From positions 1-35,003 of the forward strand of contig NZ_QNFZ01001063.1 of NCBI RefSeq assembly GCF_003313395.1: DNA of 35,003 nucleotides, read 5' to 3'. The first letter of the stretch is position 1. Each line of letters starts with the position of its first letter. This DNA comes from Nonomuraea lactucae (lineage in GTDB: Bacteria; Actinomycetota; Actinomycetes; Streptosporangiales; Streptosporangiaceae). Under the pieces are notes generated by a model. It was not told where the DNA came from and made no database searches. It saw only the letters and a list, made by a program, of their open reading frames with translations. A program made the translations under genes and the position numbers. Below are positions 1 through 35,003 of the stretch, one piece after another.

Positions 1-71
1 CGTTGCCGGCTACGTAGGGACGAGGAGACGGACGGAGCCCCCGCCACTTGACCTTCGACGCCTTACGGTGG

Positions 72-812
72 TCAGTCGGCGCGCAACAGTTTCGGCCACG
101 TCTTCGGGCCGCACTCACCATCCACACGCAGCCCGGCTTCCTTTTGGAAGCGGCGCAACGCATTCTCCAGTGGCTCGCCGAACACGGTGTCGTCGATCCC
201 GCCGTCCAGGCCGTAGCCGCGGGCGTGCAGTAGGTAGAACAGCGTCTTGACGTCGTAGCCGCGCGAGCCGCGGCGCAGCAGGGGCAGGGTTTTCACGATC
301 TCTTCCATCCAGGTCGGCTTGACAGGCTTCGTCGGAGCGGGCTTGCCGTTGGAGTACGCCGGATAGCCGAACCCGGCTACGTTGCCCAGGCTGCGCACGC
401 GGCGCTTGAGCTGGTTGCCGGTGTTGCCCTCCAGCGTCACGATCATCCGGCCGCCGCCCCTCACGGCTTCGACGATGCCGACGTGGTCGATCGCCGGAAT
501 GTTGCGGGAGCCGCCCCAGTCGAAGAAGACGATGGCCGCCTTGCGTGGGGTGTGCCCCCACTGGCCGCGGTTCTTGAACCACTGCGCGTGGCCAGGCGTC
601 CACGCGAAGTCGCCTACGATATCCAGCAGCCCGGCCTTGTCGGCGGCCCAGGCGAGCGTCATGTCGCACCACGCCTCGCGTGCCCACCACTCCGGCTTGC
701 CGTGCCGCTTGGCCCACCAAGCGGCGAACTTCGTCCAACCAGTGGGGGATTCGGTGTAGCCCAGTTCGGCACGCAGCACGTCGAGAAGCCTGTCCTCAGG
801 CGTCTTGGCCAC
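72..812 (-). CDS. CHAP-domain endolysin with C-terminal peptidoglycan-binding domain
   Basis: Likely lysis enzyme that cleaves cell-wall peptide links at the end of the lytic cycle. Residues about 1-150 look like a CHAP/NlpC-type cysteine peptidase: the candidate nucleophile is Cys49 in AWCDMTLAW, the candidate histidine is His110 in IDHVGIVE, and a polar residue follows in LEGNTG (128-133). A Pro/Lys-rich linker (about 156-168) leads to a peptidoglycan-binding-1-like helical domain (about 175-246), with the typical ALRRFQ and VDGECGPKTW segments. The GTG at 812 is chosen because an AGGAGG ribosome site sits 6 nt upstream; longer in-frame starts lack one. No signal peptide is seen, so export would rely on a holin, and the holin-like gene lies just upstream. 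The domain call is confident; the cleaved bond is not known. Confidence 0.9.
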   Translation of the reverse strand: MAKTPEDRLLDVLRAELGYTESPTGWTKFAAWWAKRHGKPEWWAREAWCDMTLAWAADKAGLLDIVGDFAWTPGHAQWFKNRGQWGHTPRKAAIVFFDWGGSRNIPAIDHVGIVEAVRGGGRMIVTLEGNTGNQLKRRVRSLGNVAGFGYPAYSNGKPAPTKPVKPTWMEEIVKTLPLLRRGSRGYDVKTLFYLLHARGYGLDGGIDDTVFGEPLENALRRFQKEAGLRVDGECGPKTWPKLLRAD

Positions 813-1083
813 CCTTAACCTCCTCCTCATCGGGGTCTTCGTCCTCGACCGCAGAGCCCGGGACCTGCGGCATCTCGGACTGGTCGGGGTCGTACTCGGT
901 CACATCTGCGTCGCGGTACGGTCGCGGCGGCAGCGAATCTTCATCGTCAGGGGACACGACGGCCTCCAAGGGGGTCAGGCGCAGCCACTCGGCCACGGTC
1001 ATCTTCAGATCCGCGCTGGTCACGCGGAGGGGGAGTACGGCGGGCACGACCACCACGCCGTCCTCGACGGGGAACACGGTCAA
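796..1083 (-). CDS. small acidic phage protein of unknown function
   Basis: A 95-residue protein, not recognised. It has a hydrophobic, beta-like N-terminal half (VVVVPAVLPLRVTSADL) and a very acidic, proline-containing C-terminal tail rich in Asp/Glu. It sits between the holin-like gene and the endolysin, overlapping the endolysin start by 17 nt, which supports co-translation in the lysis or tail-end segment. The start is uncertain: TTG at 1083 gives the longest form and GTG at 1077 is an alternative; neither has a strong ribosome site. It could be a lysis accessory or a minor tail protein. Confidence 0.6.
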   Translation of the reverse strand: MTVFPVEDGVVVVPAVLPLRVTSADLKMTVAEWLRLTPLEAVVSPDDEDSLPPRPYRDADVTEYDPDQSEMPQVPGSAVEDEDPDEEEVKGGQDA

Positions 1084-1089
1084 GGGGGG

Positions 1090-1431
1090 TCAGCCTCTGG
1101 TCACGCTGATCAGGGCGATGACGGCGCTGGCCACGGTCACGAGCACGCTCACGACGGCGATGATCTGCTTGGTCCGGTCGGCGAGCTGCGTGCGCGTCAC
1201 TGCCTCCCGCTCGACGGCATCCAAACGTGCCTCCATCGCCGTGTACCGTACGTCCGCGGCTGCGGCGTTCTGCTCGACGCGCTGCGCGAGCTCGGCGTGC
1301 CGGTCGTCCACCTGGTCCAGACGCTGCAAGATGAGCTGTGTCAGGCCGTTGTTCTTCTCGAATCCCACCTCGACCAGGCGTTGCAGTTTTTCCAAGCCGA
1401 GTGCCAAGCTCGGGATCTCCTCGCTTGTCAC
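1090..1431 (-). CDS. holin-like protein: coiled coil with one C-terminal membrane segment
   Basis: About 113 residues. The N-terminal two thirds are charged and predicted helical or coiled-coil. The last ~25 residues form one hydrophobic segment (IIAVVSVLVTVASAVIALI) followed by a short polar end. This architecture and its position upstream of the endolysin fit a holin or membrane lysis accessory, as in many actinophages, but no diagnostic motif is visible. The GTG at 1431 overlaps the stop of the preceding gene in a GTGA, so I choose it over the longer in-frame start. A tail-associated membrane protein is the alternative. Confidence 0.65.
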   Translation of the reverse strand: MTSEEIPSLALGLEKLQRLVEVGFEKNNGLTQLILQRLDQVDDRHAELAQRVEQNAAAADVRYTAMEARLDAVEREAVTRTQLADRTKQIIAVVSVLVTVASAVIALISVTRG

Positions 1432-1835
1432 AGTGGCACCGACTCGGCGTCCAGGTCGTAGGTGATCGTCCACTCGTCGTACTTGCGGACCGCCACGGTG
1501 TATCCCTGCGCTGCCAGCGCGTGCGCGAAGTCGAGGGCCGAGATGGGCTCGCTCCGGAACTGGCCCGGCACGCCGGTCGGCCGGTCAACGACCGCGTACA
1601 GCACCCACGACACCGGCTGACCGACCGGGGCCTGGCGCAGACACACGAACCACGTCCGGTCTGACAGGTACTGAACCTGCCCGCCGACGAAGTGCGCGTG
1701 ACGGCCAGCGTGGCCGTATCGGTAGAACAGCTCGGCGGCCTGGTCCACCTTGGCCAGGTCCGGGCCCAGCTCACCGTTGGGGTCATCGCCGATCGGCAGG
1801 GACATCTCGTCGCCGTTGGGTGAATACAGCAGCAT
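1428..1835 (-). CDS. hypothetical phage protein (tail/lysis region)
   Basis: A 135-residue soluble protein, not recognised. It has no signal peptide or membrane segment, and aromatic and charged residues are evenly spread. The ATG at 1835 has a GGAG ribosome site 6 nt upstream; the GTG three bases earlier would be too close to it. Its stop overlaps the start of the holin-like gene by 4 nt, so it belongs to the late operon between the tail-tip genes and the lysis genes. Function unknown. Confidence 0.65.
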   Translation of the reverse strand: MLLYSPNGDEMSLPIGDDPNGELGPDLAKVDQAAELFYRYGHAGRHAHFVGGQVQYLSDRTWFVCLRQAPVGQPVSWVLYAVVDRPTGVPGQFRSEPISALDFAHALAAQGYTVAVRKYDEWTITYDLDAESVPL

Positions 1836-1877
1836 CACGCTCTCCTCAGGTAGTACGAACCAAGTGAGGGCCGGGCA

Positions 1878-2429
1878 TTAGACGGGGCGGCCGAGCAGCA
1901 TCGACAGGTGGTCGCGGGTTGCCGCCATCCGCTCCTTGTCTGGCCGGTACGTGGCCTTCAGCGCCGCCAGCCGCTCGTGCGGATCGACCACGGCATCCTG
2001 GCCGGGGTCCACGTCGAGCGCGCGAGACGTGGGCCGCGCTGCCGGGCTGGGCCAGAGGATGCGGACCTCATGGGCCTCTACCCAGGCGATTCGCGCCAGG
2101 TGCGCCTCGCGTGCCTGGCCGGTGGAGTCGGCATTTCCGAACGTCACGGGCCTGTTGTTGCGGACCAATCCCGCCAGGGCGGCGGCGTCGTTGGCCGCGT
2201 TCGCTCGCTGCATCGGGTGTGGGATGTGCAACTGGAGGATCGCGATCCGCAGCAGCTCATCGATGTCGCCGGGGTCGAGCCCGTATTCGACGGACAGATT
2301 CTCGAACGTGCAGGCGGGCAGGGCGTAGACGTGCCGTGTCCCGTCGGGGCTGGCGGTGACGATCATCCACCATTCGGTGTCGTCATCCCCGACATGTTCA
2401 TACGCGTCCACGATTTCACGGGTGATCAT
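1878..2429 (-). CDS. hypothetical phage tail-region protein
   Basis: A 183-residue protein with no recognised domain. The N-terminal part looks beta-rich (WWMIVTASPDGTRHVYALP) and the rest is predominantly helical and charged, ending in DHLSMLLGRPV. It starts 2 nt after the stop of the large tail-tip gene, so it is translated from the same message. A role as a tail-fibre chaperone or minor tail component is possible from position alone; nothing in the sequence proves it. Confidence 0.65.
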   Translation of the reverse strand: MITREIVDAYEHVGDDDTEWWMIVTASPDGTRHVYALPACTFENLSVEYGLDPGDIDELLRIAILQLHIPHPMQRANAANDAAALAGLVRNNRPVTFGNADSTGQAREAHLARIAWVEAHEVRILWPSPAARPTSRALDVDPGQDAVVDPHERLAALKATYRPDKERMAATRDHLSMLLGRPV

Positions 2430-2431
2430 GA

Positions 2432-5290
2432 TTATTGCTTCCAGACCCAGTACATGACTCGATAGCTGACGCCCGGCGCGCCGCCGGTCGTGGAGAACCC
2501 GAACCCTCCATCCGACCGCGACGACACCGTCACGCCATGCGGGCCGAAGACGTTGAACATCGTCGCGGTGATCAACGGCGTGCCTCCGACGAAGGTGAAC
2601 CCATAGCCAATGGACCCTGTGGTCCCTGCCGGGAACTCAGCCTCGCCTCGCGTGAACGCACCGATAGCGCCGGGGTTGCCCATCTTGCCGAGGAAGTCCA
2701 GCCATCCGTCCCGCTTGACCAGCAGTCCGCTGTGGGCCTGGTTGTTTCCATCGGCGATCGTGAACTCCGCCGTTTCGTGGGAGAGCTGGATGACGCCCTT
2801 ACGACCGTTGACGACGGCGGATCCCATCTGGATCGAATCCTGCAACGCCACGTTCGCGGTGATGTAGTGGTACTGACCCGTGGGCTCGTAAAAGCGGATC
2901 TCCGGGTCCACACCGAAGGATGGGTTGATCACCAAGCGGGGGCCACTCAAGCCTGACTGGATACGGCCCACGATGTCGAACTCGCCCGCGGCGGTGTTCA
3001 GGTTCGCCATCTGCTCGCCGCTGCTGTTGTAGGCGCGCAGCCCGGTCGTGTCCAGTTGGATGCGCGCCCCGCTCAGGGCTGATTGCAGCGAGAACTGCCC
3101 GTTCGCCGAGTCGATGCGCACAGTGCGGGTGCCGGCCGGGGAGTACGCCTCCAGCCCACCCGGTCCGAGCTGAACCCGGGCGCCAGCCGCCGCGGTGCGC
3201 AGGATGGCGCCGGTGATGGTCTTGCCGTCGATCGCCGTCGCGGTGAGCCTGCCCGCATCCACCGACCCGGCCGCCAGCTTGTCGAGCGTGACCGCGTTGG
3301 CCTGAAGGTGTCCGGTGTTGATCGCGAGCGCCTGAACGAGGTTCCCGGTGATCGTGTTAGCGATCACCTTGTCGGCCGCGTTCACGGTCCCGTCCACGAT
3401 GTTCGCGCCGGAAATGACCTTGCCAATCACGTCGGTGTTCACCAGCGGCTGTGTGGCGATCGTCATCACGCCGGACCGGGCGGACTGGTTGCCGGACCGG
3501 TCAAGGGCGGTGAGCCAGATCTCGCGATCCGAGCCGTACGGCTGGCCGCCGATCACGGCCACGCCCGCGCCCTGGAGGTAGTCCACGACCTGCGTGCTCC
3601 CGACTGCGGCCGGGTCGCGCATCCACACCAGGACGCGGTCGAAGTCGGGCGGCATCGCCTCCCCGGCCGAGCCGAGCCCGTCCCACGACACGTGGATCAC
3701 GCCCAACCGCGACATCAGCGCCGGCGCCGAGGGCACCGGCGGGGGGCTGGTGTCGTCGGGGACGAGCACAATGATCTGCCCGGAGAACTCACCTCGCACG
3801 GCGTCGGCGACGGCGCGCACTTTGAACGCGTGCTCGACGTTGACCCGCAGCGGCGAGTAGGTCGCGGTCGCATCCTCCACGACCGCGATCTGATGCCAGA
3901 TGCCGCCCACGTTGTTCTCACGGGCGAACAGTTCGTAGGCGTCCACCTCGATGGCGATGCCCGAAGGGTCGGCGACGACCGGTGTCCAGGTGGCAGTGAT
4001 CTGACCGCGGGCGGTGCCGGACTCGTCGATGTACGCCTGCGCATCCACGATCAAGCCTTGTGGTGTGGCGGGAGCCCGGCCGCCCGGCTCCGGCGCGGGT
4101 GTTCCTCCGGTCCCTCCGGAGCCGACACCCCCGGCGAGGATCCCGGCCGCCTGGCGAGCGAGCCGGATCTCGCGTTCGATGAACCGGTCGTTCAACACGA
4201 GGTTGCCGGAGATCGAGCCGTCCTTGTCCACGGCGAGGGTGACCTGGCGCACCCGGAGCGGCTGCATCTGGCCGCCATCGCCGGGGGCCTTGATGACGTC
4301 GCCCGGCCGATAGTGCGCCAGCGGCAACCAGCGGGCGGCCTCGACGCGGATACCGCGCGTGATCTGGGCTCGCTCGCGGCTCGCGCGCTCAAGCGCGTTC
4401 TGTCCGAGGAGGACAGCGGTGCCCTGGTCGCTGATGCCGCCCTGCGACTGGGTGGTTTCCCAACGGCCCCACGGGGCGACCGCGCTGGGGTTGGTGACCT
4501 CGACGGCCAGGCCCTTCTCCCCGCGTACGAGGATCGCGGTCGCGAAGTCCTCTAAGGTCGCGGTGTCGGGGGCTTCGTCGATGTCGCGGCCGAGCCGCAG
4601 ATCGACCGGGCCGGCGCCGGCGCCGGGCTGGCGGCCCAGGACGGTGCCCTCCCGGTACACGCGCAGTCTGCGGCCGGTCATGGTCCAGTCGAGCACGCCC
4701 TGCTCGCTGAGGTTGATCAGGAGGGTGAGTAGGTCGATGCCGGGCTCGATCTCGACCGCGAGCTTCTTGTTGCCGTCCCACGCTTGCCCGGCGCTGTCGT
4801 GCGTGGAGGTGAAGTCGATCGTGAGGCCCGGCAGCGCACCGCGCGCCTGGCCCTCCAGGACGAGAGTGCGCAGCAACGCGCCCGGCGTGACCGCCGAGAA
4901 CTGGCGCTTGCCCTCGGCCATGACGCCACCCGTGTACATGATCAGCTTGCGGAGTTGCCAGCTGTAGGCGGGGCACTCGTACGTGCGTGTCCCGGCCCGG
5001 TCGGTGGCGTCGGCGCCGCGTTTGATCCGGATGAACCGGCCGCCATCCGGTTCCACCCACGCTCCGCCGGCGACCGCGTACTCGACGGCGATCTCGACGG
5101 GCTGCTCCAGCCAGGCCGCGCCGACCCCGGCCGTGGGGTAGGTGAGCTTCAGGCTGGGCACGTCGTTGAGCGGCAGGCCGACCTCGAACCCGAGGTGATG
5201 CGGCAGCGTGCCGCGCCGCCCCCCATTGGGAGCGTACGCGACCAGCCGAAGGCCGTACGGCGCAGGCGTGCCAGGGATGATGACCTGCAC
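2432..5290 (-). CDS. large tail-tip / receptor-binding minor tail protein
   Basis: A 952-residue structural protein. Residues about 1-385 form a tail-associated domain paralogous to the shorter gene at 6907-8049; shared landmarks are LRLVAYAPNG, RGALPGLT, PWGRWE, YRPGD, QPLRVRQVTL and NLVLNDRF. A Gly/Pro linker (about 390-410) leads to a region resembling fibronectin-III domains (about 410-610), a helical segment with heptad-like spacing (about 630-690) and a beta-rich C-terminus, consistent with a trimeric host-binding tip. The GTG at 5290 is chosen because GGAGG lies 4 nt upstream and because the truncated copy at 6861 starts at the same GTG CAG GTC ATC ATC codons; an in-frame GTG at 5353 has no ribosome site. 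Receptor specificity cannot be read from sequence. Confidence 0.85.
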   Translation of the reverse strand: MQVIIPGTPAPYGLRLVAYAPNGGRRGTLPHHLGFEVGLPLNDVPSLKLTYPTAGVGAAWLEQPVEIAVEYAVAGGAWVEPDGGRFIRIKRGADATDRAGTRTYECPAYSWQLRKLIMYTGGVMAEGKRQFSAVTPGALLRTLVLEGQARGALPGLTIDFTSTHDSAGQAWDGNKKLAVEIEPGIDLLTLLINLSEQGVLDWTMTGRRLRVYREGTVLGRQPGAGAGPVDLRLGRDIDEAPDTATLEDFATAILVRGEKGLAVEVTNPSAVAPWGRWETTQSQGGISDQGTAVLLGQNALERASRERAQITRGIRVEAARWLPLAHYRPGDVIKAPGDGGQMQPLRVRQVTLAVDKDGSISGNLVLNDRFIEREIRLARQAAGILAGGVGSGGTGGTPAPEPGGRAPATPQGLIVDAQAYIDESGTARGQITATWTPVVADPSGIAIEVDAYELFARENNVGGIWHQIAVVEDATATYSPLRVNVEHAFKVRAVADAVRGEFSGQIIVLVPDDTSPPPVPSAPALMSRLGVIHVSWDGLGSAGEAMPPDFDRVLVWMRDPAAVGSTQVVDYLQGAGVAVIGGQPYGSDREIWLTALDRSGNQSARSGVMTIATQPLVNTDVIGKVISGANIVDGTVNAADKVIANTITGNLVQALAINTGHLQANAVTLDKLAAGSVDAGRLTATAIDGKTITGAILRTAAAGARVQLGPGGLEAYSPAGTRTVRIDSANGQFSLQSALSGARIQLDTTGLRAYNSSGEQMANLNTAAGEFDIVGRIQSGLSGPRLVINPSFGVDPEIRFYEPTGQYHYITANVALQDSIQMGSAVVNGRKGVIQLSHETAEFTIADGNNQAHSGLLVKRDGWLDFLGKMGNPGAIGAFTRGEAEFPAGTTGSIGYGFTFVGGTPLITATMFNVFGPHGVTVSSRSDGGFGFSTTGGAPGVSYRVMYWVWKQ

Positions 5291-5385
5291 GAGTCCTCCA
5301 GGAGAGGCAGTCGGGATCGTCGCGTGCGGTAACGGTTGAGGCACTACTGCCACCAGCTATCCAGGGCAGAGGGTGCAATAGGGCC

Positions 5386-6759
5386 ATGTCTGCCAGGCAG
5401 CCCCGGCCACCAGCTCGGCAGGTGATCGCAGCGGCGACCACGTCTAAAGCACGCCGCATGGCCAGAGCCGCAGCACGAGCCTCTCCCCCGGCCGCGCCAC
5501 CTTCCGCACGCCCGACGAGGCGATGGATACAGCGGCTCCTCTGGCTAATCCCCGTCCTAGTGGGGATCGCTTGGACCGCCGTCGCCGCGACCAACGAGGC
5601 CATTCCGGACTGGGGGCGATGGACCCTGGCCGGTATCGCCCTGGCGGGAATCGCCATCCTCGGCATCGCCGTGCTGGTCGGGCCAGCCGCGCGCCGCCTG
5701 GCCGGGGAACGCCACCCGCTCACCAAGGCCGAGCGTCAGCAGATGACCGCCACAGAACGCGTCGAGGCCGTCAACGCCGCCCGCCACACCCTGATCCAAG
5801 CCGCTACTGGGCTGGTCGTCATTGGAGGCGTGGTCTTCACCGCGCAGGGCTTGTGGTACACAGCGCAATCACTCGACGCCTCCCGGCAGGCCCAGCGGAC
5901 CGCCGAGCAGGGGCAGATCACCGACCGGTATACGAAGGCCGTGGAACAGCTCGGCTCCACCAAAGTGGATGTCCGGCTCGGCGGCATGTACGCCCTCGAA
6001 CGGCTCGCGCAAGACTCGCCCCGCGACCGCCAGACCGTATATGACGTGCTGGCTGCGTTCGTTCATGAGCACGATCCGAAACTCGGCGTCAAAGCGAAGG
6101 GCCTACCTGGCGTGCCTGCCACCGATGTGCAGGCAGCCTTGACGGTGATCGGCCGTCGAAACGCTGCCCCAGACACACGTGCGCCCGACCTGAACTCGAT
6201 CCGTACCCCAGGTGCGAACCTGACCTATGCGAAACTGACCGACTCGAAGTTGACCAGCGCGATCCTGACCAGCGCGAACTTGTACGGCGCGTACTTGAGC
6301 TACGCGGACCTCACCGGCGCGAATCTGGTCTTCGCGAACCTGGCCGAGGCAACGCTGACCGACGCGAACCTGGACGGTGCGGACCTGACCCGGGCGACCC
6401 TTTTCAGCGCGGACCTGAGCCGCGCGGGCCTGAGCTACGCGGACCTCACCGGCGCGAATCTGGTCTTCGCGAACCTGGCCGACGCTATCCTGGCCGACGC
6501 GAACCTGCGCCGCGCTACCCTGGTCGACGCGAACCTGCGCGGCGCCAACCTGCGCGGCGCCAACCTGCGCGGCGCTTACCTGGGCGGCGCCAACCTGCGC
6601 GGCGCTAACATAATCGACGCGAATCTGCGCGGCGCTTACCTGGGCGGCGCAGATCTGACCGGTGCAGAGCTGATCGGCGCCGACCTGACCGACATACGCG
6701 GAGTTGCAGAGAGCGAGATCAGACGCGTAGCCACCGTCGATAAGACCACGATCTTCTGA
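5386..6759 (+). CDS. pentapeptide-repeat membrane protein, inserted accessory gene
   Basis: A 457-residue protein transcribed against the surrounding tail operon. A basic Ala/Pro-rich N-terminus is followed by three hydrophobic segments (about 50-68, 79-99 and 137-156), a soluble helical domain (about 165-262; includes ITDRYTKAVEQLGS and LGGMYALERLA), and some 35 tandem A(D/N)Lxx-type pentapeptides (about 265-440). Proteins with this layout occur in actinomycete chromosomes; their function is not established. Pentapeptide repeats form a right-handed quadrilateral beta-helix that in some families mimics DNA or binds proteins. Its orientation and the duplicated tail-gene starts on both sides mark it as an insertion, possibly a lysogenic-conversion gene. 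The ATG at 5386 has only a weak GGG-type ribosome site. Confidence 0.88.
   Translation: MSARQPRPPARQVIAAATTSKARRMARAAARASPPAAPPSARPTRRWIQRLLWLIPVLVGIAWTAVAATNEAIPDWGRWTLAGIALAGIAILGIAVLVGPAARRLAGERHPLTKAERQQMTATERVEAVNAARHTLIQAATGLVVIGGVVFTAQGLWYTAQSLDASRQAQRTAEQGQITDRYTKAVEQLGSTKVDVRLGGMYALERLAQDSPRDRQTVYDVLAAFVHEHDPKLGVKAKGLPGVPATDVQAALTVIGRRNAAPDTRAPDLNSIRTPGANLTYAKLTDSKLTSAILTSANLYGAYLSYADLTGANLVFANLAEATLTDANLDGADLTRATLFSADLSRAGLSYADLTGANLVFANLADAILADANLRRATLVDANLRGANLRGANLRGAYLGGANLRGANIIDANLRGAYLGGADLTGAELIGADLTDIRGVAESEIRRVATVDKTTIF
6296..6482 (+). repeat. 52-nt perfect direct repeat inside the pentapeptide-repeat gene
   Basis: Positions 6296-6347 and 6431-6482 are identical and offset by 135 nt, that is 45 codons or nine pentapeptides. 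Neighbouring pentapeptides are only loosely similar at the DNA level, so this points to a recent in-frame duplication of part of the beta-helix. Confidence 0.85.
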
Positions 6760-6774
6760 TTGAATGCACCGCCC

Positions 6775-6861
6775 CTACGGGCCGATCCGGTCGCCGTTCG
6801 GCGCGTAGGCGACGAGCCGGAGCGCGTACCGCTGACCCTGGCCCGCGATGATGACCTGCAC
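6775..6861 (-). pseudogene. truncated third copy of the tail-tip gene 5' end (28 codons)
   Basis: A GTG at 6861, preceded by a GGGGGA ribosome site, opens a 28-codon frame ending in TAG at 6775. Its product, with landmarks VQVIIAG and ALRLVAYAPNG, closely matches the first ~28 residues of the large tail-tip protein (VQVIIPG, GLRLVAYAPNG) and resembles the start of the 380-residue paralog. It ends 15 nt from the stop of the oppositely oriented pentapeptide gene. It is best read as a fragment left when the tail gene was duplicated and interrupted. It may still be translated as a short peptide within the late message. Confidence 0.8.
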
Positions 6862-6906
6862 TGATCCCCCGATATGTCTCTGAATCCATGGACGCAAGCG
6901 AGGGGG

Positions 6907-8049
6907 TCAGGGCCGCGCCGCCAACGCGGCGAGCAGCCGCGCCATCCGCAGGTCGTGGTCCTCGAACCGGTCCCCCAGGACAAGGTTTCCGACGACCACG
7001 CCGCGCACGGTCCGGCTCAACGTGACCTGCCGGATCCGCAGCGGCTGGGGGGCGCCGGCGTTGCCCAGGGCCAGGATCAGGTCGCCGGGCCGATAGTCCC
7101 GCAGCGGCAGCCACTGCGCCTCCGCCGTGGTGATCTCGCGTGTGCGCTGCACCCGCTCAGTTGTGGCCGTCACCAGTGCAGCCGTGCCAGCCGTGTGCGC
7201 CGACCCGCTGTCGGTAAGGCCGGGCTGTCGCATGCCGATTTCCCATCGACCCCACGGCAGCGGGGTACCGACGTTGACTACCTCCTGGCGGACTTCGCCG
7301 TCGCCGACCACGTACGCGGCCGACGCCATGTCCTTCAAAGTGCCGACGTCGGGCGCGGCCCTGATGTCGCAGCCACCGTGCAGGATGACCGGGAAGGAGC
7401 CCATGGTCCGGTCGCGTAGCACGCCAGTGTTCGGCTTCCACGCGGAAAGCTGCCGGGCGCCGCTCAGGCGGAAGTCGAGCAGCCCGAACTCGACCAGCTT
7501 CAGCAGAACCGATAGCAGGTCGGTGCCGAGCGGGATGCCCATGCCCATGAACGGCGACCAGGACGCGGCGGCCGTATCGATGCTGCTGGTGAACGTCCAC
7601 GTCAGGCCGTTAAGTGCGCCGCGGGATTGGGCTTCGGTCATCAGCGTGTGCAGTATGAAGCCGCCTGTCGCCGACGAGCTGAACATCCGCTGTTGGTTGA
7701 CCGGCGCGATGGTCGCGTGCGGGTAGACGACCGCCTTCCTCAAGGTCCACAAGTAGGACGGACAATCGAACCGCCACACGGCTGCGGGGTCGAGCTGGTC
7801 GCCGACACGGTGGAGCAGCAGGAATCGGCCCTCGGGGTACTCCGTCCAGGTGTTGCCGTCAACCGTCCACTGCACGCCGATTTCGCATGATGTAGCGATT
7901 AACTCAGCGCCGACCGCGTGCGCACTGTAGGCGAACTTCAGGGCAGGGAGGTCATTTAGCGACCAGGCGACCTCGATGCTAAGGGGGTGCGGAAGCAGAC
8001 CGCGGCGGGCGCCGTTGGGGTCATAGGCCACGAGACGGAGGTCGAACAT
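6907..8049 (-). CDS. minor tail protein, short paralog of the tail-tip protein
   Basis: A 380-residue paralog of the N-terminal domain of the 952-residue tail-tip protein, lacking its linker, Fn3-like and C-terminal beta-rich parts. Aligned landmarks include LRLVAYDPNGARRG, RGALNGLT, PWGRWE, YRPGD, QPLRIRQVTL and NLVLGDRF. It follows the distal tail gene, the usual place of the tail-hub or tail-associated protein, so it may form the structural hub while the longer paralog carries host-binding extensions; that split is inference. The ATG at 8049 has GGAGG 5 nt upstream; an in-frame ATG at 8061 would place that ribosome site inside the gene. The roughly 225-nt upstream gap (8050-8274) shows no gene I can support. 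Confidence 0.85.
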   Translation of the reverse strand: MFDLRLVAYDPNGARRGLLPHPLSIEVAWSLNDLPALKFAYSAHAVGAELIATSCEIGVQWTVDGNTWTEYPEGRFLLLHRVGDQLDPAAVWRFDCPSYLWTLRKAVVYPHATIAPVNQQRMFSSSATGGFILHTLMTEAQSRGALNGLTWTFTSSIDTAAASWSPFMGMGIPLGTDLLSVLLKLVEFGLLDFRLSGARQLSAWKPNTGVLRDRTMGSFPVILHGGCDIRAAPDVGTLKDMASAAYVVGDGEVRQEVVNVGTPLPWGRWEIGMRQPGLTDSGSAHTAGTAALVTATTERVQRTREITTAEAQWLPLRDYRPGDLILALGNAGAPQPLRIRQVTLSRTVRGVVVGNLVLGDRFEDHDLRMARLLAALAARP

Positions 8050-8274
8050 GAAGACCTCCATCTATCTCGCAGATGCCTTAGCCACCTGTTTCTTCGACGG
8101 GGAGCATCCAGCCGTGTACGCAACGCGAGGTATCTTCGAGCATGTGGGTGCGATGAGCGGGATGCGAGGTTCGACTTGCCATCTTGATCGATAGTCGAAG
8201 CGTGCCGAGGGCCGGTCGTGGTGTTGGTGCTGAAGCACAGACCATCCATGCCCCTCAACGTGTCCCCTTCGGGG

Positions 8275-9156
8275 TCAAAGGTAGGCGCGGCGGGCTCGGA
8301 CTTCGATCTTCGACGCCGGGGTTGTACCGGTCGCGGTGCACGAGAGAAGCACGGCGCGGGAGAACGGATCCCCCACGGCCATCGCCGGTGTCAGGTGGAT
8401 CCACCGCGACGCAGAGCCAGGCCCGAACACGCTGATCATGCCGGTCTTGTCCGCGCCCGTCGCGAGATCCCACGTGTCCGTGATGACCACCGCGGCGCGC
8501 ATCGTTGCCGCGTCGATCAGCAGCCGCTCCGACGCCGTGATGGAGTTCGCTCCTGAGGTGAGCAGGCCGACCGCGCCCTGCGTGGCCACGTCCCGCAGGG
8601 TGATGTTCGTGGCCGGCCCTGTGACGCGCAGGAGCGCGTCCGTGATGGGCGCGGTTGAGCTGGCGAGCGTGGTGACCGACTGGTTGGAGGCGTTCGCGTT
8701 GCCCTGCCAAGTCGTCACCGTCTCATCGCGCCAGTAGACGCCCGGCACCTCGACGATCGCGGTCAGCTTGGCCCGCGCGGCTCCGGTGTTGACCTCCGGT
8801 TCGCTCGCGGCCGTCACCGTCACGTCGGCCACACGGACGATGCTGCCCGCCTGGTAGCGCAGGCTCATGAGGCGATGCCGGACGCCGAGCAGCGCGCCCA
8901 GTGCCTCCAGGTTGGCCTCCATCTGCGGGTAGCCGCCGTCCGTCCCGGCTGGGGTCGCGCCGGTAACGGTGAAGACCAGCGGGAAACTGGTCGTCTCGTG
9001 GTCGAGGCCCGTGATGGGCAGCTCGCCAGCCCGGCCGGGGACGGTCACCCTGACGGCCCGTGCCCCCGGCAGCGGCCGGCGCTGCGTGCCCTTCTTCAGC
9101 CGCCAGCAGCCTGCTGGGTGGTCCAGCGGGACGCCGTCGAGCGTGTAGGACGGCAT
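8275..9156 (-). CDS. distal tail protein (Dit-like, siphovirus tail component)
   Basis: A 293-residue protein directly after the tape measure gene, the standard position of the distal tail protein that joins the tail tube to the tip complex. It starts with a short beta-rich region (YTLDGVPLDHPAGCW), continues with a domain containing RAVRVTVPGRAGELP and PLVFTVTGATPAGTDGG, and ends in a jelly-roll-like beta-rich half. This resembles actinophage proteins annotated as phage tail family or Dit. It starts 2 nt after the tape measure stop. The stop is followed by a small CCCC-GAA-GGGG hairpin and then a gap, so transcription may be modulated here. Confidence 0.8.
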   Translation of the reverse strand: MPSYTLDGVPLDHPAGCWRLKKGTQRRPLPGARAVRVTVPGRAGELPITGLDHETTSFPLVFTVTGATPAGTDGGYPQMEANLEALGALLGVRHRLMSLRYQAGSIVRVADVTVTAASEPEVNTGAARAKLTAIVEVPGVYWRDETVTTWQGNANASNQSVTTLASSTAPITDALLRVTGPATNITLRDVATQGAVGLLTSGANSITASERLLIDAATMRAAVVITDTWDLATGADKTGMISVFGPGSASRWIHLTPAMAVGDPFSRAVLLSCTATGTTPASKIEVRARRAYL

Positions 9157-9158
9157 GG

Positions 9159-11411
9159 TCAGATCACCCCCAGGGCGCCGGCGAGCTGGAGTCCGCGGTT
9201 GACGCTGGTCGAGGTCGGCTCACTTTGCGGGTAGTAGTTCGTCTGGTGGATGACGGTCCTCGCGTTGGCCAGGCCGCCGCCTGCCAGCCCGTTCGGCACG
9301 TTGACCCCGGGAGTGCCGAGGTCTGGGATTCCGGTGCTGGCCACGATGCCCGCCATGCGGTTTGCGGCGATTCGGACGAGTCCTCCGGCCTGGGTGATGC
9401 CGAGGGCGAGTCCGGCCGGCACCTGGCGGCCGATCTTCATGAACAGGCGGCTGGGGCTGTGGATGCCGAGGAAGTCGAGCACGGGCTGCGGCAGGATGGA
9501 GCGGAGGAAGCCTACGATCCGATCCTTGATCATGTTTCCGGCTGCGACGATGCCGTCCCACAAGCCCTCCATCAGCGCGCGTCCGGCGTTCATGATCGTG
9601 TCTCCGAAGCCCTTGATCGCCGACACGATCGACTGGAACGCGCCTCGGAAGTCACCGTTCAGTAGCTGGACCACAGCTGTGATGATCTTGATCCAGAGCG
9701 GCAGATGCGCCGTCGCGATCTCGACCAAAGGTCCGATGATTGGCTGAATCACACCAAGGATCTTGGAAAGTTCGCCGACCCAGGAGGTGATCACGGGGAT
9801 CAGGGCCTTGACCAGCTCCAACGTGGACGGGAGCAGATCCATCGCCAGTTTGATCAAGGGCGGAAGGACTGTTTTCAGCGCTTGTGCGAGGAATTGGCCG
9901 ATCTGTGCCGCGAGTGGTGCCGTGGCCGCCGCGAGCTGCGTCACCGCGCTAGACAAAATCGGAATAATGGGCTGCAAGCTGGACGAAAGCACTGAAGTCA
10001 CCGGGCCGAGTGCGGCCGACAGGTTGGTCAGCGCGGCACCCAGGATCTGACCCAGGATCCCGGCAAGCTGCCCGATCACTGGCAGCAGCGGAGCCGCTGC
10101 GGCCAGCACCGCCGAGATCCCCTGACCCAGCGCGAGCAGCCCCGCCTGAAGCCCCGGGTCCGCGAACGCGCGCGACAGCATCTCCGCGACCAGCGTCAGC
10201 CCAGGACCAAGCGCCGCCAGCGCTGGACCGAGCGCCGAGACCGCGGCGGCCAGCCCAGGACCCAGCGCAACCGCGATGGCCGCGACATGTGGCGCGATGA
10301 GCGCCAGCGATCCACCGAGCGCCACGAAGATCGGCATCAGGACACTTCCAACCTGCGCCAGCGATTGGAAGATCGTGATGAGGATCTGCTGACCCTGAGC
10401 CGAGTTGACGAACGCGTTCACTTGGCCGAGCAGTTGCCCGATCACGCCGAGCGCGCCGATCCCGCCCGTCTGCATCGCGGCGAAAACACCCCGCACGATG
10501 CCGATCACGTCCCCGGCGATCTGGCCGAGCTGGCGGAACACTGACACGGCGCCCTCCAACCAGGCCAGTGCCTGGCCGGAGGCCGCCGCGTGATACAGGA
10601 ACCGGCCAAACTTCTCGGCCGCGTCGGCGAGCCCCGGCGCAAGGCCAGCCAAGAACCCTGCGCCGATCACGCCTACGTCCCGCAGCCCGTCCAGCAGAGG
10701 CCGCAGCGCGGGCGTGAACGCCGACACCGCCTCACGCAGCGAGGCGAACACTGACTGGACAGCCCAGACGGTCTCGCTGGACTGGGCAAACCTCGCCACC
10801 TCAAGGGTTGCGAGTCCGAGTGCGCCGGCCACGCCGGACATGCCGGTGCTCAACGGCCCCAGGAGCGCGCCCGCGACCGCCTCGATCTGCCCAGCCAGCG
10901 GCGAGAAGAAGGCGTCCTGCACCGATACCCGCAGCTGACGGATCGGGTTGTAAAGATCGTTAAGGGCGAAGGCGGCTGCGCTGGCGGCCGGGCTCAGATC
11001 GGCAACGGCTTCAAGGAACGCCTCGTAGTCCCCTGACAGCGCGGCCGAGAACGCCTCACCCACACCTGCGGTCGCGACCTTGAAGGTGGCCATGGCCGCT
11101 GCGCCCATGGCCAAGGCTCCGGGCAGCGCAGTCACGATCCCCGACGCCGGGGCGAGCGCGGCCACCAAAGCGCCGCCGCCCTGCGCGAGCGTCGCCACGC
11201 CGGATGCTGCCGCCGAGGCCGCAACCGAAAGCGCCATGAAACGGACGCCGAGCGTGGCCGAGCTGGCCATCAACTCGCCGGCGTTGGCCTTGGAATCTCT
11301 GGCCTTGTCGCGGAAGAAGTCCAGGGCTCGCCGGAGTCCAGACGTCATCTTGTCGCGCAAGTCGAGCGTCGCGAACAGCTCGCCCACGTTCAGCGCCACG
11401 CCCGCCACCAC
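9159..11411 (-). CDS. tape measure protein
   Basis: A 750-residue protein, by far the most hydrophobic and Ala/Gly/Leu-rich of the late genes, with long helical stretches throughout. Near the C-terminus it carries the characteristic tape-measure segment GIHSPSRLFMKIGRQVPAG, followed by glycine-rich sequence. It follows the frameshifted tail-chaperone genes, as expected in siphoviruses. It sets tail length and is ejected with the DNA. At roughly 1.5 angstrom per residue this length would predict a tail of about 110 nm. The start is GTG at 11411; GTG GTG in tandem makes the exact codon ambiguous, with a GGAGAG ribosome site immediately upstream. Confidence 0.95.
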   Translation of the reverse strand: MVAGVALNVGELFATLDLRDKMTSGLRRALDFFRDKARDSKANAGELMASSATLGVRFMALSVAASAAASGVATLAQGGGALVAALAPASGIVTALPGALAMGAAAMATFKVATAGVGEAFSAALSGDYEAFLEAVADLSPAASAAAFALNDLYNPIRQLRVSVQDAFFSPLAGQIEAVAGALLGPLSTGMSGVAGALGLATLEVARFAQSSETVWAVQSVFASLREAVSAFTPALRPLLDGLRDVGVIGAGFLAGLAPGLADAAEKFGRFLYHAAASGQALAWLEGAVSVFRQLGQIAGDVIGIVRGVFAAMQTGGIGALGVIGQLLGQVNAFVNSAQGQQILITIFQSLAQVGSVLMPIFVALGGSLALIAPHVAAIAVALGPGLAAAVSALGPALAALGPGLTLVAEMLSRAFADPGLQAGLLALGQGISAVLAAAAPLLPVIGQLAGILGQILGAALTNLSAALGPVTSVLSSSLQPIIPILSSAVTQLAAATAPLAAQIGQFLAQALKTVLPPLIKLAMDLLPSTLELVKALIPVITSWVGELSKILGVIQPIIGPLVEIATAHLPLWIKIITAVVQLLNGDFRGAFQSIVSAIKGFGDTIMNAGRALMEGLWDGIVAAGNMIKDRIVGFLRSILPQPVLDFLGIHSPSRLFMKIGRQVPAGLALGITQAGGLVRIAANRMAGIVASTGIPDLGTPGVNVPNGLAGGGLANARTVIHQTNYYPQSEPTSTSVNRGLQLAGALGVI

Positions 11412-11451
11412 CTCTCCGGAGAGTCACGATCAAGGGGGAGGGGTGGTGGCG

Positions 11452-11772
11452 TTACTTGCTGTCGCCCGGGTCGAGCGCGCGGGCGATGCGCGTGTCAGCG
11501 GTGAGCAGCCCCAGCAGGCGGGTGCGCAGCCACCGCCAGGAGCGGGTGCGGAGCTGGGCGGGCTCGTCGAGGTCGATCCCGAACGTCTCGTGCAGGTCGG
11601 CCTCGACGAGCGGCCACCGGGTCAGGATGTCGAGCCAGGAGACGCTGCGCCCTTTCGAGAGCGAGAGGCCGTCTTCCTGGTCGTACCAGTCGCGGAGCCC
11701 CGACTGCGGGTCGATCGGGCCGCCGCTGCCTGAGCCCGACGAGTCGCCCGGTTCGGGGCCTGCCCTTCCCCC
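11452..11772 (-). CDS. tail assembly chaperone, gpT-like frameshift extension
   Basis: This frame is -1 relative to the upstream chaperone gene and has no convincing start of its own. The protein-like part begins near 11772 and encodes about 107 residues, including IDPQSGLRDWYDQEDG and DILTRWPLVEADLHETFG, typical of the second tail chaperone of actinophages. It is expressed as a fusion to the upstream gene by ribosomal slippage in the 11766-11772 region, giving a gpG-T-like product of about 230 residues. Upstream of the slip the frame is open but reads as arginine/glycine-rich shadow sequence. Confidence 0.75.
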   Translation of the reverse strand, partial: GGRAGPEPGDSSGSGSGGPIDPQSGLRDWYDQEDGLSLSKGRSVSWLDILTRWPLVEADLHETFGIDLDEPAQLRTRSWRWLRTRLLGLLTADTRIARALDPGDSK

Positions 11773-12140
11773 GAGACGGACTCCCAGTGCTTGGCCGCAG
11801 CCTCCAAGCCGGCCGCGACCCACACGAGCGCGGTCTGCCCGACATGCTGGATCACCGGCCACGACACCTTGTCGGCGAACAGCTCGTCGTAGACGGGGCC
11901 CAGGATGCGCCGGTAGAGGTCCTTCTCCTGGTTGTCGTCGAGCACGGTCTCGGCGAGCTGGTGCAGGCCCTCCTCGTCCACCTGCTGTCCCGCCTCAACC
12001 GCGAGGCCGGCGTGCATGAGTCGCTGGCACAGCAGACCCACCTCGGCGTCGGGCGGCGGGATCACGTACGTCCGGCCGCCGGCCGGGAGCCGTAGCGACG
12101 GGTCGAAGAACTCATCCAGCTCACGGAAGGTGGCCATCAC
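11622..12140 (-). CDS. tail assembly chaperone, gpG-like
   Basis: First of the pair of tail assembly chaperones found between the major tail and tape measure genes in siphoviruses; they hold the tape measure protein before tube polymerisation. Residues 1-122 are protein-like and helical (AEVGLLCQRLMHAGLAVEAG, ILGPVYDELFADKVSWP). Beyond the slippery region the zero frame degenerates into Arg/Ser/Thr-rich sequence and ends at 11622, which is typical of the short unshifted form. GTG at 12140 overlaps the major tail stop as GTGA; ATG at 12137 is an equally good start. Confidence 0.85.
   Translation of the reverse strand: MMATFRELDEFFDPSLRLPAGGRTYVIPPPDAEVGLLCQRLMHAGLAVEAGQQVDEEGLHQLAETVLDDNQEKDLYRRILGPVYDELFADKVSWPVIQHVGQTALVWVAAGLEAAAKHWESVSGEGQAPNRATRRAQAAAARSTRSRGSATGTTRKTASRSRKGAASPGSTS
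11766..11772 (-). promoter_or_regulatory. candidate -1 ribosomal frameshift site GGGGGAA
   Basis: On the minus strand the zero frame reads TCG GGG GAA. A step back by one base keeps GGG in the P site and enters the frame that encodes the gpT-like extension. Position and direction match the conserved -1 shift in siphoviral tail chaperone genes. The A-site re-pairing (GAA to GGA) is imperfect, so the exact slip codon is a best guess. Confidence 0.55.
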
Positions 12141-12613
12141 GCGGCCACCGGGTTTTCGATCTCGACCGGGGCGTTCTGCCCGAGCAGTGTGAACGAGAAG
12201 GGTTCGAGGTCGGTCTTCTCGCCGCCCTTGGTGAACTCGCTGACGGTGCAGACGCCCTCGTAAGCGTCGTCGGCGCCGTCGCGGCGGTACCAGCGGACCT
12301 TGATGTTCGCCGCGAAGCCGACCTTACGGGCGGCCTTGCGGATGAACTGCTGGCCCGGGTCCGGAGTGAAGACGGCCGCGTCGGTGCGCTTCCGGCGCCC
12401 CTCCGCCTCGATCTTCCACTTGCGCTCCGTCACGACGTCGGCGCCCCAACCCTCCTCATCGTCAAAATCGCCATCGTCCTCGACGTTGTCGTCCGTGGTC
12501 TCCTCGAACTTGGAGAGGCCGCGTACGGGCGTCCACACCGGGGCGGACGCGCCGGGAGCGCTCGTGTCCACGTCGAGCCGCCAGTCCTTGGCGAGCAGGC
12601 TTCGCAGGCCCAT
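12137..12613 (-). CDS. major tail (tube) protein
   Basis: A 158-residue protein placed directly before the tail chaperones, where the tail tube subunit is normally encoded. Sequence landmarks are WRLDVDTS, TPVRGLSKFE, an acidic loop of Asp/Glu around residues 40-55, and a C-terminal half KVRWYRRDGADDAYEG ... FSFTLLGQNAPVEIENP, which fits the immunoglobulin or tube-like fold of small actinophage tail proteins. The ATG at 12613 has AGGAG 6 nt upstream. Multiple copies form the tube around the tape measure. Confidence 0.8.
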   Translation of the reverse strand: MGLRSLLAKDWRLDVDTSAPGASAPVWTPVRGLSKFEETTDDNVEDDGDFDDEEGWGADVVTERKWKIEAEGRRKRTDAAVFTPDPGQQFIRKAARKVGFAANIKVRWYRRDGADDAYEGVCTVSEFTKGGEKTDLEPFSFTLLGQNAPVEIENPVAA

Positions 12614-12682
12614 GATGATCTCCTTGCATGCCAGAGCGCCGCCCAGCGGTGCGTGGGCAGCGCGAGAAAGGTCAGGCCCGCG

Positions 12683-13126
12683 TCAGTCGGGCCGGTTCGG
12701 GCTGGGTCGGTACGCCAGCAACTCGTACGAGTCAGCCCTTTCCCAACGTCCGCTGGCGTCGCGGCCGAGCGGCGCGACCGTGGTCCGCCGCGCGAGCAGC
12801 ACCAGCACGCCGGTCGAGAGCCGCATATCGGCCACGCCATGCAGCACGTCGAACACCGCATCGGCGAAGTCGTCGGCCACACGCGGGTCGGTCTTGGCTC
12901 GCATCCGCACCTGCACGAGCACCGTCGAGTCGGACTGCTCGACGTCGTCGCCGCCCGTGCCGTACACCGCGAGCGCGATCGCCTCATCCGGCCGAGCCGG
13001 CAGACCACCGATGGTGATGGCGCGCTGGTCGTCGCCGTACTTGCCGATCGGGCTCCAGTCGCCCACGTCGTGCTCGGCCAGCAGGATGGCGAGGCCGGTC
13101 AGCAAGTTCCGGGAAAAGCCGCTCAC
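12683..13126 (-). CDS. tail terminator / minor capsid protein
   Basis: A 147-residue protein of the head-tail joining set. It contains FSRNLLTGLAILLAE at the N-terminus, YGTGGDDVEQSDSTVLVQVR in the middle and a predicted helix VADDFADAVFDVLHGV, the pattern of tail terminator proteins that cap the tail tube in gene sets of this type. The GTG at 13126 overlaps the preceding stop in GTGA. A 69-nt gap follows before the tail tube gene. Confidence 0.7.
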   Translation of the reverse strand: MSGFSRNLLTGLAILLAEHDVGDWSPIGKYGDDQRAITIGGLPARPDEAIALAVYGTGGDDVEQSDSTVLVQVRMRAKTDPRVADDFADAVFDVLHGVADMRLSTGVLVLLARRTTVAPLGRDASGRWERADSYELLAYRPSPNRPD

Positions 13127-13476
13127 GAGCGCAGCGCCCGGCGGATGTGCTTGGCCACGATCAGCTTCACGGCCTCGGCCTCATCGCGGAGCGTCGTCTC
13201 CAGGAACTTCGCCTCCCCTTTGACCGGGTGGTTGAAGTCCAGTTCCTCGTGCTGACGGACCGCGTATGGCTGATCAAAGCTGATCGCGCCGACCAACTCG
13301 GACTCGTCCACCGACACCGTGCCGGACCGCTCCAGGTGACCCTCCTGCCAGGGGACCTTGGGCCCCGTCATCGTGAGCACATGCTCGGCGCCCTGATGCA
13401 GGCCACGCGCCGCCGCGGCTCGCGTCTCGGCGACGAGCTGCTCGACGTTGATGTGCATGTTGAGCTCGACGTCCAT
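13123..13476 (-). CDS. HK97-gp10-like minor capsid / head-tail joining protein
   Basis: About 117 residues, with an N-terminal helix (VEQLVAETRAAAARGLHQGA), the segment PWQEGHLERSGTVSV, and the HxGxxx-like pattern PYAVRQHEELDFNHPVKGEAKFLE that marks gp10-like/minor capsid 2 proteins acting at the head-tail junction or as tail completion factors. The ATG at 13476 overlaps the preceding stop (TGATG), making it preferable to an in-frame GTG at 13485 that would overlap by 10 nt. Context (connector, closure, this gene, terminator) is canonical. Confidence 0.75.
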   Translation of the reverse strand: MDVELNMHINVEQLVAETRAAAARGLHQGAEHVLTMTGPKVPWQEGHLERSGTVSVDESELVGAISFDQPYAVRQHEELDFNHPVKGEAKFLETTLRDEAEAVKLIVAKHIRRALRS

Positions 13477-13784
13477 CAGCGGCACACCACCTCTACGTGA
13501 TCAGGAGTCGGCAGGCCGCCGCCATCTCGGGAGAACGACGTGATGGCGGTGGTGACGCGGCCGTTGACCGTGACCCGACTGCCCTCGGGGCAGCGAGTCC
13601 GGGGCGGGAAGAAGATCGTTGTGTCGGACACCGTCTCTGCGCCCTGAGCATCACGGACCATCCGCCGCTCGTCGTCGACGAGGCAGTTCACGGTCACCGC
13701 CGCGCCGTACACCGGGCCATAGGCGCCGTCGCCCTCGAACGGCTCGATCTGGGCCTGATGCCTGAGTAGCCAGTCAGGAAGCAT
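13476..13784 (-). CDS. head closure / stopper protein (minor capsid)
   Basis: A 102-residue protein between the connector and the gp10-like protein. It contains DWLLRHQAQIEPFEGDGAYG, VNCLVDDERRMVRDAQGAE and a C-terminal strand pair with GSRVTVNGRVTTAITSFSRDG, the pattern of minor capsid 1/head-closure proteins that plug the portal after packaging. Both ATG at 13784 and GTG at 13787 overlap the upstream stop. Assignment rests on this pattern and its fixed position. Confidence 0.7.
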   Translation of the reverse strand: MLPDWLLRHQAQIEPFEGDGAYGPVYGAAVTVNCLVDDERRMVRDAQGAETVSDTTIFFPPRTRCPEGSRVTVNGRVTTAITSFSRDGGGLPTPDHVEVVCR

Positions 13785-14173
13785 CACCAGGCCGCCACAT
13801 CGAAGACGTAACCCGGCAGCAGTCCCGCGGTATGCAGGATGCGCGCGGCGTCCGGCGCGTGCCGCGGCGGCCCACCGTCGGTGTTGCGCCCGCCGAGCCG
13901 AACCGATCCGATCTGCACGTCCTTGAACGCCGACGCCACGCCGTACGGATCGCCGAGCGCCAGCGACCACGCCGCCTGCGCGCATGTGGCCCGCATGATC
14001 GCCTCCCGCTCCTTCGGGTCGGTCGGCATCTCGTTGTCGTCGGTGTTGTAGACCGCGCCGAGCAGCAGCTCGTCGATCCGCTCCGAGGCCCGCGCCAGCG
14101 CGGCGGCGATGCCGTCCGGTGCGGGCTTGTCGGTGTAGGCCGCGTAGTCGGCGGCCGTCGCGTACACCACCAC
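13784..14173 (-). CDS. gp6-like head-tail connector (adaptor) protein
   Basis: About 129 residues. The helical N-terminus with YATAADYAAYTDK, IAAALARASERIDELL, and REAIMRATCAQAAWSLALGD is typical of the small connector that binds beneath the portal. The C-terminus is Gly/Pro-rich with a final strand (LLPGYVFDVAAW). Three GTG codons in a row open the gene; GTG at 14173 is 6 nt from a GGAGG ribosome site and is chosen. Fold and context support the call well. Confidence 0.75.
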   Translation of the reverse strand: MVVYATAADYAAYTDKPAPDGIAAALARASERIDELLLGAVYNTDDNEMPTDPKEREAIMRATCAQAAWSLALGDPYGVASAFKDVQIGSVRLGGRNTDGGPPRHAPDAARILHTAGLLPGYVFDVAAW

Positions 14174-14184
14174 CGGGGGCCTCC

Positions 14185-14526
14185 CTAGGGCAGCTCGTAC
14201 ACGGTGACCGACACACCGGCCGGGTCGTCGTAGTTGATCCACACGGTGCCATCCGACTGCCGGTACACCTCGGGCACCGGCGGGATGAGCACGTCGCCGG
14301 TGTTCGCGGGGATCGTGTACGGCCGGTCTGGGAGCGGCTGACCGTCCACCTCGCCCGGCATGACGATCGTCACCGTGCGGGCCGCCGTCGCGACGTTCTT
14401 CAGGCGGATCTGCCGCTTGGCGGAGTAGCCGTACGAGTGGCCGTCCGCGACCGCTGGTGTGAGCGCCCCTGCGAGGCTCAGGCCGGCGCGCGGCACCGGC
14501 GTCACGGTCAGGTTAGCCCTGGCCAT
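14185..14526 (-). CDS. hypothetical beta-rich structural protein
   Basis: A 113-residue protein between the capsid-proximal gene and the connector, not recognised. It is rich in Val/Thr/Pro with short predicted strands (ARANLTVTPVPRAG, VATAARTVTIVMPGE, TVWINYDDPAGVSVTVYELP). It overlaps the upstream gene end by 14 nt, so it is certainly in the head operon. A head decoration or portal-adaptor role would fit the position, but no family is identified. Confidence 0.65.
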   Translation of the reverse strand: MARANLTVTPVPRAGLSLAGALTPAVADGHSYGYSAKRQIRLKNVATAARTVTIVMPGEVDGQPLPDRPYTIPANTGDVLIPPVPEVYRQSDGTVWINYDDPAGVSVTVYELP

Positions 14527-14824
14527 CGCCGTCCCCCTCTTCCTGCTGATCGTCGGTGTCCGCGCCGAACTCCTCGATGAGCGACGCCTTCGACAGCGCC
14601 TTCGCGTCGGCTTCCGTCATGCCGCGCGAAATCGCGTAGCCCACCCACGCGGCCTTGGGCGCGGTCTCGGGCGGCCGGATCAGCGTGGGGGGCGGCATCG
14701 GGTCGGGCTGCTGGGGAGCGCCCGAGCCGGTGACTGTCCAGTTCGGCAGAATGTCCAGGCAGGCGTCGCGCTCGTCGAGCTCGACGACCTGCCCGGTGTT
14801 GCGGTTCTTGTACCGCCACGTCAC
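14513..14824 (-). CDS. capsid-adjacent phage protein of unknown function
   Basis: A 103-residue protein starting at GTG 14824, which overlaps the major capsid stop as GTGA. The N-terminus (TWRYKNRNTGQVVELDERD) is beta-like, the middle is proline-rich, and the C-terminal part AISRGMTEADAKALSKASL is a helical SAP/LEM-like hairpin, followed by an Asp/Glu/Gln/Gly-rich acidic tail. Proteins of this layout commonly follow the capsid gene in actinophages; the role is not established. Confidence 0.7.
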   Translation of the reverse strand: MTWRYKNRNTGQVVELDERDACLDILPNWTVTGSGAPQQPDPMPPPTLIRPPETAPKAAWVGYAISRGMTEADAKALSKASLIEEFGADTDDQQEEGDGDGQG

Positions 14825-15759
14825 GGGGCCACCCCGTGGATCAGAACAGCGCGGTTGGGGTCCAGGGTCTTGACGCCGTACAGCGTGTCGATCGACACGA
14901 TGTCTTGCTTCTTGACCTGGTCGTAGCCCATGACCACCCTGAGCGCGAAGCCCTGGTAGGACTCGACGTGCGCGTTGGCCGCGCCCTGCGGAAGCACCAA
15001 GGGCCTCGTTACCAGGGCAAACGCCGTCCTGTGGAAGGCGACGCCGATCTCGGTGTTGGGCTGGCCAGCGCCAGGCGTGCCGGTCGGCGCCTCGATGTTC
15101 TGTGTCTGGTACGCGTCGTGCCCGAAGATCCGACGCCCCAGGTTGGCCTCCCTCAACCCTTCCGTGTCGCCCCTGGTGTCGGCCTGATGAAACAGCGGGT
15201 CGCTGAGCCACTTGGCCTCGATCTCGGGCCCGACCACAACGTGCCGGTCGGTCGCGGGCACGTTGCGCTGGTTCAGGACGCGGCGCGCGTCGATGACGCT
15301 GCGCGGGTTGTCCCAGTTGTGGATCGCGGCACCGGTAACGCCGGTGATGGGCGCGCCAGCCTTACCGACGCGCTGCACGATGTCGTTCCTCAGGGTGAGG
15401 ATGTCCTTGTCGATCTTCTGAGCGATCGCCTCGCACGCGGGCGCCAGGAGCTGGGCGTTGAAGTCGATGATCTCCAACGTCAGTTCTTCCGACGTGACAG
15501 CAAAGGAGACGTCGGCAAATTTGTCCAGCGTGATCGGGATGCTGCCCTCGGTCGCGTTCTGGATCTCGATACCGGTCGTGCGGTTGAAGTTCTTCGCCTC
15601 GAAGACCGCGGGCTTCCTGATCGTCACCGTGTCGCCGACGCGGTTGACGAACTCCTCCTCGTAGTCCCGGTGCACGAGCTGGCTCATGACTGTGTTCTCG
15701 TACAGGTTCGCCAGCGCCTGCTTGGCGATGATGCTCGGGGTCAGAAACGTGTTAGGCAT
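14821..15759 (-). CDS. major capsid protein, P22 gp5-like
   Basis: A 312-residue shell protein. The N-terminal signature LTPSIIAKQALANLYENTV followed by HRDYEEEF and the GDTVTIRKP segment are hallmarks of the P22 coat (gene 5-like) branch of HK97-fold capsids. Later landmarks are VVVGPEIEAKWLSDP and a C-terminal block ESYQGFALRVVMGYD. It follows the scaffold gene by 45 nt and has a GGGAG ribosome site upstream of ATG 15759. Length is shorter than P22 coat, consistent with loss of the inserted I-domain seen in P22 itself. Confidence 0.9.
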   Translation of the reverse strand: MPNTFLTPSIIAKQALANLYENTVMSQLVHRDYEEEFVNRVGDTVTIRKPAVFEAKNFNRTTGIEIQNATEGSIPITLDKFADVSFAVTSEELTLEIIDFNAQLLAPACEAIAQKIDKDILTLRNDIVQRVGKAGAPITGVTGAAIHNWDNPRSVIDARRVLNQRNVPATDRHVVVGPEIEAKWLSDPLFHQADTRGDTEGLREANLGRRIFGHDAYQTQNIEAPTGTPGAGQPNTEIGVAFHRTAFALVTRPLVLPQGAANAHVESYQGFALRVVMGYDQVKKQDIVSIDTLYGVKTLDPNRAVLIHGVAP

Positions 15760-15804
15760 CGGGCCTTACTCCCATGGGAACAGCGGTAGCGGTCCCGCTA
15801 TCGC

Positions 15805-16641
15805 TCAGGACGACGGCTTCGCGCGCCTCTTGCGGAAGTCGTCGATGGACGGTTCGGAGCTCGGCGGACGCCCGCCAGGCCCGCCGGCGAACTCCCCTCC
15901 GCTCCGTGCAGGCGGCCCCGCCAGGGAGCCGACCTTGTACTTGGGGTTCTCATCCAGCGCGAGCTGGATGGTTTCGCCGAGCTTCGTGGCGAAGTCGTCG
16001 GCGTTGACGTCGAGGTCGCGGATCTTCTTCAGGAAGCTGCGGCTGTCGAGCAGGGCGTCGGGATCGGCGCCCATCTTCGAGCCCGCACGGTGCACAGCCA
16101 GCTCGATCAGGGCGCGGCGGTGCCGCTCCTTCTCCGAGTCGCGCTCCTTGGCGGTCGTGTCGCGCTCGCTCGTGAGCTGCTCGATGACCTGCTCGGGCGT
16201 GAGCTGCTGCTGCTCCTCGCCGATCAGGCCAAGCGCCTTACCGATCTGCTGGGCGAACTCGGTCTGCACCTGCTTGGAGAGCTCCTCGGCAGACGGGCCC
16301 TTCGCCTTGGCTGCCTCCTCGGCCGCCTTCTGCGCTTCCTTCAGCGCGGCTCGGCTGTCGCCCGCCTCTTTACGCAGGTCCCGGTACAGCTTCTGCGCCC
16401 ACGACGGAAGCTGGTCCACCCGGATCGCGTCCGGATTCACCGGCTCCTGCTCAGGAGCAGGCGGCGTGGGCGGCGTGACCCCGGCCTCAGGAGCGCCCTC
16501 CTGGGCGCCGGTGTCCTGCGGCTGGCCTTCGCCTCCTTCGCCATCCGGAGCACCTCCAGCGATCAGCCGGATCGGCGCGCCGGACTTGCGGTAGCCGATG
16601 ATCGCGCCAGGCGTCGTCGGCAGCATCGAGTGATCGAACAT
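15805..16641 (-). CDS. capsid scaffold protein
   Basis: A 278-residue protein upstream of the capsid gene. Architecture is typical of scaffolds: a Pro/Glu-rich disordered N-terminus (about 25-70), a long highly charged coiled coil (about 80-185, rich in Ala/Glu/Lys/Gln), and a basic C-terminus (DDFRKRRAKPSS) likely to touch the capsid lattice. ATG 16641 is used because AGGAGGG lies just upstream. It would be ejected or cleaved during maturation; no protease domain is seen. Confidence 0.85.
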   Translation of the reverse strand: MFDHSMLPTTPGAIIGYRKSGAPIRLIAGGAPDGEGGEGQPQDTGAQEGAPEAGVTPPTPPAPEQEPVNPDAIRVDQLPSWAQKLYRDLRKEAGDSRAALKEAQKAAEEAAKAKGPSAEELSKQVQTEFAQQIGKALGLIGEEQQQLTPEQVIEQLTSERDTTAKERDSEKERHRRALIELAVHRAGSKMGADPDALLDSRSFLKKIRDLDVNADDFATKLGETIQLALDENPKYKVGSLAGPPARSGGEFAGGPGGRPPSSEPSIDDFRKRRAKPSS

Positions 16642-16667
16642 TGGCCCTCCTGGAGCCGGACATGACA

Positions 16668-16690
16668 AAGGCCCGCGCCAGGCGGGCCTT
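16668..16690 (-). terminator. 9-bp hairpin between minor head gene and scaffold gene
   Basis: AAGGCCCGC and GCGGGCCTT form a perfect 9-bp stem around a 5-nt loop. On the minus strand it is followed by a short TTT. It sits in the only sizeable gap between the MuF-side genes and the scaffold/capsid genes, so it may attenuate the upstream message or shield the capsid message from 5' decay. Function is inferred. Confidence 0.5.
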
Positions 16691-16710
16691 ACGAGAGACA
16701 GATGACCAAG

Positions 16711-16884
16711 TCAGCGCCCGGCTGGCCGGTACCTGCGGTAGATGCGCACCCACAGCAGCGTGAGCGCGCGTTGACGGTCGTCCCCAGCGGGGTCGTACGG
16801 GCAGCCGGTGATCGGCAGCCTCCGGAGCGCGGCGTACCGCGCGGTGGTGATGGCCGCGCGGCGCTCCAGGTCGGTCAGGCTCAC
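16711..16884 (-). CDS. small basic phage protein
   Basis: A 57-residue basic helical protein (LTDLERRAAITTARYAALRR ... LWVRIYRRYRPAGR), not recognised. GTG at 16884 overlaps the MuF-gene stop as GTGA and has a GGAGG site about 8 nt upstream, so it is clearly a translated member of the head operon. A longer in-frame reading upstream is a shadow of the MuF gene. Nucleic-acid binding is possible from its charge only. Confidence 0.6.
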   Translation of the reverse strand: MSLTDLERRAAITTARYAALRRLPITGCPYDPAGDDRQRALTLLWVRIYRRYRPAGR

Positions 16885-18740
16885 CTGCGATCCTCCCTGG
16901 TTCGTTTGGCGGCTCGCTTGTCGGAGTCGCGGCCCAACGCCTGCGCCCGGAACTCGGTCAGCGTGAGCCGCGGGTGCTTGTCCCACCACGTCTTCAGCTC
17001 GTCGCTCGCGTACTTCATCGCGCGGGCCTGCGGCCCGGACAGCAGCGTCCGGCCGTCGATGCCCCGCTCGCGGCCCTCGGCGTTGACGAGTACCCCGCGG
17101 GTGTACCGCTCGGCGGCGATGAACTGGACCTCAATCCACTCGTCGTACAGGCGGCGCGCCACCTGATCGAGAGTCTCACCGGGCAGGCGCTGCGACTCGA
17201 CATGCGCCCGCGACTCCTCGCGGCGCATCATCTCCGGATCCAGGCCGTACACCTGCGCGTACGCGTCGAACTCGTCCACACCGGCCGCGATCAGCTCCGT
17301 GACCTGCCGGTCCTCCTCGGTGCCGTCGTCGTACCACGTCCACGTCTGATCGCTCCGCGACACCTGCTCGCGACGGTCCAGCTCGTCCAGCAACCGCTCC
17401 AACGCCGCGTCGTCACCGGCGTCGGAGAATCGCTGCACCAGGTCAAGGACCTGCTCGTCGGGCACCTGAGAGAAGTCATCCGGCAGATCGGCCACCGCAG
17501 CCGCCACCCGCTGCTCGCGCTGGGCGTCGCGTTCCTTGGCACGCTGCTCCAAGACCTGTGTGATCCGGGCGACGGCCTGGGCGTCGCCGCCGTGGCGGCC
17601 GAGCAGCCCGGCCAGGTCCTCATCCGACATCTGCTCGAGCGACGTCGGCAGTGTGGCCGCCTTCTGCCGGTCACGCCGGACCGGGACCCCGGACTCCTTG
17701 GCGTGTTCCTTGATCTGCTTGTTCAGCCGACTGGCGCGGGCCTCGGCCTTGCGCCGATCGTCGGCGTCGAGCGCGACGGTCGCCTGCCGTTTGGCCGAAC
17801 GCAGGTCCCGCTCTAGTCGCCGCATCTTCTGGGAGTCGCGGTAGGAGGCGGGGTGCGGCTGCACCGGCGGCCGCTTCGTGACACCGGGCAGGTAGGCGCC
17901 CAGATTGTGGCCACAGCCCGGGTGCAGCAGCCCTGCGGTTCGGGCCTGCTCGACGGTGCCTTCGACCAGCACGTCCACCATGTCGTCGCTGATGGCGGAC
18001 TCTTCCTGCCGCCAGCCGATGCGCCCCGACTGGGTGAGGATCTTGCCCTCCCAGACGGCGCACCGCTCGCACGTGAACGGCAGCCTCGTGACGATAACCA
18101 GGTCAACGCCGTTCTCCTGCAACGTCGCCAGGTGCCCGTCCACCGCGGCGCGGGCCATGGCCGTACGTCCGGCCATCTCCGCGTACGCGCCGATCGACCA
18201 GGACCGGCCGGCCGCGTCAGTGAACCCCGTGATGCCCTTGCGAGCGAACTTCTCCAGCGCTCTCGACGTCGCCTCGCGGCGCGTCTCCGCGCCTGTCAAC
18301 GCCCGCGCCGTGACTTCGCCGACGACCTGCGAGAACACATCCTCGGTCGCGCGGAGCGCGCCGAGGTGCACGTTCGCGACGCGCTGCACAGTCTGCTTGG
18401 CCAGCTCGATCACGCCCTGGCCCTGGCCGATCCCCTTCCGCACGCCCAGCCGGGACAGGTCGGTGACCGCGCGCTGCACGCCGCGGCGCCACGCCGCGTT
18501 CACGCCTGCGGTGACGAGCTTGTCCGCGAGCCGTTCCAGCCGGCGCACCACCCGGTCGGCTTCCTTGCGCAGCTCACGCACCTCGGCGAAGCGCGGGCCT
18601 TCCCATCCAGGTTCTCCCAGCCGGGCGGCCAAGGCTTCGGAGACGACGCGCAGCAGCTCCCGCTCGGCATCCCAGTAGATCGCCGCCACGGCGCGGGCGT
18701 GGTCGAGAGCCGCCTCGATATCCTCCAGCGGCTCGGCCAC
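16881..18740 (-). CDS. MuF-like minor head protein with long C-terminal extension
   Basis: A 619-residue minor head protein. Residues 1-165 are helical; the MuF-type core runs to about 290 with the paired motifs CERC (224-227, after GVDLVIVTRLPFT) and LHPGCGH (272-278), which probably form a metal site, then GAYLPG. Beyond it is a charged, coiled-coil-like region (about 300-480), then a domain with QRLPGETLDQVARRLYDEW and a basic tail (DKRAAKRTREDRR). MuF proteins bind the portal inside the head and, in some phages, carry toxin-like C-termini. The C-terminal ~120 residues here are unassigned. It starts 1 nt after the portal stop. Confidence 0.85.
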   Translation of the reverse strand: MAEPLEDIEAALDHARAVAAIYWDAERELLRVVSEALAARLGEPGWEGPRFAEVRELRKEADRVVRRLERLADKLVTAGVNAAWRRGVQRAVTDLSRLGVRKGIGQGQGVIELAKQTVQRVANVHLGALRATEDVFSQVVGEVTARALTGAETRREATSRALEKFARKGITGFTDAAGRSWSIGAYAEMAGRTAMARAAVDGHLATLQENGVDLVIVTRLPFTCERCAVWEGKILTQSGRIGWRQEESAISDDMVDVLVEGTVEQARTAGLLHPGCGHNLGAYLPGVTKRPPVQPHPASYRDSQKMRRLERDLRSAKRQATVALDADDRRKAEARASRLNKQIKEHAKESGVPVRRDRQKAATLPTSLEQMSDEDLAGLLGRHGGDAQAVARITQVLEQRAKERDAQREQRVAAAVADLPDDFSQVPDEQVLDLVQRFSDAGDDAALERLLDELDRREQVSRSDQTWTWYDDGTEEDRQVTELIAAGVDEFDAYAQVYGLDPEMMRREESRAHVESQRLPGETLDQVARRLYDEWIEVQFIAAERYTRGVLVNAEGRERGIDGRTLLSGPQARAMKYASDELKTWWDKHPRLTLTEFRAQALGRDSDKRAAKRTREDRR

Positions 18741-18741
18741 G

Positions 18742-20310
18742 TCAGTCCTCGCCGCTCGCTGCCGGAATCAGCTCATCTTCCAGCCGGTCCGGGTCCTGCA
18801 CGTTCAGGCCGAGCTCGTCGCGCATCCGGTGCATCTCCTCGCGCACCTGGTGATCGTCCCAATCCGAGTGCAGCGTCCTGATCTTCGTTTCCAAGGACAC
18901 GGCCTGCGCCCGGTTCAGCAGCTCCAGCGTCCGGCCCAGCGCTTCGGGGTCGGGCTGCACGCCGTCCGGCCAATGCACCTCGCCCCTCTCCGCGCTGACC
19001 TTCGTGCCGAACACACGGTGATCGACTGACAAGAGCACGTCAGGCAGCCAGCGCAGCGTCGGGTTCCAGTAGCCCGTCTTGCGGCCGCGCGTCGAGAACG
19101 ACTTCCGCTCTCGGCTGTGGACCTCGGTGGCCGTCATCTGCTTGCCGCTGCCGTCCACCTCGCCGAACGACTGCGCGGAATATCCGGCGCCCCTCAAGAT
19201 CTGGGCTGTGAGCGCCTTGCCCGTCTCCACGTGCTCCTGGACGCGGATCGCGAACTGACTGACCGTGAGCATGTTGTTCGGGGTCGCGCCTGGCGGCGGC
19301 AGCATGGCCAGCCCGCTGTAGATCTCCTGGTCCGGGTCCCAGCTCGCGCCCTTGCCGCGGCCGTGGTTCTCCAGGAAGAGATCAGGCACGATGACGCGGC
19401 CCTTGCCGAGCCGGATGTCTCGCATCAGCGAGGTCCACACCTCGTCGAGCGCGTCCATCAGGTGCTCTACGCCCTGGTAGTCGGACCGGCCCAGGCTGGT
19501 GCCTCGCAGGAGTCGGTGCGGGCGCATGTTCGGGATGTAGCTGACGAGCAGGCCCTCCTCGTAGAAGCTGTCGAAGCCGCCGTCCTCGTCCACACGGTCG
19601 GCGAAGATCTCCGTCTCCGGATGCTCCTCCAGCGGGATCTGCTTGCCGAGACGGTCCTGTGTGCCCAGGTACAAGCCGTGCAGGACACGACCCTTCTCGT
19701 GCCGTTCGAGGTGCCGCCACACATGACGCTCCTCCTCGGCCAGCACCCGCCAGAAGGTGACCGCGGCGAGCTTGCCATATCTGAACTCGGGTATCGCGCT
19801 GTCCGGCGGCAGCACCGACAGCACGGGGTGGTCGTACATCTCCATGTCCCACCCGACACGCAGATACCCGCCGCCGTACGCGCTGCCGATCTCGGCCGCC
19901 TCCAGCAGCGCGCCGTAGATCGCCGCCTCGTGCATGATCTTGTCCAGGCGCTTCTGGCTCGTCTTGCCGGGCACCTTCAGCGTGGGCGGCTCGGCGAACA
20001 GCAGGTCGGCCGACGTTGCAGCGATGTCCCCGGCCAGGGGGACGTGCAGCTTGGTCGATCTGACCTGACCGGCCGACGCCGGCGAGCCCCAAAACCAGCG
20101 GGTGGCCCGGTTCAGCAGCCCAGTCACACCCCTCTGCGGGCGGTCCCACCCCTTCGGGTCGAGCCCGATGCCGTGTACCTGGCCAGCGCCGTATACCCGC
20201 GCGAGCTGGTCGGGATCGCCCGCGTACCACGCCCCCCACTGCTCATACAGCTGCAGCTCGCGCGTGATGTGCGGCGGCGGCCACTCCTGATTTCCGATGG
20301 GAAGCGGCAT
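18742..20310 (-). CDS. portal protein
   Basis: A 522-residue portal, the dodecameric vertex through which DNA is packaged. Recognisable segments are IAATSADLLFAEPPTL, SAYGGGYLRVGWD, SVLPPDSAIPEFRYGKL, DALDEVWTSLMRDIRLGKGR, and the C-terminal wing region SGKQMTATEVHSRERKSFSTRG, all characteristic of SPP1/gp6-type actinophage portals. The start ATG 20310 has a GAGG site upstream. It is followed by the MuF gene and preceded by accessory structural genes instead of the usual terminase. Confidence 0.9.
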   Translation of the reverse strand: MPLPIGNQEWPPPHITRELQLYEQWGAWYAGDPDQLARVYGAGQVHGIGLDPKGWDRPQRGVTGLLNRATRWFWGSPASAGQVRSTKLHVPLAGDIAATSADLLFAEPPTLKVPGKTSQKRLDKIMHEAAIYGALLEAAEIGSAYGGGYLRVGWDMEMYDHPVLSVLPPDSAIPEFRYGKLAAVTFWRVLAEEERHVWRHLERHEKGRVLHGLYLGTQDRLGKQIPLEEHPETEIFADRVDEDGGFDSFYEEGLLVSYIPNMRPHRLLRGTSLGRSDYQGVEHLMDALDEVWTSLMRDIRLGKGRVIVPDLFLENHGRGKGASWDPDQEIYSGLAMLPPPGATPNNMLTVSQFAIRVQEHVETGKALTAQILRGAGYSAQSFGEVDGSGKQMTATEVHSRERKSFSTRGRKTGYWNPTLRWLPDVLLSVDHRVFGTKVSAERGEVHWPDGVQPDPEALGRTLELLNRAQAVSLETKIRTLHSDWDDHQVREEMHRMRDELGLNVQDPDRLEDELIPAASGED

Positions 20311-20339
20311 CCCACAGCCTCACTCTTCGATCGGTTCGG

Positions 20340-20597
20340 TCACGTGCGCGGGGGCCAGAACCAGCAGCCCGGCTCGGCGCCGGGGCTGACGTTGTACTCG
20401 TGGAACCCGCCTTGCTGGCCAGGGGTGAACACCCACAGGTGCACGTGGAAGGCGGAATCGAGCGGCGGGACCGCGCCCAGGCGCACCCCTTCGGGGTCGA
20501 GCGTTTCCACGTCGGCGGTCACGATCGCCGCCCGGATCGCGTGCAGCCCCTGCTCGCCCCGGTAGCGGACGATGCGGCCGGTCGTCGGACGATCCAT
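20340..20597 (-). CDS. small conserved actinophage protein (GRIV...WHWP type)
   Basis: An 85-residue protein with an N-terminal TGRIVRYRG strand, AIRAAIVTADV in the middle, a FHVHLWVFTP strand, and a C-terminal CWFWPP. This layout matches a small beta-rich protein family common in actinophage structural regions, whose function is unknown to me. It has ATG at 20597 with an AGGAG site and lies in the late operon just before the portal. Confidence 0.7.
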   Translation of the reverse strand: MDRPTTGRIVRYRGEQGLHAIRAAIVTADVETLDPEGVRLGAVPPLDSAFHVHLWVFTPGQQGGFHEYNVSPGAEPGCWFWPPRT

Positions 20598-20607
20598 GGG
20601 AGACTCC

Positions 20608-20895
20608 TTAGATGAGGTCGATCAGCCCGGCTGGTAGCACCGGCCGTTCGACCGCGCCGGTGATCCGCACCCACGCCTGGTAGGTGCCTTCGGTGAGCTG
20701 GGCCGCGCCGGGGCCGATCAGGATGCGGGCCTCCCGCCCGCGACCGCTGACTTGCCCCCATGAGGCGAGCTGCCAGTCCCCCTCGACGGGCTCGACCCCA
20801 GCAGTTGTGAAGGCAACCTCCACGCCCTCTGTGCCTGAGGCGCCCTCGATGGGGATGTACAGGTAAACCTTCGACAGGCAGGAAATGCCCTCCAC
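20608..20895 (-). CDS. small beta-rich accessory structural protein
   Basis: A 95-residue protein, GTG start at 20895 with a GGGAGG site. It is beta-rich (KVYLYIPIEGASGTEGVEVA, GDWQLASWGQVSG, GTYQAWVRITGAVERPVLPA) and similar in style to small proteins that accompany LamG/repeat proteins in actinophage genomes, possibly as a virion accessory or adaptor. No catalytic motif. Gap of 10 nt to the next gene indicates co-transcription. Confidence 0.65.
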   Translation of the reverse strand: MEGISCLSKVYLYIPIEGASGTEGVEVAFTTAGVEPVEGDWQLASWGQVSGRGREARILIGPGAAQLTEGTYQAWVRITGAVERPVLPAGLIDLI

Positions 20896-20905
20896 GTGGC
20901 CCTCC

Positions 20906-22324
20906 CTACGTGTGCGGCGAGCATGCCGACCAGCGGATACGTCGCCGTCCAGCGCTCCAGGTGACGCGGGCCGTAGACGCTGCCCACGTCGGCGCGGGTT
21001 GGCCCGTCTCCCACCGAGTTGTCGGTGTGGCCGCCTGCCACGCGGTACGGATGATCCCGGCCTTCAGGGGCTGGCTCTTGTGCAGCAGTGGCGTGATCGG
21101 CAGCGCCGTCTCGCCGGTACGGGCGTGACCGAGCGTCCCGGTGAACAGTCGGCCGGCCAGGTTGTGTTCGCCAGCCGTGCCGAGCGTGCGGCGGTGGATC
21201 TTCCAGACCACGGCAGCCTGGTCACGGTCGAAAGCCGTGCCGAGCAGCCGCACGCGGGCGGGCCGGGCCGCCAGTGCGGCGCTGACGTCCGTGGCCTGAC
21301 CGACGCGGTAGATCTTTACAGCGCGGATCGGCAGCGCCGACTCGGTCTCCACCGCGGCGTCGACACCACGGCCGCCGCGCACGATCACGGCTTCAGCGTC
21401 GTCACCCTCGCGTGCCTGGCCGACAAGCCGAGCCCGGACCGGCCTGACGACGGTAGCGGCGTTGGTCTGCGCGGCGGCTGCGACGGTGCGGACTTTGATG
21501 GGCCTGATCGGCTGCGCCGCGCCGGCCTCACCGACCGTGCCCACGGTGCGGCGATGCACCGACTTGATCGAGGTTGCCGTCTCTTGCGAGACGGGCTGAG
21601 CGAGCAGCCGCCGCTTGCGCTGTACTACGGGCAGCGCCTGGTGGCCGCCGCCCACCTGACCGACCGTCCGCGTGATGGGCCCGCCTCCAAAAGGGCCGAG
21701 CTTGGTCGGGCCGATCGCGAGGTCGTCGAGGTAGACCCGGCCCGACGACTCGCTCGTCACGTGGAACTCCGCCGTGGACGGCTTACCGCCTGGCCAGGCC
21801 ACCGTCGCCGACGACACGTAGTTCGTGTGGGTCGTGGAGTCGGCGCTGATGTAGGTCCACACCTCGACGGTGCCGTTGCCCGCGGAGTTGATCGTGTACC
21901 GGAACTCGATCCGCACCCACTGATCGGCCGGGATCGCCGTCCCCGTGGTGGCCACGTTGCTGGTCGCCGAGCTGGTGTAGACGTAGATCTTGTTGTCGCT
22001 GTTGATCCACGCCTTGCTGACGATCCCCGTGGGGCCGATCAGCGCGAACAGAGCGCGAAACCCGGTGAAGGAGCCGGTCCGGTACACGTACAGACGCGAG
22101 CAGAACACATCGCCCGCCATCGCGGCCGATTGCCAGTCGACGTGTGTGTCGCTGTCCACCCCTGGGTTGATCACCGCCAGGCCAGGGCCGTGCGTGAACG
22201 AGGTGGTGTAGTAAGCCAAGCCGACGATGTTGGTGAAGGCGTTGCCGCTGGCGCCGCCCGAGTTGCCGACTGTGATGGCTGCGTTGGCGGTACCGCCGTT
22301 GAAGGAGTTGGTCAGAGTCGTCAA
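20906..22324 (-). CDS. LamG-like structural protein with 20-residue tandem repeats
   Basis: A 472-residue protein. Residues about 1-205 look like a concanavalin/LamG-type beta-sandwich (VIRNP-like VINPGVDSD, DQWVRIEFRYTIN, RVYLDDLAIG). Residues 219-418 consist of about ten tandem units of exactly or nearly 20 residues with the pattern R-x-hydrophobic-G-x-A-x(5)-A-x-x-I. The C-terminus (425-470) switches to a W-x-x-G-x-P type array. Such repeats occur in actinophage virion proteins, probably extended fibres, and a LamG module suggests glycan binding. TTG at 22324 is used, with AGAGGGG about 8 nt upstream. It lies, unusually, between terminase and portal. Confidence 0.75.
   Translation of the reverse strand: MTTLTNSFNGGTANAAITVGNSGGASGNAFTNIVGLAYYTTSFTHGPGLAVINPGVDSDTHVDWQSAAMAGDVFCSRLYVYRTGSFTGFRALFALIGPTGIVSKAWINSDNKIYVYTSSATSNVATTGTAIPADQWVRIEFRYTINSAGNGTVEVWTYISADSTTHTNYVSSATVAWPGGKPSTAEFHVTSESSGRVYLDDLAIGPTKLGPFGGGPITRTVGQVGGGHQALPVVQRKRRLLAQPVSQETATSIKSVHRRTVGTVGEAGAAQPIRPIKVRTVAAAAQTNAATVVRPVRARLVGQAREGDDAEAVIVRGGRGVDAAVETESALPIRAVKIYRVGQATDVSAALAARPARVRLLGTAFDRDQAAVVWKIHRRTLGTAGEHNLAGRLFTGTLGHARTGETALPITPLLHKSQPLKAGIIRTAWQAATPTTRWETGQPAPTWAASTARVTWSAGRRRIRWSACSPHT
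21071..21670 (-). repeat. coding array of ~10 units of 20 codons
   Basis: Encodes residues 219-418 of the LamG-like protein. Unit starts fall at residues 219, 239, 259, 279, 299, 319, 339, 359 and 379, a strict 60-nt period, followed by one slightly shortened unit. Units are diverged at the DNA level, so the array is old or under diversifying selection. Confidence 0.75.
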
Positions 22325-22345
22325 GGCTAGACCCCTCTGGCGTTG

Positions 22346-22828
22346 CTACACCGGGGTGGCGCGGAAGAACCCCGCAGCGGAGATCTGCGCGAGCACGTCT
22401 GACCCGTCCGGCGAGATCACGAAGTCATGGCAGGTGAGCGGGATGATCGCCGAGTCAGGTGAAGCCGCCGCAGGCTTGTAGGCGACGACGAGCTTGGACC
22501 AGCCGCCGGAGGCGGCCAGCACGCTCGTCCACGTCTGGTCGGGAATGTCGAGGTCGAGCCTGTCGTTGGCGTCGTCGGCCGCGACCACGTTGAGGTCGGC
22601 TGCTGTCAGCGACTTGCGGGCGTAGCCGTTGCCAACCGCGACCTCGTTGGTGGAGCCGATGACGACGTCGGCCAAAGTGTCCTTGTCGCGCAGTACCGCG
22701 TCGGTCTCCAGGCCACTGGTGACCAGCGCGGCGACCACCAGCGTGGAGCCGGACGGGTCGGCGTTCTTGACCCGCCAGTAGAACTCGGCCACGCGGCCGA
22801 GCGCGATGTTGAAGGTGAAGTCGGCCAC
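22346..22828 (-). CDS. accessory structural phage protein
   Basis: A 160-residue protein with N-terminal ALGRVAEFYWRVKNADPSGS, central TDAVLRDKDTLADVVIGST, then LDLDIPDQTW and LTCHDFVISPDGSDVLAQI. I recognise this as a layout common to small proteins near LamG-type tail or head-fibre proteins of actinophages; function unknown. GTG at 22828 has GGGAG 5 nt upstream. It is the first gene of the four-gene accessory structural group before the portal. Confidence 0.7.
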   Translation of the reverse strand: MADFTFNIALGRVAEFYWRVKNADPSGSTLVVAALVTSGLETDAVLRDKDTLADVVIGSTNEVAVGNGYARKSLTAADLNVVAADDANDRLDLDIPDQTWTSVLAASGGWSKLVVAYKPAAASPDSAIIPLTCHDFVISPDGSDVLAQISAAGFFRATPV

Positions 22829-22858
22829 AGCGTCTCCCTAAAGGGTGAGATGGTCTGG

Positions 22859-22912
22859 CGGTGCGGCCCGACCCTGCGCTGCCCCTCAACAGCATGGGGT
22901 CGGGCCGCACCG
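22859..22912. terminator. 16-bp perfect stem-loop
   Basis: CGGTGCGGCCCGACCC (22859-22874) pairs perfectly with GGGTCGGGCCGCACCG (22897-22912) around a 22-nt loop. It is among the strongest hairpins in the window, placed between the inserted plus-strand gene and the accessory structural genes. No U-run follows on either strand, which is usual for actinobacterial terminators. It could end the terminase message or protect the structural message. Confidence 0.6.
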
Positions 22913-23061
22913 GTCGCTCGACGCGCGTACCGGGGAAGTCCGCGCGGAGCAGGCGCACCGGCCGACCCGCCACAAGCCAGCCACGTGCGCGTCTTCAAAG
23001 GGTTCAAACTATGGCCGCGAGAGTTGGCGACAAGAGCGGCCCGCGGGGCGACGCTGTCACC

Positions 23062-23676
23062 ATGACGCAGTCCTGGACCTTGATCATCGCGCCCCTTGGC
23101 GCGATGATCGCAACACTCCTGGGAGTTGTTGTCGGTGGCAACGTCAGCAACCGGTCACAGCAAAGGCACTGGCTGCGCGACCGCCAGATGGAAGCCTGCG
23201 CCCAGATTCTCCGTGAGTCATCGAACGTGACCATCGAACTATCTATGATGCACGGCCACTGCTCACCACCGGGTACTGCTCCTGCCGCCCTGGACTGGAG
23301 ACCGTGGAACGAAGCTCTGGCCATGGTGAACTTGATCGGCGCCAAGGAAATCGTCGAAGCGGCTCACACGATCGACACGGTGATATGGCGCATCCACATC
23401 CAGGTCAAAGCGGGGCTCGCCACCGGGGCAGAGTGGTTCCCCATGCGTGATCGGATCGAAGCTCAACGGCGGGAGTTCGTCAACGTTGTCCGGCGACACC
23501 TCGCAGCGCATGAGCCGCTGGCCAGCCTCGGTGGGCGGCCCGCTTCGGACGACCCCATCTGGGACTCCCATTGGAGACGAGCGGTAGTTCCCGACGAGAA
23601 GGCTGGTCAACAGCAAGCGGTGACCTCTCGGCCTGAGCCCAATTCAGAAGGTGGGAACGGGTTCAAGGAGCCGTAG
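23062..23676 (+). CDS. membrane-anchored hypothetical protein, inserted head-on to the terminase
   Basis: A 204-residue protein. Residues about 6-28 form one membrane anchor (LIIAPLGAMIATLLGVVVGG), followed by a charged, helical cytoplasmic domain (SNRSQQRHWLRDRQMEAC..., DTVIWRIHIQ, RREFVNVVRRHLAAHEPL) and a disordered tail. This 'short anchor plus helical domain' type is common in actinomycetes; the function is unknown. ATG 23062 is chosen because the hydrophobic segment follows at once; an in-frame ATG at 23011 adds only unstructured residues. No clear ribosome site. Its 3' end overlaps the terminase 3' end by 33 nt, tail to tail, and its orientation opposes the late operon, so it is likely an accessory gene with its own promoter. 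Confidence 0.7.
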   Translation: MTQSWTLIIAPLGAMIATLLGVVVGGNVSNRSQQRHWLRDRQMEACAQILRESSNVTIELSMMHGHCSPPGTAPAALDWRPWNEALAMVNLIGAKEIVEAAHTIDTVIWRIHIQVKAGLATGAEWFPMRDRIEAQRREFVNVVRRHLAAHEPLASLGGRPASDDPIWDSHWRRAVVPDEKAGQQQAVTSRPEPNSEGGNGFKEP

Positions 23677-24930
23677 CCACGCGGCTTGCGTAGTGTGCAG
23701 CGCGTACCTGGCCGCGTCGAGGGAGTGATCATCCATCTTCACCGGGGCGTCCTCGCCGCGCTCAGCCTTCTTCTCATCCCACGCGTAGCTCGCGACTTCG
23801 TCCAGGAAGCCCGTGCAGGAGGCATGGACCCTGAGGTGGTCGGCGGCGATCAGGTTGGACATGGTGCGGATGCCGTCCAGCACGCTGTTGTCGCCCTGCA
23901 CCGGCCGGTGGCCGTCGCGGTAGAGCTGCGTGATGAACGACGCGGCGGACGGGTCCACGAGCAGCCAGTCCGGCCGCACCCCGCGCGTCCCGGGGCCGTG
24001 CGGGTTGGGGATGTTGTCCAGCCAATCCGTGAGCCGCTGCGAGTACTCGGCGTCGGTGAGCTGACGGCGTTCGACGCGGGAGTCGTAGCGCAGCTCGGAC
24101 GCCAGGTAGATGCGGCGGTGCCCCTTGAGGTCGGGGGTGGAGACGCCAACCAAGATCGCAGAAAAGGGATTGACGGTGCCATAGTCCACGCCCGTCGCAA
24201 GCCACTTCTCCATGAGCGGCAGCTCAGTGACGACGTGGCGCTCCTCGTCGAACTGGTCGAAGATCGCGCCCTCAGCCATCACCCAGAGCCCGACGATGAA
24301 CCGCTTGTACCAGAGCCCGCTGTACTCGCTCTTGAGCGCCTTGACGTAGGCGGGGTCCAAGCTGTGGTTGTCGTCGAGGCGGAAGTGCCAGCTCTTGAGG
24401 TCTAGTTCGTGCGCCCGGTCGAGGAAGTCCTTCTTGAGCCAGTGCGATGGCGAGTCCGGGTTCGTGCTAGCGAACAGCTTCGCGCCCTTCACTGACAGGC
24501 GGCTGAGCAGCATGTCCCAGAACGGCCGCTCGATCAGCGTGGCCTCGTCCACGTACGCGCCGGCCGCCGTCATGCCTCGCAGGCGGTTCTCAGCACGGGC
24601 GTCGTTGCTGGAGATGATCTCGACCTTGCGGCCCAAGATCACAGCAGTCGGTGCCCCGCGGGTGTAGGTGATGCGCTTGGCGATCGGCCCCATGATCGCG
24701 GGGTCGGTGAGCACGTCGAACACATTTCTGGCGATCGTGTCGGCGGTTTTGCCAACGATCACGAGCGACCCACCGCGTGGTGCATTCGCGACGAAGATCA
24801 CCCAGCGCAGCAAGGACGCGATGGTCTTCCCGCTGCGGATGGCGCCCCACCAGATGTTCAGGCGCGCGTCCGACTCGGCGATCGAGCGTTCCTGCTTGGG
24901 CGAGAGCCGCACGGCCAGGGTGAGGCTCAC
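23644..24930 (-). CDS. terL: terminase large subunit (PBSX type)
   Basis: A 428-residue packaging motor. The ATPase half has Walker A GAIRSGKT (29-36) and Walker B AYVDEA (125-130), with the coupling segment LFASTNPDS (152-160). The nuclease half has three acidic clusters: GVDYG (247-251), LLVDPSA (323-329) and DDHSLDAARYAL (400-411). All key residues appear intact, and the length is normal for the PBSX/terminase-3 family. It overlaps the small subunit stop by 4 nt. It cleaves concatemers and pumps DNA through the portal. Confidence 0.95.
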   Translation of the reverse strand: MSLTLAVRLSPKQERSIAESDARLNIWWGAIRSGKTIASLLRWVIFVANAPRGGSLVIVGKTADTIARNVFDVLTDPAIMGPIAKRITYTRGAPTAVILGRKVEIISSNDARAENRLRGMTAAGAYVDEATLIERPFWDMLLSRLSVKGAKLFASTNPDSPSHWLKKDFLDRAHELDLKSWHFRLDDNHSLDPAYVKALKSEYSGLWYKRFIVGLWVMAEGAIFDQFDEERHVVTELPLMEKWLATGVDYGTVNPFSAILVGVSTPDLKGHRRIYLASELRYDSRVERRQLTDAEYSQRLTDWLDNIPNPHGPGTRGVRPDWLLVDPSAASFITQLYRDGHRPVQGDNSVLDGIRTMSNLIAADHLRVHASCTGFLDEVASYAWDEKKAERGEDAPVKMDDHSLDAARYALHTTQAAWLRLLEPVPTF

Positions 24931-25421
24931 GCTTCACCCCCGCTGTCGTCGTACTCGATCTCGCCCTGGATGACCTCGGCTTCGAGGATCACGTCGGTTT
25001 CCGGGTCCGGCATGTTGTGGCGGGCCTGAAGCTGAAGAAGCATGTTGCCTAGCAGGCTGACCATGTCGCTGTCGGCCGCGCCATTACGGTTGATCAGATC
25101 CAGGCCCAGCAGCGAAGAACGCTTGTTGATGATCTTCAGGCAGGTTTCGACGGCGTTGACCTCGCCCTTGAGCACCTTCGGCCAGACCGCGGCCATCATC
25201 CGGTCCAGCCGGTCCAGCTCAAGGTGCAGCAGGTGCTCGGCCGCCATCTGCTCCTGCTTGGCCGCCTTCTGCAGCGCCCGCGTGACATCGGTGCTCGCCG
25301 CCTGCGGGCTGGAGTAGCCCAGCCGCTCCGCGATGAGCGTGGGGCTCACGCCAGCGATGCGCATCTGCAACGCCTGGTGGCGGCGCTTGGAGATCTCCAG
25401 CTTGCGCTGCTGATCAGCCAT
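24927..25421 (-). CDS. terS: terminase small subunit-like DNA-binding protein
   Basis: A 164-residue protein. The N-terminal part holds a helix-turn-helix (RHQALQMRIAGVSPTLIAER, then LGYSSPQAASTDVTRAL), followed by a helical oligomerisation region (LDRLDRMMAAVWPKVLKGEV) and an acidic C-terminal tail that probably contacts the large subunit. It overlaps the large subunit start, the usual arrangement. It recognises the packaging start site. Confidence 0.85.
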   Translation of the reverse strand: MADQQRKLEISKRRHQALQMRIAGVSPTLIAERLGYSSPQAASTDVTRALQKAAKQEQMAAEHLLHLELDRLDRMMAAVWPKVLKGEVNAVETCLKIINKRSSLLGLDLINRNGAADSDMVSLLGNMLLQLQARHNMPDPETDVILEAEVIQGEIEYDDSGGEA

Positions 25422-25456
25422 GAGGGAGCCGCCCTCCTTGCTCGTATGCGGAACCG

Positions 25457-26179
25457 CTAACGATCTGCGTGAATTCTCAGCGCTGCGAGCACGATCTCAG
25501 GCAGCGGCGCCTCACCGTCCCTGGCACGGATCCGGTCGAGCAGCTCGGTCACCTCGGCGTGCTGGGCAGCCGTCAACGTGACGATCAGCTCCACCGTTAT
25601 CCCGGTCTTCGGCCGGGGCGCAGACGGCGCAGCCTCCTCGACGTCGTCCTCGTCGGACTCCTCGTCCTCGAGGTCGCCGTCACCGCCTTCGCCCTCGTCC
25701 TCGGCCGCGGTGGCCGGAGCGGACCGCGCTGGCGGTTGCGGCGTGGCCGCCTCGTCGGCGATGACATCGATCTCGCCCGCCAGGTCGTCGAGCAGGTCCG
25801 CCAGGTCCTCGTCACGCCAGCCGGTCCCGTCGAGGTCGGGCAGCCCTTGCAGCAACTCGACAAGCTTGGTGTCGTCGTAGCCGCCGAACTCTCCGAGCCG
25901 GTTGTCGGCAAGCAGGATGCGCAGCGCGGTGTCGTCGTCTACGTCGAGCACCACGGCGGGGATCTTCTTCAGCCCGGCCTTGGTCGCACCGCGCCAACGG
26001 TGCTCACCCGCGATGATCCGCATCCGCGACGACTGTACGACGACTGAGCCGTAGAAGCCGAACCGCTTGATCGAACCGGCGATGAGGTCTATGTCGCCCC
26101 GGTGGGGGTTGTCAGGGTGCGGCTCCAACTCGTCGACCCGGACCATGCGGTACTCCTGCGTGGCGATCTCCGCCATCAC
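25457..26179 (-). CDS. ParB-like nuclease/CTPase-domain phage protein
   Basis: A 240-residue protein. Residues 10-120 form a ParB N-terminal domain: MVRVDELEPHPDNPH, IAGSIKRFGFYGSVVVQ, then the nucleotide-binding GEHRWRGA (58-65, a variant of GERRxRA) and the ALRILLADNRLGE helix. A very acidic low-complexity stretch follows (about 150-190), then a small C-terminal domain. Unlike chromosomal ParB it lacks an obvious HTH for parS. Such genes are common beside actinophage terminases, where they may help genome processing or host DNA interaction. The GTG at 26179 overlaps the previous stop as GTGA. Confidence 0.85.
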   Translation of the reverse strand: MMAEIATQEYRMVRVDELEPHPDNPHRGDIDLIAGSIKRFGFYGSVVVQSSRMRIIAGEHRWRGATKAGLKKIPAVVLDVDDDTALRILLADNRLGEFGGYDDTKLVELLQGLPDLDGTGWRDEDLADLLDDLAGEIDVIADEAATPQPPARSAPATAAEDEGEGGDGDLEDEESDEDDVEEAAPSAPRPKTGITVELIVTLTAAQHAEVTELLDRIRARDGEAPLPEIVLAALRIHADR

Positions 26180-26436
26180 ATCCCCTCCGCATACGGCGTA
26201 GTGAGGTCGTCGAACGGTACGTGGTCGACCACGTGCGGCAGCTCCGGTTCGACGATCTCGACGGTCTGGTCAGTCACCCAGACGCCCCGCGCGCCGATCT
26301 GCTCGGCGAACACCGCCATGGCAGGCTCCAACCAGCCGTTGTCGTCGCGCTGCACCTGGTCCACGATGAGCGCGAACGGTTCCTCGCTGACACCGCCGAG
26401 CTCCATCAGCGGGAGCCGTAGGATCTGGATGCGCAC
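26176..26436 (-). CDS. hypothetical phage protein
   Basis: An 86-residue, slightly acidic protein, not recognised (MRIQILRLPLMELGGVSEEP, VDQVQRDDNGWLEP, VWVTDQTVEIVEPELP). GTG at 26436 shares one base with the preceding stop (TAGTG) and its own stop overlaps the ParB-like start, so it is translationally embedded in the operon. No membrane segment or catalytic motif. Confidence 0.65.
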   Translation of the reverse strand: MRIQILRLPLMELGGVSEEPFALIVDQVQRDDNGWLEPAMAVFAEQIGARGVWVTDQTVEIVEPELPHVVDHVPFDDLTTPYAEGM

Positions 26437-26723
26437 TACTCGGCCACCGGCGCGTAGCCGCGCTCGAAAACTGACCGCGGCGTAGGCCAGAACGCGCCGC
26501 TGCCGTCGTGCACAATGTAGTCGCCCAGCGCCGCCCGCCGCATGCCCTCAGGGGTCTGCACGTCGAGGTACTCGGCGGACCGGCCCGGGAGCGCAGGTTG
26601 GCCGACGATGCCGCGCAGCTTGGAGTGTTCGTTGATCCACTTCACGATGTCGTCCAGGTCGTAGCCGTTCACCTCGACCGCCTCGACGATGTCGTTGGTC
26701 GGGTTGTAGTGCTTGACCTCCAT
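26436..26723 (-). CDS. conserved small phage protein (GDYIV...FWP motif), first gene of the late operon
   Basis: A 95-residue protein. The C-terminal pattern GDYIVHDGSGAFWPTPRSVFERGY matches a phage family recognised by GDYIVRGVxGEFYP...FExTYE; function unknown. The N-terminal half (DLDDIVKWINEHSKL) is helical. The ATG at 26723 has GGAGG 7 nt upstream. It is the first leftward gene after the divergent promoter region. Confidence 0.75.
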   Translation of the reverse strand: MEVKHYNPTNDIVEAVEVNGYDLDDIVKWINEHSKLRGIVGQPALPGRSAEYLDVQTPEGMRRAALGDYIVHDGSGAFWPTPRSVFERGYAPVAE

Positions 26724-26777
26724 GCTCAGGCCTCCAAATCAATGCCGAGGTTCACAAGACTTGCCGACGAGGTCTTT

Positions 26778-26800
26778 CTCTACCTAGGGGCTTGGTAGAG
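26778..26800. promoter_or_regulatory. candidate PadR operator in divergent promoter region
   Basis: CTCTACC (26778-26784) and GGTAGAG (26794-26800) form a perfect 7-bp inverted repeat with a 9-bp spacer, ending 8 nt before the PadR start. A TAGAGT at 26796 could be the -10 of a leaderless PadR transcript. The palindrome lies within the 85-bp gap between the PadR gene and the first gene of the late operon, so it could control both directions. Confidence 0.55.
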
Positions 26801-26808
26801 TACGACCC

Positions 26809-27150
26809 ATGTCTCAACAGGCAGGGCCGCGCATGACGCTGCCCACTCAACTGGTTCTTCGAGCCCTGCTCGAAGAACCCGACCGCGAGATGTACGGGTT
26901 GGAGATCTGCGCTGTAGCCGGGCTGCCGACGGGCACCATCCATCCGATCCTCGCCCGCTTTGAGGGGCTGGGCTGGCTGACGTCCCGCTGGGAAGAAGGC
27001 GATCCTCATGAGCAAGGCCGCCCACGCCGCCGCTACTACCGGCTTACGCCAGACGGAATGGAGAAGGCTCGCCAGGCACTCGCCAATGCGCAAAACAAGG
27101 TGGCCCACCTTCAGCACATGAGAGGCCGACTGGCCGGAGGTGCGGCTTGA
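26809..27150 (+). CDS. PadR-family transcriptional regulator
   Basis: A 113-residue winged-helix regulator: MTLPTQLVLRALLEEPDREM is the first helix, YGLEICAVAGLPTGTIHPIL the recognition region, and LGWLTSRWEEGDP...GRPRRRYYRLTPDG the wing. The C-terminal helix serves for dimerisation. PadR proteins are generally autorepressors released by small ligands. There is no ribosome site before ATG 26809, suggesting leaderless translation. It is co-transcribed with the next gene through a TTGA overlap and divergent from the late operon. Confidence 0.9.
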   Translation: MSQQAGPRMTLPTQLVLRALLEEPDREMYGLEICAVAGLPTGTIHPILARFEGLGWLTSRWEEGDPHEQGRPRRRYYRLTPDGMEKARQALANAQNKVAHLQHMRGRLAGGAA

Positions 27151-28067
27151 TCTCCCCCGGACTCAATCCCACCAAAAGAGCGAGAAAAGCCGCGTCCATG
27201 GTTCGCTTTCTCGCCCTCGGGCTCGTCAAAGATTTTGAGCTGCTGCTCAAGCTGGTCCGTGACGGCGGCAGAACACCCGAGAGCCGAGACCAGAGTCAAC
27301 AACTTGCGAAAACGTCTCAACGAGTACAAGAGCTTCTCGCTAGCCTAGAAGTCCTTCAACATTATGATCCTGGCATTTGGAATAAATGCCTTCCACCCAT
27401 TCTTGCTCTCGACTCACTAAGGACGTCATCTCGGATAGAGCAGATCATAGCTGTTGAAGGAGCAATTGAGGGTGCTCTAATTTTGGCAAAAGTCATGAGC
27501 GGCATGATTGAGCCCCTGCCGCCAACCGAGGTGTCGTACTCGCTGCGTCCTTCGTCGCGCATAATGCAATCCGCAGGCCGGCTGAACAGAAGACACGAGC
27601 CGGTTGCGGCGGCAAACTCGGCTGCACGGATCGTCGCCCTCTCGATGCACATTCTTCCGGTTGAGCATAGAACCCGCTATAGCGAGGAGATCCGGAGCGA
27701 GCTTTATGACCTCGCTCAGATGAAAGCTACGCCTGCCATGCAGATCTACTATGCTTTCCGTCAATTCGGCAGAATATGGGCTTTGCGTGGCGCGCTTAAG
27801 CGACCAGCAACGCGCCCTTCGGAAAAGCTGTTCCGAGCAATGTGTTGGGTGCTTTCCTCAGAGCGTCGCACTTGGCTATTTATCGGGACTGTGACAATAG
27901 CGGCCTTGATCGACGTAGTCATGAGGCAGGGTTGGGGATCCGCGCCGCTCGCAGCTCCTGCCGCCTGGCTTTTTCACAGCGGCGCCAAGTGGCTTCGGCG
28001 ACGGCTTGGGATTATGGTTATCGGGGACAACGAGAAGGACGACAATAGTAGCAGCCCTATCGATTGA
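27147..28067 (+). CDS. membrane protein coupled to PadR regulator, AT-richer than neighbours
   Basis: A 306-residue protein of unknown function. The N-terminal ~230 residues are helical, with VRFLALGLVKDFELLLKLV and the segment HRTRYSEEIRSELYDLAQ, a motif I associate with membrane proteins encoded beside actinomycete PadR genes. One clear membrane segment (about 242-262, WLFIGTVTIAALIDVVM) and a second weaker one (about 270-288) precede a charged tail. TTG at 27147 overlaps the PadR stop as TTGA and has GGAGG 6 nt upstream, so translation is coupled. Base composition from about 27180 to 28070 is visibly more AT-rich than the window, suggesting separate origin. It overlaps the methylase stop by 11 nt. 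Confidence 0.7.
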   Translation: MISPGLNPTKRARKAASMVRFLALGLVKDFELLLKLVRDGGRTPESRDQSQQLAKTSQRVQELLASLEVLQHYDPGIWNKCLPPILALDSLRTSSRIEQIIAVEGAIEGALILAKVMSGMIEPLPPTEVSYSLRPSSRIMQSAGRLNRRHEPVAAANSAARIVALSMHILPVEHRTRYSEEIRSELYDLAQMKATPAMQIYYAFRQFGRIWALRGALKRPATRPSEKLFRAMCWVLSSERRTWLFIGTVTIAALIDVVMRQGWGSAPLAAPAAWLFHSGAKWLRRRLGIMVIGDNEKDDNSSSPID

Positions 28068-28842
28068 TCCACACTGACTCGGTGGCGTGGCGCCGCTCGT
28101 CCGAACTGGAAGCCCGAACGCGATAGTCGATGCGGCGCCACGCTCCGAGCAGTTTGTCGTACATGGCCGAGCGGTAGCCGGACAGCACGATGGTGCTCTT
28201 GCACTCCACGAGGAGCTGGAGCAGCCGTTCGTGCTCGGGCTCGCGGTCCATCTCCTTCACATAGTGGCCGGACCCGAAGGCGTTTCTCGTGCTGCGGAGA
28301 TAGGGCGGGTCCACGTACATCGCAGTCTGCGGTGAGTCCATCCGCGAGATGAGCTCGGCCGCGTCGCAGTTCTCGACGAACGCCTCCCGCAGCCGCGCGG
28401 CGTGCCAGCGCAGCGCCGCGGCAGCGCGCTTCGACCCCGCGGGGTTGTTCACTCGGGTGCGGCTCGTTGGCCTGCGCCAGGATGCGCCGGCCTCGCCACT
28501 GCGGGACTGGGTGCACTGGATCCACCAGCGGCGGGCTCGCTCAAGGTCCGTCGCGGTGGTGTCGTTGAGCTCGGCGGCCTGGTGCTCGGCACGGGCGTAC
28601 GGCGTCAGCTCGACCGCGCGGATCAGCGCCCGCGGCTGGTCGCGCAGCGTCTTCATGAAGGCGACGAGATCGCCATTGATGTCATTGATCGTCTCGATCT
28701 GCACCGGCTTCTTCGCGAAGAACACCGCGGCGCTGCCCGCGAACGGCTCGCAGTACACCTCGTGCGGCCCCAGCAGCCCAGCCAGGAAAGGGGCCAGCCT
28801 GCCCTTGGCGCCGTAGTACTGGAACGGAGGGCGCAGCGCCAC
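28057..28842 (-). CDS. dam: DNA adenine methylase, D12 class
   Basis: A 261-residue N6-adenine methyltransferase with the class alpha motif order: YYGAKGRL (9-16, variant of the S-adenosylmethionine-binding FxGxK), EPFAGSAAVFF (32-42), NDINGDLV (53-60) and the catalytic DPPY (178-181). The target recognition part lies between residues 90 and 165. GTG at 28842 has GAGGAGGG upstream. Phage-borne Dam-type enzymes usually protect phage DNA from host restriction; the recognition sequence is not readable here. No matching endonuclease is adjacent, so it is an orphan methylase. Confidence 0.9.
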   Translation of the reverse strand: MALRPPFQYYGAKGRLAPFLAGLLGPHEVYCEPFAGSAAVFFAKKPVQIETINDINGDLVAFMKTLRDQPRALIRAVELTPYARAEHQAAELNDTTATDLERARRWWIQCTQSRSGEAGASWRRPTSRTRVNNPAGSKRAAAALRWHAARLREAFVENCDAAELISRMDSPQTAMYVDPPYLRSTRNAFGSGHYVKEMDREPEHERLLQLLVECKSTIVLSGYRSAMYDKLLGAWRRIDYRVRASSSDERRHATESVWINR

Positions 28843-29008
28843 GGGACCCTCCTCGCTATGGTGACGGAGTGGACGATTCGATCAGGCGTACGAACGGGTC
28901 GAACCCGTACGACGAGGAGGCGTATCCGGTCGCGATACCGCCGCTGGTCTCGTACGCGCCGCGATGAGTTCGACGACCGCGCTGTGTTCCTGCTCGCTCG
29001 GCGTCAGG

Positions 29009-29199
29009 TCGGACCTGTCAGGTCCGCGCCGATGTGACCGATCCCACGGAGATGTGGCCAGGCATGTGGCCAGTTCGCTCTGATGTGGCCAATCCGCAGG
29101 CCGTACGCGTACGGCTTCGTCCCTGGATTGAGCGAAGCGCTCGCTATGGGCCTGTCGGTAAGGCTGGCCTCACCAGCCGCCATCTGCTGCGTTCGCGCA
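29009..29199 (+). repeat. left inverted repeat of the ArsR/SulP unit
   Basis: Outer block 29009-29039 matches the complement of 32543-32513 (26/31). Inner block 29148-29199 matches the complement of 32412-32361 (45/52) including two exact 16-mers. Between them are three ATGTGGCCA direct repeats (near 29051, 29064 and 29082) that could be transposase-binding sites, and a 16-bp palindrome at 29100-29115. The stretch 28843-29008 to its left shows no gene I can support. Confidence 0.7.
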
Positions 29200-29236
29200 C
29201 GTGAGCTGGGTCGGCACAGTCGATCGGCGGAGCGTC

Positions 29237-29252
29237 TTGCGAATGTTCGCAA
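29237..29252. promoter_or_regulatory. candidate ArsR operator
   Basis: TTGCGAA-TG-TTCGCAA is a perfect 7-bp inverted repeat with a 2-bp centre, located 44 nt before the first gene of the ArsR/SulP operon. ArsR-family repressors typically bind such short-spaced palindromes over their own promoter, so autoregulation is likely. Confidence 0.65.
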
Positions 29253-29295
29253 TTTAGTACATCCTGCATCAGTGAGTTCTGACGCAGGAGGTGTG

Positions 29296-29517
29296 GTGAG
29301 TCAGTCGTTCGTCGCCGCGGTGCAGGAGCGAGCGGCCCGCGCGTGGGCCGCTCTGGATGCCGCACGCCACGACGGCGATGCCGATCAGGTGCTGCTGGCC
29401 GAAGCGGACTGGGAGGACGTGCAGCGCTTCGCACGACGCCATGGCGTCCAGATCGGCTCGCCGGCCGAGGTGCCCGGCGAAGGGGGCGCCGATCGGGTGG
29501 ATGGGCAGGCGTGGTGA
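29296..29517 (+). CDS. small protein upstream of ArsR regulator
   Basis: A 73-residue helical, acidic protein (QSFVAAVQERAARAWAALDA, VLLAEADWEDVQRFARRHGV), not recognised. GTG 29296 has an AGGAGG site 4 nt upstream and the stop overlaps the ArsR GTG as GTGA, giving translational coupling. Its position between operator and regulator suggests a role in the operon's control or in transporter function, but that is inference. Confidence 0.6.
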   Translation: MSQSFVAAVQERAARAWAALDAARHDGDADQVLLAEADWEDVQRFARRHGVQIGSPAEVPGEGGADRVDGQAW

Positions 29518-29882
29518 ACTCCGTTCCCTTGTATGAGGCCAAGGCCGAACTGTTTCGGCTGCTGGGCCACCCGGTGCGGATCCGGGTGCTGGAGCTGCTG
29601 CAGAACGAACCCATGCCGGTCCGGGATTTGTTGGCCGCTATCGAGGTTGAGGCGACCGGGTTGTCTCAGCACCTGGCCGTGTTGCGGCGCTCGGGCATGG
29701 TCAGCGCGCATCGCGACGGCTCCACAGTGGTCTACAGCCTGTCCGGCGGGGATGTGGCCGAGCTGCTGCGCGCCGCCCGCCAGTTGCTCACCCACAAGTT
29801 GGCGGGCCAGCATGAGCTGCTCGATGAGCTGCTGAAGGCGCAGGCCGGTTCGGCAACTGGTTCGGGGGCTGGCGCGTTGTGA
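29514..29882 (+). CDS. ArsR-family winged-helix repressor without cysteines
   Basis: A 122-residue ArsR-type regulator: YEAKAELFRLLGHPVRIRVL opens the fold, followed by PVRDLLAAIEVEATGLSQHL (recognition helix) and the wing HRDGSTVVYSL. Notably it contains no cysteine, so the classical metal-thiolate sensor sites of ArsR/CadC/BigR are absent; a His/Glu pair lies in the last helix (LTHKLAGQHELLDELL). It probably represses the operon from the palindrome at 29237-29252. GTG 29514 gives a 4-nt overlap with the previous gene; GTG 29511 is an alternative. Confidence 0.88.
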   Translation: MNSVPLYEAKAELFRLLGHPVRIRVLELLQNEPMPVRDLLAAIEVEATGLSQHLAVLRRSGMVSAHRDGSTVVYSLSGGDVAELLRAARQLLTHKLAGQHELLDELLKAQAGSATGSGAGAL

Positions 29883-31660
29883 GCTCCGTAGTGTCCTCGG
29901 GCTGGGCCCGTATGCGTTCGGTGCTGCCCGAACGCGACAAGCTGGCCGCGATGGGCCGTCATCCCCGCCGGGATCTGCTGGCCGGGTTGACGGTGGCGAT
30001 CGTGGCGTTGCCGCTGGCGCTGGGATTCGGTATCTCCTCGGGGATGGGCGCGGCGGCGGGCCTGGCCACCGCGGTGATCGCGGGCGCGCTGGCCGCCGCC
30101 TTCGGCGGGTCCGGGCTGCAGGTATCCGGGCCGACCGGGGCGATGACCGTGGTGCTGGTGCCGATCGTGCACACCTACGGCGCCTCGGGGGTGCTAACGG
30201 TCGGGATGCTGGCCGGGCTGATGCTGATCGCGTTGGCGCTGGCCCGGGCGGGCCGGTATATGGCGCTGGTGCCCGCGCCGGTGGTGGAGGGTTTCACTCT
30301 CGGCATCGCCTGTGTCATCGCGCTGCAGCAGATCCCGTCCGCGCTCGGCGTGCCGATCCCTGACGGCGACCGGGTACTGGTGGTGGCCTGGCACGCCGTG
30401 CAAACCTTCCTGGCCGAGCCGTCTTGGTGGGCGCCGGTGATCACGCTGGCGGTGACCGGGCTGATGCTGGCCGGTGCCCGCTGGCGGCCCACCGTGCCGT
30501 TCTCGCTGCTTGCGGTGGTGGCCGTCACCGTGGTGACAGAGCTGACCCAGGCGCCGCTGACCCGGATCGGCGCGTTGCCCGCCGGGCTGCCCGCACCGTC
30601 ACTGGCCTTCCTCGATGTAGCGGCACTCGGCTCGCTGCTGGCCCCCGCTGTGGCCGTGGCTGCGCTGGCCGCGCTGGAGTCGCTGCTGTCGGCGGCGGTG
30701 GCCGATGGCATGAGCGTCAGCCACAAGCACGATGCGGACCGCGAGCTGTTCGGCCAGGGGCTGGCCAACCTGTTCACCCCGTTGTTCGGTGGCGTGCCGG
30801 CCACCGGCGCCATCGCTCGCACCGCGGTCAACGTGCGTTCCGGCGCCACCTCCCGGCTGGCCGCGTTCGCCCACGCCGCGATCCTCGCCGTGATCGTCTA
30901 CCTGGGGGCCGGTTTGGTCGCCCGCATCCCGCTGGCCGCGCTGGCCGGGGTGTTGCTGGCCACCGCTGTGCGGATGGTCGAGGTCGGCTCGGTCAAGGCG
31001 ATGGCTCGCGCCACCCGCGGCGACGCGATCGTGCTGGCGCTGACGGCGCTGGCCACGCTGGCCTTGGATCTGGTCCAGGCGGTCATCCTCGGGCTGATCG
31101 TGGCCGGCGCGCTGGCGTTGCGCGCCATCGCGCGCAACGTCCGCCTGGATGAGACCCCGATCCGCGCCGATCTGCCGGGGGATCACACCGAGCAGGAGCA
31201 CGCGCTGCTGGCCGAGCACATCGTCGCCTACCGGCTGGACGGCCCGCTGTTCTTCGCCGCCGCCCACCGCTTCTTGCTGGAGCTGTCGGAGGTTGCCGCC
31301 GTCTCCGTGGTGATCTTGCGGATGTCGCGTGTCACCACCGTCGACGCCAGCGGCGCGCTCATCCTGGGCGATGCCATCATCCGGCTGGAACGCCGCGGGA
31401 TCACCGTGTACGTCTCCGGCATCCGCGATGGCCACCACCAGGCATTGCACGCCCTGGGCGTGATCGCCCGGCTCGATGCGGCCGGGCACGTGTTCGCCTC
31501 CACCCCCGAGGCCATCACCGCCGCCCGTGACCACATGTGTCATCACGGAATGCTGCCAGACACCCCCGGCCTTCCTTCCGACACCGTGCCACCACGCAAC
31601 CCGTTACGGGAAAGAGGTGTTCCAGGTGAAGACGCGGTCGCCTCGCCCGGCCGCCCATAG
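29879..31660 (+). CDS. SulP-family anion transporter with C-terminal STAS domain
   Basis: A 593-residue integral membrane protein. The membrane part (about 25-430) has the SulP landmarks DLLAGLTVAIVALPLALGFG, GGSGLQVSGPTGAMTVV and FTLGIACVIALQQIPSALG, with ten or more hydrophobic helices. The C-terminal cytoplasmic region (about 450-560) is a STAS domain with the strand/helix core VVILRMSRVTTVDASGALIL. SulP proteins move sulfate, bicarbonate or related anions; substrate is undetermined here. GTG 29879 overlaps the ArsR stop as GTGA. Expected to be derepressed when the ArsR ligand appears. Confidence 0.92.
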   Translation: MSSVVSSGWARMRSVLPERDKLAAMGRHPRRDLLAGLTVAIVALPLALGFGISSGMGAAAGLATAVIAGALAAAFGGSGLQVSGPTGAMTVVLVPIVHTYGASGVLTVGMLAGLMLIALALARAGRYMALVPAPVVEGFTLGIACVIALQQIPSALGVPIPDGDRVLVVAWHAVQTFLAEPSWWAPVITLAVTGLMLAGARWRPTVPFSLLAVVAVTVVTELTQAPLTRIGALPAGLPAPSLAFLDVAALGSLLAPAVAVAALAALESLLSAAVADGMSVSHKHDADRELFGQGLANLFTPLFGGVPATGAIARTAVNVRSGATSRLAAFAHAAILAVIVYLGAGLVARIPLAALAGVLLATAVRMVEVGSVKAMARATRGDAIVLALTALATLALDLVQAVILGLIVAGALALRAIARNVRLDETPIRADLPGDHTEQEHALLAEHIVAYRLDGPLFFAAAHRFLLELSEVAAVSVVILRMSRVTTVDASGALILGDAIIRLERRGITVYVSGIRDGHHQALHALGVIARLDAAGHVFASTPEAITAARDHMCHHGMLPDTPGLPSDTVPPRNPLRERGVPGEDAVASPGRP

Positions 31661-31697
31661 CGAAGTGCCGATTTGCCGATAGGCATCGGCACTTCGC
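31660..31697 (+). terminator. 13-bp stem-loop ending the SulP operon
   Basis: GCGAAGTGCCGAT (31660-31672) pairs perfectly with ATCGGCACTTCGC (31685-31697) around a 12-nt loop, starting at the last base of the SulP stop codon. No U-tract, as common in high-GC Gram-positives. Strong candidate terminator. The next 160 bp show no gene. Confidence 0.75.
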
Positions 31698-31860
31698 CGG
31701 TTTCGGGGACCTTCTGATGCCGGTTCGTCCAGGATGGAAGGGCCTCTCGGGGAGGAAAATGCCGCCTCCGGCTGTTCTCGGCACTTTCCGCGCAGACAAG
31801 CCCGCGGCGGCCGGCAGGCCGCCATCTTCCTTGAGCGTAGAAGAGGGATCGGCACCCCGA

Positions 31861-32252
31861 TGGCGCGCACCCTGGACGAAGACGAGCTGATCGAGCATTG
31901 GCTGCTGATCGGCAAGGAGCCGGATCTGCTGACCGGCCGGACCCGCCCGTCCAAGCTGGCGCTGGCGTTGGGGCTGAAGGCCGCACCGCCGAGCGCCACC
32001 GGGCGCAGATCCGCACATTCCTGAACTTCGGCGAATGCACCGTGGCCGATGCCGAACGGCTGACGCACTGGCTGGCCACCAACGTGTGCGAGCGGGAGCG
32101 GCGAGCCGATCGGGTGCGTGAGGCGCTGCTGGCTCAACTGCGGGAGGAACGCCTGGAGCGGCGACCCGCCTGCGAATCAGTCAGCTGATCGGCTCAGCGC
32201 TGAGCCGCTCCGAAACGGCCCTGACCACGAAGATCGTCCCCCGGATGCCGCA
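31861..32252 (+). pseudogene. tnpA: remnant of a Tn3-family transposase (DUF4158 N-terminus)
   Basis: The start MARTLDEDELIEHWLLIGKE and RPSKLALALGLK are typical of the N-terminus of Tn3-family TnpA. After a deletion and frame change the next recognisable block is RAQIRTFLNFGECTVADAER, THWLATNVCERERRADRVRE and ALLAQLREERLE. A second frame change is followed by QLIGSALSRSETALTTKIV. Roughly 30-40 residues of the usual sequence are missing between the first two blocks, and everything beyond about 120 residues, including the DDE catalytic part, is gone. The gene is therefore dead but identifies the family. Confidence 0.8.
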
Positions 32253-32360
32253 CCTCGCTGGAGATCCACTCCAAAATTGCGCTCGGACCCGCCCAGGAAA
32301 CCTACGACGGCGTCATCGACCAGTTCCCCGTGTAGATAACCTTTAACACCCCTGTCTACC

Positions 32361-32543
32361 TGCGAGAACGCATCAGATGGCGGCTGGTGGATCCGTCCTT
32401 ACCGACAGGCCCTATGCCGGTCGGCTCCGGAAAATGGCCACATCTGTTGAAAGGATCGGGACGCGATCCGTTCGAGGAGAAGTGGCCCCCCGCAGGTCGA
32501 AGCATGATCATTGGCCATGTCGGCGCGGGCCTGACAGGACCGA
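32361..32543 (-). repeat. right inverted repeat of the ArsR/SulP unit
   Basis: Mirror copy of 29009-29199. It contains the exact 16-mers CCTTACCGACAGGCCC (32397-32412) and CAGATGGCGGCTGGTG (32374-32389) and the outer block up to 32543. The inner segment ending in TGTCGGTAAG (minus strand) resembles the inner end of Tn3-family terminal repeats. One TGTGGCCA copy is also present. Confidence 0.7.
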
Positions 32544-32598
32544 AGGAGTGGGAGGGCCTGGTGAGTGGGTAGTCACCACGCGGTCGGGCGCTGGCGCG

Positions 32599-32702
32599 GT
32601 GCACCAGAAGTTCGTCGAGTGGGTGCCGGGCGAGCAGTTGCACCAGGTCCGGCAGAGGCCCTGCGCGACCGGTACAAGAAGGTGCCCCGGTTCAAGCGAT
32701 GA
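32599..32702 (+). pseudogene. frameshifted protein-like fragment
   Basis: GTG at 32599 opens HQKFVEWVPGEQLHQVR; after a -1 shift near 32653 the sequence continues EALRDRYKKVPRFKR and stops at 32700-32702. Together they look like the C-terminus of a real protein, but I do not recognise the family. It may be the end of a gene cut by the neighbouring transposon-like unit. Low confidence. Confidence 0.3.
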
Positions 32703-32787
32703 GTTAATGAAGCTCCGACCAGGAGAAACGCGCTCTGCTCGATTCTGAGACGTCGCTGCTCGGACCTTTCCCCCTTGCATGCGAACG

Positions 32788-32832
32788 CGCGAGATAGGCG
32801 CTCTGCCTTGATCACAGCGCGCCTATCTCGCG
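32788..32832. terminator. 14-bp stem-loop downstream of the integrase
   Basis: CGCGAGATAGGCGC (32788-32801) pairs perfectly with GCGCCTATCTCGCG (32819-32832), loop 17 nt. It lies about 200 nt past the integrase stop and could end that message, or be a structural site for recombination. Between 32833 and 33037 I see no gene. Confidence 0.6.
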
Positions 32833-32920
32833 TGATCCTTGGTCCGATCACTCATGATCCGAACATGTGTACCCTTGATGTTGCTTCACCCGAGCAAAGG
32901 GAGCCCTGCGGAGAGCGGGG

Positions 32921-32965
32921 ACGCATCGTTCCCAGCCGGATAAGCCTGAAAGGCGTCCGATGCGT
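32921..32965. repeat. 8-bp inverted repeat between integrase and stem-loop
   Basis: ACGCATCG (32921-32928) and CGATGCGT (32958-32965) flank a 29-nt spacer that contains a smaller GCC/GGC pairing. It sits about 70 nt past the integrase stop. Arm-type integrase sites or a terminator are possible; nothing further can be shown. Confidence 0.35.
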
Positions 32966-33037
32966 GACCCTGAGAAGGGATGAGCGACGGCGAGGAAGAA
33001 CGCCGGTGGCCTGCTCGCGACGGGTCACCGACTTTCG

Positions 33038-34007
33038 TCATTCGATCGCCGACGCCACCAACTGGGAAGGATCTCTTTCGAGTTGGTCCGCCGTGTGCAG
33101 ATAGATCATTGTTGTGTTCAGGCTCTCATGATCGAGAGCTTCCTTGATGTCCATCGGGTTCGCGCCCAGGTCCTTGGCGATCGACGCCCAGGTGTGCCGC
33201 AGGACGTGCGGCGTCACCTTTGCCTCGATCCCGGCCTGACGCCCGATCCGCGTCACCAGCTCCGACACTGACGACCGGTAAAACCGGCCGCCCGTGTCCG
33301 TGACGAAGATTCGCCCCTGCAGCTCGGCCACCTCGACGCCGGCGCGGCGCGCCCGGTCCTCCAGGTAGCGGTCGAGCGCGTACGCGGTCTCCACTGGCAG
33401 ACGCCTGATCTTCGGCTTGTCGCCCTTGCTGACGATCCGCAGTGTCCGCATCCCGCGCGCCCAGCCGAGCGCGTCGAGCTCGGCCGCGATGGCCTCCTCC
33501 GCCCGGATCCCGGTATGGACCAGAACCCGGATGAACGCCGCGATACGCAGCCGGGCCGGCCCGAAGTCGGCGTCGGCCGCAGCCACCAGGTGGTACGCCT
33601 CGTCGCGGGTCAACGCAGTCGTCTCGCTCCGGTTGCGCTGCACCTTCGGCCGTCGCGTCGCCTTGAACCGGTTGGCGTCGATCACTTCCTCGTCAAACAG
33701 GTAGTCGTACCACGACGACACCCCCCGAGAGGTGCCGCGCCATCGTCTTCGCAGGGATCGACGCTCTGGCCTAGAGTTCAAGCCACCGCTTGTAGACGTC
33801 ACCGTGCGCCTTGCGCGCCTTGAGCGGGTTGAGGCCGGTCTCGGTACAGAAGGCGAACCACCGCTCGATCTCGCGCCGGTAGGCGTCTCGCGTGTTCGGC
33901 GACTCGTACGACAGCAGCCACGCCATGGTGAGGTCCTGGGCGTAGCCGAGCAGGGCCGGCGGCAACGCGAGTGTGCCACCGTGCGCTGAGGCCAGGTCAG
34001 CCGTCAT
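33038..34007 (-). pseudogene. int: tyrosine-family phage integrase, amber codon plus frameshift
   Basis: The N-terminal SAM-like core-binding part is in one frame (34007 to 33771: SYESPNTRDAYRREIERWFA ... WLEL then TAG). Reading through the stop continues as ARASIPAKTMARHLSG, and skipping one G of the G6 tract at 33721-33726 restores the frame to SSWYDYLFDEEVIDANRFK. The catalytic domain is complete: Arg in HTGIRAEEA, Lys in SKGDKPK, HVLRHTW (H-x-x-R), the second His in LDHESLNTT, and the Tyr in TMIYLHT. Two lesions make a normal full-length protein unlikely. The G-tract difference alone could be a sequencing error; the amber codon is independent of it (one substitution from GAG or CAG). Confidence 0.85.
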
Positions 34008-34016
34008 TATGTGTCC

Positions 34017-34298
34017 TCACCATGACGGGTCTGAGCGGTAGTCGGCGACGACCACTCCTTTGCGCCGGATCTGCACCACCTCAACCTTGATGTCCACACG
34101 GGTGACATGCGCCATTGCCATCTGTTCGGCGACTTGGCGTATAGGAAGTGAGCAGACCGTCGCCCAGCCACGGGTGCCGTCCTCGTGTTGGGCGGCCAGG
34201 ACAGCGACTTCATACAGGTCGTCTCCAGCGGCGCCATCGATGTCCGCCTGGCTTGTCATGGCCTGTGTGTCAGGGTCGCTGTTGTGAGCGATCTGCAT
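34017..34298 (-). CDS. small hypothetical protein upstream of the integrase
   Basis: A 93-residue protein (MQIAHNSDPDTQAMTSQADI, DLYEVAVLAAQHEDGTRGWA, VDIKVEVVQIRRKGVVVADY), not recognised. The fold looks alpha/beta without a helix-turn-helix. ATG at 34298 is favoured over a longer in-frame start because an AAGG-type site lies 8 nt upstream. It ends 9 nt before the integrase start and is probably co-transcribed; an excisionase role is conceivable by position only. Confidence 0.6.
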   Translation of the reverse strand: MQIAHNSDPDTQAMTSQADIDGAAGDDLYEVAVLAAQHEDGTRGWATVCSLPIRQVAEQMAMAHVTRVDIKVEVVQIRRKGVVVADYRSDPSW

Positions 34299-34343
34299 GA
34301 TCGTACCTTGAGGAGGAAGGGCATGGGCCCCACAGCCTAACAA

Positions 34344-34783
34344 AAATGATCAATGGTCATAACGAGGATTATGGGGGGAATAAAACGATGATGGTCGGGA
34401 CTCCGCAGCCTCCCCACCTGCCCCTAGCCGTCCCCGTCAACATCCTGTCCGACCCCATCGGACCGAAGTGACTGCACCTGGCGCTCTCGGCAAGGAAAGC
34501 CGATCAACGTCTCGCCCCGATAAGGGAACTTATCACCACCCAGAGCGGATCTCCCACCAACCTCCCGAGACGGACAACAAGAAGTTACTCGCAGGTAACC
34601 GTGCCGAGAAATGCGCACCCTGCGCACCACCGAGGCAGACTAGAAGCCAGGCGAGACGGTACGGCTCCGGTCCCGCCAAGACTGTAATTCCATACCGATC
34701 ACCACGCGGCCCGTCGCCACCGTCTAAGAACCTGGCGGAGCCACCGACATTCGGCAGCGTGGAGTGACCGGCATGGGGTTCAG
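34344..34783. other. intergenic stretch with AT-rich block and hairpins
   Basis: No convincing gene. It starts with an AT-rich block (34340-34392) containing an imperfect ATGATC/GGTCAT palindrome, plausibly the promoter or operator region for the leftward genes. GTCCGA/TCGGAC pair around 5 nt (34449-34465), and GATAAG/CTTATC pair around a GGAA tetraloop (34519-34534). TGCGCACC occurs twice in tandem near 34612. An attachment site could lie here, but none can be shown without the matching copy. Confidence 0.4.
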
Positions 34784-34930
34784 GTGCAGAAGCTGCGCGA
34801 TTTTCGCCAACTCATTGATGAGCTCATCCTCACCGCCGCCGCCATCTGCGGGGCTATCAGCATGCTCGCAGTCATCCTCTTCCTTACGATCAGCGGCATC
34901 ATCGCGCTCCTCAACCTCCTCCTCCGCTAA
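34784..34930 (+). CDS. 48-residue membrane peptide
   Basis: GTG at 34784 opens a short gene with an amphipathic N-terminus (VQKLRDFRQLIDELI) followed by one long hydrophobic segment (LTAAAICGAISMLAVILFLT ... SGIIALLNLLL) ending in Arg before TAA. The codon pattern and clear membrane character argue for a real small protein. A GGGG-type ribosome site precedes it. Not recognised; its neighbour starts 21 nt downstream in the same direction. Confidence 0.5.
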   Translation: MQKLRDFRQLIDELILTAAAICGAISMLAVILFLTISGIIALLNLLLR

Positions 34931-34951
34931 TCCGAAAATCGGAGAGCAAGC

Positions 34952-35003
34952 ATGCAGACGGCAGCCAACCCCGGCGGACGACGGTGCGTCGGGGTGGGTG
35001 ATC
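34952..35003 (+). CDS. 5' end of a rightward gene (cut by window edge)
   Basis: ATG at 34952 has GGAG 7 nt upstream and begins MQTAANPGGRRCVGVGD before the window ends. The small CCGA/TCGG hairpin at 34932-34942 separates it from the membrane peptide. Too short to assign. Confidence 0.4.
   Translation, partial: MQTAANPGGRRCVGVGD

Follow-up and report, generated by a model that had tools for sequence, protein, structure and literature searches.

A pentapeptide-repeat gene between two tail genes of a Nonomuraea prophage, with a candidate recombination scar

Related systems and layout of the locus

HK97 gp15, a phage moron, reportedly provides superinfection exclusion. Tab of phage JBD26 is a moron in the late operon that confers phage resistance, as described in the available part of PMC10884400. 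The gene studied here is like phage morons in being an accessory gene that lies between late genes and is missing from close relatives, and unlike them in that it is encoded on the opposite strand and specifies a predicted membrane pentapeptide-repeat protein. Pentapeptide-repeat proteins (PF00805; Alr5209, HetL, Qnr, MfpA) share its C-terminal repeats, but the protein described below adds a membrane domain at its N terminus, which is conserved across a family of Nonomuraea proteins.

Two further systems concern how such a gene might arrive. Homology-facilitated illegitimate recombination (HFIR) has a homologous crossover at one end and an illegitimate join at the other, mostly at micro-homology of 3-10 bp (PMC3240628, available part). 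The exchange proposed here is likewise homologous at one end and illegitimate at the other; however, the available part of PMC3240628 deals with natural transformation and conjugation, whereas our case is read from a prophage mosaic and its relic is an old gene start. In Vibrio T6SS arrays, a homology-anchored module displaces part of a resident gene and a relic remains, and the authors propose an HFIR-like mechanism for this effector-module displacement (PMC5361080, available part). In that account the relic is an orphan immunity gene, whereas here it is a 28-codon tail-gene start. The present case is covered by these known kinds, a moron together with HFIR, and no paper was recognised as concerning this site, judged from titles and abstract openings.

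The window, meaning the whole 35,003-nt stretch of DNA that was analysed, is one complete contig (IMGVR_UViG_2838843591_000003; G000:C769) of an 8.67-Mb draft assembly of Nonomuraea lactucae in 1068 contigs. The contig encodes a tape measure protein, portal, terminase, endolysin and integrase, and it is therefore taken to be a tailed-phage prophage. The features around the site are as follows.

2432..5290, minus strand: intact long tail gene, 952 aa (phrog_31834 tail protein, 2.5e-26)
5291..5385: spacer from the intact tail start to the pentapeptide start, with blocks around TAACGGTTG and TGCAAT..ATG
5386..6759, plus strand: pentapeptide-repeat protein gene, 457 aa (PF00805, 5.3e-47)
6760..6774: spacer of 15 nt between the stub stop and the pentapeptide stop
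6775..6861, minus strand: 28-codon stub of a long-tail-gene start, ending in TAG
6862..6906: spacer of 45 nt between the short paralog's stop and the stub
6907..8049, minus strand: short upstream tail paralog, 380 aa (384 aa from 8061)
8275..9156, minus strand: gene adjoining the tape measure gene, of distal-tail type by position only and without a family match
9159..11411, minus strand: tail tape measure protein gene (phrog_6090, 1.1e-56)

Elsewhere in the window, positions 29346-31660 of the plus strand hold an ArsR-type regulator frame followed by a frame that by eye resembles a SulP-type transporter, flanked by phage genes and the integrase.

The plus-strand pentapeptide gene lies between two copies of the same minus-strand tail-gene start, as an earlier note on this DNA had claimed. 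The stub begins GTG CAG GTC ATC ATC and comprises 28 sense codons (VQVIIAGQGQRYALRLVAYAPNGDRIGP) followed by TAG; the intact gene opens at 5290 with the same five codons (an in-frame GTG upstream, at 5353, would extend it to 973 aa), and LRLVAYAPNG is encoded in both, so the shared start described in that note is present in the sequence. The note also listed a third, longer paralog. This short paralog does start at 8049 with ATG (or at 8061) and is longer than the stub, but the intact gene is far longer still, and the shared five codons are missing from the paralog's start. It is 45% identical in amino acid sequence to the N-terminal domain of the intact tail gene.

A repeat search found the two starts as a single ungapped direct repeat, 5207-5299 against 6778-6870, with 71% identity over 93 nt. 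At this level of identity the two copies have diverged too far to be a fresh target-site duplication. When tail-gene N-termini were compared by tblastn with 38 gap sequences, the stub was matched with E 2.6e-9 (a value for that small set), and the best query was the tail gene of G042:C14, not the window's own; the resemblance thus exceeds what chance would give. As a test for a recurrent mechanism, these 38 gaps around tail paralogs were searched for remnants of gene starts and ends, and a stub of this kind was present in the window's gap alone; the joins of G005 and G042:C217, which lie outside the 38, were read directly from sequence. An antisense tblastn match in the gap of locus L161 (E 0.003) was taken as chance.

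States of the site in related prophages

Of 198 genomes, 31 have a match to the short paralog and 40 to the long tail gene; within the genus, 25 of 55 genomes match the long gene's N domain (the window's genome counted in each case). Many tail loci differ in architecture, with two full-length paralogs or a single paralog. In 11 loci a short paralog precedes the site, as in the window, and of these G005 and G042:C217 are fragmentary. The site is empty in 5 of the 11, holds the pentapeptide gene in 5, and holds another gene in 1 (G007, whose 838-nt junction has a 267-aa ORF with hydrophobic stretches in the tail-gene direction). In the 5 loci that hold it, the pentapeptide gene is inserted between two tail genes that are adjacent in relatives, the arrangement expected of a moron. 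Empty, occupied and scarred states of the site are all found within one bacterial genus.

Five loci have the empty site (G042:C14, G041, G043, G036 and IMGVR_UViG_2933096044), with 13-20 nt between the paralogs, against 45 nt between short paralog and stub in the window, and neither stub nor insert. The earlier note had asked whether uninterrupted relatives carry one tail gene and no pentapeptide gene; the pentapeptide gene is indeed missing at this site, but all five have two tail genes. Since both paralogs abut in these five loci without insert or stub, both are ancestral. The pentapeptide gene is best explained as a moron that occupies the junction of these two tail genes in a group of Nonomuraea siphoprophages.

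The occupied sites (window, G004, G054, G005 and G042:C217) all have the pentapeptide gene on the strand opposite to the tail genes. The last four lack the stub; for G042:C217 this holds for the left side only, since no long-gene start is seen on the right and that side is not assessable. In G005 a damaged long-gene start is still readable beside the pentapeptide gene. Three of these loci (G054, G005 and G042:C217) are decayed, with tail genes that are broken or fragmentary and a pentapeptide frame that is open. Since four loci hold the same insert at the same site without a stub, duplication is unnecessary for entry. The long tail gene in the decayed locus of G054 (L074, about 6930-9274) breaks off some 58 codons in, and an open frame that by eye looks YD/Rhs-like comes next.

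The upstream tail gene ends differently in loci with and without the insert. It ends in ..MSIRP in all four stub-free pentapeptide loci, and an orphan pentapeptide copy in G014 retains a remnant of this type of ending (IAGMSIKP). Endings of the insert-free loci, read by eye from the sequences, are ..LSARP (G042:C14, G036), ..LAHRP (G041), ..LARRP (G043) and ..LAARP (UViG_2933096044). The window's short paralog ends in AALAARP, which is the insert-free type as in UViG_2933096044 and is close to the AALSARP of G042:C14 and G036. The upstream gene's stop lies 11-15 nt from the pentapeptide stop in the four ..MSIRP loci; the stub's TAG lies 15 nt from it in the window, and the upstream gene's stop position spans the same 11-15 nt in five other loci. 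Moreover, the end of the stub, ATC GGC CCG TAG, aligns codon for codon with ATC AGA CCN TAG in the pentapeptide-bearing type.

Proposed origin of the insert and the stub

We favor, with a probability of roughly three in four, a reading of these comparisons in which the cassette was exchanged in by a homologous crossover on one side and an illegitimate join on the other, leaving the stub as a scar. The junction would have been empty in the window's ancestor. A pentapeptide-bearing relative would then have supplied a segment made up of the pentapeptide gene, the spacer upstream of it and ~170-230 nt from the start of the relative's own long tail gene. In this exchange the homologous crossover would have fallen inside the long tail gene. 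On the illegitimate side, the break in the recipient's tail gene would lie near codon 26, and a short GATC-type match would mark the point where it was joined to the final codons of the upstream tail gene from the donor. The donor's start would take over from the recipient's, the old start persisting as the stub, and the tail gene would have remained whole because the donor's start replaced the old one. A single exchange with its steps in this order could have left all of these traces. On this account the window would be a readable case of a phage gaining an accessory gene beside a tail gene that is kept, with an incoming piece that supplies its own start, and the stub would be a fossil of ordinary phage gene swapping.

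Most likely the stub was once the start of the recipient's own long tail gene, and the TAG that closes it probably served the upstream tail gene of the donor as its stop. The left join would directly precede this TAG, where there is a GATC-type match and 7 of the 10 bases before the TAG agree with the donor-type gene end (chance 0.002, for a place chosen afterwards). Identity of the stub is 76-77% to G042:C14, G036 and UViG_2933096044, 68-72% to G041, G043, G007, G004 and G054, and 71% to the window's intact start. The window's two starts differ by 29% and lean to different relatives, which fits the import of the second start. In G042, contigs C14, C97, C165, C281 and C217 carry four tail-module copies and a decayed one that keeps the pentapeptide gene, so that a single cell can contain both the donor and the recipient type.

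The intact long gene changes its affinity along its length. Over its first 87 columns it is 70% identical to G042 and G036, against 79% between those two. The first 180 columns are 72-73% identical to G036 and G042, 76% to UViG_2933096044 and 74-82% to the others (G004 74%; best G054, 82%, 144/175), and the part of this tract from column 87 on reaches 88% to G054 (77/88). Over columns 200-1160 identity is 83% to G042 and 80% to G036, which are 79% identical to each other, and 75-76% to G041, G043, G007 and G004. We also counted informative columns, in which G042 equals G036, the four others agree and the two groups differ, dropping columns in which the window has neither state and those past nt 1150. 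Recipient-type and donor-type sites number 1 and 5 up to nt 102, and 38 and 11 between that point and nt 1150. Fisher's test gives p = 0.006 with the cut placed at 120 to 200, and 0.06 and 0.09 with the cut at nt 220 and 240, the cut being chosen post hoc. Of the 8 parent pairings analysed with MaxChi, 6 have their break within columns 166-234, one of these without significance (p 0.18). All four pairings with G042 as a parent break there (uncorrected p = 0.18, 0.007, 0.0055 and 0.012); with G036 as a parent, two of four break at 166-210 (uncorrected p 0.04 and 0.03) and two near 1091-1124. This similarity switch inside the long tail gene is what a homologous crossover on one side, as in HFIR, would leave, with modest support. 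The intact gene from about 5056-5124 to 5290 looks donor-derived and the part that follows looks recipient-derived.

Several observations speak against a mosaic. The stub and the donor tract are both short, and the stub's 4 informative sites split evenly, 2 of recipient type and 2 of donor type. UViG_2933096044, with its recipient-type ending, is closer to the window in the first 180 columns than is G004 (76% against 74%), and beyond column 200 it is 71% identical both to the window and to the other type. The window's whole short paralog is 60-61% identical to the recipient type and 62-64% to the other type. No donor with near-identical sequence was found among the relatives compared. Given the contrary affinities of the short paralog and UViG_2933096044, we hold the window to be a two-parent mosaic as likely, not proven.

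The earlier note read the bracketing starts as the footprint of an accessory gene that entered a tail operon without loss of the tail gene, and the stub fits such an entry. Its proposed route has the tail start duplicated in the lineage, the pentapeptide gene inserted between the two and the copy upstream worn down to the stub; in our judgment this is unlikely. The direct repeat around the insert and the frequency of tail paralogs in these phages would agree with it, but identity between the copies is only 71%, their closest affinities are with different relatives, and four loci have the insert at this site without a second start. Loci with three tail starts and no insert, which the note held would speak against it, were not found (0 of 5 insert-free loci); this same lack of a third start in insert-free relatives is at odds with a duplication that preceded the insert. 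The other such observation it named, an insert elsewhere without flanking duplication, is made by G031:C695 and G028. Somewhat less probable again is an ancestor with three tail genes that lost the middle one, the stub being the residue of that third gene. Paralogs do multiply in this group, and two full-length copies are present in G039, G008, G033 and others; however, no locus with three starts occurs among those mapped, and the stub's stop has the same spacing as the upstream gene's stop in other pentapeptide loci, which suggests a joint and not gradual decay.

A mobile element, transposon-like or integrase-driven, that carried the pentapeptide gene and duplicated its target could also leave a direct repeat around the insert. 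We consider it very improbable: one long pentapeptide ORF fills the insert (with overlapping ORFs on the opposite strand), the sister insertions have no repeats, and the repeats here are 71% identical over 93 nt, unlike the short identical direct repeats of such elements. Hardly credible at all is an assembly artefact that fused two co-resident prophages. The draft genome of 1068 contigs would allow for one, but the assembly's only two matches to the short paralog both lie within the window. The IMG/VR record gives no independent support, since it is probably the same assembly. The exchange with one homologous and one illegitimate end accordingly remains our preferred reading.

The pentapeptide-repeat protein and other cargo

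The product of the pentapeptide gene (PENTAPEPTIDE) has a conserved N domain, with hydrophobic stretches near aa 48-70, 77-107 and 135-154, followed by PF00805 repeats that score 157.4 bits against a Pfam gathering cut-off of 20.2, placing it in that family. It falls under the curated cut-offs of all 18 NCBIfam models listed; the closest is the Alr5209 family (110 of 125 bits), and Qnr (46.5 of 240 bits) and MfpA (49.2 of 360 bits) are not reached. As a candidate member of a known defence or resistance family it was rejected, with no match above cut-off in NCBIfam and 0 families matching in PADLOC 2.0.0 (E 0.05). Phage records matching the protein number 437, of which 0 cover 80%, and the best 20 of the 437 all lie within residues 260-457, the repeats. 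The N domain of the tail gene, for its part, is matched by 12 phage records at 25-36%.

The pentapeptide N domain is matched in 50 of the 55 genomes of the genus, mostly distantly, and eight places, the window's included, show 73-100% amino acid identity over nearly the whole domain. In G031:C695 and G028, the 15 and 18 kb examined around the copies contain none of this phage's tail genes. Phage-borne and orphan copies have about 60-95 nt upstream in common, and blocks in this stretch, including those around TAACGGTTG and TGCAAT..ATG, are partly conserved in the 8 copies. This shared sequence suggests that the pentapeptide unit may carry its own control region; no match to a sigma-70-type promoter or a terminator was found for the gene. 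Among the 28 possible pairs, pN/pS was computed for 13, and the values for the N domain, 0.22-0.39, fit purifying selection. The frame is open both in decayed prophages and as an orphan, and its persistence while the surrounding prophages decay points to a use for the host. A tentative reading is that the gene encodes a membrane protein which is made in the lysogen and serves the host, perhaps by countering other phages. Where the gene lies, its membrane domain and its persistence would lead us to guess at a host benefit, which may be phage exclusion.

The junction before the first tail paralog is also variable. Among 24 loci it measures 9-27 nt in 4, 65 nt in one fragmentary locus, 195-229 nt in 3 (window included) and 702-2830 nt in 16. 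One of these junctions, in G033:C10 (L157, 3958-4845, minus), holds an opposite-strand gene for an AbiTii-domain protein (PF18864 1.8e-29, PADLOC 8e-33). Six more cargo proteins were searched against Pfam without a match; the searches covered part of the ORFs in these gaps (further ones lie, for example, in G029, G038 and G042:C281). It is possible, although doubtful, that the tail-paralog junctions are a docking site for host-protective cargo with the adjoining tail gene as the homology anchor. If so, cargo and the tail-gene 5' end would move jointly between phages, and the cargo would include the pentapeptide membrane protein, the AbiTii-type protein and other membrane proteins.

At this position the window has a 225-nt gap without an obvious gene (8050-8274). 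In relatives that share the window's architecture the gap is 19-27 nt or about 700-780 nt; in G039 and G024, whose architecture differs, it is 195 and 215 nt. The window's gap may be a remnant of other cargo. Upstream of a decayed long tail gene in G030 (L158) we also observed a frame related to the pentapeptide N domain (5382-6488, 53% over 59 aa) and a 167-aa ORF (6538-7041), neither with a Pfam match; together they may represent a separate occupation of a site of this kind.
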